Below are positions 1-64,000 of a DNA stretch of 64,000 bases, in pieces; the first letter of the stretch is position 1; the number at the start of each line of letters is the position of its first letter. The translations under genes and the position numbers were made by a program. Below the pieces are notes generated by a model that was not told the origin of the DNA, did not search any database, and was given only the letters and a program-made list of their open reading frames with translations. Source of the stretch: Fistulifera solaris (taxonomy: Eukaryota; Bacillariophyta; Bacillariophyceae; Naviculales; Stauroneidaceae); NCBI GenBank assembly GCA_030295235.1, contig AP026126.1:372001-436000 (forward strand). Reading direction: 5' to 3'.

Positions 1-134
1 ATTGGGATGGCTAAAATGAGCGATACACCCACGTACACAGAGAAAAAGGCAATTAAACCGGGCGGCGTCTCTTCACTGGAAAGATCATAATCTTCAAAAC
101 CGTCAACAGTGAATTTGTAAGGACCGTCACTCAT
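1..134 (-). CDS. N-terminal fragment of a small membrane protein (cut by window edge)
   Basis: Read on the minus strand from the ATG at 134, an open frame runs off the left edge of the window (about 44 codons). It begins MSDGPYKFTVDGFEDYDLSS, an acidic N-terminus, then continues EETPPGLIAFFSVYVGVSLI, where a hydrophobic membrane segment starts. The composition (acidic head, clean transmembrane start, sensible codon use) makes it look coding, but I do not recognise the family and the C-terminal part is missing. A function cannot be given from this fragment. Confidence 0.5.
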   Translation of the reverse strand, partial: MSDGPYKFTVDGFEDYDLSSEETPPGLIAFFSVYVGVSLILAIP

Positions 135-702
135 TTTTCAGTCAACGAAAGTACTGTTTCTCCAATCTCACGAAGCCCAGCTCTGAGGTAGTCTTCCCCT
201 TGCGGTCGAGTAAGTTAATACGAAAGGTAACGTGCAGCCGAGTCTTTCTCTCATGTGGTCCGCTTTTGTTTGCTTTCTTTCTCGTCGTCCGAGCAATCTG
301 GCGAAAAATACTCCGTCAATAAGCTGTGCTCTGTGCACGTGCGTGATGTATGGGCGATGTCGGTGTGGCATTAACCGTTTGTCAAGTTGGTCCATATCCC
401 ACATCCCACATCACATACCTGGTAATAAAACTACAAAAAAAAACGAAGAGAGCCCTGTCAACCGCAACTCATCATCACAAAGCCATCCCTTGTCAGGCAA
501 CTCCATGCATTGGATATACGGCAGGATTCATCAACGAAGAGGTCATAATATGTAGCACCTGTTAGACTAGCTTCATTTTATGTGGAACGAGGTTGGTAAT
601 CGCGCATCTAAGCAAAAGGAGAAGCTAGCAACGGCATATTTTGCTGTGATACAAGTATAAGTCTCTATTAGTTGAATCTACAACGAAGCACCATGCCTTG
701 TT
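135..702. other. Intergenic spacer
   Basis: No convincing gene. A plus-strand frame at 232-555 (107 codons) has no recognisable domain and looks like chance. The spacer separates two minus-strand genes and should contain the promoter of the gene ending at position 1. Confidence 0.5.
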
Positions 703-1314
703 TTATAAACTTTCCGCGGCCGACGCTTCCTCGGATGTTGTTGAGCAGTCCTTGTACGTGCCTTTTGCTGTCTTGTCAACAATTTGGGCCGGCTCAAACA
801 TAACAACGCGTGGTTCTTCATAGGGAATGATATGGTCGCTCCCACTGCTACTATCGCCTCTTGACATGGTCTTTTCAGTGAGATATGACGATAGTTTATT
901 GAGACGAGGAAACCTCACATTCTGCGTCGATGGTACTGCGTTTTCTTCTCCCTGACTCAGATCCTCGTTGGAGACATATTTGTCCAAAAAGTCATGTAAG
1001 AATATACTGAGCCCTTCCTTTGTGTGAGATTCATCTCCGGATTCAGCCAGGCGTTGCTTAAAGTCACGGAATATCCTTGGATTCGCTGTCAACACTTTGA
1101 CTTTTCTGTGGAATATGTCATCATCGATTATGGAAGACAACGAATGTGAAAGGCTATTCATCATGAGTCTGCCCTCAAACTTGTGTCGTAATTTTGACAT
1201 GGTGAATGTCTCACGACGAAGAGAAACATTGGAAGTGACCGCCGGCAGATTGTCCCAGTCCAAAGAATTTCCATCGGCAAGCGCCAGGGGTGAAATGTTG
1301 AATTGAGCATCCAT
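703..1314 (-). CDS. Hypothetical protein, 203 aa
   Basis: Single-exon frame starting MDAQFNISPLALADG and ending at 703. It is hydrophilic, with no signal peptide or membrane segment. The C-terminal third is rich in Ser, Glu and Thr (for example SRGDSSSGSD and CSTTSEEASAAES), typical of a disordered, possibly phosphorylated tail. The central part (about residues 35-120) has mixed helical composition. No domain is recognised. It is kept because the frame is long, uninterrupted and low-complexity only at its end, with about 750 bp of spacer upstream. The role is unknown. Confidence 0.5.
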   Translation of the reverse strand: MDAQFNISPLALADGNSLDWDNLPAVTSNVSLRRETFTMSKLRHKFEGRLMMNSLSHSLSSIIDDDIFHRKVKVLTANPRIFRDFKQRLAESGDESHTKEGLSIFLHDFLDKYVSNEDLSQGEENAVPSTQNVRFPRLNKLSSYLTEKTMSRGDSSSGSDHIIPYEEPRVVMFEPAQIVDKTAKGTYKDCSTTSEEASAAESL

Positions 1315-2071
1315 TATTATTCTGTGGTGTCTTTGTATTGCTTTTCAAAGGTAATGTGTGAAGCTTAATTCGATCAATTGCAGAATGAATCTATCGTTAC
1401 TGTATTAACAACCAGCTGTTCTCTAATAAAGGTTGCCTTTTGCGTAAAAGCGAAACGTTTTCTGGCAAAAACTCTTCTCGCAAGTTGAGAGTGGGCATGC
1501 GTGCGTGCGACGTGACAGTTTCGCCTAAATATTAAACCGCGAAGGATTGTTTTGCATTTCAGTTGGTAAGTAAGATTCAACGCACTTAAAAATAAGGCAC
1601 TTATGATTAACGGTTCTTTTACCTATTGTTCTTCCAGACTGAAGTGAAGTGTGGTGCTTTTGGCGAGCGTCCGCTCTTTTGGCGCAGGATTTGGCTACGA
1701 ATAAATAATTTTTGTCTTACCGCTTATTGATGTATCCCTAAAATAGTTGCGATACAAAGAGAAAGGCGACTCCGAACATTCGCGATCGAATTCGCTTTCG
1801 CGATCCTACATCCTGTCCTAGACGGAGTACCATCATTCCATATTGTAGTTTATGTTTGGGAAGGAGCAGTACGCTTAAATGTACTATGTGACTTTTTACC
1901 TCTATGTATGCCATACCGGTTCACGAGCGCGGGGTGCGAAAGAAATAATCAACGGCGACCGCGAGACTCGAAAAACTGACGAGGGAAGATGAAGAGAAAC
2001 CAATCGATTGCAGGAAACAAATGAGAAAATCGTTGTTGATTCCCAACGCAGATTGCTCATAATCAAGCACC
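1315..2071. other. Intergenic spacer between divergent genes
   Basis: No supported gene. The genes on either side point away from each other, so the 757 bp presumably hold both promoters. Short frames at 1374-1580 (-) and 1902-2151 (-) have no protein-like character. Confidence 0.5.
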
Positions 2072-3604
2072 ATGAAGGGAACGTCGTCATTCAAGATATT
2101 CGGCAGTGAATACTGCGAAAGTAGCGTCACAATGAATGTGCGCTGCGGCAAGAGCTACCTTCTCGTTCTTCTTCCTGTCCTTGCTTTCATCTCATTGATT
2201 GTGAATGGAACTGTGTTGAGGCATATTTCAGGGACTCACTTGAATTTGCGTGTTGTTGATCTTTCACACCCTGATCTTGACGATGCTCCTCTCGCACAGG
2301 CTGAACTTGCACAACCCGACATTCCGTATCTCGATTCTGATCAGCTTGATCAACTTGCCGCAAAGATAAGAAATGTCACGGCTCAGAAGTCGAAAGCGCT
2401 TCTTTCACAACTGAAACGAAACAGTAAAGTTGGGACGAGAAAGAAACTTAAGAAGGGGAAAAAGCGTAGGAGGAAACGAAGAAAGAGACGAGCGGTGAAA
2501 ACCCTTAGCAGCCCAGTAAGAGTTCCTGCTGTAGCGATCCAACCCACGTCATCCGCTCTCGATACAAATGCAAACTTCTCTGCTTGCCTGTTGATTAAGG
2601 ATGACAATGAAATCTTGAACGAGTGGATCGCCTATCACTACCATGTACTTCGAATGCGCAGACTCATAGTTGCTGTTGACCCACTGAGTAGTGAATCGCC
2701 CACGAGCATACTGGATAAATGGTCGTCCCTGACGGATTTGGAGATCTCTCAGTGGAATGACGAATCGTACATGCCCGATTTCTTTTTGGAAAATGGTCGA
2801 CCACGGGATGAGTTTATGCAAGACCAATCCGATTTCGACCAGGAAATGACGCAGCAACAAATTCTGGAAATCAGCAATCATCGATACCGACAGAGAGTAT
2901 TCTTTGCTAAGTGCATGCGAGACCTTCGAGATAGAGGAAGTTCTTGGGTGATTCATATCGATACGGATGAGTACGTTGTTCCCAGCAAGCTTCTTCGTGA
3001 GACTGCGCCATCAGGTTTGACGATTCCGTCAATACAAGAGCCTGGCTCTGTCTTGACCTTTGTGCAACAAGTTGTATCGAAGAGATTGGGAAACTATCCT
3101 TGCATATCGCTGCTTCGTCTCCTGTTTGGATCAATTGAGAGCAGCGAAGAAGAGAGGACTGAGCAAGTTCCTCCCGAATTCGACGCCAAAAATTTTGAAA
3201 CACTTCGGTGGCGATACCACGCCAATCCACAAAATATGAAACTCCATGGAAGTCCCAAAACAATAATTGATGTTTCCGCCATTCCAGAGGAGTTCCTACC
3301 AACAGAAGTTGTCTACAGCATCCATCGTCCGGTCGAGCAATTTTGCCAAAGGAACAAAGATCTCAAATACGACAACTTTCTTTCACAATCCATCGCTGCC
3401 AATCACTACCTCGGTTCATGGGAGCGATACAGTGCCCGAGCGGACAATCGGAGAAGCAAAGAAACGTACGAGAACAAAGCTCACTTGAAACACGCCGCAG
3501 ATGACGGAGTTCGACCCTGGTTAGCCGGTTTTGTCGAGTTCGTGGGTCTTGATTTGGCCAGCGAATTGTTGGGCGACACCTACTTGGCAGCAACCTCGCG
3601 CTAG
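2072..3604 (+). CDS. Type II membrane glycosyltransferase (GT92 / GT2-like fold)
   Basis: The 510-residue protein has a signal-anchor (KSYLLVLLPVLAFISLIVNG, about residues 27-46), a stem with a very basic stretch at about 119-140, then a catalytic domain from about 167. Domain landmarks are CLLIKDDNEILNEWIAYHYH, which matches the start of GT92/Glyco_tranf_2_4-type enzymes; the recurrent H..RQ..FF..C pattern; and WVIHIDTDEYVV around residue 295, whose DTDE is the expected metal/nucleotide-sugar DXD site. Such proteins act in the Golgi lumen on glycans; donor and acceptor cannot be told from sequence. A second in-frame Met at 2132 sits directly before the anchor and is an equally good start. 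No intron or frame break is seen. Confidence 0.8.
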   Translation: MKGTSSFKIFGSEYCESSVTMNVRCGKSYLLVLLPVLAFISLIVNGTVLRHISGTHLNLRVVDLSHPDLDDAPLAQAELAQPDIPYLDSDQLDQLAAKIRNVTAQKSKALLSQLKRNSKVGTRKKLKKGKKRRRKRRKRRAVKTLSSPVRVPAVAIQPTSSALDTNANFSACLLIKDDNEILNEWIAYHYHVLRMRRLIVAVDPLSSESPTSILDKWSSLTDLEISQWNDESYMPDFFLENGRPRDEFMQDQSDFDQEMTQQQILEISNHRYRQRVFFAKCMRDLRDRGSSWVIHIDTDEYVVPSKLLRETAPSGLTIPSIQEPGSVLTFVQQVVSKRLGNYPCISLLRLLFGSIESSEEERTEQVPPEFDAKNFETLRWRYHANPQNMKLHGSPKTIIDVSAIPEEFLPTEVVYSIHRPVEQFCQRNKDLKYDNFLSQSIAANHYLGSWERYSARADNRRSKETYENKAHLKHAADDGVRPWLAGFVEFVGLDLASELLGDTYLAATSR

Positions 3605-3859
3605 AGAGTGAAGTCGCCTGAATGTTTTTAATGTTTTAGTAGCAGTTTCTAATGTTGTGTTCCTTCGAGATGATGTAAACTTCCCCCTTTTAGATTTAAC
3701 TAGGTGACGCAGACTTCTTACCTGGTACCAGGTACTGGAGTACATCATAGAAGCAAAAGCGTGATTCCAGCTAAACGAGACACGTTTGCACACGGAAACG
3801 ATGAGCGATCGATCGACAGCATTAAAACGTGAAGGGCAAGAGAGCATGATAATAATGAG

Positions 3860-5509
3860 ATGCAATTGTATCTACTCGTTCTAATGACCATCACCTCTAG
3901 ACCCTTCGAAAGATTCGTTTCCTTGCTCAAGGAGAGGAAGAAGACATGCGTCGTGGTAGAGCAATGCTGCGGCGGCTTAATTCAAGGCACGTACGTTTGC
4001 CGTATCGTTGGTACGAATCTGTTTTCCTATCTATCTTCCTTACACCTTTGTCTCTTCGCAGCCTCTATTCTAGCGCAGCCGGGTGCTTCCTCGGTCTATT
4101 TCGGGGGCTCCGTATCGTACAACACCCGTAAAGCCAAGCCTCTTCTTCTGAACAGCGATGAATTGCATCAATCATTAATTCAGAAACAATTTACGGACTC
4201 GGCCGCGGGTTGCATTCAATCGAAGTTGCACTGGACCGCGGAAACCTCAATTGCGTATTGCCAAGCAATGGGAACTGATTTTGCAATCGCGGAAGGGGGT
4301 GCCTCCGGTCCTACGTTTCGACCAAGTGATATGAAAACGGGCTTTGCGGTGATTTCGGTGGCGGGGAAAGGAGAGGATGGAACTGTTTCGCTGTTAGGTC
4401 AAGACATCGTGCACTCTCCCACCAATAATCGAGAAGAGAATATGAGGCTTTTTGCGAATGCTGCTGCTAGTTTTGCAATTCACACTATCTGTAAGGGCAA
4501 AGACCCTTGCCTGCATCACGATAATTTGACGGTCAAAACGGCCGAGTCACTTGTCTTAGATCGGGCCACGCACTTTCGCACCGACGAGGCTAAGCTACAA
4601 GAAATGGAAAAAGTGGCACAATACATTATTTTACAAGATTGCCGTTCCATACTCATTCGATCAAATACTCCATCCACAAAACTAGCCTTCTTGACTCACG
4701 AAGAAGCGATCGGCATCATAGAGAACCAACGCAAGACTTTTTTAGGGATTCGTGCGAACGACACTCCTGTGTTCGCTGTCGACATTCTTGATGAAAAATT
4801 TTGCGCTCCACGAGGTACTGAGATTGTCGACACTCGAACAACAGCTCCCTTGCTTGACAAGATCGAGAATGAGCTGGCTCTCCACGCAACCGCATACGCA
4901 TCGTGGCAACGCCGAAATAAATACTGTTCTTTGTGTGGTGGCGCAACGATTGTGATTGATGGCGGAACATGCCTTCAGTGTAGTAGAGTGTGCTGCAAAA
5001 TCATGGCCGCGTCAAGATCCGAGCATGATTTGTGCCGTTTCTAGCAGAGACGGTGAAAAAATTCTGTTGGCACGCTCCCCACGCCATCCGGAAAAGTTGC
5101 ACACGACGCTGGCTGGATTCGTGGAAGCCGGTGAAACGTTGGAGGCTGCTGTGGCCCGCGAGGCGTTTGAAGAAACAGGGATCCGTATCGACGAGGGATC
5201 GGTCCAATATGTAGGCACACAGCCATGGCCTTTTCCGCAGTCTTGCATGTTTGGTTTTTTAGCAACTGCAGATGAAGAACAGCCACTTCATATTGACGCC
5301 AAGGAGATCCTTTCCGCACGATGGTTTACGAAAGAAGAAGTCGCGAAAGCAGCAACAGTCGAAGGACCGACCATGCAAAAGGAGTTGCACTTGCAGCACT
5401 GGAGCATGACCCCATGCTGCCCTTGCTGATACCTCCTAGAGGAGTTATTGCGCGAAAACTCATCGACCAATGGTTAACGGGATCATGGAAATATTTGAGG
5501 TCCAACTAA
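3860..5509 (+). CDS. PncC/CinA-like NMN amidase fused to NudC-type NADH pyrophosphatase (two apparent frameshifts)
   Basis: N-terminal part is a CinA C-terminal (PncC) domain: FVSLLKERK, then VVVEQCCGGLIQ, then PGASSVYFGGSVSY and YCQAMGTDFAIAEGGASGPT. PncC enzymes deamidate NMN to nicotinate mononucleotide. The C-terminal part is NudC/NUDT12-like: a zinc ribbon (CSLCGG, later Cys pair), WPRQDP, a complete Nudix box at 5115-5183 (GFVEAGE...REAFEETG) and the QPWPFPQS motif that marks the NADH-pyrophosphatase subfamily, which cleaves NAD(H) to NMN(H) and AMP. The two activities are consecutive steps in NAD recycling. A likely 75-nt GC-AG intron lies at 3987-4061. The frame shifts +1 near 4980-4992 and back -1 near the A-run at about 5371-5375; after it, LIPPRGVIARKLIDQWL is the normal family C-terminus. 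The usual ESCTGG of PncC reads EQCCGG, so amidase activity is uncertain. Confidence 0.8.
3987..4061 (+). other. Probable GC-AG intron in the PncC domain
   Basis: Reading straight through inserts about 25 residues between CCGGLIQ and SILAQPGASS, which no PncC domain has. The only excision that keeps the frame and restores family spacing uses donor AAG/GCACGT and acceptor TCTTCGCAG, giving IQ-ASILAQPG. A GT donor at 4002 is also in frame but leaves extra residues. Confidence 0.5.
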
Positions 5510-5549
5510 ATCTCAGGAACACAGTTCAAAATATTACAAATGAATAATA

Positions 5550-8317
5550 TCAATGGTATATGTACTTAAAATGACAGGTTTCTCTTTTTAACCAAGACTG
5601 ATTTTTGATTGGAAGCGATGAAATGGCAATCGAAAACGCCTGGACAGCAGTAAGCGGGTGCTGAAAATCCATTGTGAAAGAGTGTCGTCCTTGAATTCGT
5701 CCAAACTGAAGCAAAATGTTGTCTTGATCGTGGCGCTCGCAAAGCTGAAAATTTTTTACACTAGCCACGCTCACCCTACCACCAAAATTCAAAACAAAAG
5801 AACCCAGTTCCATATTCCACCAAGGTGGACGATTCTGCAAAACCGTCAAACCCATAGTGTCGTTCGGATCGGAAGAGCCATCCAGTTCCTGACCGTCATC
5901 AGCAATTGGATTCCGCTCTTGCCCATCAATTCTTTGCAGAATTTTTCGCAAAGAAGAGAGCATGCTGGCATCATCACCCGCATCTGCTTCCTCTAAGTAA
6001 CTCTTCCAGTGGGGCGAGAACTCTTTAGTTACTTTTGGGATACACACATCCATTGTGCGAGGTCTACTCCCGAGGAGGTTCGCTGTGTAAGCTATAACTC
6101 CGATCTCTTCTTCTGACACACAAGCGCCGTTCCTTTCTTCTTTATCGTCTTGATGTTCCGGAGTGCTAGCTGCAATGGCACGACGTTTCGATCTTCGAGC
6201 TTGGCCAATAATGTCCTGACCAGGAGTCCCGAAGAAAAAATGGCGATTGTGGGGCTCGTCTGCGGCCATATCTGTGTCTCCATTAGCACGACGAAGGGGA
6301 AAGTGGAATAAATAGCGCCGTGATGGTACATGATCTGTATATGGACTTATATCCTCGCCAAGAGTGCCATCCGTTTTCCTTGCGTGCGGTTTGACACGGC
6401 ATGGTGAAAATACCTGAAACTCTGTCCCGATAAAATTGCTTTGCAATCGGCCCAAATATTGCACCCTTTTGTCATCTATAAAGGCTACAGATCGAGAACG
6501 ATCGCTGCTTAAACCATCATAAACTTCTTCTTGATTGTTGACGGTTGCAAAGTGCGCATCGAGGTCTGCTTGTTCCGGCATACAAATGAAATAGTTATTT
6601 GCTCCTTTCTTCGAAATAAGCGTCGGTACCATCCCTCTTGCGTCCATCTGCGCGCGACTTTTTGCAACCAATAAAACCGTATCTTTGCGAGTATAGTCGT
6701 CCTCGTCAATCAACGGGGCCAATGGAGCAAAGGGCCGATCTCGGATAAATAACCGATACTCGTACGCGGGAAAGAAGCGACCTTTAACGCTAACACCTTT
6801 GCCACGTGACGGAGATTTAATGCGTTGGATTTCACACTGGACAACTCCTATAGCTTTCGGACATGGTTTTGTTAGAAAGCCCTGCAACAAGGACAGTCTA
6901 GGGACTGCAGTGTGACCATCATGGTAGTGAATGCCGGCGGTAGAAGGAAAGATTTCGTCCCAGAAATCCAACATGTACTCGTCGAAAGCGGCATTATCAT
7001 TTTTAGCAAGAATCGCATCTAGTTCGCGTTGGTAGCTATCAAAACGAATCTGAAGATCATCCAACGACAAAGAAACTCCGCTAGTGAAATCAGGCCGTCC
7101 CCGGAGCACAGTCGCGGCAGAATAGACCCTTGTATCTACTAGATCAACAACTGGCTTTCCTTTAAATGGTGAGGGTTCAATCTGAGGCTCAAATAAGTCA
7201 GCATGCGGCTGATTTTGAGCACCCCTCGCCAGACCGATAGCATGAGCAAGCAAATTAGCATGGAGATCAGCACCTGGTATCCGCGGCTCAAACGGATTCT
7301 CATCTTCCTCTTCTCCTGCAAGAGCTGGAAGAAAACGAAACTCCAGACGTGGTAATCGCGGTTTAAATATGCCTCGTTGTGTGTTCTTTCGCAGTGTTTT
7401 GTTGGAATGAAAGAAATCTACCGAAAGACTGACTGGAGAGTAAATATATTCTTCTTCCTCGGCAGCGTACCGCCCTGCCAAATGATAATCATACAAGTGC
7501 TGATGAATGTTTAGTCTCAACTTTCTCTTGTGGGAAGGAATATCCTTTGGGGAATCAGCGTTCAAAGCCTTATACAAACTATCAACAACAGTCCGATGGG
7601 GTGAAACATCCCTTCTGCTTGATACGAGCCCTGGTTCAATTTTGCTTTCTTTGTGCATCAAAAATAAAGCTTTTATTTCAAGATATGTCATGTCTCGGGA
7701 TAGGCCTCCATTTTGTTCACGAAAACTTTCACGTTCCTCGTAAAAGGGTCGACTTGGAAAGACCTTTCATCCTTTTCTTCTTCTTGCTTCATACGAATTT
7801 CTGTCTGCATTCTCCATAACATTGTTTGATGCACATGACCGTACGAACGTGGATACACCGGTACACCTTCCGAAATGTACAACGATATCAGCTCCCTTGC
7901 ATCTTCCTGAAAGCCCAGCTTCCACGCCGTGGCGGCTTCTAATGCACATTTGAATGCATGCATCCGAACCCGTCGTATAATTTCTCGAGCTACACGACAA
8001 GCTGCTCTGTTGAGTATAGCAAATACACTCCACTCGGAAGGATCAAGAAATGAGGCCACCGCGTGGAGGGCGTCTATAGGTAAGCAGACGATTCCGCAAG
8101 GGGCAGTGCCCATCGCCGCTTCATCAGAACGTTCTGGAGTATTACAAATTTCCATGTCACTATCTCCAAGTTCTGGGGTAGAAAATGCGTCGTTTTCTAC
8201 TAGCGCAGTCAATTTCTCTGCAGCATCGTGAGCGCCCGGCGAAGACGATAATTCTCTATCCTCGCTTTCGGCAAGAAGGACCTCTTCATCCCCGTCACCT
8301 GCGTTTGTCGTCTTCAT
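5550..8317 (-). CDS. F-box plus Tubby-domain protein (TULP-like), one apparent frameshift
   Basis: The first 209 codons (8317 to about 7745) contain an F-box: CLPIDALHAVASFLDPSEW followed by VFAILNRAACRVAREI. The following 713-codon frame ends in a Tubby domain: RVQYLGRLQSNFIGTEFQVF, GVIAYTANLLGSRPRTMDV, PPWWNMELGSFVLNFGGRV, SVASVKNFQL and the closing LQFGRIQGRHSFTMDF block. Tubby domains bind phosphoinositides; plant TULPs carry an F-box that recruits SKP1/cullin ubiquitin ligases. The two frames overlap by ATGA at 7688-7691, and the upstream part of the second frame (FYEERESFREQNGGLSRDM) reads as protein, so one base is probably missing in the CCCTTTT run at about 7742-7748. A further indel near 5611-5618 is possible, because the family normally ends SSF-x-SK and the alternative frame reads FQSKISLG then stop. 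The long middle region is lineage-specific. Confidence 0.8.
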
Positions 8318-8879
8318 TTCAAAGTATCCAAATTTCGACTATCGACGTTCCAGTAAAATAAAACGATTCGCTAGACTTGTCGCTTTTAGGATGGGATTGC
8401 CGCGCTACTTCTCAAGTTGTTGACAGTCCTTTTCGATTTTTCGATGCAAAAAGCGTTGCAAAGTGCGGACGAAAACAGCGCACGAAGCGGTACCGTACCG
8501 GTACCGGTACCGGGACCGCATTTTATTATACAGACTGTACAATGACACGACGTACCGGTAGTAAAAATGAATTCAAGTTAGAATAAGGTTGACAGGAAAC
8601 GGTACTGCACGCAAGTCTAAACTTTACAATGAATACTACGTACAAAGTACCAAATGCAAAGGTACCGGTACCTGGTAGTCACCTATGCAAGCAATCGCGA
8701 AAAACATCAACCTAGAAAAAAGTGTACTTATTGAGACCGCAGCGACATGATCGGCGAAACAAACTTCGCAAAAATCTGCGCCCTTTTTCTGTGGGCGGAA
8801 AATGGTGGCGATGAGGACCACATAGCCGAAAGATTCTTGATTTATCTTTGAATTACAAGAGCACAGGAACATCATCATC
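8318..8879. other. Intergenic spacer with GGTACC hexamer palindromes
   Basis: No gene seen. Holds two clusters of the GGTACC/GGTACCGGTACC motif (8489-8517 and 8661-8672) and the likely shared promoter region of the F-box/Tubby and RdRp genes. Confidence 0.6.
8489..8517. repeat. Tandem GGTACC-type palindromic hexamers
   Basis: An interrupted run of GGTACC units (GGTACC, GTACC, GGTACC, GGTACC, GGGACC). The motif is self-complementary and recurs in many intergenic regions of this window (11354, 14207, 19622, 38925, 41617, 56944, 60177). Confidence 0.8.
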
Positions 8880-11211
8880 ATGTCTTCACCAGAATTTTTC
8901 GCGAGCAAAACATACTATCACGCCGTATCAGACTCCGAGGAAAGTGCGGAGAGTTACAGTGACGATAATGTATTCCGTCATGGCGATGCCATTCAAGTAA
9001 TTGCCGGGAAATAGGCTGGTCGAAGTGGAGTTGTTCGAAAGACCCCCATAAAGTGGATACCGCTACTCTTAGATCCCACATCCACAGAATCGAGCCAGGA
9101 AGTTTGCCTGCCGCCTACTTCGGTGAAAAAAGTAAGAAGGAACGCGGGGATGATTTATCAGGCGGACATCAACGAAAACATGTCGCCTCCAAATCAGCCG
9201 TCGTCAACAAGCTCAGCAGCGCCACCAGTACCACCAATGGCTTCAGCATGCCATAATTCTCATACAACATCACAGGAGCACAACGAACACGCAACAAAAT
9301 TTCAGGGTGAGATTTTCTACAATGCGGTATCAGACTCCGAGGGAAGTACGGTGTATGAAACTGACGATGACGACAACAACAATACTACTCTTCGCCAAGG
9401 GGATACAATCCAAGTGGTTGCTGGAAAATATATCGGGCGAACTGGAGTTGTTAGAAAATCCCCCGTAAAATGGATACCGGTGCTACTGCATTCCACATTC
9501 AAAGAAAGCAGCAAAGAAGCCTGCCTCCCTCCAGCTTCGGTGAGAAAAGTAAGAAACGCCGCGCAAAGAAACTATTACGAAGATGAGGACGAAACCATGT
9601 CTTCTCCGTCCCCGTTTAGAAGGTCAACAGTTCCACCAGTGGCCACGGCAAGCCATAGAATTGAAAACTCCCTGTTGTCACTTCCTGGATATCAACATGA
9701 TCGATGCCTGATTATCCCAGACGGTAAAGAGACAACCTTCGGCCCAACATTGGCCTCTAAACTGTTTGACCTTGTGAATTATTCTTTTCCGATTAACAAA
9801 AATAGCCCGGTAATACCCACAGAATGGACTGAGTCGGGTCACACTCTACAATTAATCGCTACCAAAGTGCATGATCATAAGATGGGAAATCAGAAGGAGC
9901 GAAGGACTACCTATACATTAATGGCACACTACGGCATCGCCAAAGATGGGTTGCTCCAAACTTTGGAAGACTACGCAGCATTCGGTATGCTTCCTCCGCG
10001 AAAAGTGGCGTCGCGTTTGGAATTACTTTTTACGCCCGCCATAAAGAATCATCGCCAAATCCCCGCCATTTGCGACGATATTACAACTGATCACATCGAG
10101 ATGCTCGCTGATGATGATTCTATCTACAGCGATGGGTGCGGATTCGTGCCCCGATGGATCATTGAGAAATTATTTGGGCAGCTCACAGATGGCAAGCGGA
10201 CCTTCGCTTTCATGGTACGAATTCTGGCACCACAGATTGGTCTGGTCAAAGGAATTCTTATGGAGAAACCTGGCATCGACAAGATTCAACTACATCCGAC
10301 CATGATTAAGGTTCCACGCTCACAACGCAATCCCAATAGCAAGAAAGTGATTTTGCTAGCCAGTCGATCGTATCCCTCGAAAAATAATCTTCAAGAAGCG
10401 CGCCTCTTGAAGAGAGATAAAGAATTATGCAAATCGTTCCAGCCGAACAAACTCAAACACATGGCAACCAATGTTCTTGATGCAAGTCAGATACCCAAAT
10501 CTGTGATTGATACTTACGTCAAAAACGCCACTGTAACAAAGGGCTTGGAACATGCTTTTGTTTTGGGTGCCTCGGATCCAACCAACGCCATTCCCCCCGG
10601 GCCATGTCTTTCTTTCTGGTTTCACTCATGAACTCCCCGATCATATCTTGGTAACACGCTTCCCTTGTACGGAATCGTCAGATCTTCTCAAGTTACCGCT
10701 TGTCAAGACCAAACCTCATGAAATGTCAGAAGAGCAATGGCATTTTCTGACCAAGTTAGCCTTTGGTGCCATCCTCTTTGGAAATCCTGGAAATGGGCAT
10801 GGACCTTTGCCTCCGATGATTGCGAACGGAGATTTAGATGGTGACTTGTACATGGTGTTGTGGAATAAGGAGTTGGGATCATATGTGCCCGTAACAGACA
10901 CAAGGTTCTTTTGTCCCCCAGCGAAGAACGAAACCAAGTTGAATGACGAGTGGAACACCAACTGGTTAACCGACGCGTACGGTCTGATGGGCGACATCAA
11001 TGCCTTATATTTACGACAAACACTGATTGGTAAGCTGCATACTTTGTGGAAGAAAAGCGACGATTACGCCAAGTGTCATGCATTTGGGAGGGCTTACAAG
11101 GAAGCAATCGACATTGGCAAACATGGCGGGAAAGTGCCTTTGCCACGGGCATTTTGGTCGGATTTAAAAGTGGAGTATCATATTTTATTGGAGGATGTAA
11201 ATTACGTATAA
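8880..11211 (+). CDS. RDR: Cellular (QDE-1/RDR-type) RNA-dependent RNA polymerase with duplicated KOW-like N-terminus; in-frame TAG and one frameshift
   Basis: Polymerase landmarks of the eukaryotic RDR family: YSDGCGFVPRWIIEKL, the KGILMEKPGIDKIQLHPTM block, PPGHVFLSGF with ILVTRFPC, and the catalytic DLDGD at 10831-10845. RDRs make double-stranded RNA for small-RNA silencing. The enzyme is compact (about 700 residues) next to plant RDRs of over 1000. The N-terminus carries a KOW-like unit (GDTIQVVAGKYIGRTGVVRK) twice: an intact copy at about 9312-9560 and a diverged one at about 8910-9146 whose equivalent of KYIGR reads K-stop-AGR (TAG at 9012). Translation may therefore begin after the first copy, for example at the ATG at 9150, or read through. 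The frame shifts +1 in a C6 run at 10593-10598. Reading with one C fewer joins NAIPPG to HVFLSGF, the expected motif. Confidence 0.8.
8910..9560 (+). repeat. Tandem duplication of the KOW-encoding segment
   Basis: The segment at about 8910-9146 and that at about 9312-9560 align almost end to end (offset 402 rising to 417 bp): both contain GTATCAGACTCCGAGG, a GG(G/C)GAT...GTTGTT core, AAGTGGATACC or its AAATGGATACC form, and GTAAGAA at the end. The first copy carries the TAG codon; the second is intact. Confidence 0.8.
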
Positions 11212-11353
11212 TCTGTAAATTCTATGTACACTTTTAAGACCTCCACTTCTGAATTTTCTTGGATAACAAACAAGCGATATTTTTGGAAGGGATCATGTGC
11301 TGAGGACTACGGTACCTAGTACCTACCTGGAATGAGGTTAGACCTTGGCTTCT

Positions 11354-11365
11354 GGTACCGGTACC
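11354..11365. repeat. GGTACCGGTACC palindrome
   Basis: Two abutting GGTACC hexamers immediately before the first ATG of the membrane-protein gene; related GGTACC/CTAGTACC sequence lies at 11310-11327. Confidence 0.7.
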
Positions 11366-11366
11366 G

Positions 11367-12919
11367 ATGGGACACGGCCTGCACGACAAATATTTTCCGG
11401 GACATTCACAGCCAATACCTCACATCATCACGCTTTTCTCTCGTTTCATGTGCGACTTTCAAGTGACGCAATACACATCAACATCATCATTATCGTCAAA
11501 AGACAACCTTGCCTTCGTGCGAGAAATCGAATCGATTGCGCAGATGTCGCTACGAGGACAGCCCCTGGTCGTCATTGAAGACATTCCCCTCGGTTTAGGT
11601 CCATCGTCTCGAGAACACAGCGTTTCATCGGGTAGTCGAACCACGGTTCTATCGGCGCGTTCCTACGACTTCAACAACTTGGGCAGCGATGAGATGGACG
11701 ATAATGAAGAAACGTTTCCTTATGTTGCGTTAGAAATGGAGTGGGAGGCGTTGCAGAAAAGATGCTCTCATCGAGATATGCTTTTACGTCGGATGGCCAA
11801 AACAAAAGTGCCGAATTCATGAAAATTCTCAGAAAGCGCGAGTTAAAAGTAAGAAGGCAAGAGTTTCGAAAGTTATTTTTACGGCATTTAAGAAATGAAT
11901 CTCTGTTAACCAAAGAGGACTTGAAGAACGATGACGAATCCGTTTCGAAGCATCAACGTCGAAAAGGTAAAATAGATCAGCCTGTTGCCGGCGACGACGA
12001 TACATCGTCCGAAATATGGTTCGATACTTCTTCCGAGTTGCTCCATAGATTTTCTGCAGACCCATCTGTGTGTTCTTGTGATACGAGCTATTCCAGGGGG
12101 CGAGACTGGAGTTCAAACGCGCGCGATCTGGCACTCTTCGAATGGCACACCACTGCTCCTGCTATTATGTCACTGGTTGTACACTGCTTTGGTCACGCCG
12201 CACTTTACGACGGCATTGAAATTCTATCGGAAGAATTCAAGAAGTACTGCGGATTTTATGGGTTGCATAGATGGCCAATTCGCCCTGAATCCATGGCTCT
12301 GTTCATCATGTTTATATTAGGGATGACATTGCTACGCATGTCAGGCTTCTTGTATTGGTGGCTCAACGAGAACGATTTCCTTTGCCTCAAATTCGACTAT
12401 CACAACCGTTCGAGGCTCGACTGGTGGGATGCCCGATTTTTATTGTGGATGAAGCGTCACCCGGTTTGTCAAGCTCTCTTGTATTTTGCTGGATATCAAC
12501 TCATTTTCATGGTCGTGAATGAGATTTTTTACTATTCCTTTTATCTGTTTGATCAAAGACAGACTATCCTCGAAGCCTTGCCCAGCGAACTGTTTTTTAA
12601 AAACACGGGCCGTTTTCCCGCCTCATCTACGGATACCTGCCAATCACCGGAGTCGAACACGTGCAACGAGGAGCTGGTGGTTCTCACCGATGAAACTACG
12701 GCGTTGCTGGGCCAGGATATTCGCTACTTGTGGAAAAATCTGATAGTCAGCTCGTTCGACGCATTTTGTTACGATTGGGTGACCGACCTGGCCGGCGAAG
12801 ATGAACACCCGCTTCCGCTTGTAACCCCCTTCCGAGCTGTCTCTATTTGCATTATTGCAATCGCCTTTTGCGTTGTAATTCTGAAGCACTATGGCTTTGG
12901 GGTTTTTGAAAAGTACTAA
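11367..12919 (+). CDS. Multipass membrane protein of unknown function, one apparent frameshift
   Basis: A cytosolic N-terminal half with acidic and coiled-coil-like stretches (EMEWEALQKRCSHRDMLLRR, then MKILRKRELKVRRQEFRKLF) precedes membrane segments around ALFIMFILGMTLLRMSGFLY, ALLYFAGYQLIFMVVNEIFY and AVSICIIAIAFCVVILKHY. The first frame stops at 11822, but the second frame continues the basic coiled coil without a gap if one A is missing in AAAACAAAAG at 11799-11807, giving RMAKTK-SAEFMKIL. The ATG at 11367 directly abuts a GGTACCGGTACC motif, so the true start may be a later Met (11448 or 11544). I do not recognise the family. Confidence 0.6.
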
Positions 12920-12976
12920 CAACAAATCAAAAACTTAAATTAGACAACATAAGATCGAAGCGCTAGAAGCAATCAG

Positions 12977-14001
12977 TTAGTTGGATTTTACTAATGAATA
13001 AGCTGCGATGGCAGTCATAGCGGCCGTTTCGGAACGCAGAATCGTATTTCCGAGTGAAACGTTGCGAATGCGGCCTTGGCACTGTGCTTCCCAGGTGTCC
13101 ATCATTTCTTCCTCGGCTGGACTCCACCCCCTTCGGGACCTACGAGAAACATAATCGGTTCGTCCGAAAGGCGAGTGAGACCTTGGAGCGCTTCTAGGAT
13201 AGGAACCGTATCAGCCCTTTCTCGGGTTATTAGTGCATTTCCCACAGCGCTCTCTTGCCAAATTTGCAGAAAATCACGCAATACAAACGTATTTAATCCA
13301 GGATTCTGCTCTTGTTGCAACGAATGATTCATTAAAGAAGGCGCAGAGAAAATGATCGGTACATTCAATCGTTCACTTTGTTCGACAGCTTCCAAAACGT
13401 ACGATTGGACCTTGTCGAAATCGATACTCGATGCTTCGGAGTATTCCGTATCCAGAAACAGGAATCCATCCACACCGAGTTCTACCGTTTTTTCCATCAG
13501 CCATCGCAATCGTTCCTTCTTTTTCGGAGGAGCGATGCATAAAATGGAAGGTCGTGATACGGGCCCGGAGTAAATTCGTAGAGGTTCCGTACATTCGACC
13601 GTGACGAGAGGGTTCCGGCGTTTGTCTTCCAAAACAGAGACGCGTGCTAGCCATTCCGAACGCTGATCAAACACGCGTATGTCGGATTTGCGTTTGTTCC
13701 ATCTTAACACGGTAATGAGATACCGAGATTGTTCCGGTGTGAGCTCCAGGATGGCATTGGCGCGACACGACGCGGGTGCGGAGGAGAATAGTTGGGGTAG
13801 ATTGTGAATATGGGTACACGAAGTGGGTTCCGTAGGGATTGATCCCACGTAAAGGCGAGGCAGCTTGCTGTAGCCCTCGGATTTTCCAACCACTTTGTCG
13901 CTACTATTGAGCGACGAATGAAGCCGTACTTGTTGCAAAGAAGCCGTAGAACGCGTCACCGAGCAGATCCTGGGTCGCTGTGTTCTGACAACTAAGTGCA
14001 T
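12977..14001 (-). CDS. rsmE: RsmE-type 16S rRNA m3U methyltransferase, organelle-targeted, one apparent frameshift
   Basis: SPOUT-fold methyltransferase that methylates N3 of U1498 (E. coli numbering) in bacterial-type small-subunit rRNA. Motifs: LTPEQSRYLITVLRW, VFDQRSEWLARV, CIAPPKKKERLRWLMEKTVE, EAVEQSERLNVP and the SAM-binding FLVGPEGG. After this the frame stops at 13102, but with one extra G in the run at 13127-13131 it continues WSPAEEEMMDTWEAQ to SLGNTILRSETAAM, the conserved RsmE C-terminus, ending at 12977. I chose the Met at 14001, because it gives an Arg/Ser-rich presequence (MHLVVRTQRPRICSVTRSTA) suited to mitochondrion or plastid; the 87 residues upstream of it include a GGTACCGGTAC motif typical of spacers here. 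The substrate would be organellar rRNA. Confidence 0.85.
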
Positions 14002-14435
14002 GGCATCGCTTTGAAAAGCGAACCTCCTCAGACGATTTGAGCACAGAAAAACGAGGACTGAGCGAAGTGAATTTCGTTTTCTACGACACATATACAGGCT
14101 TCTAGATCCTTTTGTTATTTCAAGTTGTGTCATAACAAAAATCGATGGTGATTCTGTTGGTTTTGTCTTAGGAGGTGAAGAAAAAATCAGCATGCTCGGA
14201 GTTTTGGTACCGGTACGTTTTGAAGTAGTTTTGATATCAACGGTCCGTTGAAAGATTTTCAACGGACAACACCCCTACCGTGTATATTTCTCGCCGTATC
14301 AACAATGACATATGACATGTTTTGAAACGAATTTCCCTCCAAGCGTTCGCACACTCCGAGCTTTGACATCTGCTGCAAAAACGGCAACTTCATTCCGGTT
14401 CAATATTCACAAGAGACGTAAAAAAAGGTAGCTGC
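14002..14435. other. Intergenic spacer between divergent rsmE and dUTPase genes
   Basis: Contains a GGTACCGGTAC motif at about 14207-14217 and no other recognisable feature. An upstream extension of the rsmE frame reaches 14262 but is probably untranslated. Confidence 0.5.
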
Positions 14436-15095
14436 ATGAAGCGATCTTTAAAAGAATTTTTTCTTGCAAGCCCACAATCACATCTACTTCATCCGAAGCG
14501 ATATTTTCTGTTCGAACTCTTCGTTTGCCTTCTTTTCTTCTCGACTACATCTTCCGCAATGACAACCTTCAGTCGCCGTCCCCAACTTTTGGTGAAAAAG
14601 CTTTCCGAGCACGCGCAATTGCCCCAACAGGGCTCAGCCGTAGCGGCCGGCTTTGATTTGTTCAGCGCCGAAGACAAGATTTTGCCCGCCGGTCAACGCG
14701 GTTTGGTCAAGACAGATCTCTCCATTGTGTGTCCCGAAGGCACGTACGGTCGCATTGCTCCCCGCTCGGGGTTGGCCTTGAAGCACGGCATTGATGTCGG
14801 AGCTGGTGTCATTGATGCGGATTATCGTGGCCCGGTCGGTATCCTTCTGTTCAATTTGAGTGACCAGGACTTTGCCATTAAACGCGGCGATCGCATTGCG
14901 CAACTCATCTTGGAACAGATTGTGATTCCCGAAATTCAGGAAGTAGAAGATTTGAGTGAAACGACGCGCGGCGCGGGTGGTTTCGGGTCGACGGGTGTAT
15001 CGTCGACCCGAGATCCGCCGGCATTGAGTCCTATGGAAATGAAAAAGCAACGTACCATTTCGCCGCAGCCTCCGGTCGATGGAAAGCCCAACTAA
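14436..15095 (+). CDS. DUT: dUTP diphosphatase (trimeric dUTPase)
   Basis: Hydrolyses dUTP to dUMP and pyrophosphate, keeping uracil out of DNA and supplying dTMP synthesis. All five motifs of the homotrimeric family are present in order: [49 protein letters not shown] and the glycine-rich [10 protein letters not shown] that closes over the substrate. The catalytic Asp is in [10 protein letters not shown] hydrophobic N-terminal stretch ([18 protein letters not shown], about residues 24-41) precedes a second Met at 14559; the long form would be membrane or organelle directed, the short form soluble. Both starts are plausible. The C-terminal tail after the last motif is Pro/Ser-rich. Confidence 0.93.
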
Positions 15096-15212
15096 GGAAA
15101 ACGTCTTTCACCGACGAACTGAACCCTACGTAATGATCAAAAATGGTAAACATTATCGAATGAAATGTCTGATTTACTGTATGAAAATATTCTTCTGCGT
15201 CATTCTCGTTCA

Positions 15213-16301
15213 TTATGAATCCGACATGTATTTCAAGTATTCCTCCTTTTCCAAGAGATTCGTAATCATCTCAATCAATACATGTCTAGGCTCTAAACCA
15301 TAATGCGGCTTCATGTCGCCCTTAATTCGTTCTCCGGGCCTTGAGCGCGCCAACACAGCACCGCCCCAGTTCACGTAATTGAATCGATTGGGACGTCCGT
15401 AGAGTGTATTGTTGACACGAACTTGATCCAATTTATCCATTGTCACGTAATTTAATGTCGAAGTCTTGTTGATGATCGGTTCCTGTTGTTCGGAATATCC
15501 ACTGGTCCTCCATATCACCGCCTTTCTGGTCATGATCTGAAACTCATTCGTTAGCTCGACCAAATCGGAAACCATTTCGACGAGTGTTCGGTTTTGAAAA
15601 CCCTTCCGGCAAGCCTGCGGTCGAATCACATCCCATATTCCAATGGCAACGATAATTACATCGATATTTTCGGTTATATTGGCCCGTCCTTCCATTTCCG
15701 TTTGAAAGAAGCGCTCCACGTCCGTATGGCAAACGGCTTTTACGTAAATATGCTCTCCCTCTTCCTCGGATGTAAAATTCACCGTCCGACAGTTGTTGGG
15801 ACGAAAATCAGCTTCGATCCATTTGTTGCACTCGTGAGGACCTTTTTTGGCCGCATCAATCAATGTTGGCGATGATAATTCCTGCGGGAGGAAGCTGGAG
15901 TTTTTCCAATCCAGTAATGCATACAAATTCATCGCAGTTCGTCGCCCGGTGGAATCACCGACCCATAGTATTCTCTTTCCGCTATAAATCTGACGCAACT
16001 CATTGGGAGTATGGTATTTCCAGCCGGTGGGCGGAACCCATACATTTCCGATCCATGTACCGGTCATGTTTCGCGGTGATGGAGAAGAAGGCCGTGGAAT
16101 CGAGGTCGAATTTGAAGAATCATCGATTTGATCCGTCTCATTGAAGAGACTTTTAGATAGCATACTCCGACTTTCGTTTTGATGAAGATTGTGAAACCAT
16201 TCGAAAGGTATTAGGACCACCGAGGCCACAAGTAAAAAAATCAAGCTGCGGCTTTGTCGAGGCCGCAAAACATCGCGTAGGTACCTGTTCTCGTCAAACA
16301 T
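15213..16301 (-). CDS. GDS/SGNH-like type II membrane protein, paralogue 1
   Basis: Short cytosolic N-terminus, signal-anchor SRSLIFLLVASVVLIPFEWF, Ser/Pro-rich stem, then a luminal domain beginning NMTGTWIGNVWVPPTGW. It contains ILWVGDSTGRRTAMNLYALL (a GDS nucleophile block as in SGNH/PC-esterase-type O-acyltransferases), VIIVAIGIWDVIRP, AVIWRTSGYSE and a C-terminal NWGGAVLAR..GERIKGDMKPHYGLEPR block holding conserved Asp and His. Several N-glycosylation sequons (NMT, NFT, NIT, NRT) fit a secretory protein. The same domain recurs at 33867-34828. I chose the Met at 16301 because it puts the anchor about 20 residues in; the frame is open to 16505. The substrate is unknown; polysaccharide modification is an inference from the fold. 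Confidence 0.65.
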   Translation of the reverse strand: MFDENRYLRDVLRPRQSRSLIFLLVASVVLIPFEWFHNLHQNESRSMLSKSLFNETDQIDDSSNSTSIPRPSSPSPRNMTGTWIGNVWVPPTGWKYHTPNELRQIYSGKRILWVGDSTGRRTAMNLYALLDWKNSSFLPQELSSPTLIDAAKKGPHECNKWIEADFRPNNCRTVNFTSEEEGEHIYVKAVCHTDVERFFQTEMEGRANITENIDVIIVAIGIWDVIRPQACRKGFQNRTLVEMVSDLVELTNEFQIMTRKAVIWRTSGYSEQQEPIINKTSTLNYVTMDKLDQVRVNNTLYGRPNRFNYVNWGGAVLARSRPGERIKGDMKPHYGLEPRHVLIEMITNLLEKEEYLKYMSDS

Positions 16302-17597
16302 GGTGATTTTCAGGCTTTTGTTCATTAGAAGTTGAAATGCATATGATGAAAATGGCGATAGCTTCCATCGAAGCCGTTTCGCGTCGACTCCGGTGTTTTT
16401 TGTGGTCCGAGTTGACCCCTTTCGAAGCTCTGCTAGCGTGCGGTCTTTGTCATGATGGTTTTTATTTAAGGAATCTAGGCACAACGCTTGAGGACAACGC
16501 ATCAATACCTCAGATTGATGGATAGACGAGATTCACTATTTTTCAAAATGTCTGGACAGGCTTTATTGGAAATCAACTTTGATACTTATCAGTAGTTTGT
16601 GAGATTTACTAGTCCTGATTGCCGAGTGCTGAATGAGGAGTCTGTCGCCCGTCGTCATTCGCCATGAAGACAAGGTTTACATCTTACCCGTATGAGACAA
16701 GACGATCAAAGCTCACGATAGTCAAAGCCCCGCGATACGTCAAGTATGTTTCACCGTCGCACCGGACTAAACGATCTTGGACTAGTAATTGCAATCAATT
16801 TTCTAAAGAGGGAAGTGAAATCGAACAAAAGTTTGAAGGCGACTTTCATCACTGTAAATTGCAGACACTTAAGAGCTATCAGCTATCCTGGATGATCCCC
16901 CGAAACCGCGAAGAAAATTATGTGCCGACAGGCAACAGGCGACCGTGAATGAACAATTAAATATAGCCTCGAGAAACTCGGACGTGAAATTATAGGTTGA
17001 AAGAGAAAAGTAGACTTGAAGGAATGGGCTCGTCGAAACGGCGAATGCAAGCCTTTTGCTCGTTTTAAACAAGCTAGGGGTCTGCCCATTTACCTTTACC
17101 TCGTCGGCGCGTCACCTTTTACCTTCCACTCGTACTTTGAGTCCCGTTCGTTAACTAGCCAAACCGTAGTAAGTGCCTCTTGATTGACTCTAGAAACAAG
17201 TGTACACGAAGGGGTGTCAGCTTCGGCTTCTTTTGGCGGAAGGCTGTTTCGAGTTTCGAGTTTGGAGTACCAGTACTTTGTACTGTACCAGGTGTTAGCT
17301 TCCGTGTAGAAACGAGCGGTGATAGGTAGTAGGGTGACGCTAAATACGTGGAACGGCAAACTCATCGCTGTTCTGGTTGAAGCTGACGGCATGATGACGA
17401 TCGCAACAATTTCGTACTCAATTACTATAGAAATGCAACGTCAGCAATTTCTGGCCGGCTTTGACAGGTTTGCAAACAAAACGAGCTTGTGGGCCTTTGT
17501 CTTTGTCACCGCAACGCTTGCTTTGGGTGGAGATGATGAGAGGCAGTCGAGTTTGCGAATGAATAGGACTAGTCAACAAATTACTATATAATCCAAC
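16302..17597. other. Long intergenic spacer
   Basis: About 1.3 kb without a convincing gene (the first 200 bp are an optional N-terminal extension of the GDS/SGNH-like frame). It contains a GTACC-rich inverted element near 17265-17291. Frames at 16664-16948 and 17319-17591 on the plus strand show no domain. Confidence 0.5.
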
Positions 17598-18832
17598 ATG
17601 TCCATCCCAACGCAACAATATCCCTCGACTTATGGGGAGCCAGCGGATGAAACTGTTCTGTTAAGCTTGATCCATTCGTATGACTGGGCGGCGGCGTTAG
17701 CTCGCATTACCACCCACCCTCCGAAAGTCGTATTATTGGAGAGCAGGGGCGAACTCCTCTTCTGATTGCTTGTGATCATGATGCTCCTGCAGTAGTGGTT
17801 CATTCTCTCTTAAAGGCATTTCCCGAAGCCGCCATGATGGTGGGGAATTCGAATATGAACGCTTTGCACATTACTTGCTCGTCCAATCACGCCTCCGTGC
17901 ACGTCACTCGCATTCTGTTAGAAGCTGGAAATCCCATCGCAATGACTATGATGCATGATATTGATGGGGACACGCCTTTGCATACAGCTTGCCGGTGCGG
18001 AGCACCGATTGAAGTACTCGAAGTATTACTCCGAGCGAATCCATTGGCTGTGCACGAACGAGACTTGGAGGGCTTGACGCCACTCTTGCGATTGTGGGTG
18101 CGCTATACTGTCATTTTGGGAAATGATGCCATCGATTCGGTCAATTGTGCTGCTGATTTGCATGGTGAGCTTCTCGACGCTTGGAAAAAGACCGAACTGT
18201 TGTTGCGGTGCACACAAAGGGGGGCCTGTGATGATGACTCCTCCTCGGGACACGCCTTTCGTCCAGTACACGCCGCGTGCGCCGTAGATTGCCCACGTTC
18301 CGTTGTGAGAATAGCTGCAAGAATGTATCCGCATCAGTTAGAAGAAGTTGACGAGAAAGGCATGACACCCTTGTTAATTGCGGCCGCCGCACCTGTTTTC
18401 AAAGTTCGTGATTTGTCCGATCAGGGATACACGTTCGAGGATATTATCTACGGGGAAGAGACTTTTGATGACCAAGAACAAACGAATAAGAATGATGGCG
18501 ACACAGATGGATTCAGTCAACCGCCCGTCATTGAAATTATTCTGAATGCGAATCAAGGAGGAGCGTCCGCTTCGGCGGGCATTCCAGATTCAAAGGGACG
18601 TTTACCGCTTCACGTGGCGCTGGAATCTCAGAAAACGTGGAAAGAAGGAGTCAAACAGTTGGTAGAAGTATATCCGGAGGGTGTTTCTACAGTTGATCCT
18701 ACAACATCACTATATCCGTTCATGTTGGCTGCCAAAGGGGTTGGGGGAGATCTCACTACTATCTACGAAATATGCCGGCTGAACCCCTCGCTGATCCTGG
18801 ATGTCTACGAGAAACGGAATGGTTCTACATGA
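17598..18832 (+). CDS. Ankyrin-repeat protein, one apparent frameshift
   Basis: Starts MSIPTQQYPSTYGEPADE, followed by a short helix-rich region, then ankyrin repeats: TPLLIACDHDAPAVVVHSLL, NALHITCSSNHASVHVTRIL, DTPLHTACRCGAPIEVLEVL, HAACAVDCPRSVVRIAAR, MTPLLIAAAAPVF and RLPLHVALESQKTWKEGVKQ. Ankyrin repeats mediate protein binding; no enzymatic domain is present. The first frame stops at 17759, but adding one G to the G4 run at 17746-17749 turns SRGELLF-stop into SRGRTPLLIA, the canonical TPL start of a repeat. The protein therefore probably runs from 17598. Ankyrin proteins of this simple kind are common in diatoms. The partner is unknown. Confidence 0.75.
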
Positions 18833-18895
18833 CAAGGTTTTGGGGAAAGAGATATATTTGTAAATAATATGCACGCCTATGAATAAAATTTAGAT

Positions 18896-19509
18896 CTATA
18901 TTTGAAGTAATGGTATTTCTTCCATCTCTCTTCGACTGCACAAATATTCACCCAGTACGACCATCAATATGGTACCCAGTATATGAACGATCCACCAGTC
19001 TAAAACGGTTGGGAATCCGCCGTAGAATGTGGTTAAGGTGAGATGCACTAGAAAGAGCGTCACGGAAAAGTCCAAACACTTTTTGCTTTTTTCCACAATC
19101 AGTGCCAGCAACACAGAGCTAAGAACAAGAGCAGTGAGATCGAATGTCAGGAGCATGAGAATGGATGCCGGGGAATATCGAATAGAATACGTCCTTACAT
19201 ACCCAAAAAGTGAACTCAACAATAGAGTCCAAACATCGACCCACCCCGATGGCTTCCAAATTCGAACATAATGATCGGTAAAAATCCGATCAATTGTAAT
19301 TGACTTATCGAACAACAAATAATTGATTTGGAAACAAAAATCCTAGCAAAAACATAATGGAGGCATTGAATACACACAATTTGGGTCGTGATGAGTTTCG
19401 GATGAAAGTGGGGCTCTTCGGTGCGTCGGCCGCGTCGGGGTGTTCGGACCATGGGAGCGCGAGGAGGCGTACACGAACGTGAGCGTGTGCCATTCAATCG
19501 TTCGGACAT
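18896..19509 (-). CDS. SYS1: SYS1 homologue, Golgi integral membrane protein, one apparent frameshift
   Basis: SYS1 is a four-helix protein of the trans-Golgi that recruits the ARFRP1/ARL3 GTPase for vesicle traffic. The family signature is clear in the C-terminal half: KKCLDFSVTLFLVHLTL, YGGFPTVLDWWIVHILG and GEYLCSRREMEEIPL. The N-terminal half reads FHPKLITTQIVCIQCLHYVF, which matches the first helix of SYS1 but lies in another frame; one extra T in the T5 run (plus-strand A-run 19336-19340) joins it to FDKSITIDRIFTDHYV. The preferred start is Met 19509 (MSERLNGTRSRSCTPPR), which gives an Arg-rich cytosolic N-terminus. The gene is convergent with the ankyrin gene, 63 bp apart. Confidence 0.85.
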
Positions 19510-20136
19510 GTTATTGCGCTGATCGTTGGAAAAACGAGATATTTTACTTCGTTGTGAGAATAAAGAATTTCGTTTCGTTGCAACCAAACGAGCAGGTAAG
19601 GTCACGTACTTTGTACACGGGTACGGTACCGTTACCGGTAGCGAGAGCGCGATCGACGGAGGGACGGCAAGTCGGGTCACGGACAGACAAAAGAACGCTG
19701 TCGTCTCGCACAATAAGTACTGTTAAGTCAATGTTCTGCGGTGGGTGTCTCTCTTGAGTATAGAAGAAAGAGTCTCAAGAAGATACGAAGTTTGGTTGAT
19801 TTCATCGGCAGCCCGCTGCCATCTATTATTAGAGTGCAAAACGAAGGTACGTTATTGACATGCTTGTTTCGTTCGTTACCCAAGCCAGCAAACAGAAGAA
19901 ATCATTTTATATTCGAGCAAGAAATCGAGGGATCGAAGGAGAGGTTTCCACCGAAAGGCGCCGGTACGGAGCTTGATTTTCAACACGGAGATGTTGCTAC
20001 TCGTACTCCCTGTACGAGGTCCAACGGTGGTTTCGGAACCATGGCCCCCTTAACTCACATTCCTGTTCTTTTTCGGTTCAGAACCAGTTCTTCCCAAGTC
20101 AGTAACGTTTACGCATTCACGCGTGGAGAGAGAGTC
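19510..20136. other. Spacer between divergent SYS1 and RGG/CCHC genes
   Basis: Contains a GGTACCGTTACCGGTA element at about 19625-19640. An open frame runs into the RGG protein from 19741, but no protein-like sequence is seen before the Met at 20137; this part is probably 5' untranslated. Confidence 0.5.
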
Positions 20137-20597
20137 ATGTCGGAGGCCGTGAAGGACGCAGCACCCGAAGGTGAAATGAAGAAAGAAGGAGGCCGCGGGG
20201 GCCGAGGACGTGGCGGCCGTGGAGGCAGAGGACGTGGTCGCGGAGGCCGCGGAGGACGAGGCCCTAGCGATGATTCGTCCAAAATTTGTTACCAATGCGG
20301 ACAGGCTGGTCACCTTTCGAGGGATTGTACGAACCCCCGATTGGAAGGTGACGAACGCCAAGCGATCAATCGAGCCAGGGCACAGTATCGCCGCTGCTTC
20401 AATTGTGGTAAGATGGGGCATTTGAGCGCCGATTGTACCCGTCCGGCTGGAAATCAGGCATGCTACAATTGCCAAGGAGAAGGTCATATCGGTAAGTTGA
20501 TTGAATTGTTTGATGAATTGCTTCTCGTGCTTTGGTCTCATTCGTTCGTTTGTGTCTTCCAGCCAAAGACTGCCCCAACCCGAGAGTCTCCGAATAG
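20137..20597 (+). CDS. RGG-repeat CCHC zinc-knuckle RNA-binding protein (CNBP-like), two exons
   Basis: Met at 20137 begins MSEAVKDAAPEGEMKKEGG, followed by an RGG/RG box (about residues 20-48) and three CCHC knuckles: CYQCGQAGHLSRDC, CFNCGKMGHLSADC and CYNCQGEGHIAKDC. The last knuckle is complete only after removing a 71-nt intron at 20492-20562 (GTAAGT donor, TTCCAG acceptor), after which the protein ends NPRVSE at the TAG at 20595. The spliced product is 129 residues. Proteins of this type bind single-stranded RNA or G-rich nucleic acid and act in translation or RNA stability; the RGG box is a usual target of arginine methylation. The exact target is not predictable. Confidence 0.88.
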
Positions 20598-20937
20598 TCT
20601 GAACCAGGCTTTCGTCCTAGGTACCTCTATAGGTTACACTTTTCTTTTCGTTCGACAGTCATGATCACGTAAGTGCTCCTGCAGTGCTGTGTTTTTTTAG
20701 ATTCCGGTGATCCACAAAAATATACATATGTTAGAACGGACAAGAACATGAGCGACTCCATACTTCTTTAGCTGAGGACTAATGATTCCACGGTCCAGGA
20801 AATCTTCTTGGCGGAAGCATCTCTCTCACACACCTCTTTTTTTCTACAGTCTTGTTAAAAGGTGGCCGCGTCCTTTTGTGATTTCTTTTTCAAGATTGTA
20901 TAATCTAGAATTTCAGAACTGTATTTCCTACTTAGCA
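20598..20937. other. Spacer between convergent genes
   Basis: 340 bp holding the 3' ends of the RGG/CCHC and ADAT1 transcripts; no other feature seen. Confidence 0.5.
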
Positions 20938-22557
20938 TTAATATAGGCTGTTTTGCAAAATGTGTCGACGATTCCACGTTCGAAGCACTTCGTGCTCGGC
21001 GAAATAGGCAGCCTTTCGGCGCTCGTAAACCCCTCCATATCGGAGTTTCATTTCTCGAAGTTTCCCAAGTGTGCGCTCCAAATCATCGTCCTCCTTTGAT
21101 GGCGTTGTATTCTGATGAATCGAAAGGAAGAAGTTCATCAAGGCTGTGGTACTAACGGAGGACACAAACGTATTTCGTCCCTTTTGGCAACAGTTTCTAT
21201 TTCCCTGCTGTCCATTATCTACGATGGAAGGATCCAAGGCCCACCCGGTAGCACCATCGATGCATTCCAGAGAACCGTTGTCAATCGTTATGATCGTGGG
21301 CGATGATTCATCGGTACCAAGCCACCATGCAAAAGACAAGCTGGAGTGGAAACGCACGTCCTGGCCTGGATTGTCCGGATCCGTTTCGACAACGCCCTCC
21401 TCATCAAGATGGACGGACGTACCCATTATAACGGGATGCTTCGGTAAAATATCTTCAATGATTGTACCGACTTGAACGCAAAAGCTGCTGTCGCTAGATT
21501 CAAACAAATTGTCTTTCCGGGTTTGCTTTGCTCGATTGCATTTGGATCGTTTGAGTACATTCGACCCTACCGCACGGCAACATAGGGCGCGTCGGCATGT
21601 GATCGCACTCAGTTTTCTACCCACCGTCAACGTCTCTGGCACGATGCTTTCTTCTAGAAACGATGAAAGAAGAGAACCCTGCCACCCTAATATGTTCCAC
21701 CTCAGCATTTTGTCGGAACAAGTGTGCAGAGAACCTTTTCCTGAAAACACAGTCGTTGTGCCAGCGGGGCACCAATTCGTTTGACAGTTCGACGGCCAGG
21801 ATTGTTGCTTCGGACTTAATAATGTCATTTTTCTCTTTTGCAAAGAGATTTTCTCTTCTGTAGTGATTCTGTGTCCTTTGTCCTCTTTTAGTAGCAGAGA
21901 AAACTCTCCTTGCGACAGGGCATGTCCTGGTATATCTTCGTGATAAGGAGTTGGCCACTCATCGGGGCCTAAATCGTCTCGATACACCTCTTTTCGACAG
22001 GTTACAAAACGTTTCAGCACTGCATTACCACAGGGAGCCGATGAACTATAGGAGTGCAACGTGATTTGCGGATTCAGTTTGTACAATGGACGTTTCGTCG
22101 TATCATTGTCAGCGTCCCCCGTGGATTGAGAATTTTCAAGAATCATGCGGAACGGATCCCGCTGGGTATCTGGTTTCTTTGATTTGATATCGTTCAAGAT
22201 TTGAATAGATAAATAACGCCGCAATGCCCTCCTCGCCAAGACTTCCGCATGACAATCACGAACTCGATCCCCATACTGCGAGGGAGAAGCGGTTTCCTCC
22301 GCCAGTAAGGAATTGGAAAGAAACTTGGTACCCACTCCCATGGCAATGACCCGCAATTCTTTTGTTAAGCAATGATGCGCCACAATGGTCGCTACGCAAG
22401 TCTGTTTTTGCTCGTTGCGGAAGCTCTCTGGAACAACCTTGTGATAGTGATCGACGGATAGTTGAGCGATTCGATCCGCAAAAGCGCACGTCGAAGTGCG
22501 ACGCTTTTCGGCATGACGAACGGCGCGAGGTCGATCGCTTTGTTCCTTGTCTTGCAT
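20938..22557 (-). CDS. ADAT1: tRNA-specific adenosine deaminase 1 (ADAT1/TAD1)
   Basis: ADAR-family deaminase domain over most of 539 residues; ADAT1 converts A37 to inosine in eukaryotic tRNA-Ala. The zinc/catalytic set is visible: DCHAEVLARRALRRYL (His and catalytic Glu in HAE), SSAPCGNAVLKRFVTC (first Cys), and TCSDKMLRWNILGWQGSLLS (second Cys plus the conserved SDK..RWN..G.QG segment). The upstream ATIVAHHCLTKELRVIAMGVGTKFLS matches the domain start. No double-stranded RNA-binding domain is present, which separates it from animal ADARs and favours ADAT1. The start Met is at 22557. There is one exon and no frame break. The middle insertion with QSTGDADNDTTKRP is low complexity. Confidence 0.88.
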   Translation of the reverse strand: MQDKEQSDRPRAVRHAEKRRTSTCAFADRIAQLSVDHYHKVVPESFRNEQKQTCVATIVAHHCLTKELRVIAMGVGTKFLSNSLLAEETASPSQYGDRVRDCHAEVLARRALRRYLSIQILNDIKSKKPDTQRDPFRMILENSQSTGDADNDTTKRPLYKLNPQITLHSYSSSAPCGNAVLKRFVTCRKEVYRDDLGPDEWPTPYHEDIPGHALSQGEFSLLLKEDKGHRITTEEKISLQKRKMTLLSPKQQSWPSNCQTNWCPAGTTTVFSGKGSLHTCSDKMLRWNILGWQGSLLSSFLEESIVPETLTVGRKLSAITCRRALCCRAVGSNVLKRSKCNRAKQTRKDNLFESSDSSFCVQVGTIIEDILPKHPVIMGTSVHLDEEGVVETDPDNPGQDVRFHSSLSFAWWLGTDESSPTIITIDNGSLECIDGATGWALDPSIVDNGQQGNRNCCQKGRNTFVSSVSTTALMNFFLSIHQNTTPSKEDDDLERTLGKLREMKLRYGGVYERRKAAYFAEHEVLRTWNRRHILQNSLY

Positions 22558-22903
22558 CGAAAAGAAAGCAATCTGGGTGTTCAGATGACGTTTTAGGAGA
22601 GGAGGAATCCTTTTTGGTTACAACAAAAATTAGACGAATGTGATATTATTACGTGATCGGCAATCCCGGGACTGGAAATTCGTTGAGTCACCAAAAGTGC
22701 CCCTACTTTTTAACGGGCAGTAGTGTTGAATGCTGCTACGACACCATTGTTGTTACGAAGACGTCGCAAGCAAAAATTCCACACGATGAGCCACAATTCA
22801 AGTTCACGAATGTCGTTGTTGTTGTCACTGTTAGATCCATTGTTTCCATTTTCGCACGATCAAGGTTTTTTTGTGACTCTTGTAACTGGAGTGATAGCAG
22901 CGG
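22558..22903. other. Divergent promoter region of ADAT1 and EDRF1 genes
   Basis: 346 bp between two outward-facing start codons. Short plus-strand frames here have no protein-like features. Confidence 0.5.
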
Positions 22904-25900
22904 ATGTCGAACTCTACACTTTCGTTAGTTCCGAGTGCTCCCAAGGCGACAGCACAAGTGAGGGAGGGACGCGTCGTCGAAGGCACTAATAATCATGAGG
23001 AAGGTCAGCAATCATCCGGTGAAGACTTACTCGACTTTATTGGTAGCAGTCCTGCATTCAAGCAACTGTTTTCTTTACCCTATTCGTTGGAGCAGTCTGT
23101 GAGCGTGGCGGTGCACAATTTAGGTGACACGCTTCTGCTCGACGTAGACCCCGGAGATCAGGAAATTTTAGACGAATGTGGTGACACAGACGCCGGAAAA
23201 GGTGACCATCCATTAAGCAAAGATCAATTGTCTCAAGCACTGGTCACTCTCTCCGAAGCAGAGCCCCAGAATGAAGCTATTGCACTAGTTCATTCTCTAA
23301 TCGAGTCGACGCAACCTAGCTCCAAAATAAAGGAACGAATTGTCGGTGTTCCCTATCCAGAAGACCAGATTACCCGTTTCATTTCGACTCCAAATGACCC
23401 TCGTGAATATCTATCCTGGAAATTTCGAAACATGAATCTTCTGGTTGGCTCCGATGCCTTTGTCTATCGCCCGCCGGAAGATCAAGCAAAAGGTGTTTCC
23501 GTCCGCATCGAAGATGTCAAGCTTCTTCAGTCCAAAATCCAGCTTCATCAAGAAATGCAATCCAAAAGCGAAAGAGAAAAGTTATCGTATGCACAAGTTA
23601 CGGCTCGTTCTTTGCCTCAATTAGAGCAAGGCGGCAACTCTGGACTGAGCGACAAGTGCCAAGAGTTTGTAGAGTCGGTTGAGGAAAAGCAACTTTCTGG
23701 ACCCGAATCGGATCAACTGCGACTTCAAACCTGTTTAGTATCATCGCCTAGTGTACCTATAGGCTCATTGCTGTCCCAAAAACCCGTGTTGCGGGGCGAA
23801 TCGCCCAGCACAAATAGCTCACCGATATCGACGGTTTTAGATGTCTACCTCGACAATATTATGGCGAATGTTCCGCAACTCGCCTTGTGCTTACAGGACA
23901 AGGGCTTCGTTCAAAGTGTGAAGCTGTTGAATACAGATCAGATTCCGTCAACGTTACTAAAGCCGTCGACAATTGACACCTCCATTCCCTTTCAAGTGTT
24001 GAACGGAGCGGACGATTCGGAGAGAATATTTTCACCGGAAGTCATGGAAATGAATGCCTCCACGCTTCTGGGCTTTTTAAAAGCCCAATGTACAAAAAGA
24101 CAATACTACATATTTATTGAGGAGAGAGGCGGGTGAAACAGCGATTCAGCTGTATGATATATCTGCGATTAGCACGCAGCGGCAGCAGAAGTGGAATTGG
24201 TGGCTGGCGATGATGTCTTACCGTTTTGCTCACCGTCTACGCTCTCTTTCGACTCAGACGGTTGATAAGGCTTTGAGCCGAAGTTTTCGGGCACGACAAA
24301 GAAGCCTGTTGACCACTTCTCTAGAGCTACTTGACGCGTTGGCCGATATGAACGGCAAAACCCACGAAAGTCTCCTCTCAGCGATCCGAGAAAATTTAGC
24401 AGACTCGTTTTTGGGTGGTACGGCTGATGATAATATTGAACCAGCAGATAGCAATAACCAGGACTCAAATGATATAGACGCTTTGCGACATCAACCCTAC
24501 TCAAGCGTATCCTTGGATGCTTTGAACAAGTCTCACGATCATTTGGTTGAAGGTATACGAATACTTTGGCCCTCGCTTGAACGCAATGTGAAGATGAAGA
24601 AGCGGAATGAACGGAGCCGACCTTTTGCGTCAAAAAAGTCATCTTCAGTCAAAGTTGTATCGGTGGACATTGATGACGACTCAAGCGGTGATGACGAAAA
24701 TGTGACTGCGATGGACTTGGATGTAATCGATCCCGTCGTGTCACAGCTCTTTGGATTGCATGAAAAGCTGGTCGATGTACTGTTGCGACTTGGTGAAATT
24801 CATCTGCAAAACTATTATTCGTCTAGTGCGATGCAGACACTGCGATCCGCAGCCCGTCGCATTTCCGACTCTTTATATTTAACCAATCTCATTGCGGAAA
24901 AGACAGAGAAGGCGGCTAAATGGCTTGACATTCTCCAGCTCCAGAATGCTTGGTTGTGGGAGCACTGTGGTCACTTTGCCCGTACCTTTGCAATGGACGA
25001 GCTATGGCGCGACCGGGGACATGCGTCTGGTGATGATATAGTCAGTGTGATTTTAGACGTTGATTCTGCATTGAAGCATGGCGACATTCTTTTTAGATCT
25101 CAGAATCAAGGAATCACATCGCTACGAAATCCCATTGATTTGCTATCCGAAAATACGGGAGGGGCAATAGGCTTGGATAACTTGAGTGGAGTAGTTGATG
25201 CTAGTGCACATGGCTCACCGTTACCCGAAGTATGCATTAGGGATGCGATCGAACTTCTGAACAAACAACGCCTGTTGCAAAGAGAGCATAGAAGAGTTTT
25301 GGTGATTTCGTCCATCGCGTACGGAAGGGCCATAGCATCGTATAAACTGGCTTCATTGTCAAACGATTCAGGACAGTATCTTTCTTTGCTCCAGCAAAGG
25401 TTGGGTGATGCATGCAACGAAACTGGCAAGGCGATGATGGACGAAGTTCGTCGTTTGCTAACCGCAGGTACTTTATCAAGTGCCGTCGAAGCATTATTAC
25501 GCTCTGCCGAATTTTGGTTTCGAGAAGGTCTGACTGTTTTCGAAACATGCAACGACTTGCGAAATGCCGCTTTACTGCGATGCAATTTGTGTCAGTGCTC
25601 GAAACTCCGTGCTAATGCGATGTTGGCACCTTCAGAAGGAACAGGGAATCACGCGGAAAAATGTCTACAGGAGGCCGTCCATCAATTGCAGTCAGCGCAT
25701 CAGTGTCTTGGACAACGAGATACCGATCCACCAACATGGGATATGGTCAGCAATGAACTGGCGGCGACCCTGTTAGTGCTAGGTGTCCGTCGTCGACAGT
25801 CGTTGATAGGCAATCTTCCCGTACTAGTGCGCCGTCTGTCTCCTGGTGAAGAACGGTCTGTGTTGGAGCCAATGGAGAATGCTTTGACCATTTATGAGCG

Positions 25901-26462
25901 AACTAGAAACTATCATCAAGCTGCTGCTGTCCATTATCAATTAGCACTCTTCTTCACCAAAATATGGACCTGTCAAAGGGATGAGAGTAAGACACGCGAA
26001 AAGTTATCTTCGGCGTTTTCTCATTTCCACGCATCCTACAACTTCTTTTCACAAAATGTACATGGAAACGAACCGACATTTTGCTTGCTATGTCTCGATC
26101 TTTGTCAGTTGTATTCCAGTGTATCTGGGGAGGAGGGTCTTCTGCAAGCTCTGTCTCGTTGTCTGGATACCGCTGTGGCTTTTTCGATCCATTCGTATGC
26201 CGCGCAACATACCAAAGCTTCCCCACAAGAGATTTCATTGTGGCTTAACCAGATGGTAACTTTGGCCGATTCTGTTGAAGAACGGGTGTTTAAAATTCTC
26301 CGAACTCTCATCAAATCCGACGAAACTGGAAAATACAAGGAATGGTTTCGGGTAGGTCTTTCCTGCAAAACCCGTGGCAGTGTCGATGCATCTTTAGAAC
26401 CTGAAGTGCAGAAGCTGCAGAGTTTACATTCGCTACTTGAAAGCATTAAGGGGTTGATGTGA
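22904..26462 (+). CDS. EDRF1: EDRF1-family protein, one apparent frameshift
   Basis: Large conserved eukaryotic protein (about 1190 residues here) with the full run of EDRF1 landmarks: LPYSLEQSVSVAVHNLGDTL, REYLSWKFRNMNLLVGSDAF, TVLDVYLDNIMANVPQLALC, LLNTDQIPS, LGFLKAQC and AGETAIQLYDISAIS followed by MMSYRFAHRLRSL. The rest is helical and TPR-like. Animal EDRF1 is linked to erythroid transcription, yet plants and protists have orthologues, so the ancestral role is unclear. The first frame stops at 24136; the second begins in the same segment, and the GAGGAGAGAGGCGGG stretch at 24119-24132 needs one base fewer (or two more) to join YYIFIEE to AGETAIQLYD. The gene is convergent with the TMEM65-GAF gene, 56 bp apart. 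Confidence 0.85.
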
Positions 26463-26518
26463 CTGTAGTTGGAAACAAGGATGTACATGTAGTGTTAAGG
26501 CTACTCAAAGTAGTCAAG

Positions 26519-27817
26519 CTACTCCTCTGGAAATAACGCAATTTTTCTCGAAACAGGTGTAAGCGTATTTTCTCCTCCCTTGAGGCCTTCCAACCCATAC
26601 TGTTTTAGAACTTGGATGGTATCTTTTAACCGTAACTCATTTTCTTCTTCTCCTGCCGTGTCATATAGTTGTTGGAGGGACACTCCGATATGACTAGCCA
26701 ATGATTTCAGAATTTGCACATCTTGCCGCGAAAAGGGTCGCGGCCTGTTGCTTTCTTCCACCATCCACGGTTGTTGTTGCTGTTCATCTCCTACTTGACC
26801 CTTTCCTACCTTATTAATGGCTTGCAAAACGGCAATCGTTTTTCCGTTCCCATCCAGCACAGGCACACAAATCATCGTTTCCGCATCTTTGGCCGTCTCT
26901 ATATCCCAGTCGGGCTCTTCACTAACATGATCAATCTTCCACGCTTCTCCCGTGAGCGCCGCCCGTGATACGATCCCCCGTCCCAACGGAATTCGAGTCT
27001 TTTGATCACTAATTTTGGCGTACAAGTATTTGCCGTGAGGAGTCGGTGTCGTCGACGTTTGTGCGTCTTCCACTTGAATGTACAATCGCATCTTCTGCGC
27101 TCCAACCAAACTCCCGGCTTCTTGTACCACATCCCGAAAGATGGCATCGAGATGCGCTTCTTGTTTTTTGACTTTGACTTTGTTGGGATCCATCCACAAA
27201 AGAGGAAACATTCCGATGATACATCCGATCACCAGGCCGACGCCACACCCGAGTTGATTCGCAAAGCGGACACTCCGCAATTGTCGTTGCGCGGCGGTCA
27301 AATTGGCCGTTGGCATATTGAGTTGAGCGGCCATGTCTTCCACGACCGTCCCGAGCATAATCCCGGCCACATCCGACACAATATTCCCAATTGCGGCCGC
27401 ACACATGGTCGAGATCCCCAAAACAACTCCCAAACTGGTATCAATGGCGTCACCGGCAATAATGAGAATCGAATTGTCCATAATTCCGAATCCGACAAAG
27501 GGAATGGCGTTATTGAGAGCCACGAGACGAAGCTGTTCGTAGGTTGGTTCGGGTGCATCGCCAAGTGTCGTAGCGAAAGGCTGAGAAAGTGTCGCCAAGC
27601 GCGACGATAGGGCTTGTTGTTGCGTGACGGTCAGTGATTCGATCCAGGCGTGGAGTAGAGGACTACTGTTAGTACTGCTTTCCCCCAAGAGTTGTTGTTG
27701 TACTTTCAAGGTATCCTGTTGAGAAGTTGTCAAAGAACGCTGCTTCCGTCTCATCGAAGGATTACGAGGAGTCCATTTTCGACGAACATGGGGCGAGACC
27801 CACCCACGCCGCAGCAT
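26519..27817 (-). CDS. TMEM65-domain protein fused to a GAF domain
   Basis: The N-terminal 35 residues are basic and hydroxylated (MLRRGWVSPHVRRKW, RRKQRSLTTSQQ), as in a mitochondrial presequence. A TMEM65 domain follows (about residues 95-215): LNNAIPFVGFGIMDNSILII, GDAIDTSLGVVLGISTMCAA and GNIVSDVAGIMLGTVVED, then CGVGLVIGCIIGMFPLLW. The C-terminal half (about 225-395) is a GAF domain: LDAIFRDVVQEAGSLVGAQK, LGRGIVSRAALTGEAWKI, MICVPVLDGNGKTIAVLQAI and DVQILKSLASHIGVSLQQ. Human TMEM65 is an inner-mitochondrial-membrane protein tied to sodium/calcium exchange; GAF domains bind small ligands such as cyclic nucleotides. Linking the two suggests ligand-gated control of the membrane part; this is inference. 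Single exon, no frame break. Confidence 0.85.
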   Translation of the reverse strand: MLRRGWVSPHVRRKWTPRNPSMRRKQRSLTTSQQDTLKVQQQLLGESSTNSSPLLHAWIESLTVTQQQALSSRLATLSQPFATTLGDAPEPTYEQLRLVALNNAIPFVGFGIMDNSILIIAGDAIDTSLGVVLGISTMCAAAIGNIVSDVAGIMLGTVVEDMAAQLNMPTANLTAAQRQLRSVRFANQLGCGVGLVIGCIIGMFPLLWMDPNKVKVKKQEAHLDAIFRDVVQEAGSLVGAQKMRLYIQVEDAQTSTTPTPHGKYLYAKISDQKTRIPLGRGIVSRAALTGEAWKIDHVSEEPDWDIETAKDAETMICVPVLDGNGKTIAVLQAINKVGKGQVGDEQQQQPWMVEESNRPRPFSRQDVQILKSLASHIGVSLQQLYDTAGEEENELRLKDTIQVLKQYGLEGLKGGENTLTPVSRKIALFPEE

Positions 27818-28611
27818 GCTTTCGTTCCTTTCGTTACTGCTTTGTCTGTATCAGGAAACGCTCTTTCTATCTTCAGCCTTTAATTACAAGAAGTATACGT
27901 TTTGAATGCTTCTTATTTAGTAGTGGTCGTCATTTCCCCAACACCGGCGACTGGTGTCTGGTGTGTCTGTCTTGCTGTGTTCGTTTTTTGCAACACTTCG
28001 GTTTTTGAGCGGATCTTTATTCCCTCCGGGTTGCCCTTCAGGGATCTTATGTGACATCATTCACAAGACTGAAATCTTCCACCATCATACATCATTACCA
28101 ATACGGAACACAGTATACGGAAGAGTGAATGTTTCTCGTTGCAGAGTATTCATTCGAAATGGTGCTAGTGCTAGACGGACTGGCACTTGGTCAAGTATAT
28201 TCTGCAGTCAGCAATGTGATTCATGACTGAAATCCAGTCATGATGAAAGGTCGGCTACACTTTGGGCCAATAGTAAACGTAGCAAAAACCTAGTCGCATT
28301 CAGGTTTTCGACGAAATATAAAGCGTGAATCAGAAAAGGTGATAATGTCTTTCATGTTGTCAGATGTTTACAAATAACCTCGGAAATGGACGGCAATCGT
28401 TTAATATATATCCAACTCTGACTCAAACGAATGCTGATAGTTCATGACTGACTGAAATCCAGTTCCAGCGTACACTTTAGATCTATAGTAAAAAGTCGGA
28501 ATAGACCGACGCTTGGAGTGCTGCTGCTGCAATCATGACAAAATATTTGCATGGAAGGCTATCATACTTGATTGCAAATAGTTTCCAGCCCCATTTTATA
28601 GACTCAACAAC
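27818..28611. other. Divergent spacer with a degenerate direct repeat
   Basis: About 790 bp between outward-facing genes. No coding signal; contains two copies of a roughly 55-bp element (28222-28277 and 28442-28495). Confidence 0.5.
28222..28495 (+). repeat. Two-copy degenerate direct repeat, 5' of the bromodomain gene
   Basis: Copy A (28222-28277) and copy B (28442-28495) share in the same order CATGACTG, CTGAAATCCAGT, TACACTTT and ATAGTAAA, with different spacers between the blocks. CTGAAATCCAGT also carries an imperfect ACTG/CAGT dyad. Confidence 0.6.
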
Positions 28612-31289
28612 ATGTCCTCAAAGAAGGATACGCTCACAATCGGTCCCGCTGCCAAGCGAGAACTTCGTCGTACCCTCAAACGAAGTACCGATCCAGCCTC
28701 CACCATCCATACCTTTCAACGCGATCATTCGTTGCATACGATGATGGCGCGTGCTTTGGGAACGACTCCGCGGCATGAGACTGACGAAGGATATAATGAT
28801 ACAGTAGAATCGTTGGATACGGATTCGGTCATGACATTCTTATCGCATTTGGGTCTCTCGCAATACGAAATTCATAAACGCATTTCGGATACATTGCTAC
28901 AAACATTAGAGGAAGAGATCCGCAAATCTAATTCCACGGAACCGCTACTGCATTTACTCCAAGCTTGTTGGCCTTACGTCACCGTCGTACCGGAATTACG
29001 TCCGGTTTTGTGGTCGTTGTTACGGCAACTCGGTGATCGGACACCGGTAGCGGTCTTACAAGCGCTTGGAGAACGAGCTCCTGACGGAACGTGCAAACAT
29101 GCGGAACTCTTTCAACAATTGGACGGACATTTGAAACGATTGTGTTGGGAAACGGACTGGGATACCATAGTAAACAGTCGTGATGCATCTTACGAAACAA
29201 CGTTGCTCTATCAAACGATACACCCCATTGTGGAACAGTATTGCCGAAATGATACTTTAGTCGCACAAGCCAATCTACCTTTTGTAGCGACGACTCGCGA
29301 GCGCAGTGTTTTGACATCACAACGTCGGGCGTTGACGTCGTCTTCTTCCTCGACGGCGGCACCCACAAATAATTTTCTTCGTCACAATAAAACAGACAAG
29401 GCCACACCGACCTACGCTACGGGCAAGCAAATTGCGAAACTACGCACCTTATTATCCGATCGGACCGGGTCATCAGTATCGTATCGTCCCAAACTATTGC
29501 ATGCGCTCTTGTCTATTCTCATGACGCAGCATGCGCTCTGTCCAGTGCCGTTTCTCGGTGGGGCGCAGCATTTGCATTGCACACTGGTGGCCGATCTTCT
29601 CTTGTCGGCCGGCGGATCTCTTCCCTCGGCGTATCATTCGGTAGTCATTCTGGCGGGTATCTTGGACGAATGTGTGCAGCAGGGGCGGTAAGCGATGAGG
29701 CCTTGGTCAAAATTCAGACCCATTTGGTCACCATCTTTCAGTCGAAAGCGGATGAAAATGTCAAGGAGGAGGAGGAGGAGTCGGAACGAGTCAAGGAAAC
29801 GAAGAAAGATGAGAGTAGCAACAAGAAAGAGGATGTAGTGACGACCAATGCCGAAATTCGACAACTCAATCGTCTTTTGACAGCTGGATTGAATGCCATG
29901 AAAGAAGCCGATCCGCAGAATTTGTTCCTCAATCCTGTAACAGACGCAATTGCACCGGGTTATAGCAAAATCATCAGAAAGCCCATGTGCATTTTAACCA
30001 TGCAAGAGAATATTGCCAAAAACCGTTACAACAACATTGCCGAATGGGAGTCGGACGTCAATCTCATGTTTAAAAACTGTATCGATTACAATCGCGGGAG
30101 TGCAGGCCAGTGGTTTCGTGGTGAAGCACAACGACAAGGAACCATATTTCGCGACGAGATTCTTCCGCAAGCGAAGCGTCTTTTTCAACAGGAAATCGTC
30201 AAACGATCAGTACTGGAAGCTGAGGCGGGGAAACGACGAGCCGAAGAGCCCTTAGTAAAACCGATGAAGGCTTCGTCGAAAAAGCGCAAAATAGATCCCA
30301 CCGATTCCCTTCCCAGCATGCCGGCACTCGCATCTATGTTGCTATCGGATCCTTTTGTGGTCCGCGTTCTTTTGGCGCGCGTGTTGCGAGACTTGCGACA
30401 TGGAGTATTGCCCGGGAACTCCATTCCGGCTGTTCATGCGGTGATTCCGTCGGTGCTACAGATTTTGAACATTGCCCGCTCTTCCACCCAGGTTTGCGCC
30501 AGTCGGGGACGAAAATATTACGTTCCGGATGCAGGAATCGAGTCATCGAAAGATGCAGCAGCCATAGTCTCGTACGCATCTTTGCGGCAGATCCTTCCCC
30601 TCCTTCTCCGTCTACTGACGCAAGCTGAGCTACAGAAACGAGTGACACAAGGAGGAGAACTGTGTGCCGCAGCCCAAGTATCACCCCGTTTAGAAATCAA
30701 GCCGATTTCGGCGGAGCATTGGAAAGGCGTCGACGATGTACAAGTAGTCGCGGCAGTAGTTTCCGGAGCCATCGTTTTGTTTTGTCAACCTGGTAGTGGC
30801 TATGAGGCAGCTATGGTATCAATATTCCCACATCTCGCGGCGTCTCTACAAGCCTTGTCTTCTGCGAAACTGGAGCCGGTATTTTTGAAGTGTTTGCTAC
30901 AAATGATTCTGCGGCACCGAGCTAAGCTCCAAAAATCAGTACGCGATGTTATTGTGCAATGCTGGATGGACTGGATGCGCGGGACACCAGAAGCTATGAC
31001 ATCGGCGACACACGAGTATTATGTTAAGCTTCTGGCTGAGTGGTCTTTGTTGGGAAATTTATTGCTGCCACGAGATACGCTCGTGGAGTTTCTAGGGAGT
31101 GGCACTGACGCAGCAAGTGTTTCCGATAAGCGATCGCTTGCCTCACTCTGGAATGACAAGCAATTTCATTATATCCGAACAGAATACGAGCGAGTGCTAA
31201 AAATACTTCCAGACAATAGAGCAGCTGAATGGAAGCGAGCAATGAAAATTGAAGATGCAGCACCTGAAGTTGGAATTCCGGCAGCGTGA
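28612..31289 (+). CDS. Bromodomain protein, one apparent frameshift
   Basis: The first 359 codons are helical with a Ser/Thr-rich linker (TSSSSSTAAP). The second frame contains a bromodomain: LFLNPVTDAIAPGYSKIIRK, PMCILTMQENIAKNRYNNIA and FKNCIDYNRG, with the acetyl-lysine-binding Asn in DYN. Acidic/lysine-rich stretches flank it (KEEEEESERVKETKKDES, SSKKRKIDP). The first frame ends CVQQGR-stop at 29691; with one G added to the G4 run at 29682-29685 it reads CVQQG-AVSDEALVKIQTH and joins the second frame, giving about 890 residues. Bromodomains read acetylated histones; the class IV deacetylase gene lies only 0.8 kb downstream on the other strand, but no functional link is shown. The exact subfamily is unclear. 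Confidence 0.8.
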
Positions 31290-31375
31290 CGTGTTCTGCA
31301 GATTATAATGCTCAGAGCTCATAGGTTTGTTAGAGAACTTTGTTTATGGTCACATTGTACTATGATGAAATGGCT

Positions 31376-31807
31376 TCAATCGGCGTCCATATACACATAC
31401 GTGCCACAACACCAACGGGGATGGCCCTCTACCAAATCAGTTAGAAAATTTCTCAGCCACTTGGTAGGGTTGTTGTATTCATAATGCTCAGCGCTGGCGG
31501 TCATGGAAACAATGTAATCAGTAATATCGTCGTCGTCGTCGCTCATCATGGCTCGCCACATACGTTCGTGCTCCTCATGGATAGTAGGATCAACACTTGG
31601 TTTCGCAGAAATGCCAGAAGTTGTAGCTCCTACTTGAGCAGATGTGCGATCAAGTTCGAAACTCTTGCTTAGCAGATCGGAGGGCAAGGCCCCGTGAAAA
31701 CCATTAATTCCGATGTCATCATCAATACTAGACATGGTGGCATGAATTTGCTGCTCTCTTTCTTCTTGCATCGTCGACACGAACTCCTCCTTACTATTTA
31801 TTTCCAT
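31376..31807 (-). CDS. Acidic hypothetical protein, 143 aa
   Basis: Begins MEINSKEEFVSTMQEEREQQ and includes an Asp run (MMSDDDDDITDYIVSMTASA), then a more ordered C-terminus, KWLRNFLTDLVEGHPRWCC. No signal peptide, membrane segment or known domain. The gene is tail-to-tail with the bromodomain gene, 86 bp apart. The composition looks like a real soluble protein, but I cannot name it. Confidence 0.45.
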   Translation of the reverse strand: MEINSKEEFVSTMQEEREQQIHATMSSIDDDIGINGFHGALPSDLLSKSFELDRTSAQVGATTSGISAKPSVDPTIHEEHERMWRAMMSDDDDDITDYIVSMTASAEHYEYNNPTKWLRNFLTDLVEGHPRWCCGTYVYMDAD

Positions 31808-32117
31808 AGAGAGCTGCCTTGCTGCAAGTAGGGGGGGGGAAGAATACTTGGAATAAGCAATCGAAATAAAAGAGGTTAAAAGTTGAAAAGTGTGTGAACG
31901 AAAAAAGAAAAAGTCATGCGCCTCGATGCATGAACCGTTGACGAAGGTTACTTAAAAAAGAACTTGTTGAAGTTTGGTCTCGAGTACATAGTATTATCAT
32001 TCACACTATCTTAAAGTGTTGAATCTTATGCGTTGAGAGCGAGATCCAACGAACAGACACTGATCACGTTTTGAAGTCTCTGCTTTTCTGCCCGTTGGAT
32101 GCTCTGTGCCAAACTGA
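31808..32117. other. Intergenic spacer
   Basis: 310 bp with a G8 run near 31830; no gene seen. Confidence 0.5.
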
Positions 32118-33299
32118 TCAGCGCGCTCCTCGCTCCCACATTTTGTGTTTCCGCCAAACAAAGGCCGCCTCCTCGTGAACGATGGCATGTCGACGTGCCA
32201 GAGCGTCCACGTCTTTATCATAACCCCCGCCCACTGTAGCTGCGATAGGAATACCAGTGGTAACGAACTTATCTAACACATAGCGATCTCTTCTGCGAAT
32301 TCCTGGTTCCGAAACCTTCAAGCGCCCCAATACATCATTTTCGTATATGTCTACTCCCGCATTGTAAATACAAAAATCCGGGTCGTACAGCCGAATCGCT
32401 TTCTCAACAGCGTCTTCTAATGCTTGCATATAGTCATCATCTTTTAAACCATCCGGCAAACCGACGTCAATTGTCGAATGAGCTTTCAACTGTGGATAAT
32501 TGGACTGACAGTGTAATGATAAAGTAATCAGCTTTCCATGCAGTGGTCCATTTTCGTCCCCAAATTGAGCCGTCCCATCTCCTTGATGAACATCACAGTC
32601 GACTATTAACACTCGTTGTTTTGGGAGAACGTGCGCCGCGACAGCAAGATCATTGAGAATGGTGTATCCGGCGCCACGGGTCATGGATGCGTGATGTGTG
32701 CCACCGGCCACGTTGGCCGCCAGACCCCACTGACACGCCAACTGACAGGCCAGTACCGTACCAGCAACTTCCAATACGGTCCGTTCGATCAGTTCCGGCC
32801 GACTGGTTTGTTCGCGAAAGCCGATGCGGCGACATTCTTCGACGGTCAGTTGACCCTCCAGAAATCGTTCGACAAAGATTGCATCAATCGGACCCGACAG
32901 CCAGCCTGTCGCAATCATGTCCTGGAAATCGAGAGGGCGAAAAAAGTGTGTATGATCTTGTACTAGAGACTTTGTGAGTGCGTGCGCGATGCGAGCAAAT
33001 TTGTTCATCTGTGAGCGTGGAAGGATGAGTGGTGAGCGTGATTACCCTATGCTCCCAACATCATGAGAACGCACCGGAAATGTGTGATTTTCGGGCCAGT
33101 TAGCAAAAGAATACTTTTCGTGGTAGACAAGAGGAGCATGGACTTGATTCTTGGCTGGATCCAGTCCGGGTCGCGAGTAAGCCAACTCGTGCGGTTGGAA
33201 CGACGAAAAGCGCCGTAGTCGAGACATCTCCTTCCAGCTTTTCGGGGAGAATGAGTGAACTAAAGCGGACGAAGACATGATAAGGGAGTAAATCCTCAT
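32118..33299 (-). CDS. HDAC11: Class IV (HDAC11-like) histone deacetylase, two exons
   Basis: Zinc-dependent deacetylase/deacylase of the HDAC11/HDA2 class. Motifs: NVAGGTHHASMTRGAGYTIL (active-site HH), VLIVDCDVHQGDGTAQF (zinc-binding Asp and His), IYNAGVDIYENDVLGRLKVS (second zinc Asp) and ATVGGGYDKDVDALA. The long frame starts MNKFARIAHALT, but the family N-terminus lies upstream: exon 1 (33299-33075) encodes APLVYHEKYSFANWPENHTF. A 66-nt intron (33074-33009, GTGCGT donor, CACAG acceptor) is removed, giving HTFP-MNKFARIA, the expected continuation. The spliced protein is about 371 residues, slightly longer than usual because of the N-terminal extension. It may act on histones or on fatty-acylated lysines, as human HDAC11 does. 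Confidence 0.9.
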
Positions 33300-33866
33300 G
33301 GTCGAGACAAGGCATCAACAATCCTATGATTGTACATATTTCACAACACACAAGGAAAAATCACAAATCACACTCTCGCAGAAAAAAAAAGAAGGGCGAG
33401 ACAAGAAAGCGGGGAAAGACGTCTTAGTCCTTTCGGTACACAAAAGGACAGCGTCACGTTTCACGAAAGCGGACAACTACCCAATAGTCGGAGTATCCAC
33501 TGTATTTGTCAGAACAGTACAATTACACAATACACTCCAGGCTTTCATGTTATACCCTCATTCAAAATGACCCGCACTATGCACACAATCTATATTTAAA
33601 TAATCTGCGTACTCCCTTCCACGTACTGTAATTTGCTTCTCCCTATCATTTATTACGGGAGAAACGGTGATAAAATTCTGCGGCGGCGTGGACTTCTACG
33701 TAGAACTTGGTACTGGAGGCGGAATTTTAACGTCGTTTCATGCAAACCCTGATGCCAATTCGTAATACCAACAATATCTCCCTCATCATTGAAAGCTTCT
33801 ACTTCACTTGAAAGAAGATACAACCGCAAGGTACTTTTCCAAAAGATGATATGAAAGAAATTCGAG
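33300..33866. other. Divergent spacer
   Basis: About 570 bp between the HDAC and GDS/SGNH-like genes. Short frames on both strands lack protein character; nothing else seen apart from a TTGGTACTGG element near 33708. Confidence 0.5.
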
Positions 33867-34828
33867 ATGATAAACATTCGCGGCAAAAACCATCGTTTCC
33901 TAGTCCCTGTCGTTCTAATGGCCATGGCGATTGTCTTGTGTTTGACTTCCAGTCAAAGTCTTCGTTCGATACCAACCAACGATATCGAAATCATTGAAAC
34001 AAAAGTCGCTCCTCCTTCACCGCGCAATCGAACCGGTACTTGGATCGGCAACACCTGGATTCCACCAGCGGGTTGGCAGTATCACACGCCCAGTGAATTG
34101 CGTCAATTGTACCGAGGCAAGAACATTTTGTGGTTGGGTGACTCGACCGGACGAAGAACCGCCATGAATATGTATGCCTTACTGCAGTGGAACAATTCAA
34201 ACTTTCTCACGACGGAGCTATCGTCGCCCAAACTAATTGATATCACCAAGCGAGGTAGCTTTGATTGCGACCAATGGCCGGACGCACACGCTCGTCCTAC
34301 GATATGTCGATCCTTGGACGGTGGCGGAACGATCACTTTCGTGCCTCTCGTGTGCCATAAGCACGTGGAAAACTTTTTTCAAAGTGCAGATACACTAAAT
34401 ATCACGCAAGATATGGATCTGATCGTTGTGGCACTCGGTATATGGGAGGTTATGCGTCCATGGGACTGCAAAGCACCCAATCGAACCCTGGATAATATTA
34501 CGATTGCCGCGATTCATAATGTGCACGAGTTTGAACGTTCGACAAAAAGAGGGTCATATGGAGAACGAGTGGCTATCCCGACCACGGATCGACGTTAACC
34601 GATGCCGTCACCAAATTGAATGAAATGGTCATGGACGTGATCGATCAAACGACAGGAGTCGATAACTCACAATTTAGCTACCTCGACTGGGGTGGTGCTG
34701 TTGAACCACGGTCAAAACCAGGAGAGCGCATCGTAGGGGATTTGAAAGCACACTACGGACTAGAGCCACGTCTCGTGCTGATTGAAATGATAACAAATCA
34801 GCTGCAAGAAGAAGGCTTTTTCGGTTGA
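33867..34828 (+). CDS. GDS/SGNH-like type II membrane protein, paralogue 2, one apparent frameshift
   Basis: Close paralogue of the gene at 15213-16301. It has a signal-anchor (RFLVPVVLMAMAIVLCLTSS), then the same domain: NRTGTWIGNTWIPPAGWQYH, ILWLGDSTGRRTAMNMYALL, DLIVVALGIWEVMRPW, then, in another frame, KRVIWRTSGYPDHGS and DWGGAVEPRSKPGERIVGDL with KAHYGLEPR. The first frame stops at 34598; one A added to the A5 run at 34544-34548 restores the alignment with the paralogue across the whole length. The stem is shorter than in paralogue 1. It is probably a Golgi/ER luminal enzyme acting on glycans; the substrate is unknown. The break looks like an assembly indel because both sides are well conserved. 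Confidence 0.65.
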
Positions 34829-35573
34829 GAATCATTTGGTTTTCGCAATCAAAAGCTACGTTTGGAATACGCAACAACTCGCATCGCGTAAATGAGGCGG
34901 AAAGTGGAGTTACGGCACGCTTTGATGCTGTAAATGAGCTAGAGTTGGTAGCACTAGCAAATGTGATTATTTGCACATGACAAAGCATCAAATTTATTGA
35001 GTTAGATTCATTAGCATCCACGGATCGGAATCAGAGCGTCTCTCATTATTATTTCCTCGTTCAAATCCGGGTCTGAAATTACGGGTGAGTGGGACAAGCT
35101 TGAGTGGGATTTGGTTTTGCCTTCTCGTTGCTCTGTTACCATTGATGTCAAAAGGATGAAATGAATCAACGCAATTTATTCCAATTCATTGCTTTATTAT
35201 CATCAATAACGATAACACTGACACAAGCGCAACCAATGAATTTAATGGCTTATATTCCAATAAAGAAAAAACATGGAAATGGAAGACATTTCCCGTGACT
35301 GAAAGCAAGTTGAGTCGGAATTTCGTACCCCTTCTCTTCACGCTATAGAAACCATTAATTATTGACCTCAGTAGCGCTATCCTTAAGCGAACATTCGGCA
35401 ATCGATCGACATGAACAACAACATGAATTTATTGGCAATATCTGTTCTGTTGATGTGTTTCTAATGATTTATAGGTTTTCGTGTGCTCTACGATCGCCAA
35501 TCGATGATTCATCAGCAAAAGAGTCGTCATGTGCGGATAATTACCGTTGCCGTAGAAAGGTAGGATACAAAGA
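34829..35573. other. Intergenic spacer with a possible micro-ORF
   Basis: About 745 bp. The only item of note is a 45-codon frame with a signal-peptide-like start (35161-35298) and a similar but immediately truncated start at 35411. Confidence 0.4.
35161..35298 (+). CDS. Possible small secreted peptide, 45 aa
   Basis: ATG at 35161 opens MNQRNLFQFIALLSSITITL followed by TQAQP, a textbook signal peptide with a plausible cleavage after TQA, leaving a short basic peptide (IPIKKKHGNGRHFP). The frame is short enough to be chance, and the region is AT-rich, which favours hydrophobic codons. Low confidence. Confidence 0.2.
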   Translation: MNQRNLFQFIALLSSITITLTQAQPMNLMAYIPIKKKHGNGRHFP

Positions 35574-36893
35574 ATGAGCGAACAATCAACACAAGATTTC
35601 TCTGCTTCGTCATCGTACCTCGACGACGACAGCAATCTCCCTGGCTTCATCGCAAAGTCTTTGTACCAACTGATGAATCTCCCTAAAAACATTGACAACG
35701 AGCCAGCCTTTCGAATTGTGAAAATACCGGTATCAGCTCAACAAAAAGTTTGGATTCTTCAGCTGCCGCCCTGTGAAAATGTAGCATGGAGATCCGGTCT
35801 CGACGAGGGAAATCATCATGTTGTCATTCGATTATGGAAGAGCAGCGGCACTTGGTGGAATTGTAACTCTCCATCCGCCCAAATACAGCGATTAGCACTT
35901 TCCGAAGTTACTGCCTATCGGATCGCTCATCGGCTATTGTCGGAGTTACGGATCCCTCGTGTCTTGCATTTCGAGGCCGCTCCACAACCGTGGGCCATTT
36001 TCGAATGTGTAGGTCCCTACTCCCAACAATGCATTTCGTGGGATACATCGTTTCTGGATTCAATGATTCATGTACGTCACGAGTTTGGTTTCGATGAACC
36101 GCATCCGCGATGGGGCCGTTTGCCGATTGAATCATGTGAACAGTATGGTGAAATGTTGCTACATCAAGTGGTGATACCACTACACCGTCACTGGCAAAGT
36201 CAAACCTACAAGGATGCGGTGGGCTTGTTCGGTTTTGCGAAAGAAAGTTCGACGCCAGGATTGCGGTACAGTGATATGATTCAAACATATCAGCACTTTC
36301 TGAACGACCTTCTGCTTCCCACTATAAGTCAACAATTACCCTTCATACAGAATGCAATCGTATTGCTACAACAGACCGTAAAGCGTCTGGAAATGGAAGC
36401 AGCGAAACACGGACTCATGAAAATACAAGACTCCTCTACTTCTCCCTTCTGCGTGCCTTGTCATATGGACTTACAGCCTCAAAATCTCATGTTTATCTTT
36501 TCTGATCCAGCGACCCAACCAAGGATTGTATCAGTCCTGGATTGGGAGGATGCGGCTTATGCGGATTGTCGATTCGAACTGCTCATGATGGGGCGGAAAG
36601 TGATGGCCCATCGACAACAAGCGGACCGCATCTGGAAATCGTACGAAGAAATTATGGGCGTTGTCTTGGGCCCCATCGAGCCGTGGCTCCGTCTAGAAAC
36701 AACGCACAGTTTGGTATCACTGCTGTTGCAAGTAGTCGCAAGAGGAGGAGGAAAGAAGTCGTGGGAGCAGCTGCCAGATATTCAGCAAAAAATAGTTCGA
36801 GAATTCCAGCGACTAGAGGGATTGGGATGGGAGTTTTCTTCCAGTATCCAAAACGAGATACTTTTTGATTTAGCGAATTGCGAGCGAGAGTAA
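35574..36893 (+). CDS. APH/choline-kinase-fold small-molecule kinase-like protein
   Basis: The 439-residue frame has an aminoglycoside-phosphotransferase-type kinase fold. The nucleotide/catalytic part is VPCHMDLQPQNLMFIF (HxDLxxxN catalytic loop) followed by VSVLDWEDAAYADCRFELLM, where DWE supplies the metal-binding Asp. The N-lobe includes HHVVIRLWKSSG and VTAYRIAHRLLSELRIPRVL, which resembles the lysine strand and helix. Members phosphorylate small hydroxylated compounds (choline, sugars, homoserine, antibiotics). The substrate is not predictable, and antibiotic resistance should not be inferred. No intron, no frame break; the Met at 35574 is the first in the frame. Confidence 0.7.
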   Translation: MSEQSTQDFSASSSYLDDDSNLPGFIAKSLYQLMNLPKNIDNEPAFRIVKIPVSAQQKVWILQLPPCENVAWRSGLDEGNHHVVIRLWKSSGTWWNCNSPSAQIQRLALSEVTAYRIAHRLLSELRIPRVLHFEAAPQPWAIFECVGPYSQQCISWDTSFLDSMIHVRHEFGFDEPHPRWGRLPIESCEQYGEMLLHQVVIPLHRHWQSQTYKDAVGLFGFAKESSTPGLRYSDMIQTYQHFLNDLLLPTISQQLPFIQNAIVLLQQTVKRLEMEAAKHGLMKIQDSSTSPFCVPCHMDLQPQNLMFIFSDPATQPRIVSVLDWEDAAYADCRFELLMMGRKVMAHRQQADRIWKSYEEIMGVVLGPIEPWLRLETTHSLVSLLLQVVARGGGKKSWEQLPDIQQKIVREFQRLEGLGWEFSSSIQNEILFDLANCERE

Positions 36894-37023
36894 GTGACTC
36901 TATTCAGAACCGCTTGTTATCCCTTAGCTTCTATTCTACTTTCATCCTCGCCAGACTCTTCCTCGTATGTGGCGTGAGGAGGAGACACCACGTTCTCTGC
37001 AGCTGCTGAATGCTCCTCTTTTG

Positions 37024-38682
37024 TTAAATGGAACAAGACCTTTTTTCGAAGTAATGCGCTATTTCAGCTGCTGTTGCTCGCTCTTTTGGATCGGCTCTGT
37101 AACACAGCTTCATAGCGTGTCGAATGGCGACTGCTGCTGGATCAGTGGTTTTGTCGTAGGGGGGCGGTATTGCAGGCGGAGTGCCAGTTGCAACGATTGA
37201 TCGCACTTCTTTTAGGCGCTCCGGTTTCATTTTTCCTCTCGGTGAATGTGTGGTCAGGGTATGGAAAGAATATTACCAAGCGCGTATACGTCGACCTTTT
37301 CATCGACAAGAATGTCGTTGGTTGTAGCATTCATTTCTTCCGGAGCTCTCCACCACGGTTCGTGGAGACGTGCCGGAAAGCCACAAGTTTCATTAGTTTC
37401 TGGATCATAATGTAAAAATTCCGCAATGTTGAAGTCATTCAGCTTCGGTTTGCCTCCTTCAAAGAGAGCGACATTCCTAGGATTTATGTCATAGTGAGAT
37501 AATGTAGGAACCGTGTCAGAATCGATACCGTGGACATCCGCTAAGCCGACAGCCACACTCGTTGCCATTTTTAGTTTCATGAGATAGGCTTGAGGAGTTT
37601 GGTCATGTCCGCGAAGCCGGCGATTGAATACTTCTAACGATTGAACACCTTCGTAAGGAAAGTTCGCCAGCTCGTTGATGGCGGAATTTCCGCAGGCACC
37701 GTAGACATCGACCACAAAAGGACTTCGTGTCAATCGCTCCATTGCCACGGCATCTCTACGATGAAGCTCATAGTACTCGCGTTTGTATTCACGCTCAATG
37801 CGCAGCGTTTTCAGTACAAGAGATTCCGTAGGAACATCTTTGTCATAACTCCTTCGATCCAATCGCCATGTCGTTCGAAACCATCCTTCACCCAACACCG
37901 TCAGTTCTTCTTCCAGATCCATTGATCGCTTAAAAGCTTCCGGTAAGGCGGCATGCAACTGCAGCTCGTGTAAATTGTTGCAAGTAGGAAAGGATTTCGT
38001 TTGCCATTCCGCCCGTGGCTGACATCGACTTGTCGTATAGTCGATGGGCTGCCAGTCATCGAGCGCATCGTTTTCGTAGGAACGTAAGGAATGCATCATG
38101 GTTTCGTCCACTTGATACGATTGACCCAAGGGAGAAGACGCATCCCACGCTCCCAACAAAAGTGCACCCTCGCGGAGGCGACACGTTCTTTGGATGGCTG
38201 CTCCACCACGAAAACACCGTGGATCTACTGGATCTTTGTTGTCGTAACTGAGGAATCCCTCGTGTATCCTCCATGGCACTCGACCACCACCAATACAGGG
38301 ACACCGTGCTCATCACCAGCGAACACACGGTCGACATGAGCAAAATGAGAATTAAAAGACTTGCCAGAGTCCATTTTCGGGGTCGACACAATTGCCATCG
38401 ACGTCGGCTCGTGTCACCGGGGAATACGGCTCCGGACGACCGGTGGGTAGGTGTGCCCTGGATTGTTGCGATAGAAGGAGATGAGGATGGTGATGCGGAA
38501 AAGAATAGATTTTTGGCGTGTCTTTGGCGTACGCCTCGAGAATTGGGTGTATTCGACACGGGAGAAACGTCCGGTTTGTTAAGTGTTTTGGAGGGATCCT
38601 CCGTATCCTCGATTTTCTTCTCGCCGTAGGAGCTATCTCCGTCCGATTTTGCGTTCTTCTGCGATTGAATACTGCGAAACAT
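37024..38682 (-). CDS. Membrane-anchored atypical protein kinase, two apparent frameshifts
   Basis: N-terminal 100 residues are Ser-rich and disordered, then one membrane helix (KWTLASLLILILLMSTVCSL). A linker leads to a kinase domain: VLGEGWFRTTWR (Gly-loop region), SLVLKTLRIE (probable ATP-binding Lys), LSHYDINPRNVAL (catalytic loop), KLNDFNIAEF (Mg loop), WRAPEEM (APE) and KVDVYALGNIL. The canonical HRDxKxxN reads HYDINPRN and DFG reads DFN, so catalysis is uncertain, although the catalytic and Mg Asp residues remain. The frame changes near 38290-38350 (extra base, possibly in CCC) and at the AAA run 37265-37267 (missing base; NIL-FHTLTTHSPRGKMKPERL), after which YRADPKERATAAEIAHYF is the normal domain end. 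Topology suggests a receptor-like kinase with a short luminal or cytosolic N-terminus. Confidence 0.75.
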
Positions 38683-39339
38683 TATGTTCTTCGAAAAATT
38701 TTTGTGCAGCGAAGCAAAGATATGTGCGAAAATGGGTGCGATGGATGTACAATCGGCGGAGATTGAGAGACAATAAGTGCGCTTTACAAGGACGCCGCTT
38801 TGCTCAGACCTACGTAACGCCTACTTTGAGCTTGTCTTGTTTGTGAAAGCTACTGTTTGTAAATGTACACCGATTTTTTCTTTACAAAATGTCGTCGAAA
38901 TGAAGAAATGTAAATAGTATACTTGGTACCTGGTAGACGTTCCCTTCGTCAAGAGTTCGGGACAGCACAAATCACAAATAAAATGCAGCCGTCAATCGTT
39001 CGAGGTGGAAAAACGGGAGACGGGATCGTCACGTGTGGTTTTGGTGGTTGAGGCTTTAGTATACATTGAAATTGTATATAGTAGTCTGATCCGGTTTTCA
39101 CCATTTTTATACAGGGAACTCGATTGAGAAAGCTAACGGTAATAAACGATATCTTTATTTCCGTTGCATTGTACACGAATGCATTATTTCGACCTCGGCC
39201 GGCGCAAATAGGCGAGAAGATGTCGCAGCCCTCGATCGCTCCGCATTTGGCTCTTTCGCCGTCTTTTGGTGAAATCAATCGACGACGACAATTAAAGTCT
39301 ACCCATTCACTGCTATTCGAAATACACATTCGTTTAATC
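38683..39339. other. Divergent spacer
   Basis: About 660 bp between the kinase and V-ATPase G genes, with a TTGGTACCTGGTAG element at 38921-38934. A minus-strand frame (38949-39374) overlaps the V-ATPase start and is rejected as coding. Confidence 0.5.
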
Positions 39340-39794
39340 ATGGCTGATTCAGGAACAGGAATCAAAGAGCTCATGGCCGCGGAAACGCGAGCATCTCAAA
39401 TTGTCGCGGAAGCACGAACTGGTACGTTAACGAAAATGCTTCGCCCGGTGCGGTAGTGTTTGCGTTTTCGCCTCACGACGCTTTTTTTTCAATAGGACGA
39501 GGCGATCGCATGAAACAAGCCAAAGTGGAGGCACAGAGCTTGATTGACGCTTATCGGGGAGAAAAGCAAGAAGAATTCAACAACATGGTACTTTCCACGG
39601 GTGGGTCGCAGGGTAATGCTTCGGCTAAACTCCAGGCCGAGACGGCCAAAGAAATTAAGGCGATGGAAGTGAGTTTTCAAAAGAATGCACAAAAGGCTAT
39701 TGATGTATTGCTCAGCAAGTGCTGTGAAGTGTCTTTGGAAGTTCCGACCGCACGAGTTCGTTCGACGCAAAAGAACGCCGGTGTTGTTTCTTAA
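39340..39794 (+). CDS. VMA10: V-type proton ATPase subunit G, two exons
   Basis: Subunit G forms, with subunit E, the peripheral stalk of the vacuolar proton pump. Exon 1 encodes MADSGTGIKELMAAETRASQ and IVAEARTG; exon 2 continues RGDRMKQAKVEAQSLIDAYR and ends with a coiled-coil helix (SAKLQAETAKEIKAMEVSFQ). The intron is 39422-39495 (74 nt, GTACGT donor, TTCAATAG acceptor); the spliced protein is 126 residues, the usual family length. The start Met at 39340 is the family start; the open sequence upstream is 5' untranslated. The conserved N-terminal block (LL/LMAAE..A..IV..AR) is intact. Confidence 0.93.
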
Positions 39795-40215
39795 TAATAT
39801 TATGTAAAGGCGATTTCTATTCTCCTCGGCACGCGACATATGATTTCTGTTTTGTTTGTGATTATTCTAGTGGGAAGTTATAGGCAAATTACCATGATTT
39901 TTCAGCATTGCCTCGTGAACGAAGAGAACGTGCTTTTTGTAGCCAGGATTTTTTTGTCGCATCTCTCGCCACGTTTCGAGTGTTTACCTGGAAAGATCCT
40001 CAATTAGACTATTCAAGTCGGAATTTTCTTGGATTAGTGCTATTGCTTAAACGTCTGGCTCCAACTTTGCAAAAGTGCCCGTATCTCGAATTGATAGTCG
40101 TCCAAAAAAGCAATTACACCGTCCGCATTCGTTCTGATAATAAACAAAGAAATGTAACAAATATTTAGGAAACTGGGCATATAGTCTTAATTTCTATTCC
40201 TTCCCAATGGCGAAA
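39795..40215. other. Spacer between convergent genes
   Basis: About 420 bp; the plus-strand frame at 39908-40168 shows no domain and is not called. Confidence 0.5.
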
Positions 40216-41273
40216 TCATCCCCTCGGAGTCGCAAAACCAAATTGCGTATTATCAAAGGGTTCCGGCAAGGGCTGCTTGGTGAGAGCCTCTGCTCTGGCT
40301 TTGGTCTCTGCAAACATTGGATGGGTAAAATAACGTTCTCCGAAAGAAGGAATGATACATACAGCTACTTTGTCTTGGTTTCAGGACGAGAGCAAACCTG
40401 CACCGCAGCCTCCACAATTGCCCCCGACGAGACCCCGGTGGGCAACCCCATCATCCACAATTTGAACGTCATTGCCTCGGCTATACTCGAGTGCACCGCA
40501 ACAACTTCATCCAAAAGAGTAATATCCAAAACCTCAGGAACTAAACCCGCTCCTATCCCCTGTATCCTGTGAGGACCTTGGGGTCCGATCTTAGTTCCGC
40601 CTCGAGCTTCCGTAATCAGCATTTGTTCTTGCGGTTCGACTGCTACTGTATACAACTCCGGTTTCAGTGGCGGGCAGTCAAATTCTGTGCATCCCTTGAT
40701 GTATTGCGATACACCTGTGACAGTTCCCCCGGTCCCAACTCCTGCCACGAATATGTCAATAGTGCCCTCTGTATCACGCCAGATTTCCGGTCCCGTCGTC
40801 TCTCGGTGGATCGCCGGATTGGCGGGGTTGACAAACTGATTGAGCATGACACCCTTCCCGCCCAGCTCTTGCAAAATTTCGTGGGCCTTGGCCAATGCCC
40901 CGTGTACGACGGTTTCTTTGGGTGTCAAGACGACTTCGGCCCCCAACGCCAATAGCATCATGCGCCTTTCGACGCTCATGGTTTCCGGCATGGTGAGAAT
41001 GCAACGGTAGCCACGTTCGCGGGCAATAAAGGCGAGAGCAATGCCGGTGTTCCCCGAAGTCGCCTCCACGAGAACGGATTTTCCCGGAATAAGGAGGCCG
41101 TCTTTTTCGGCTCGATCAATCATGCTTTTGCCCAAACGATCCTTGACGGAACTACAAGGACCGAGGGATTCCATCTTGCCCAGGAGAGTAGCATTGTGAT
41201 TCGGAACGAGGCTGGAAAGGTCAAGTAAGGGAGTGTCACCGACCAAGTCGGAAGGACGAGCTGCGACGCGCAT
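40216..41273 (-). CDS. Cysteine synthase (O-acetylserine (thiol)lyase), one apparent frameshift
   Basis: PLP enzyme making cysteine from O-acetylserine and sulfide. Motifs: VGDTPLLDLSSL, GPCSSVKDRLGKSMIDRAE (PLP-binding Lys in SVKDR), VEATSGNTGIALAFIA, MPETMSVERRMMLLALGAEV, NPANPAIHRETTGPEIW and the phosphate-binding VGTGGTVTGV. The long frame ends at 40365 just after AAVQVCSRPE; with one base added in the TTT run at 40379-40381 it continues NQDKVAVCIIPSFGERYFTH (the conserved IPSFGERY), ending at 40216 with EPFDNTQFGFATPRG. The N-terminus starts directly with the enzyme domain, so this looks like a cytosolic form without organelle presequence. Cystathionine beta-synthase is less likely because the regulatory C-terminal domain is absent. 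Confidence 0.9.
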
Positions 41274-41811
41274 AATTCGAAAAGGAAGGTTGATGATGAT
41301 GCTATTACTGTCGTTGTGTGACGCTAAAACAAAATGGGAAGATGATTCTCATGGAAATTATCTTTCCCACGATCCTTTGAGAAGCGCAGAATGGGATGAT
41401 GATACATGCATGAGAACGCCTGAGAAGTCTGTTTTCAACCGCGCGTTGTAGATGATGAACTCCCACGAAATGATTGTTCTTGGTAAATTTCAACAAAGAT
41501 ATTGGCACTGTGGCCCTGTTGATGAAGTTCCCATTACCCTCATGTGTTAACTTGCTGCGAAATGATAAGTATTTTGAGAATGCCTTCGAGTTTTTCATTG
41601 CAATCATCAATGTTTGGTACCGGAAGGTCACTTATTTTCCTATATAACATAGTTTTTTCTTAACTGACATTTCTCACAACTCGACCAGAAAGTACCTTTG
41701 TTGAATTTTCTGCTTCCTCATTTATCATGATCGCAAACCCAAGCGGACATTAATCAACAACTGCAAACAATACTCGCAAATAACAATAATTGATTACCAG
41801 CTTGCAACCTA
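41274..41811. other. Divergent spacer
   Basis: About 540 bp between outward-facing genes, with a GGTACCGG element at 41617; no gene seen. Confidence 0.5.
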
Positions 41812-44499
41812 ATGATAAACATTTCTGGTTCGACCACGGCATCGAGATATAAGATGGTAACTCGCAACACATTCGTTGGAAAGGTGAAGTCTTCCAAACG
41901 CTTCACAATGCGGATGCCGTTGTGGTTAAGATGGATCATTAGCTGGTTCTTTCTTGTTCCGTCATTACAACCTTCTTTCCTCCAGATAAGTTTCTTCAAT
42001 ACTCTACTACTTCCTACGTACGCAGAAGTCTTGGATGGCCCGGCTAGCTACGCGCGTGGTCAGGAACTCTTCCAACAAGGTGCCTACGAGGAGGCGGCCA
42101 CGGAATTGTGGAAAGCCGTTCTCTTGCACGGAAGTACTCCACCGGAGCAGCAGTACAGCGTACCCGACGTCTTCCAGATATTCATGCAATGTTACAGTAT
42201 TCAGGGGAAAACGGCGGACGGTTTTGCGTTTGTGGCTTCCGAATCCTTTCGTCGGGGACAGATCGATATGGGAAAATCGTACTTGGAACAAGCCTTTGCC
42301 GTAGATGCCAATAGCGCAGCGGCCAAAGCTGTGCGGAACGAATTCCGATCTCTTTTCGAAGTTACAGTGGGCCATGACGAAACATCAGCCAGTCAAGACG
42401 ATCAAAGCTTGAATGCCGACCTCAAGGGCAAGACGCCCGAAGAATTGTACGAAATCGGGTCGTTGCATTTTTCCGAAAAGAACTTTGAAGAATGTGCGGA
42501 TGTCTTTGAAATTTCCTGTCTTCGGTCCGGTGGACAGCTGGGTCCTTCCTGCGTTAACGCAGTGTACTGTCGAATGATGATTTCGGATTACGGATTCAAT
42601 GGAACTCAATTCGAAAAAGATATCGCACGTATCGAAGATTTTACCAGGAAAGAGACGTCTCTCTTTCGCTTAGATTACTCGGGCATGTCTATGAAAGAGC
42701 CCTTTGCTTGGAGAAGGGCAACATCGGTTCATCCTCACATGGTAGGTTGCCAGCAATATCTTGTTTGCGGCGTTTACTGAATAATATCATTAACTCTTGT
42801 ATCTCAATAAACTGGTGCACACAGATGCTTGGGTACCCAGTAGACCCCATGTTCAAACGATACGTTGCTGAATCGTGTGCATTCATGGATGAACCCATGG
42901 CCCGAGCCACAAAAGCAGTGAACAGTCAGCTCCCCCCACTTCCAGATGGTTTGCCGTACGACGTGGATGCCTACCGGGAAACCTTTCGGGAGGAATTTCG
43001 GGATCCGTCGGCAAAGATACGCGTTGGATTTGTGGGCGCCGGTTTTAACTCGAAAGCAGTCATGTATCTTTCGCATGATATGTTTCGCTTTTTCGATTCG
43101 GAACGCTTCGAAATTCATGTTTTCAGCTTCGGCCCGCCGGACCACGAGCTTTTCATTCGCCATAGCATGAGAGGTGTTGATTGGCGAGAACGCGTGAAAG
43201 CAAACGTGGATTATTTCCATGATTGCCAAGGTATGAAAAATGATCATATCGAGGCCGCAAAGTATATTCATGATCACCGAATTCATATTTTGATCGAATG
43301 GGATGGTTACGCAAGACAAGGCGAGAGAGCTCAAGGCCTGTTTGCCTTACGACCCGCACCTCGTAAGTATTTGACATAGTCCAGCGACTGCCGTTGCCTA
43401 ATGTGAAGCACTCATAGACTTTCGTGTCGGAATTGCAGTTCAAATGATCCATCAAGAATACATAGGGACTAGTGGTGGCCTTTTCGTCGACTACCACTTC
43501 ACTGATTTAATAACAACCCCCGTTGAAACTCAAGATCTTTTCGTCGAGAAATTGATTTACATGCCAAATCACTTTTTCAGCAAAGGACATGCATATCAGG
43601 CCGAAGTGAAAAAGCCTACTTACGAATACACTCCGAAAGACGGTGCATATCGACCAGGTACAGGCACACCATCTGAAAACCGATGCCTTGCACCCCTTAA
43701 TGTAGGCCCGTCCAAGCCTTCTTTTGTCTTCTGTAACTTTAATAAAATACTGAAGAACAATCCCGAGACTCTAAGGAGCTGGATCCGAATACTTAGAGAG
43801 GTCCCGGACTCGATGCTGTGCTTGATGGAGAATCCTGACATTGCAATACCATACGTACGGCGATTTATCCACGAAGCAGCCGGAACATCGGATGGGTCCG
43901 ATCCCAATACTTTTGTACCTGGAGACGGAGATGCACTGAATCAGCGTATACACTTTCTTCCGTGGGAAAAAAATCCTTTTGTTCATCAGATGCGAAATCA
44001 AGACTTTTGCAATGTAATGCTTGATTCACATCCTTACAATGGACATACGGTTGCCCAGGATGCTCTTTATGGTGGAGTGCCTATTGTCACTCGAAGCGAC
44101 GGCAAAGACATGAGTTCTCGCGTTACAACTTCCGGAAATATTGTGCTCGGAATTGAGGAGTTGAATGCGTACGGTGGTTCTGTGGACTACGAAAATATCG
44201 CAATACAATTAGGAACAAATTTCACGAAGTACGATGGCATCAGAAAGAAGTTAATAGCTTCAGCACTCCAGCGTAACCCTATGCATCCATATTGGGATGT
44301 GGCGCGGTATGTAAAGAACTTTGAGACAGGGCTGTACACGGCATGGTCAAATTTTCTAGAAGGAAACCTCCCGCGTCATATTTTTGTTGATGAGGGCGAA
44401 CAAGCTACGAAAGGGACCTACGACGAAGAAATAGTGGCAAACCCACCACAAGGAAAATCGAAAAGGAAAGAAACTAGAGCTAACAAAGACGAATTATAA
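41812..44499 (+). CDS. OGT: O-GlcNAc-transferase-like (GT41) protein with predicted signal sequence, three exons
   Basis: Exons 41812-42741, 42825-43362 and 43439-44499 join in frame (842 residues), removing introns of 83 and 76 nt with GTAGGT and GTAAGT donors. The N-terminus has a hydrophobic stretch (LWLRWIISWFFLVPSLQPSF) then TPR-like helices (YARGQELFQQGAYEEAATEL and following). The GT41 domain begins KIRVGFVGAGFNSKAVMYLS and includes HILIEWDGYA, ALRPAP then MIHQEYIGTSGGLFVDYHF, EKLIYMPNHFF, and the UDP-GlcNAc-binding HPYNGHTVAQDALYGGVPIV. GT41 enzymes add GlcNAc (SEC/OGT) or fucose (SPY) to Ser/Thr of nucleocytoplasmic proteins; a secretory N-terminus is unusual. The C-terminus is Lys/Glu-rich. 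Donor specificity is not determined. Confidence 0.85.
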
Positions 44500-44533
44500 G
44501 AAACCACGTTATCATCATCACCTTTCCAGCGTG

Positions 44534-47416
44534 CTACCCTGAAGTGTCCATTTTACCAAGAACGTCTCCGCTCTCTGTCTCGATGACATCGTACATTTTG
44601 CCCTCCAAAGGAATTGCATCTTTGCCCGTGGCAAAAAGCTTTTTTCTGTCCATGATCTTCTCAAATTCTTCATCTGAAATTGCAATGTTTTCAATATCTC
44701 CGCCTCTCGCCTCCAGATCCCTGATATCGCTCTGCAACAACGACTGAAGACCCTCCACATCAATGTCGCCACCAGACCGGCGGCCAGCTTTCTTAAAGTC
44801 TCCACCGGCAATAGTCATTCTCTCAAGTTTCTTCTTTGATATCTGCTTCTCCATCATTTCAATATCAACCGAATTAGCTGTAATTAGACGGTAAACAGCA
44901 ACCGGACGGGTCTGGCCAATGCGATGACATCCTGCAAACAACTTTGTTAGAAACGAAAGCAGATCAAATCAAAACAAGTGACAGCATCGCTTTACTTACT
45001 GTCCATTGCTTGAGAATCAGCAAACTAAGAATTCGCAGTCAGAATGTGAGGTATGCTGATATTCGGAACGAGTGAATATGCAATTAGTCGTCTCCAATAA
45101 AACTCACCGGGTTCCAGTCACTATCAAAAATGATGCAAGTGTCTGCAGCGGTCAAGTTAATGCCCAAACCACCAGCACGTGTGCTCAACAGAAACACAAA
45201 AAGACGGTCGTCTGCTGTATTCCTTTTCCCGTTGTCCAGGTATTTCTCAGCATTGAACTTATCCATTTGCCTTTGGCGCTCGTTAATTTCCGTTGACCCA
45301 TCAATGCGACAATAACTCCATTTCCTGAAGCGCAAGTAGTCTTCCATAACGTTCAGCACGCTGGTCATTTGACTAAAAATGAGGACTTGGTGGCCATCTT
45401 TGAAAAGACGATCAAGCATGCGGTCGAGAAGAGCAAATTTACCCGACGCCCGGACCAGAAGCTGAGGGTGAACTGTTCCGATGTGAGACCCGGTAGCCGG
45501 GTCGATAGGCTCTCCGAAGAGAAACGGGTGGCTATCAACAAGAAAAGGCAACAAAGTTAGAACAAGTCAGTTCTCAAGAAAGTTCACAAAGAAGAAACAC
45601 TCACTTGATATTCTTGCGGTGATTCATCATTTTATTTGTCTGGCTCAAGGTGCGACCTGATTCTATCCCTTGCTGGATAAGAGAGTCACGCAAAGTTCCT
45701 TTCTCGATTAAATCAGCGTATCCTTCCTGAAGCTTCGAGATCCCGGAATAGACAATAACCTCTTTCTTTGGGGGCATTTCTTTCAAAACATCTGTCTTGA
45801 TACGGCGAAGCAAAAACGGCCGAAGGATAGAGTGGAGTTTTGTTACAGTTTGATTCTTTCTCTGCTCAAGTAAAATTGTCTCTTCCTTGGTTGCTCCCTG
45901 ATTCTTCTGACCAATATTCTTGAAACCAAACCAAGACTGAAACACCGAAAGATCGTCGAAGATCTGAGGATTGACGAAATTCAAAAGGCTCCAAAGTTCA
46001 TCAAGTGAGTTTTGAATGGGTGTTCCTGTAAGTAGGAGTCTGTTTCCAGCTTTGAGACGCTTGAGGGATGATATCAAAGTGCATCTGTGGTTCTTTAGAC
46101 GATGGCCTTCGTCCACGATGAGGTAAGTGAACTCGGAAAGTTTTTCCAGTCTGGCTTGATCTCGAATGGCAACCTCGTATGATGTGACAATGAAAGGGTA
46201 GTCAGAATTGCGCCTCAATTTTGGATTCATTGGACCCTTGAACATGGCTTCGCGCTCGGCGTTATTACCATGGTATCGAATCACAGGTTGAGTCGGCAGC
46301 CATTTTTCGAACTCCCGAACCCAATTCGGCAGCGTAGCCAGAGGAGCAACAATCAAAAATGGTCCAGAGACTTTCTGTGTCAGCAAATGTGCAATAAGTG
46401 CCACACATTGAACTGTTTTACCGAGACCCATTTCTGTAACGCGGTGAAAATAAATTGTGAGCGCCGACTGAGCAATCATTTAGCAACATTCAAAAGACAA
46501 GCTGTGCAACGTACCATCTGCCAAGATCCCCGAAACACCATTCTCAAAAAGCGAAGCCAGCCAACGGACACCCTCAAGCTGGTAATCTTTGAGAACGCAA
46601 TCGCTTGCGAGGTTTGGAGGTTGAATGAAGACGGCCTTGTCTAGCGCAGCTAGCTTCGCTTTCTTTGTAGCACCTTTACCGTCGTCGCTGCCTTTGCGTT
46701 TGTTCTTCTTCTCCATTTTGGCAAGCGTTTTTCGTGCTTGATCTGCCATGGCCGACTGCAGATCGTCGAGATCACGAGCAATGAAGTTTGAATATTCGTG
46801 CGCTTTGGAGAGAAGAAAATCAAGCTGATTCGCCTAAGGGTAATGAGACGCATGTCAGTTTTAGAAAAGACAGTCAAACACAAATCAATCTGTTGAAACC
46901 TTCAACACCACTGACGTATTTTACAATGCACAGCTGGTCAAACTCCAATGTATCGCCAAGCAAAACATCCCTCCAGCGAAACAAGTCGATAAGAAACGTC
47001 ACGTACTCTTTGGTGGATGTGAGGAGCTTCCGAGGTTCCGTCTTTCTTCTCATCCGCATCACCTTGTAACGACGCGTTTTTTTCACCGTCCGATTCCTGC
47101 TCCGAGTCCGAAGCTTGCACTTGTCCGTCTTCCAATGCTTTTTGGAGAAGCTTCGGCGCCGCGTGAACATCCTTGGGCTGAGATGGGAGTGACGGCGAAG
47201 AGAGAAGGCGCGTTTCTTCTTCTTTTCCAAGTTCGTGAAAAGCTCGTCTTCTTCATCGGCTCCTTCCTCCTTCTCTTCTACTGGATCTTCAATTTCATCT
47301 TCTTCGGGCGTCAAAGCCGAAACCGGGTTATCCAGCATTGGCTTGGGTTCTTCCAAGTCCTTGGCTTCGGTCACTTCCGGAGGGAAATTGGCGGAAGAAT
47401 TTTCGAGAGTCGTCAT
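44534..47416 (-). CDS. HELLS: SNF2-family chromatin remodeller, DDM1/HELLS (LSH) type, six exons, one apparent frameshift
   Basis: DDM1/LSH remodellers use ATP to move nucleosomes and support DNA methylation and transposon silencing. Motifs: DYQLEGVRWLASLFENG, DEMGLGKT (motif I), DEGHRLKNHRC (motif II with DEGH, as in DDM1/LSH), LLLTGTPIQNSLDELWSLLN, STRAGGLGINLTAAD and QAMDRCHRIGQTRPV (motif VI). Exons: 47416-47007, 46833-46515, 46433-45605, 45531-45108, 45024-45000 and 44931-44534. Introns are 173, 81, 73, 83 and 68 nt. The fifth exon is only 25 nt and supplies FADSQAMD. Exon 1 is acidic (EDEIEDPVEEKEEGADEEDE) and needs one more A at the A4 run (plus 47223-47226) to continue KEEETRLLSSPSLPS. 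The N-terminal 5' splice choice is less sure than the others. The gene is tail-to-tail with the OGT-like gene, 34 bp apart. Confidence 0.88.
45000..45024 (-). other. 25-nt micro-exon of the DDM1/HELLS gene
   Basis: Between an 83-nt intron (45107-45025, ends TTCTTAG) and a 68-nt intron (44999-44932, starts GTAAGT), these 25 bases give FADSQAMD plus the first base of Arg. They complete helicase motif VI (QAMDRCHRIGQ), which is otherwise incomplete. Confidence 0.8.
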
Positions 47417-47842
47417 GGTTTGTGCTAGTTATGTTTGCGACGTGAAAAATCGAGAAAGAAAAAGAGCTCGAGTTTAAAAGCAATAGATGGGGTACGTGTC
47501 CGCCTCCGTTAATACTTTTTGTGGTGTTTGCGCGGAGGGATGAGAGAAAGCGCAACGCGATGGGAAATGAAGAAAAAAAGTCGTCAGGAGAAAGGACGGG
47601 AAAATGGTCCACTAAAGACGGTACAGTCATTTTGGCGCGCTTTCCTCCTCGTCGCCGGCCGCGCAGAACGAGCAAGCAACGAGTGCCGGATTTACTCTCA
47701 TGACTCGAGCAAGACTCGAGCGTTCCCAAAATGACTATGGGCCTCAGACTCAGCACGATTCTCGAGGCACGATTAGCCCAACAGTTATATTCTCCTTGTC
47801 TGCAGCAATCAGCACAGTAATATTCATTCCTAGTCTGTCTAT
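47417..47842. other. Upstream spacer of the remodeller gene
   Basis: About 430 bp, purine-rich on the plus strand (47440-47600). Two overlapping plus-strand frames at 47519-47734 have no domain. Confidence 0.4.
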
Positions 47843-48103
47843 TCATATTTCTAAATCAGACACATAAGGATTCTCTTCCACGTCCGCTGCCACATCTACG
47901 GCTACCGGGGCTCCATGGGCTTTCTTCGCTTGCAGTCCTGGAAAATTCTCATTCTCTTGACACACGGTGTTCAATCTCGCCACACTCGAGCCAGCCACAA
48001 TGCCATTATAGCCCGTCGAACAGTATTTTTAAGCAGCCTTTGTGCAACAATCTTCAAAACTCGGTCCAGTGCCCATGAGTTTCAGGGCAAGCTTATGCGC
48101 CAT
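47843..48103 (-). pseudogene. Possible decayed or misread small gene with in-frame TAA
   Basis: From the Met at 48103 the frame reads MAHKLALKLMGTGPSFEDCC then TKAA, a TAA stop at 48029-48031, and in the same frame continues KYCSTGYNGIVAGSSVARLN to the TGA at 47843, with an acidic tail ADVEENPYVSDLEI. Both halves look coding and are in one frame, so the stop is either a real lesion, a base error, or part of an unrecognised intron. No family is recognised. Confidence 0.3.
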
Positions 48104-48192
48104 CGCCAGAAGCGTGTATTTGCGACGCAAATGAAACACAAAAAATTAGGGGTACAAAATCCATCCTTATCGTGATTCTTCACAATGTCAAT

Positions 48193-48474
48193 CTAGTTCC
48201 TCTCTCCGCCATTTACGTGTGCCAAGTCAGCGATCCGGCGAATCAAACATTCCCATTTCTTGTACTCCGTCGCGTTCCATGGTGACTGCATAAGCAAGAG
48301 TTCCGATCGTTTCAGGTGAAGGTTCTCCTCTACTTCTGGCACAGCGCTCTTGCGCGTCCGACGTCGCTTGGGAGCAGGCTTTTTAACCTTTGCGATGAAT
48401 GGGGAGAGCTTCCTTGGCAGGGCTTTCACCCGTCCTAGGTCGTTTTTGTGAAGCAAGACCAGCTGCCTATCCAC
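48193..48474 (-). CDS. Hypothetical basic protein or terminal exon, about 93 aa
   Basis: The open frame contains a very basic middle (PFIAKVKKPAPKRRRTRKSA) and a helix-like C-terminus (KRSELLLMQSPWNATEYKKW). The frame opens after a TAA upstream and has only a GTG/Leu-type start, so it may be the last exon of a longer gene or a fragment. The family is not recognised. Confidence 0.3.
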   Translation of the reverse strand: MDRQLVLLHKNDLGRVKALPRKLSPFIAKVKKPAPKRRRTRKSAVPEVEENLHLKRSELLLMQSPWNATEYKKWECLIRRIADLAHVNGGERN

Positions 48475-49225
48475 GAGAGTACAGCCCTCTTTCGGTCTTT
48501 CTACTTAAGTTCTAGACTCTGTAATGTTTGTTAGCCCTGTCACGATAGATCAACATACCACTGTGGTCTCTGTCGAAATTTTGCTGGGTATCTTTGTGCA
48601 TGTAGTGCTAATGCTGCGAAAAGTTCTCAAGATTATATCGATCAGCATCTTTTTGTTCTTGCTGCCCGTCTTCATGTTCATCCTTTCCACGGCCTCACAG
48701 CAGGTTTGACCGAAAGCCACCGAATTTGCAATTCACTACGGAGTATTTTGCAATGCAATGTGGAGAAATCGCTGTGCTATCCAAGCACATGTTTTGTGCT
48801 TCACCGTGTTGTAGTTGTACTTGAAATACCTTATACCACTCAATATTCGTCATTTGATAACAATTTGATGAGGATGAAAGTCGTACTACGCTATCAAATT
48901 TGATGAAGAAGGTTGTTCTCCTGCATGTTCATACTTCTCGGTGTGTGTGTGTGTTGCGTTAAAACGCGTGCTTTTCCGCCGATGAGGCAAGGATGAGGCA
49001 GGCACTACTGACGTCACGAAGACGTTTCGAATAATTATTTTAACGGCGAAGCTGTCCGACCGCGATTCGGAACATCTATTTGAAAAATAATGTATAGCGG
49101 ACATTGTAGTCTTGGTTTTTTCTGTGCCTTTCCGTTGTTTCGCTTGCTTCTCAAGCGGTGCGTACAATGCAGCCACCATTGTTCAACTAATTCGATCCTA
49201 CACCTATCTTCGTGTATTAAATATC
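48475..49225. other. Spacer upstream of TSPO
   Basis: About 750 bp. Contains a short GT microsatellite (about 48941-48955), a full TGACGTCA palindrome at 49009-49016, and a plus-strand hydrophobic frame (48524-48709) of doubtful reality. Confidence 0.5.
49009..49016. promoter_or_regulatory. TGACGTCA palindrome (CRE-type bZIP site) upstream of TSPO
   Basis: A perfect cAMP-response-element octamer about 210 bp before the proposed TSPO start. TGACGT elements are known CO2/cAMP-responsive sites in diatom carbonic-anhydrase promoters; a role here is inference from the motif alone. Confidence 0.35.
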
Positions 49226-49939
49226 ATGACAACGCATAGGATGTGCCGCTACCTAAGGTTATGGCTGTTACTGGTAGTCGCATGCTTCGCTTTAAGACAT
49301 GTCAAAGCCTTGTCAAATTCGCACCATATCCGGACGAAATATCGGTTCTCGTCAGCTCCTAGCTCGAGAAAAACAGCACTTCATTCGGTTTCTGTACCGA
49401 AAGCTACTATCATTTCAACGGTGGTTCATGTGATTGGTGGCGTGACGGGAACACCCACTGTCCTACAAGGCACACAAAAGGGTGGGTGGTATCGACGCAT
49501 CGGTCTACCCACTTGGACGCCCCCCGATCGAGTCTTTGGTCCAGTCTGGACTCTTCTTTACTCATTGATGGGCGTAGCATTCTCTCGTGTTGGTCGCGCC
49601 ACCGGATTCGGCTCGCCCGTTGCCTTATTGTGGCTGTTTCATTACGCATTGAATCTATCGTGGGCACCCGTGTTTTTCGGTAGGCAGCGACTTCGCCTGG
49701 CTTTGTTTATCAACTGGAGTTTGCTCGCGACTCTGAGTGCCATTATTCCTTGGTACTGGAAAATTGATTGCTTGGCTGGCGCGCTGCTAATCCCATACGC
49801 GGCATGGCTCCTGTTTGCCACCGCATTGAATGCGGAGATATGTCGGCTGAACCCCACAGTCAATGGTTACAATGAAGCCAAGTTTCAGGCAGGTCTATTA
49901 AATCTACAGAAGAAGGCAGCCGCTTTTGCCGACTCGTAG
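49226..49939 (+). CDS. TSPO: TspO/MBR (TSPO) family membrane protein
   Basis: Five-helix tryptophan-rich membrane protein that binds porphyrins and cholesterol-like ligands and is linked to stress and tetrapyrrole homeostasis. Family motifs: GWYRRIGLPTWTPPDRVFGP with VWTLLYSLMGVA, FHYALNLSWAPVFFGRQRLR and LIPYAAWLLFATALNAEI. The start Met at 49226 gives MTTHRMCRYLRLWLLLVVAC, a signal-peptide-like stretch, followed by a Ser/Arg/Thr-rich region (ALSNSHHIRTKYRFSSAPSS) that could be a transit peptide. Plastid or mitochondrial membrane is plausible; the sequence lacks a clean A-F motif. Sequence between 49112 and 49226 is open but not protein-like. The C-terminus has a short helix (LLNLQKKAAAFADS). 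Confidence 0.88.
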   Translation: MTTHRMCRYLRLWLLLVVACFALRHVKALSNSHHIRTKYRFSSAPSSRKTALHSVSVPKATIISTVVHVIGGVTGTPTVLQGTQKGGWYRRIGLPTWTPPDRVFGPVWTLLYSLMGVAFSRVGRATGFGSPVALLWLFHYALNLSWAPVFFGRQRLRLALFINWSLLATLSAIIPWYWKIDCLAGALLIPYAAWLLFATALNAEICRLNPTVNGYNEAKFQAGLLNLQKKAAAFADS

Positions 49940-50359
49940 AAGAGACTTGGTAGTCTTCTGGCTGCATGTGCTCACAAACGGCTTTATCATTCCACTAAAA
50001 ATTCAGATCCTTTCGTGCGCAATTCCATTTGTAGCAATGCACAGATTGCCAACAACATCCAGTAAAGAGATCAATCATGAAAGGGAAACTGGTCCGCGCC
50101 GTGGCGAAAAGTGAACCTCGCGTATACATAGGCAATCGTCAATCGTCAATCGTGACTCCACACGAATCACATCCAGTCACGACAAGAAGGTGTCATACTC
50201 TTCTTTCCGTTGATGATTTTTCGAAACCCGGAAAGACAAAAGTTAATTTGGCGAAAGTAGCACTTCGATTGAAATCCACTCACGCACAAAATCAAAACAA
50301 TAAGCCGTTTTATTCGTCGCCATTCATCTTCTCTGTTACTTTCATTGGTAGCTTTCATC
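49940..50359. other. Intergenic spacer
   Basis: 420 bp between two plus-strand genes; no gene or clear element seen. Confidence 0.4.
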
Positions 50360-52109
50360 ATGGATTCTTCAAAACGCGTCAAACTCTCCCCGGACATGGA
50401 AGCTGGAGACGAAGCCTTGCAGCAGGCTGTCAAAGCTATCAACGATGGAGAGCACTTTTTCGATGTGACTATCATTTGCACTACGGATGATTATCAAGCG
50501 GCCTATTGGATGGATCTATTGTCTCAGAGCAGCAAGTCTATGGTCCTGGCTGTTTCAGAAGACTGGTCTTCTTCGGGTGGAGCAGGAAACGGTCTTGGAA
50601 CTCTTTACGCGTGGCAAAAGCCTGTGCGCTGGCCAAGTCGAAATTTGGTACGGACTTGGCGGCCGGCCTCCGCGATGGCAGCCTTTCTACATCGCTCTAC
50701 CATACAGCTGGCAAAGGGACCCGAATGGCTCCACTTCCAGCTTCGGAAAGTAACAACAAGCCCGGTGTGGTAAGTATAAAGCACAGCGGTTTCCTCACTA
50801 ATGCTTTTACCGCCTCTCGTTCTAACCCTGGCACGTCGCTACGGTTGTTCCTGATATCTAGAAATTACCCTTCCCTCTGAAACTACCGGATGGTTCGGTA
50901 CGACCCATTACTGTTTTGGAATGCGTCTTGCGTCAAACGGGTATCTATGCTCGTAAGGGTCGTCTGTCGGTGTTCTGGGGCGACCAGGTGTTCCTTCCTA
51001 CCGCACCCTTCCACGTCGAGCCGACACACCATGCTGATATTCTGTGCACGCTGCTAGGCGACACCGCCCCCACTGCCGAAGAGTGGAAAGCTCAAGGACT
51101 GGATAAGTACGGAGTAATCGCCGTGTTGGGACAGGAAGATGGAAAAGTGGAAGCTGCTCAGGTGGAAAAGGTTTCGCAAGAGACGGCAGTCAAGATGTTG
51201 AGTGGAATTCCCGGCTCGCTCAAACAAGTCGGTCCCAGTTTGGGATCTTTCTCCGTTTCGGCTGCCATTCTTGAAGCATTGGAAGCTGAATTTGCGCCCG
51301 AATTGAGTGCCAAAACCGGAAAATTGGATACCGACCCGCATTTTTGGATGCCATTGACACTGCCGCTGGACTCGTACATTCAGCTTATGGATCAAAAGGG
51401 AACATCTGCAGAAGAATCAACCCAGCACTACGAACGAATGAGCAAGATGAAAGCAGCGTTCCTCGAGAAGACAGCCAGTGATGGTCTAGGTCTATTTGGA
51501 GCTGTCGACGTTGGAAAAGGCGCTTGTTGGTGGGACTATGGTCAGTTGAAACTTTACAGCAAGAACGCCTCTTTGCTGCTGGCTCCCGATTCGGATCCTT
51601 CCGCAAGTTTGTTGCGCCAATTTCTTGGGTTGGGAGAGGACAAAGCTCTTGGGTCAATCTGCGCCAGTGGAAGTGAAGTCGATGATAAATCGTACATTAT
51701 TGCTTCCAAACTCGGAGCGACCTCCAAGATCGCGTCTTCACTCGTCGCTGGGGTTGTCTGTCCGAACTTGGAGTGCGATGGTGCCATTGTAGTGAACTGC
51801 ACCGCCAAATCGATCAAGGCAGGCAATGGGGCGATTCTTTACAACCTCATGAGCGAAGGTGAAATTGTGGTTGAAGCAGGACATGTTGAGGTCGGACTTG
51901 CTGAAATCAAGGATGGGAACGTCAACTTTGACTCTGTTTTGAAGAGCCGTCTCGATATTGATGGTGGAGATGCCTGGAAAGTGAAGTTGGACATGAACAA
52001 TTTGTCTTTTGAGGACGTGCACACGAAGAACAAAAATGCAGATATCACGATTATCGCTTCGAAACGTAAGGAAATGGCCGATAAAATCGCTTTATCTTTA
52101 GGTCTTTGA
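50360..52109 (+). CDS. Nucleotide-sugar pyrophosphorylase-like protein with left-handed beta-helix, two exons, one apparent frameshift
   Basis: The Met at 50360 starts MDSSKRVKLSPDMEAGDEAL. The nucleotidyltransferase signature is HTAGKGTRMAPLPASESNNK-PGV (equivalent to the GxGTR..P..KP loop that binds NTP). A 92-nt intron (50770-50861, GTAAGT to ATCTAG) is removed, giving PGV-KLPFPLKLPDGSVRP, then TVLECVLRQTGIYARKGR and SVFWGDQVFLP. The C-terminal part (about residues 390-480) has repeated hexapeptide-like turns (KLGATSKIASSLVAGVVCPN, SIKAGNGAILYNLM), as in left-handed beta-helix domains. The first frame breaks at the A4 run 50616-50619; one more A gives YAWQK-ACALAKSKFGTDLA. The reaction is probably sugar-1-phosphate plus NTP to NDP-sugar; the sugar is unknown. 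Confidence 0.7.
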
Positions 52110-52244
52110 GTAAGAAAATATGATAAAAATAGAGATTATTTGAAACGTCGCTAATAATTTACTACAATGTAGGTTCGCTTAGAAAAATGATGGAACATCA
52201 CGTCGTAAGATCAAAAGCATTTCTTACGTAAATCACCTCGTGAA

Positions 52245-52853
52245 TCATCCAACAGTTCTGTCGAGGAGGTCTGCGCTCTTTTGAAGCGTCCACAGAAAAC
52301 GACGTTCGTCTTTTTGCTCGGTTGAAATCGCATCCATCAAGACAGTCCGCATCGCCCCTCTTGTTGCCGTCCCAGCGATTTCGGGACCAACGGACACAAT
52401 GGTATAGTCATTGCAGTTCACCAGATATCCAAACACGGGATTGGTAGCGTATTCTCGAAAGCGCTCCAGTGACCCACCGAGAGCCGCCCGACAACGGTCC
52501 AAAGAAAAATGAAAGCAAACTTCGAGGCCGGCATCTTTGGAATCGACGAGGACCGACATGCAGGAATGAACAACATCCAAAGCATCCAAGCTCGGATCGG
52601 GTTGCGGTAAAAAGTCGCTGTATTCAAAACGGCGACTCTCGGGATTGGCGTTGGACGACTCTAACGAATGTCTGGATAAAAGGGAATCGGTGTGTTGAAT
52701 TTTGTGATTGCGAGGTACAAAGGCCTCCGACAGTGGTATCCACCTGTTGAGAACAAGTAATGTGATTGCTGCGAGCAATTTTCTTCGTCGAACAATGTTT
52801 ATCGGAATTGACACGCTCGAGACCATGATCTCATGAAAACACGGCGAGCTCAT
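52245..52853 (-). CDS. Putative plastid-targeted protein of unknown function
   Basis: N-terminus is a bipartite presequence: MVSSVSIPINIVRRRKLLAA, hydrophobic ITLLVLNRWIPLSEA, then FVPRNHK. The A-F junction in LSEA-FVP matches the ASAFAP-type motif that directs proteins through the four-membrane diatom plastid. The mature part (from about residue 70) has a compact domain: LDALDVVHSCMSVLVDSKDA, ALGGSLERFREYATNPVFGY and ERRFLWTLQKSADL, reminiscent of the DUF4864-type fold found in plastid proteins, though I am not sure of this. A Met at 52826 is an alternative start. Convergent with the nucleotidyltransferase-like gene. Confidence 0.65.
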   Translation of the reverse strand: MSSPCFHEIMVSSVSIPINIVRRRKLLAAITLLVLNRWIPLSEAFVPRNHKIQHTDSLLSRHSLESSNANPESRRFEYSDFLPQPDPSLDALDVVHSCMSVLVDSKDAGLEVCFHFSLDRCRAALGGSLERFREYATNPVFGYLVNCNDYTIVSVGPEIAGTATRGAMRTVLMDAISTEQKDERRFLWTLQKSADLLDRTVG

Positions 52854-53402
52854 TGCCGAGGAGATGTGTCAGATAAATCGAAAAAGGATGGGTTCCGCTC
52901 CGGACAGACTATTGCATGCTTGAAAGAAGATGGTACTTTATTTTACCGATCACCGATCGACGCTGAGATGATGAGACGTTCAACAGAGTGATAATCCTGC
53001 CGCAAACATCAATGAGACTACTTCGTACTTTTTCGATGTTTTCTTTGCAATTTCTCATTCTCAATTTCCATTAAGGTTAAGAACTAGTCATAGCTTGCTG
53101 ACGTGTTGTAGATGTTTCCAAAACGATGATGTCAGCATGCGGCACTCCGCGGACGACGGAAATACGGCGTTTCGGATTTTGGAGGGAACGCGGTTTGAAA
53201 AATCTTGACGCTCCGAAGCCTTCGTAGCACTTCTTCGTGCAAAGTGTAGGAGCCTGGCGGGCGGCGCAGGCTGCAAGGTTTTGGAGCGCATGGCTGGTGG
53301 CGCTCGCAGCTTTCATTTGACTTGAAAGGACTACCCGATTATTGTTGATTGATGTGTCATTCTTGTTCATTGCCTTTCATTATCAAGTAGCAGAGTATCA
53401 GA
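52854..53402. other. Divergent spacer with one doubtful frame
   Basis: About 550 bp; the minus-strand frame at 53077-53370 is described separately. Otherwise nothing recognised. Confidence 0.4.
53077..53370 (-). CDS. Doubtful small protein, 97 aa or less
   Basis: The frame reads MKAASATSHALQNLAACAAR from an internal Met, then three Cys within QAPTLCTKKCYEGFGASRFF and a basic region (KPRSLQNPKRRISVVRG). The N-terminus resembles a short mitochondrial presequence. No family is recognised, and the location in a divergent promoter region argues for caution. Confidence 0.25.
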   Translation of the reverse strand: MNKNDTSINNNRVVLSSQMKAASATSHALQNLAACAARQAPTLCTKKCYEGFGASRFFKPRSLQNPKRRISVVRGVPHADIIVLETSTTRQQAMTSS

Positions 53403-54429
53403 ATGACCTTGGAAATGAATAGTTGTCCAAACGAGACACAAATAGCTGCACCGGAATGCCATGCGGTATCTTCGTCGTCCTCTTCCTCGGAGGACGACGC
53501 ACGCCACGAAACCAAAGACTTTGGCATCTTTACATTGCTTTCAGCTGCCGCACACCTCGATCCTTCCAAACCGATAACCCACGACGCGAATGTAGAAGAG
53601 CAGAAAACAGAAATCAGCCAACAATCCGCGCGTTGTGACGGAACTACATCCAGCAATGATTCGAAGGAACGACCGGACCCGAATGACAATCGCCATCATA
53701 AAAAGAGAAAAGCAGAAATCAGCGAAGTTTTCGATTCCGATCAGGTCTTCAAAATCATGCGAATACAGCCTTCGCCGGAAGAACTCGAAGCCGCTACGAC
53801 CGATCGAACGAAGAACGCGTTACTCAATTGGTATTACCGACTGAGAGAACTGCATTTATTTAAGGCGAAATACGGCCATGCGGAAGTGCCGCAACAATTT
53901 CCTGAGAATCATGCCCTGGGTATTGTAAGTACTGTTCATTCATGCGCTCCATTGTGTGATAATTTCATGCTTACATAATAATTGATCTCCTACGTCCTTT
54001 CGTTCCCGCTCGTACTACCAGTGGGTCAATAAACAGCGTATGCAAAAGAAACTACGTGAAAGGGGTCAAAAGGTTTCACTGTCGGAACACCGGATCAACT
54101 TATTGAACGACTTGGGCTTTCAGTGGGCAAAAGAGAAAGGAGATGTGTCATGGGATCATCATTACAATGAGTTGTTCGCGTTCTATTTGCAACACAGCCA
54201 TTGCAACGTTCCCACCAAATACACGGAGAATAAAGCGCTCGGACGATGGGTCAGTACACAGCGATCGCAATTGAAAAAGTGGAGAAGCGGTAGCTATTCA
54301 TTGATGACCAAGGATCGCTATGAAAAGTTGTGCAAACTGGGTTTCAATTTTGAAATGATTCCTCCGAGCAGTAAAAACAAGAAGGCGGATGGTGGTAGCG
54401 ACAGTCAAAATACTTCATTGAGTTCGTGA
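53403..54429 (+). CDS. Helicase-associated (HA) repeat protein without helicase, two exons
   Basis: The N-terminal 140 residues are acidic, Ser-rich and disordered (SSSSSSSEDDARHETKDF), with a basic patch HHKKRKAEISEVF. Two HA repeats (PF03457 type) follow: LNWYYRLRELHLFKAKYGHA-EVPQQF...ALGIWVNKQR, and WDHHYNELFAFYLQHSHCNV-PTKY...ALGRWVSTQR. The first repeat is complete only after removing intron 53925-54021 (97 nt, GTAAGT to TACCAG). The spliced protein is about 310 residues. HA repeats are small helical modules at the end of some bacterial and algal helicases and are expanded as stand-alone proteins in diatoms; they probably bind nucleic acid, but the role is unknown. Confidence 0.8.
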
Positions 54430-55067
54430 TTCTAGACGAAACAATTTCATTCTGGTGGTCCGTGTTTGGTGTTAGTCGAGGAAACTCCTTTAATTTTTAG
54501 ATTTCTAACGTCTGACTAGTGATTCAATTTTCCTAGCACGACAAAATTCCATCGTACCGGTTTTCGCGTGTCAGTCACGCGTGCGGCGTGAGTTGCGAGG
54601 ACGGAATTCGCCAAACGGATGAAGAACGACAACTAAAGCAACACCACATCATTATTTTTTAAAGGATATCTTTGGTTGACCAACGAGCAAAGGCTGCAGC
54701 TTTGTAGCTTCCTCTTTGCGACACAAGCAAGGGAACATTTTCTTTTGGCAAAAGCCGTTACATAGCTCGCAATCATGACATTTTCTGCGCTGAGTGCCTT
54801 CTGTCCTTCTTTCTGCAACCTTCGAGCGCAACACCACAATCGGCGGCGACTGCCTCCAACTACCATCACAATTTGTAGAAATGAAGTGATAACGCACATG
54901 AGCACAGAGGATTCCGTGCTTGGTAAGACCGAAAATTATTCATTTTGATGAGCCGCATTCACTGTCATTTTTTTTCTGATTTCGGATGAATGTATTAATA
55001 CCCAGCCTTATCGTTCGAGATTACCGAGAAAACAACTGAATTTGAACCAATCTTAAACGTACCTGCA
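54430..55067. other. Spacer containing a small Cys-rich frame
   Basis: About 640 bp; apart from the minus-strand frame at 54652-54897, nothing is recognised. Confidence 0.4.
54652..54897 (-). CDS. Possible small Cys-rich (zinc-binding-like) protein, 81 aa
   Basis: Begins MRYHFISTNCDGSWRQSPPI and contains CHDCELCNGFCQKKMFPCLC, six Cys in 20 residues in CxxC/CxC spacing, then a basic C-terminus. The cysteine spacing is unlikely by chance and resembles a small zinc-binding or metallothionein-like module. A competing frame over the same bases (54633-54905) is less ordered. The gene may have further exons upstream. Confidence 0.35.
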   Translation of the reverse strand: MRYHFISTNCDGSWRQSPPIVVLRSKVAERRTEGTQRRKCHDCELCNGFCQKKMFPCLCRKEEATKLQPLLVGQPKISFKK

Positions 55068-55571
55068 ATGGGATCATTTCTTTTGATTTTTGCTATATTC
55101 TCGTTTTTGGTGCAACGAACTTCCGCCATTGAACAGGCGGCCGACGAACGAACCCGAGCGGTCGAACGAGTGCGGAAACTGAAATCGTTGGCGCTCAGTG
55201 GTGATGCTACGTCAGAAGATGTCGACCAGGCCATTGCTTCCTATCGCGATGCTTACGATAAAGTAGAGAAGCTACGCTACGTGATTCCCGGTGTGGCGAG
55301 AATCACGCCCCCTCCAGCTGGTTCGTTGTCGCGCAAATTCATGAAAGAAAATGAAATGGCGGCCCAACAATTTCTGGGAATCGAGCCGGAAGAATCGAAT
55401 GCTGCATTCGACAAGATGGAAAACGAACACGCACAAACAGGTCTTTCTCCGATTCTCATAGCGATTCTCGCTGTCGTGGCGACAAGTCAAATCATGCTTT
55501 TGGGATTACTTTCATCGGACCCCATGTCAGCGACAGAGCTCTTGGATGCCGCTACTTTTGGTCTCGAATGA
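55068..55571 (+). CDS. Secretory single-pass membrane protein, unknown function
   Basis: MGSFLLIFAIFSFLVQRTSA is a clear signal peptide (cleavage likely after TSA). The luminal part is helical and charged (EQAADERTRAVERVRKLKSL, then ASYRDAYDKVEKLRYVIPGV), and a C-terminal membrane helix follows (LSPILIAILAVVATSQIMLL). 167 residues; no known domain. It is not certain whether it stays in the ER system or goes on to the plastid; no A-F motif follows the signal peptide. Confidence 0.6.
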   Translation: MGSFLLIFAIFSFLVQRTSAIEQAADERTRAVERVRKLKSLALSGDATSEDVDQAIASYRDAYDKVEKLRYVIPGVARITPPPAGSLSRKFMKENEMAAQQFLGIEPEESNAAFDKMENEHAQTGLSPILIAILAVVATSQIMLLGLLSSDPMSATELLDAATFGLE

Positions 55572-55908
55572 AGATAAGTAAGGAAATTATTACTTTCGCA
55601 AAAGAGACGTTATCTTTGAACGAAACAGCTGCTGCAGAGATAAATCCATTGTACGTCATAAAGAGCGTCGGCAATGATTGTCAACCTTTGAGGATCATTT
55701 TTATGGACAAAATGCCTTTCGTCTATATTTTTACCAGATCATTCATTTAATTATATTTTTTGACAGTAAAATAATGCTTACATGTTTGACGCAATACCTC
55801 ACTTCACATTCTTGTCACAAGTAATGATATATACTATATATTAGATTATTGGAAACACTAGTTCGACTTTCAACGCTTATGCTAAATGCGCAAATAGAAA
55901 GAAACTAT
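55572..55908. other. Spacer between convergent genes
   Basis: 337 bp, AT-rich; no feature seen. Confidence 0.4.
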
Positions 55909-56580
55909 TCAGTCTCTAGCATCCGTGTCCCTTGTTGAGCTGGACTGGGAGTTGTCATCCTCACGTCGCAATTTTTGCGCCAATCGTGTCACTCGATCTT
56001 CGTTGACCTCTTGTTCTTTTGCAGCTTCCTCGAACGAATGCGCAATATCGCTCGTTTGAAACAACGTTTTCCCCAATTTCATCATGACCCGTAGAAAGCC
56101 GCCCACAATGTAACTTGCCGTCAATACGGTGGCCATGATGGCCACGGTGATTCGCGTTTGCCAGTTAACGCCATTTGCTTCGGTGACCCGCAAGGGCTCC
56201 GGGTCGACGGTCGATTCTAATTTTAGATACACTTCCCGAAAGACGGCAGGAATAATGACAAAAAATCCTCGGTACCCGCGGTAAAGAATGAAGAGAGAGT
56301 ACAGTGCACACGCCTGCGCACGAAAGAGAACTTTGCGCCATCGCGATGGTGCCTGGGCGGCTTTGGAATCGGTCATTTGAGCTCTCGGTTTGAGTGATAG
56401 TCCCGCTTGATCAATCGAATCGACAAATGATCTTCTTTGTGACGTATTTTCCCCATTTACGGACAACGACATGTCTCCATTCGCGAGCCGAAGAGTCGCA
56501 TGACGAAACGGCGGTTGAAAGGACCAGACCAGCGCGCAATGCAACAGCATGCTCGTCATTAGAGTGTGAAATCGTGTCAT
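55909..56580 (-). CDS. Putative plastid membrane protein, unknown function
   Basis: Signal peptide MTRFHTLMTSMLLHCALVWS is followed by FQPPFRHATLRLANGD; the S-F junction and the basic, hydroxylated sequence after it fit the diatom plastid-targeting motif. Two hydrophobic segments follow: CALYSLFILYRGYRGFFVII and ITVAIMATVLTASYIVGGFL, then a charged C-terminal helix (FEEAAKEQEVNEDRVTRLAQ). 223 residues; no known domain. A purine-rich plus-strand stretch (56618-56765) lies just upstream, i.e. a pyrimidine-rich leader on the coding strand. Confidence 0.6.
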   Translation of the reverse strand: MTRFHTLMTSMLLHCALVWSFQPPFRHATLRLANGDMSLSVNGENTSQRRSFVDSIDQAGLSLKPRAQMTDSKAAQAPSRWRKVLFRAQACALYSLFILYRGYRGFFVIIPAVFREVYLKLESTVDPEPLRVTEANGVNWQTRITVAIMATVLTASYIVGGFLRVMMKLGKTLFQTSDIAHSFEEAAKEQEVNEDRVTRLAQKLRREDDNSQSSSTRDTDARD

Positions 56581-57009
56581 AGTTAGCTCTTAGTTGTGCT
56601 AACAAATTGACACGTAGATGATAAGAGAATGGGAAAAAGCGGGCACTTTGAAGAACAAGATTGAAAAAGATCTAAAGAGACGACGAGAGTCAGAACGAGA
56701 ATGCGAAGGGCAAAAGGGAAAACGGAATGCAAAAAGCTGGGGAGGGTAGAAAAACGATCAAAATGCAATGTCACAGTAGTACGTCACAGTCTAAGTACGG
56801 AGTACATTCCAAACCATGGTCAGGTTCGTGGTGTGACGCCTGCGCTGTTAGATAATTTTACTTGAGGGTATAACTCGCGGACACTAAAGCACTTATCAAT
56901 TGCCAATTACGAGGTCTAAACAAACTCTAATGTTGCCTGTACCAGGTACCAATAAATAATGCAAAAGAAAAAAATGGACGCCAATGAATCATTTCTAGTC
57001 TACATTTCA
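56581..57009. other. Divergent spacer with purine-rich stretch and GTACC element
   Basis: Contains a purine-rich plus strand (56618-56765) and an ACCAGGTACC element at 56941-56950. No gene seen. Confidence 0.5.
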
Positions 57010-57903
57010 ATGAATAGAAGAATGATGCGCCCATGGCGCTTGATAATTTTTCTTTCACTTCAATATCGAATCATTGGTGCATGGAAATGGAATCCAGAGG
57101 ACGAACATCCCTGCAACATTCATCGAACGATGACCTTCCGACAACTCCTCGAAACCTTTGGTCCGTCGGGTATCCCCGCTCTGTTTCCGGAACCGCTCAT
57201 TATCCGAGCCAGTGATACATTTCGCAATGAGCAATTTCGAAAACTGACGGAACAAGAAGCAATCATTCGCTGGTTTGGGGAGGACTTTAATGTCACTTTG
57301 TCGAGTAGCAATTCTCTGTCCGAGAATCGAAGGATTACTTCATTGAAACAATATATTGATGAAACCGTCACCGCGGAAGAAACATTACCCAATCAACTAG
57401 CCAATGAATCGTGGTATTTATTTGGAGAAACCTATTCGGAAGAATGGTTGACGTTTTTGAACCATTATGAAATCCCACCGTGTTATACCTGCTCCGATTG
57501 GCCGGTGGCGCTCGCATTCGGAATTGGAAATCGTGGTTCGGGCGTCCAATGGCACATGCATGGTAAGTCCCCCTCGCTGACTTTTCGTGTACGTAGCGCG
57601 TTGTGATTCACTTTGATTGTTCTAGGACCTGGCTTTTCGGAAGCCATTCACGGTAAAAAGCACTGGATTCTGTATCCGCCAAAGGAACGACCGGATTATG
57701 AAAAAGATCAAAGTAGCCGGCAATGGATGGAAACAACGTACTGGGAAGTCGCGTCCAAGCCATTCGAATGCACGTTACATCCAGGCGACCTCATCTACTT
57801 TCCGGATAAATGGCATCATGCAACAATCAATCTAGACGCTTACACAGTGTTCGTATCGGCATTTACGACAGAGCACCATCTGGGCCTTGGTGACGAGTTA
57901 TAG
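57010..57903 (+). CDS. JMJD8: JMJD8-like JmjC protein, probably ER-luminal, two exons
   Basis: JMJD8 is an ER-lumen member of the JmjC/cupin-8 family. The start Met at 57010 puts a signal-like stretch (MRPWRLIIFLSLQYRIIGAW) at the N-terminus; an earlier Met at 56959 is also in frame. A 63-nt intron (57563-57625, GTAAGT to TTCTAG) joins GSGVQWHMHG to PGFSEAIHGKKHWILYPPK. C-terminal HPGDLIYFPDKWHHATINLD completes the double-stranded beta-helix. The usual iron triad HxD...H appears as HMH and WHH, as in animal JMJD8, so classic hydroxylase activity is doubtful. The spliced protein is about 276 residues with NLS/NVT-type glycosylation sequons, consistent with the secretory route. Confidence 0.85.
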
Positions 57904-58203
57904 TGACTCTAGGCTCTTGATATCTTTTCAAAAGAATGGGTACTAAAATATGTAGGATTAATAATTAATAGGTTTGCTCACATTTGACTTGTGCAAAGCT
58001 TCAAGAGTGACAGTGTGTGTAAAACCAAGACAAGTAGATTTCTTTTTTCTCGAAAGAAAAGAGTGGTCGGCTGCGTCAAACGCTGGAGCACGAAGTCAAT
58101 GAATGACTAACAATGTTCCATATGAGAATATCCTTGGATAAAGCATTCTCATTATCATGTCATCACGTGACTCAAGATCTGAAATGACATGATTGAGCCG
58201 CGT
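57904..58203. other. Spacer between convergent genes
   Basis: 300 bp, AT-rich, holding the 3' ends of the JMJD8 and HSF transcripts; nothing else seen. Confidence 0.4.
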
Positions 58204-59455
58204 TTAAATCTCGTTGAACCGCATGGGGTCGACCATCTCAGGCTGTTCACTCTCCAACACCTTGATCTCTTCAAGAGGATCTAGCGCAAAGAGCGAGGTA
58301 AGAACGGCTTCATCATGACTTGTCATGGAAGCTGCACCAGTAGACTCGACGCGCTCCATCGTCGTGGAAAGAGTAGCCGTAGGCATGGAAGGGACGTGGG
58401 TGCCGCTGAAGTCCAAGCAATTGTCAACCATCTGGGTTTGTTCATCAGGCATGTATGATGGTTCTTGATGCGAGAAAGGCACATAAGGTTGCAATTCCGA
58501 CTCAACGTCGAGTGGCTGGATCTTGTAGACCTCTCCAGAAGAGGTAGGGGCCGGGAAGGTGCTGTATGACACCGACGTTAAATGCTCCATCGGCTCCACT
58601 TTCTGTTTCTTCATGAGTGGTTGGCCACCATACTCTTGGAGAACCCGACCCACCAAAGCTTTTAAGCCCTCCAGTTCTAGCGAAGTGTGACCTAGCTGAT
58701 CACGCAAAATGCAGACTTCGTTTCTCAACTGCTCAACCTCCTGTTTGTCAGCGGCCTCGGTATGATTCGACTTGCGAATCTCGGAGAGAAGATCCGGACG
58801 ACCACGGCGAAAATTGTCATGATGAAAGCGCCAATACTTGGATTCTTCGCAGTTTTCCGCGTCCTTCAAGCGAATAGGATCGGAACGAATCTTGTGGAAG
58901 CCGTAGAAGTTGAGCTGGCGGACAAAGCTAAAAGGGTGTTGTGAGTTTTCGAGAAATGACTAGCCACGAAAGTACTCAGGACCTTTTCTCACCTAGAAAA
59001 GTTGTTATGCTTAAAGAACTTTGGGATGAAATCCGTTTGAAATCTCGTCGTATCTTTTACAACAAAAGTCAGTCCATCGTCTGCCCTGTTGAATCAAAAA
59101 AGAATCCAATGTGAGTTAAAATTCATGTTCGACGCAATGAATAACAGGACAGAGACATAGAGGCAAAACTTCCTGCACAGTCTGACTTAAAAACTGTTGT
59201 AGCTTTGAAATCCAAGACGAGACGCAAAAAACATAAAAGGGGACCTCCGTTGCGAATTGCGTGATCACTACAAAACGCAATACAGTGAACGTACCAGGAA
59301 GCAACGCTCGGATCGCAGCTGTTGACTAGCTCAAACGTCTTGCGAAGAAACACCGGGGCTGTGGGGTTTACTTCCTTCTTTGCTGGGCGATTCGTCCGCT
59401 TTTTGTTCTTTGCGCCATTGATTTGGTTGGGTTGTTGCATAAGGAATGGCTCCAT
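58204..59455 (-). CDS. HSF: Heat-shock-factor (HSF) type transcription factor, three exons
   Basis: HSF DNA-binding domain assembled from three exons: 59455-59295 (APVFLRKTFELVNSCDPSVA), 59085-58993 (TFVVKDTTRFQTDFIPKFFK then HNNFS) and 58927-58204 (FVRQLNFYGFHKIRSDPIRL, ESKYWRFHHDNFRRGRPDLL). Introns are 209 and 65 nt with GTACGT and GTGAGA donors. Spliced length is 325 residues. After the DBD comes a coiled coil (EVEQLRNEVCILRDQLGHTS), the usual trimerisation helix, and an acidic/Pro/Ser C-terminus that may be an activation domain. HSFs bind nGAAn repeats; the family is greatly expanded in diatoms, so this need not be a heat-shock regulator. Confidence 0.92.
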
Positions 59456-61093
59456 GGTTGATGTTTTCGGGTAGGAATCTGTCTTGAAAGGAACTTAGCA
59501 TTTTTATGAAAGCATGAAATACACAAGGGAACTTCGGAGTAGAAACTGTCTACGTTCAGTTCCTTACCAAATCACGTACGTTTCGGTATATCTTCTACAT
59601 ACATAAAATACAACAGTGGAAGTCGTGCCGTCGTGCCACTTCGAAGAATCCGAAGAACCGTTTCGAACAATTAAGCGGACAGTGCTTAACTGTAACGGTT
59701 AGGCTAAAACCGGGTTCGACTTACACTCTAGATTGATGTACTGTTGGTTTGATACAAATAGTAGCTGGGCAGGAAGTATCAGTCGAAGTGAAAATCCAAT
59801 TGCCGTTTTTCTACATTGCTGACATTATCCCTCGTGTTAAAAATTCGAGCAGTATCTATCGTAAAGTACTCCAATGAAGCTGGAAAGTCTTAAAAACGCT
59901 TCTAACTATGCATCATGGAACATCGCTGATTTATTACTACTCCGAGTCGTTCCGTAAATGGCCTTGAACATTGAACTTGAAGGGTGACCCATTAAAAATT
60001 CTCAGTGCCGGTATGAGTCAAGATAGTTTACACCTGTTTTCACGTTTTTGAACAACTCTAACTTGATGATTCCCACTTCCCGAATTGCATGCACACTGCG
60101 AACGACGTCATTCCATGTTCAAGTGACTAAACCAATAAAATATAAAATGAGCGTCTACAAGCAAGTAGCTCCAATCGGTACCGGTACCGGTACCGGTACC
60201 GGTACTTGTAGTCTCGCTCATAGTCATGGTTAAAACGGAGTCCTGTGTCCTGTGATGTGAGATCTGCATCATGCATGAAGAATCATAAACGTCATCTGGG
60301 ATCTGGGATCATGGTTTATTGTTGGACGTGGGACTGTTTGATTTGATCGAAGACTCAACTTTAGCAAAGACTTACGGAAAAGGTACCGGGTAGTCAGCTT
60401 GCTCAATTGCTGGTGAGATAAATGGAAACAAGCAATAAAAAGTGGATAAGGCTGAACATTGTCAATTGTTGCTTCGAATAGAATTAGAGTAACCACTGAT
60501 AGACGGTTTCATAACTGTCAAATAACCTGTCAAGTTGTCTTTCTTCGCTACATCTTACGTCGTATCTGGCATGTGTTGTAACTTTGTGCGCAAGTCACGA
60601 GCGAAGTAGACATAAAATGGTGAGACTAATCATTCAATAGCCATTAGTTTAGGATTTTTTAGTCTAGCTACCTGGTACTCACTTCTCGGGTCTGCGGATT
60701 GATGCTATGTGAAAGCGATCTGTCCTTTTGTCCGTCAAGGGAAACGTATGTCGTACGTCGTCGGCTGTCGTCTGTCGTCTGTTCATTTCACCGCCTTGCC
60801 TGTGCCCTCTGATTCCGGATTCTATGCGCTGCGACATGTCCAGCGTTATTAGTATAGAATAAAAAGTTGACGGTAATACCGCATCCTGGACCGTGACCGT
60901 GGGGTTGGAGTGGATCGTGCCTGTCGCCTTTTTCGTCCTCGCGTGTGATGAGTGAGTCTCGTGTGCGTCTTTTTGTTGCATGGCAATTTCAGCATCGGGC
61001 CGCATTGACAAGAAATGCCATCGGGTATGCTGTGTTGCTAGTCTCCTACTCAACCCTTCTCAAGCTTGACAAGTTTTTAAGATCCTGGAAACC
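59456..61093. other. Large intergenic region with tandem GGTACC
   Basis: About 1.6 kb without a supported gene; holds the largest GGTACC run of the window (60177-60205) and related elements at 60381 and 60670. A minus-strand frame (60679-61053) of 124 codons has no domain. Confidence 0.5.
60177..60205. repeat. Tandem GGTACC array, 4.8 copies
   Basis: Four complete GGTACC hexamers plus GGTAC, perfectly self-complementary. It is the longest example of the motif found repeatedly between genes here. Confidence 0.9.
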
Positions 61094-64000
61094 ATGAGTT
61101 CTCGAGAGGGAGCCGAAGAGCTGAAGAAGACGACCAAGCTTTCGCAAATGCAATCCGAGCTTGGTCGTCGTTTGGTGGAGTATTTCGTCATTGTGTCCAG
61201 TATTGAAAGGAAGCCTGATGCCAAAATTGATAAGAACAATTCCAATGATTTATCGTTCTCGGATTGGAGAACGGAAAGCACGGAGGATGAGTTCGCTAGT
61301 GTGCAATTTCGGCCTACCGTGACCGCACGCTATCCTTTGTTCGATCATCACGATAATCCTTTGCATGAGAACTTGACGTTCTTTTGCCACCCCTCCGGAA
61401 GTATTCAAGTTGAAAAGGAAGAAAAGATGCCGAAGGTAAGGCTGTTCTATCCTTTATTTCTGTAAATTTGCGGGCGTGATCTGACTTGAGCGTTTCAGGT
61501 TCATTATTTTGTGGCTACTGGTGGCAAGGGACAGCAAGTATACGGAACCTGCTTGACCCTTTGGGAGGAATATAAACTAAAGCAAAAGCTTAAGAACGGT
61601 GCTACGAAAGAATCTCGGGTCTATATTCCAAAATGTGTCGTTCTTTTGTCGACTTATCCCTACCTCGCTGCCTTTCGGGAGTACTTGACCCAGCTCGAAC
61701 GTCTTTCAAAGGCAGGAGAAATGACGGTTCCGATTGAGCGTTACATCACTAACTTTTGTTCCGAAGTACCAGCTCCGCCTCCTGGTTCTTTTGAAGTACA
61801 AACGACAATGGGAGACTCGGTGATAAAAATTTGGTCTCCGCCGAACAACGTGCCGATCGCATGGGTATCATTGCCATTCTCATACCTATTCGAATGTCTG
61901 GATGTCGAAAATGTCATTTTGGTATGGCACTGCTTGGTCTTGGAACGACAAGTATTGATCACCTCGACACAACATTCTCTCTTGACGATAGCTTCGGAGA
62001 TTTTCTTGTCGCTGCTTTTTCCTATGCGTTGGTCGCACGCTTATATTCCCGTTTTACCGCATTTTCTGATTCCCATCTTGTCGGCACCCATGCCGTTTTT
62101 GTGTGGCATCCACAAAGCGAATTTAGCGGATGCACTTTTCGATCTGAGTCGAGATTGTGTCTTGGTCGATTTGGACCGAAACATTGTAACGCTTGGTCCG
62201 GACACGGCTCCGCTGCCTCCGCTTCCTCCTGTTCAGGCGGAAACTTTACGCAGGGAGCTTGATCAGAATGTTGGCATGATATTTCGCGAAGCGCGTTCTT
62301 TGCGCAAGACGGATGATTACTCCGAAAATGGCCTCCACTTACCAAATCATGTAAAATTGATGGCTGAGGATATGTGGGAAGCCAAGCTTTCCCTATTTGA
62401 CGAAGCTTTCAACCTCGTCTTCACGCCCGATCAGATTCGCAAGAATATTTTGAACGGCAACGATGCATCAGGACTGGATATCTCCGAAAGCGATCGCATC
62501 AATCTGGGCATTGATAAGCAGCAGCTAAAACGAAAGCAGTCCGTATGGGATGCTGTACAGGAGGCATTCCTCGACACGCATGTCTACTTGCTACGAAATT
62601 ACAGAAAGTACCTTGTTTTTCCGTCCAAGCACAACGAAGGATCGTACGGTGGAGCCGGCTTTCGTTCCAAGGAGTTCATCGAAAATCAGCGTTATGATAT
62701 GCGAGAGTTTTTGAACCAGTTCATCGGCACTCAGATGTTTGATAACTTTATAACCAAGAGACTCTATGGAAGTGGCGAGGCGGATGTTGCTTTCTTTGAT
62801 ATGGCCGTCGATCGATTCTTGAAGAATGCAGGTATTTTCTCGGATGTTGACATCCGCAGCCGCATATCAAGTAGCCTTAGGAGAAATATTGGTAAAGATG
62901 AACCCCTCATTCAGAGCTCTCGTGTCCATCGCAAGCTGAAAACAATTGTGCCACCTGAGCCTTCCTCGGAAGGCCTACATCACCGGGTCAAGCAACAGAT
63001 GACGGTTCTGAACCAAATGACGATGGAAGTGTTCAATCATCCGGTAGTAATCGAAAGGAGAAAACAATGTCGGCACTGACGCGAATTCAGGAAAAGGCTG
63101 CCGAGATTTATGAACGTAAGAAGCTGCCGAAATATACTTACGATACCTTTCCGTCCGAGTTAAAGGAAGATCTTTTCGGAGAACCTCGTCCATTGCCAGC
63201 AGCAGTAATTGCAGAATTCGACCGTCAGCGGAAGGATGCCGCCCGGTTCAAGCGAAAAGGTGCTAAAACTCCGAAAGACGCAAAACAGCACATTCATCGA
63301 GCTCATGCAACCGTAGATCCGATAGTCCCTCCTTCGCCAGAAGAAGCGACTTTTACGGTTTTTTTTCATGGCGTTCACTGCCCTTGCGGGCAAAGAGTTG
63401 GTGGAAATAGCCAGCAAGAAGGAATCCAACGACCGCACCATTTTGTCAACTTATGTATCCACTACTTCAGCAACGGATGACGAGACAGTAGCAACCGATA
63501 GCGACGCAGGAGATAGTGAGATTGATAAGGTCGATGAGAAGGAGAAAGAAGCTGTCGCTGAAATGAAAACATCCCGGCCAAATATGGGCGGTATGTTCGG
63601 AGACGATGAGGACGAGAATACTCCTCAAAATGCTGTTGTTTCTGACGATGATGAGAGTGCAGATGAAAAAGGCAAGGACGAATCCAAAGAATCCGATAAC
63701 GAAGATGATACTTTCCAGACTGCACCAGACCAAGAAAACGGCACGGAAAGTCCAACCAGCACTGTAGTCACAACTGAAACGCAGCCAAAACAACGATTCC
63801 GTGACAAGCTGTCTGATCTTGAAATCGAAGAAGCAAAAGCGGCCGGTCGTGGCTTGTTAAGAATTGCTTTTGAAATGCTGACAATGATGAAACGACGAGG
63901 ACTGAAGGCTGACCCCGAAGCATATCAGTGCTTGATTGATGCTTGCGGCCGAGTTGGAGACACAAAGAGAGCAACAGAGTTGCTCGGGAAAATGCATGAA
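61094..64000 (+). CDS. DENN-domain protein with PPR region (DENND4-like), cut by window edge, two apparent frameshifts
   Basis: DENN proteins are exchange factors for Rab GTPases; DENND4 types also carry PPR repeats. Exon 1 (61094-61435) starts MSSREGAEELKKTTKLSQMQ with the upstream-DENN part; a 63-nt intron (61436-61498) joins EEKMPK to VHYFVATGGKGQQVYGTCLT. The core DENN follows (VVLLSTYPYLAAFREYLTQL, WVSLPFSYLFECLDVENVIL, VLERQVLITSTQHSLL, HAYIPVLPHFLIPILSAP), then down-DENN (FLDTHVYLLRNYRKYLVF). The frame moves -1 at the A4 run 63061-63064 (ERRK-T-MSALTRIQEKAA) and +1 at the T8 run 63359-63366, after which an acidic linker precedes a PPR repeat (DPEAYQCLIDACGRVGDTKR) at the window end. 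The rest of the gene lies outside. The combination is characteristic of DENND4/Rab10-type exchange factors. Confidence 0.85.

What the first reader, a model, noticed from the sequence alone, without database searches (positions are those of the whole stretch)
3860..5509. PncC (NMN amidase)-NudC (NADH pyrophosphatase) fusion: two consecutive NAD-recycling steps in one protein
An N-terminal CinA/PncC domain and a C-terminal NudC-type Nudix hydrolase are encoded in one gene. NudC releases NMN from NAD(H); PncC converts NMN to nicotinate mononucleotide. Fusing them would couple NAD(H) breakdown to a deamidating salvage route. The PncC signature ESCTGG reads EQCCGG, so the usual catalytic Ser is replaced; either a Cys acts instead or the domain has lost amidase activity and only senses nucleotide. 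The first is established family knowledge; the coupling is inference.
Basis: partly seen in the sequence, partly recalled or inferred. Interest (0 to 1): 0.75.

Follow-up and report, generated by a model that had tools for sequence, protein, structure and literature searches.

The report
Diatom NudC with altered CinA domain
A diatom gene joins an enzyme that cuts NAD(H) to a domain related to bacterial NMN deamidases; the join is real and found in many diatoms, but the deamidase half has lost or altered its known catalytic residues, so it more likely binds a nucleotide than performs the second reaction.

Summary
One gene (3884-5509; 75-nt intron at 3987-4061) encodes a CinA domain (PF02464), a flexible linker and a NudC-type NADH pyrophosphatase with its defining motifs. 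It matches the database protein "NAD+ diphosphatase [Fistulifera solaris]", and 117 of 120 listed proteins carry both domains (494 further hits were not listed). Those with a readable organism name are all diatoms; seven are transcript-derived. Two frame breaks in this window are most likely assembly indels.

Best reading: an NAD(H) pyrophosphatase with a former-deamidase domain that binds a pyridine mononucleotide and probably tunes NudC. Two-step NAD recycling is not supported. A rewired active site remains possible.

The parts
3884..5509 (+). CinA-NudC fusion gene (coding span; an in-frame ATG at 3860 lies 8 codons upstream)
   Evidence: closest relatives start at MTITS/MKITS/MTIVS; stop TAA 5507-5509
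3987..4061 (+). 75-nt intron, GC-AG (GT-AG in the C5 homoeologue)
   Evidence: removing it gives GGLIQASILAQPG as in P0001
3911..4474 (+). CinA domain (PF02464), residues 10-172 of P0001, interrupted by the intron
3959..3976 (+). EQCCGG, counterpart of the PncC signature ESCTGG; catalytic Ser is Gln27
4292..4294 (+). invariant Glu112 (AEGGASGPT), shared with the bacterial sister clade (29 of 29)
   Evidence: 119 of 119
4475..4558 (+). variable linker, residues 173-200
   Evidence: no column at 95% or more; mean pLDDT 46 and 59 for residues 181-190 and 191-200
4559..4906 (+). NUDIX-like N-terminal half of NudC (residues 201-316)
   Evidence: PF09296 19.2 bits, below cut-off 22, on P0001; matched at E<=0.01 in 26 of 48 rows; no six-frame match in the genome at E<=0.001
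4925..4991 (+). NudC zinc ribbon, Cys323, Cys326, Cys341, Cys344
   Evidence: all four Cys in 116 of 120; PF09297 30.0 bits
4985..4988 (+). frame break (AGAG where P0001 has one Lys codon); the C5 copy has two bases here
   Evidence: read as an assembly indel
5115..5183 (+). Nudix box GFVEAGETLEAAVAREAFEETGI
   Evidence: seven defining residues all kept in 118 of 120
5217..5243 (+). TQPWPFPQS, the NADH-pyrophosphatase array
   Evidence: QPWPFP plus Ser428 in 120 of 120; motif described in PMC3283747 (passages)
5379..5380 (+). second frame break (two bases where P0001 has one Lys codon), the same in both homoeologues
   Evidence: read as an assembly indel

Best explanation
The gene encodes a diatom NAD(H) pyrophosphatase of the NudC type with an N-terminal CinA domain that is no longer a standard NMN deamidase. 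SHOWN by sequence and model: the single-gene fusion; the NudC motifs; the CinA fold; retention of the NMN-phosphate-holding residues (Gly42, Ser44, Tyr54, Arg158); loss of the catalytic Ser in this species and of a fixed catalytic Lys; grouping with a bacterial CinA clade in which that Lys is mostly Arg. INFERRED: NudC cuts NAD(H), or NAD caps on RNA, into NMN(H) and AMP. The CinA domain binds NMN(H) or a related mononucleotide without deamidating it and, across a flexible linker, acts as a product sensor or retention domain that adjusts NudC activity.
Against: No binding, activity or regulation has been measured. Lys60, one residue beyond the ungapped Lys site, is Lys in 95 of 118, and global hhalign pairs it with the catalytic Lys by a one-residue gap; 31 of 110 rows have both Ser27 and Lys60 and could be active. 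All 48 rows scanned match the PncC domain model at E<=0.01, best 4.1e-12; only P0001's bit score was shown. The strongly conserved Cys29 (108/110), Lys89 (119/119) and Glu112 (119/119) could be catalytic rather than ligand-binding. The phosphate-site residues are equally invariant in the canonical and ESSxGG rows, so they do not by themselves tell a binder from an enzyme. That Arg158 matches E. coli R142 / A. tumefaciens R145 rests on alignment and recalled numbering.
Confidence: 0.5

Rival explanations
1. Rewired enzyme: the CinA domain is an active hydrolase with a new catalytic set (candidates Cys29, Lys89, Glu112) acting on NMN, NMNH or another product of NudC.
For: Cys29 108/110, Lys89 119/119, Glu112 119/119. 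At these sites canonical rows have Thr in 33 of 34, Ser in 32 of 34, and never Glu (0 of 34); ESSxGG rows have Glu112 in 29 of 29 and Ser or Thr at 89 in 29 of 29, so Glu is shared and Lys89 and Cys29 look like diatom changes. CinA is as constrained as the Nudix domain (dN/dS 0.063 against 0.050).
Against: No 3D distances could be measured. Cys29 is Ala in one row and Ser in another. Position 89 lies in a stretch that aligns with gaps. Ligand binding would explain the same conservation.
Confidence: 0.22
2. True bifunctional enzyme: NudC makes NMN and the CinA domain deamidates it to nicotinate mononucleotide, feeding NadD-NadE.
For: This gene pair gives the only PF02464 matches in the genome. 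NAD synthase and NMNAT-like (PF01467) matches are present, so the downstream route may exist. 31 of 110 rows have Ser27 and Lys60. 48 of 48 rows match the PncC domain model at E<=0.01. JGI names four listed relatives NudC/PncC (P0031, P0097, P0103, P0105).
Against: F. solaris lacks the Ser. P0001 scores 30.9 against the PncC cut-off of 68.9. No row has Ser27, Lys60 and Thr/Ser113 together. S and K single mutants of bacterial PncC are inactive (PMC5384747, PMC8231969, passages).
Confidence: 0.15
3. Structural tag: the CinA domain is only a dimer scaffold that stabilises or clusters NudC, with no ligand.
For: A. tumefaciens CinA is a homodimer (PMC5384747, passages) and mycobacterial and E. coli NudC dimerise (PMC3283747, passages). 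The domains are joined by a variable linker.
Against: The phosphate-pocket residues are invariant; a pure scaffold would not need them.
Confidence: 0.1

Closest known systems
NudC / NUDT12 NADH pyrophosphatases (NF001299, PF09296-PF09297-PF00293; PDB 5iw4, 6o3p, 8zb4)
   Different: Carries an N-terminal CinA domain; the first Ser of SQPWPFPQS is Thr in F. solaris; NUDIX-like half scores below Pfam's cut-off
Bacterial PncC NMN deamidase (TIGR00199; PDB 2A9S, 4UOC)
   Different: Catalytic Ser is Gln, no Lys at the ungapped Lys site, Thr105 position is Gly; P0001 below the TIGR00199 cut-off; joined to NudC
CinA (COG1058 pyrophosphatase + PncC), e.g. T. thermophilus and M. tuberculosis CinA
   Same: Works alike in plan: a pyrophosphatase joined to a PncC-type domain (PMC4246079, PMC9033802, passages only)
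   Different: There the pyrophosphatase is COG1058/MocF, not Nudix; canonical rows keep Ser and Lys (34 of 34) and lie elsewhere in the tree; the CinA-type domain is C-terminal there, N-terminal here
Bacterial ESSxGG CinA clade (SAR324 L009, L014-L017; P0138-P0161, P0165), function unknown
   Same: Glu112, Arg158, Asn161 (29 of 29 each), no catalytic Lys (0 of 29); 100/99 grouping with diatoms
   Different: Keeps Ser at the catalytic position (29 of 29) and Thr/Ser at 113; other or no fusion partners; 0 of 76 hits carry a NUDIX label
Fungal CinA proteins, lineage 2.2.3.4 of PMC3855486 (passages)
   Same: Eukaryotic CinA domains that keep the Tyr but not the Lys of block P-III
   Different: Not reported there as joined to NudC in the passages seen; not compared by sequence here

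Membership tests
CinA domain, PF02464 | score over the Pfam gathering cut-off (23.5 bits) | tested here: met
   62.4 bits for P0001; 48 of 48 rows match at E<=0.01
CinA domain, PF02464 | CinA C-terminal fold | tested here: met
PncC NMN deamidase | score over TIGR00199 cut-off 68.9 | tested here: not met
   30.9 bits for P0001; 48 of 48 rows match the model at E<=0.01, but bits were shown for P0001 only
PncC NMN deamidase | catalytic Ser of ESCTGG (Ser29 E. coli, Ser31 A. tumefaciens) | tested here: not met
   Gln27 in F. solaris; Q 67, S 41, T 2 of 110
PncC NMN deamidase | catalytic Lys (Lys61 E. coli, Lys63 A. tumefaciens) | tested here: inconclusive
   ungapped site is Ala59, Lys in 0 of 118; hhalign with a gap pairs Lys60, present in 95 of 118
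PncC NMN deamidase | residues holding the NMN phosphate (Gly46, Ser48, Tyr58, Arg145 of A. tumefaciens) | tested here: met
   Gly42, Ser44, Tyr54 118/118, Arg158 120/120; the Arg pairing rests plus recalled numbering
PncC NMN deamidase | NMN to nicotinate mononucleotide activity | not testable with these tools
   needs an assay
NudC NADH pyrophosphatase | score over NF001299 cut-off 158 | tested here: met
   223.6 bits for P0001
NudC NADH pyrophosphatase | Nudix box GX5EX7REUXEEXGU | tested here: met
   G386, E392, R400, E401, E404, E405, G407 in the window; all seven in 118 of 120. The U after RE is Ala here (T 46, V 40, A 34 of 120)
NudC NADH pyrophosphatase | SQPWPFPQS array | tested here: met
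   TQPWPFPQS here (S to T); QPWPFP with Ser428 in 120 of 120, exact SQPWPFPQS in 90 of 120
NudC NADH pyrophosphatase | four-Cys zinc ribbon | tested here: met
   present across the 4985 break; 116 of 120; PF09297 30.0 bits, cut-off 24.8
NudC NADH pyrophosphatase | NUDIX-like N-terminal half over Pfam's cut-off (PF09296, 22 bits) | tested here: not met
   19.2 bits for P0001; 26 of 48 rows match at E<=0.01. A common but weakly conserved part; the whole-protein NudC model is met
NudC NADH pyrophosphatase | NAD(H) hydrolysis | not testable with these tools
   needs an assay
Bacterial ESSxGG CinA clade | grouping with the clade, apart from canonical PncC/CinA | tested here: met
   diatom + ESSxGG 100/99; the ESSxGG rows alone only 91/49, so diatoms could lie inside them; diatom stem 1.72 is long

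The most novel reading that the evidence does not exclude
Diatoms carry a rewired CinA domain, fused to NudC, whose active site uses Cys29 with Lys89 and/or Glu112 instead of the Ser/Lys pair and acts on NMNH or another product of NADH cleavage: a new nucleotide hydrolase reaction, channelled inside one protein and present across the group.
Probability: 0.18. Interest if true: 0.75.

Novelty: new variant of a known kind. Interest (0 to 1): 0.45.

Why it matters
This gene pair gives the only PF02464 matches in the diatom genome. If the domain is not a deamidase, this diatom has no PF02464-type NMN deamidase, and automatic labels such as "NudC/PncC" put a reaction into diatom NAD models that may not exist. 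If the domain senses NMN(H), it would be a natural product-sensing switch on NAD(H) breakdown in a major group of marine algae, built from an enzyme whose single Ser or Lys mutants are already known to bind NMN without turning it over. It also draws attention to a bacterial CinA clade of unknown function that lacks the catalytic Lys.

Tried and rejected
Programmed frameshifting at 4985 and 5379: rejected. The two homoeologues need opposite shifts at the first site and database copies read straight through. A bromodomain gene in the window is cut by one base at 29685 where its C5 counterpart is open for 874 aa; an EDRF1-like gene (domains in two frames) differs by one base near 24094, but its C5 copy is broken too. 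I could not look at raw reads.

A second intron in the zinc ribbon: rejected, no room for one between the two aligned frames.

Bacterial origin of the whole fusion: not found. The genome-contig scan with the CinA profile gave 2 loci. A search scored on a bacterial CinA domain gave 76 long proteins, none with a NUDIX label; it scored only 7998 candidates and did not list the known diatom fusions either, so it says little about eukaryotes.

Stand-alone diatom CinA: the search with the domain alone gave 17 proteins of 123-315 aa, 45-68% identical. I read them as pieces of the fusion (sequences); none looks like a bacterial PncC.

Haptophytes and other algae: not reached. One search lists 120 of 614 hits; the other 494 were not seen.

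PF09296 against the whole genome: no match.

Paper searches without a paper on this fusion: CinA+Nudix+diatom 0 papers; at least three of NudC, PncC, fusion, NADH pyrophosphatase gave 10, by title and start of abstract none on it; NAD salvage+diatom+nicotinamide mononucleotide 0; CinA+diatom+competence 13, 10 listed, unrelated by title; Nudix hydrolase+diatom+NADH pyrophosphatase 0. Most subscription papers are not held.

Rows dropped: the tree uses 93 of the 120 sequences in its input file; the 27 left out have broken or off-frame parts or are fragments or near-duplicates, judged by eye. Of the 120 diatom-type proteins, 20 went into that tree, 48 into the structure and family scans and all 120 into the residue counts.

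Full report
WHAT IS THERE. The window lies in a 51.7-Mb genome of 61 contigs. The encoded protein matches the database protein "NAD+ diphosphatase [Fistulifera solaris]" (P0001, 516 aa; one search gives 100% identity over 98% of my query). A second copy lies on contig C5, 88.9% identical over 2,988 aligned bases. This fits F. solaris, described as having 42 pairs of homoeologous chromosomes (PMC5935921, passages); the species name for the window is my inference.

GENE STRUCTURE. Exon 1 runs to 3986, the intron is 3987-4061 (GC-AG; in the C5 copy GT-AG, 69 nt) and exon 2 runs to the stop at 5507-5509. The upstream in-frame ATG at 3860 precedes the start that the closest relatives use (3884; P0004, P0005, P0007, P0011; some others have longer N-termini). 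The reading frame breaks at 4985-4988 and 5379-5380. P0001 crosses both points without a break, and so does P0003, a JGI metagenome protein that equals the C5 copy everywhere except at the two breaks. The C6 copy has one base too many at the first site and C5 one too few; at the second both are one short. In the same window a bromodomain gene (28612-31289) is cut by one base while its C5 counterpart is open for 874 aa; an EDRF1-like gene (22904-26462) is split into two frames in both copies. I conclude that this assembly carries small indel errors. Coding constraint holds in every segment in its own frame: dN/dS 0.063 CinA, 0.194 linker to zinc ribbon, 0.050 Nudix, 0.189 C-terminus; off-frame controls on exon 2 and on the Nudix segment give 1.2-4.1.

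HOW WIDESPREAD. The search gave 614 hits, of which the best 120 are listed. By their Pfam columns 117 of 120 carry PF02464 and PF00293; the three exceptions (P0002, P0003, P0120) lack the CinA label, and the first two are truncated at the N-terminus. Entries whose printed name gives an organism (the name column is often empty or cut) are all diatoms: Fistulifera, Mayamaea, Pseudo-nitzschia (taxid 44447), Amphora, Corethron (class Corethrophyceae), two Nitzschia, two Cylindrotheca, Attheya, a Bacillariaceae MAG. Seven listed entries are transcript-derived (P0059, P0076, P0079, P0095, P0096, P0098, P0109), so the join exists in single mRNAs. Hits 121-614 were not seen, so the spread outside diatoms is open.

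Bacterial PncC needs a Ser/Lys pair. S31A, K63A and R145A of the A. tumefaciens enzyme are inactive (PMC5384747, passages). E. coli S29A and K61Q are inactive but still bind NMN, apparent Kd 37 and 125 uM (PMC8231969, passages). In the diatom proteins the Ser site is Gln in 67, Ser in 41 and Thr in 2 of 110; the next position is Cys in 88, Ser in 20, Thr in 2; the Thr33 site is Cys in 108 of 110.

The Lys site is ambiguous. HMMER against 2A9S and MAFFT align it without a gap to Ala59, which is Lys in 0 of 118. A global hhalign puts a one-residue gap and pairs Lys60, which is Lys in 95, Gln in 13, Arg in 5, Met in 2, Leu in 2, Pro in 1 of 118. Under either reading the Lys is not fixed. Position 113 (Thr105) is Gly in 104, Ser in 9, Ala in 6 of 119, and no row has Ser27, Lys60 and Ser/Thr113 together.

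WHAT IS KEPT. The counterparts of the residues that hold the NMN phosphate (Gly46, Ser48, Tyr58, Arg145; roles from PMC5384747) are invariant: Gly42, Ser44 and Tyr54 118/118, Arg158 120/120. Four of four falling in the 43 of 163 columns kept at 95% or more has a chance of 0.004. I chose these four from the literature; the Arg pairing uses plus recalled numbering; and the same four are kept in the canonical rows (34 of 34) and ESSxGG rows (29 of 29), so they show a kept pocket, not a lost activity. Also invariant or nearly so, and unlike canonical PncC: Cys29 (Thr in 33 of 34 canonical rows), Lys89 (Ser in 32 of 34) and Glu112 (Glu in 0 of 34). By alignment Lys89 falls near block P-IV of PMC3855486, described there as the outer part of the surface depression (passage); this is inference.

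WHERE IT COMES FROM. A scan of the GTDB species collection (84,980 bacterial and archaeal species) with the domain profile gave two loci, the better one a SAR324 MAG (L009, 35% identity). Its relatives (L014-L017, and P0138 onward) form a CinA clade with Ser27 in 29 of 29, Arg in place of the Lys in 27 of 29 (Gly in 2), Glu112, Arg158 and Asn161 in 29 of 29; canonical rows in the same alignment have Ser and Lys in 34 of 34. A tree of 93 rows puts 20 diatom rows with this clade at 100/99. The canonical rows lie on the far side of a 92/95 branch, with a SAR324 group of longer proteins in between. The ESSxGG rows on their own have only 91/49, and the diatom stem is long (1.72), so the diatoms could lie inside that clade, and some long-branch effect cannot be excluded. 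The series is Ser+Lys (canonical), Ser+Arg (bacterial sister), Gln or Ser without a fixed Lys (diatoms). On a quick tree of the NudC half the Ser/Gln switch needs at least 2 changes over 110 rows.

METABOLIC SETTING. Besides this gene pair the genome has no other PF02464 match, and a search with P0001 found only the two copies. It has matches for NAD synthase, NMNAT-like proteins, NAPRTase, isochorismatase-type proteins and NadA, so NaMN, if made, could be used. None of this shows that NMN is deamidated.

MECHANISM. Most likely (0.5): NudC cuts NAD(H); the CinA domain binds the mononucleotide product or a relative without deamidating it and adjusts NudC across a flexible linker (mean pLDDT 46 and 59 for residues 181-190 and 191-200). 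Rivals: rewired enzyme 0.22, true bifunctional enzyme 0.15, scaffold 0.10. Nothing here measures activity or binding.

NOVELTY. Automatic annotation already records the join (JGI: "NADH pyrophosphatase NudC/NMN deamidase PncC" for P0031, P0097, P0103, P0105; UniRef: NAD(+) diphosphatase). [quoted passage not shown] the passages I saw do not name them. It also reports fungal CinA proteins without the Lys. Five paper searches gave no paper on the diatom fusion. The new points are the conservation of the join in many diatoms, the loss of the PncC catalytic pair with the phosphate site kept, and the tie to a Lys-less bacterial clade. The nearest plan in print is CinA itself, a pyrophosphatase (COG1058) joined to PncC (PMC4246079, PMC9033802; passages).

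Noticed in passing
window 28612-31289 and 22904-26462: A bromodomain gene is cut by one base at 29685 while its C5 copy is open for 874 aa; an EDRF1-like gene is split into two frames here (near 24094) and also in its C5 copy. This suggests indel errors in the assembly.
   Followed up: partly
window 3987-4061 and L002 1439-1507: The same intron is GC-AG in one homoeologue and GT-AG in the other.
   Followed up: yes
G000 C11:1165030-1165985: The NadA copy on C11 is cut into two frames with one TGA, while the C12 copy matches in one open frame; could be another assembly indel or loss of one homoeologue.
   Followed up: no
P0142, P0144, P0145, P0149, P0151-P0155, P0157-P0160, P0165: Bacterial ESSxGG-type CinA domains fused to an ArsC-type domain (PF03960), 273-291 aa; P0147 carries a SIR2 label with CinA, but its CinA C-terminal part looks off-frame.
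   Followed up: no
L012, L020, L022-L027, L030-L032: SAR324 genomes hold a further group of CinA-like proteins (mostly ETSTGG, ETGMAGPP), mostly in ORFs of 430-500 aa, that forms its own clade (99/98 for the 10 rows used); Lys site is Gln in 7 and Lys in 3 of 10.
   Followed up: no
window 20938-22557, minus strand: A gene with an adenosine-deaminase (editase) domain, PF02137, 120 bits.
   Followed up: no
window 5550-7691, minus strand: Tub-family gene (PF01167, 158 bits) directly downstream, convergent with the fusion gene.
   Followed up: no
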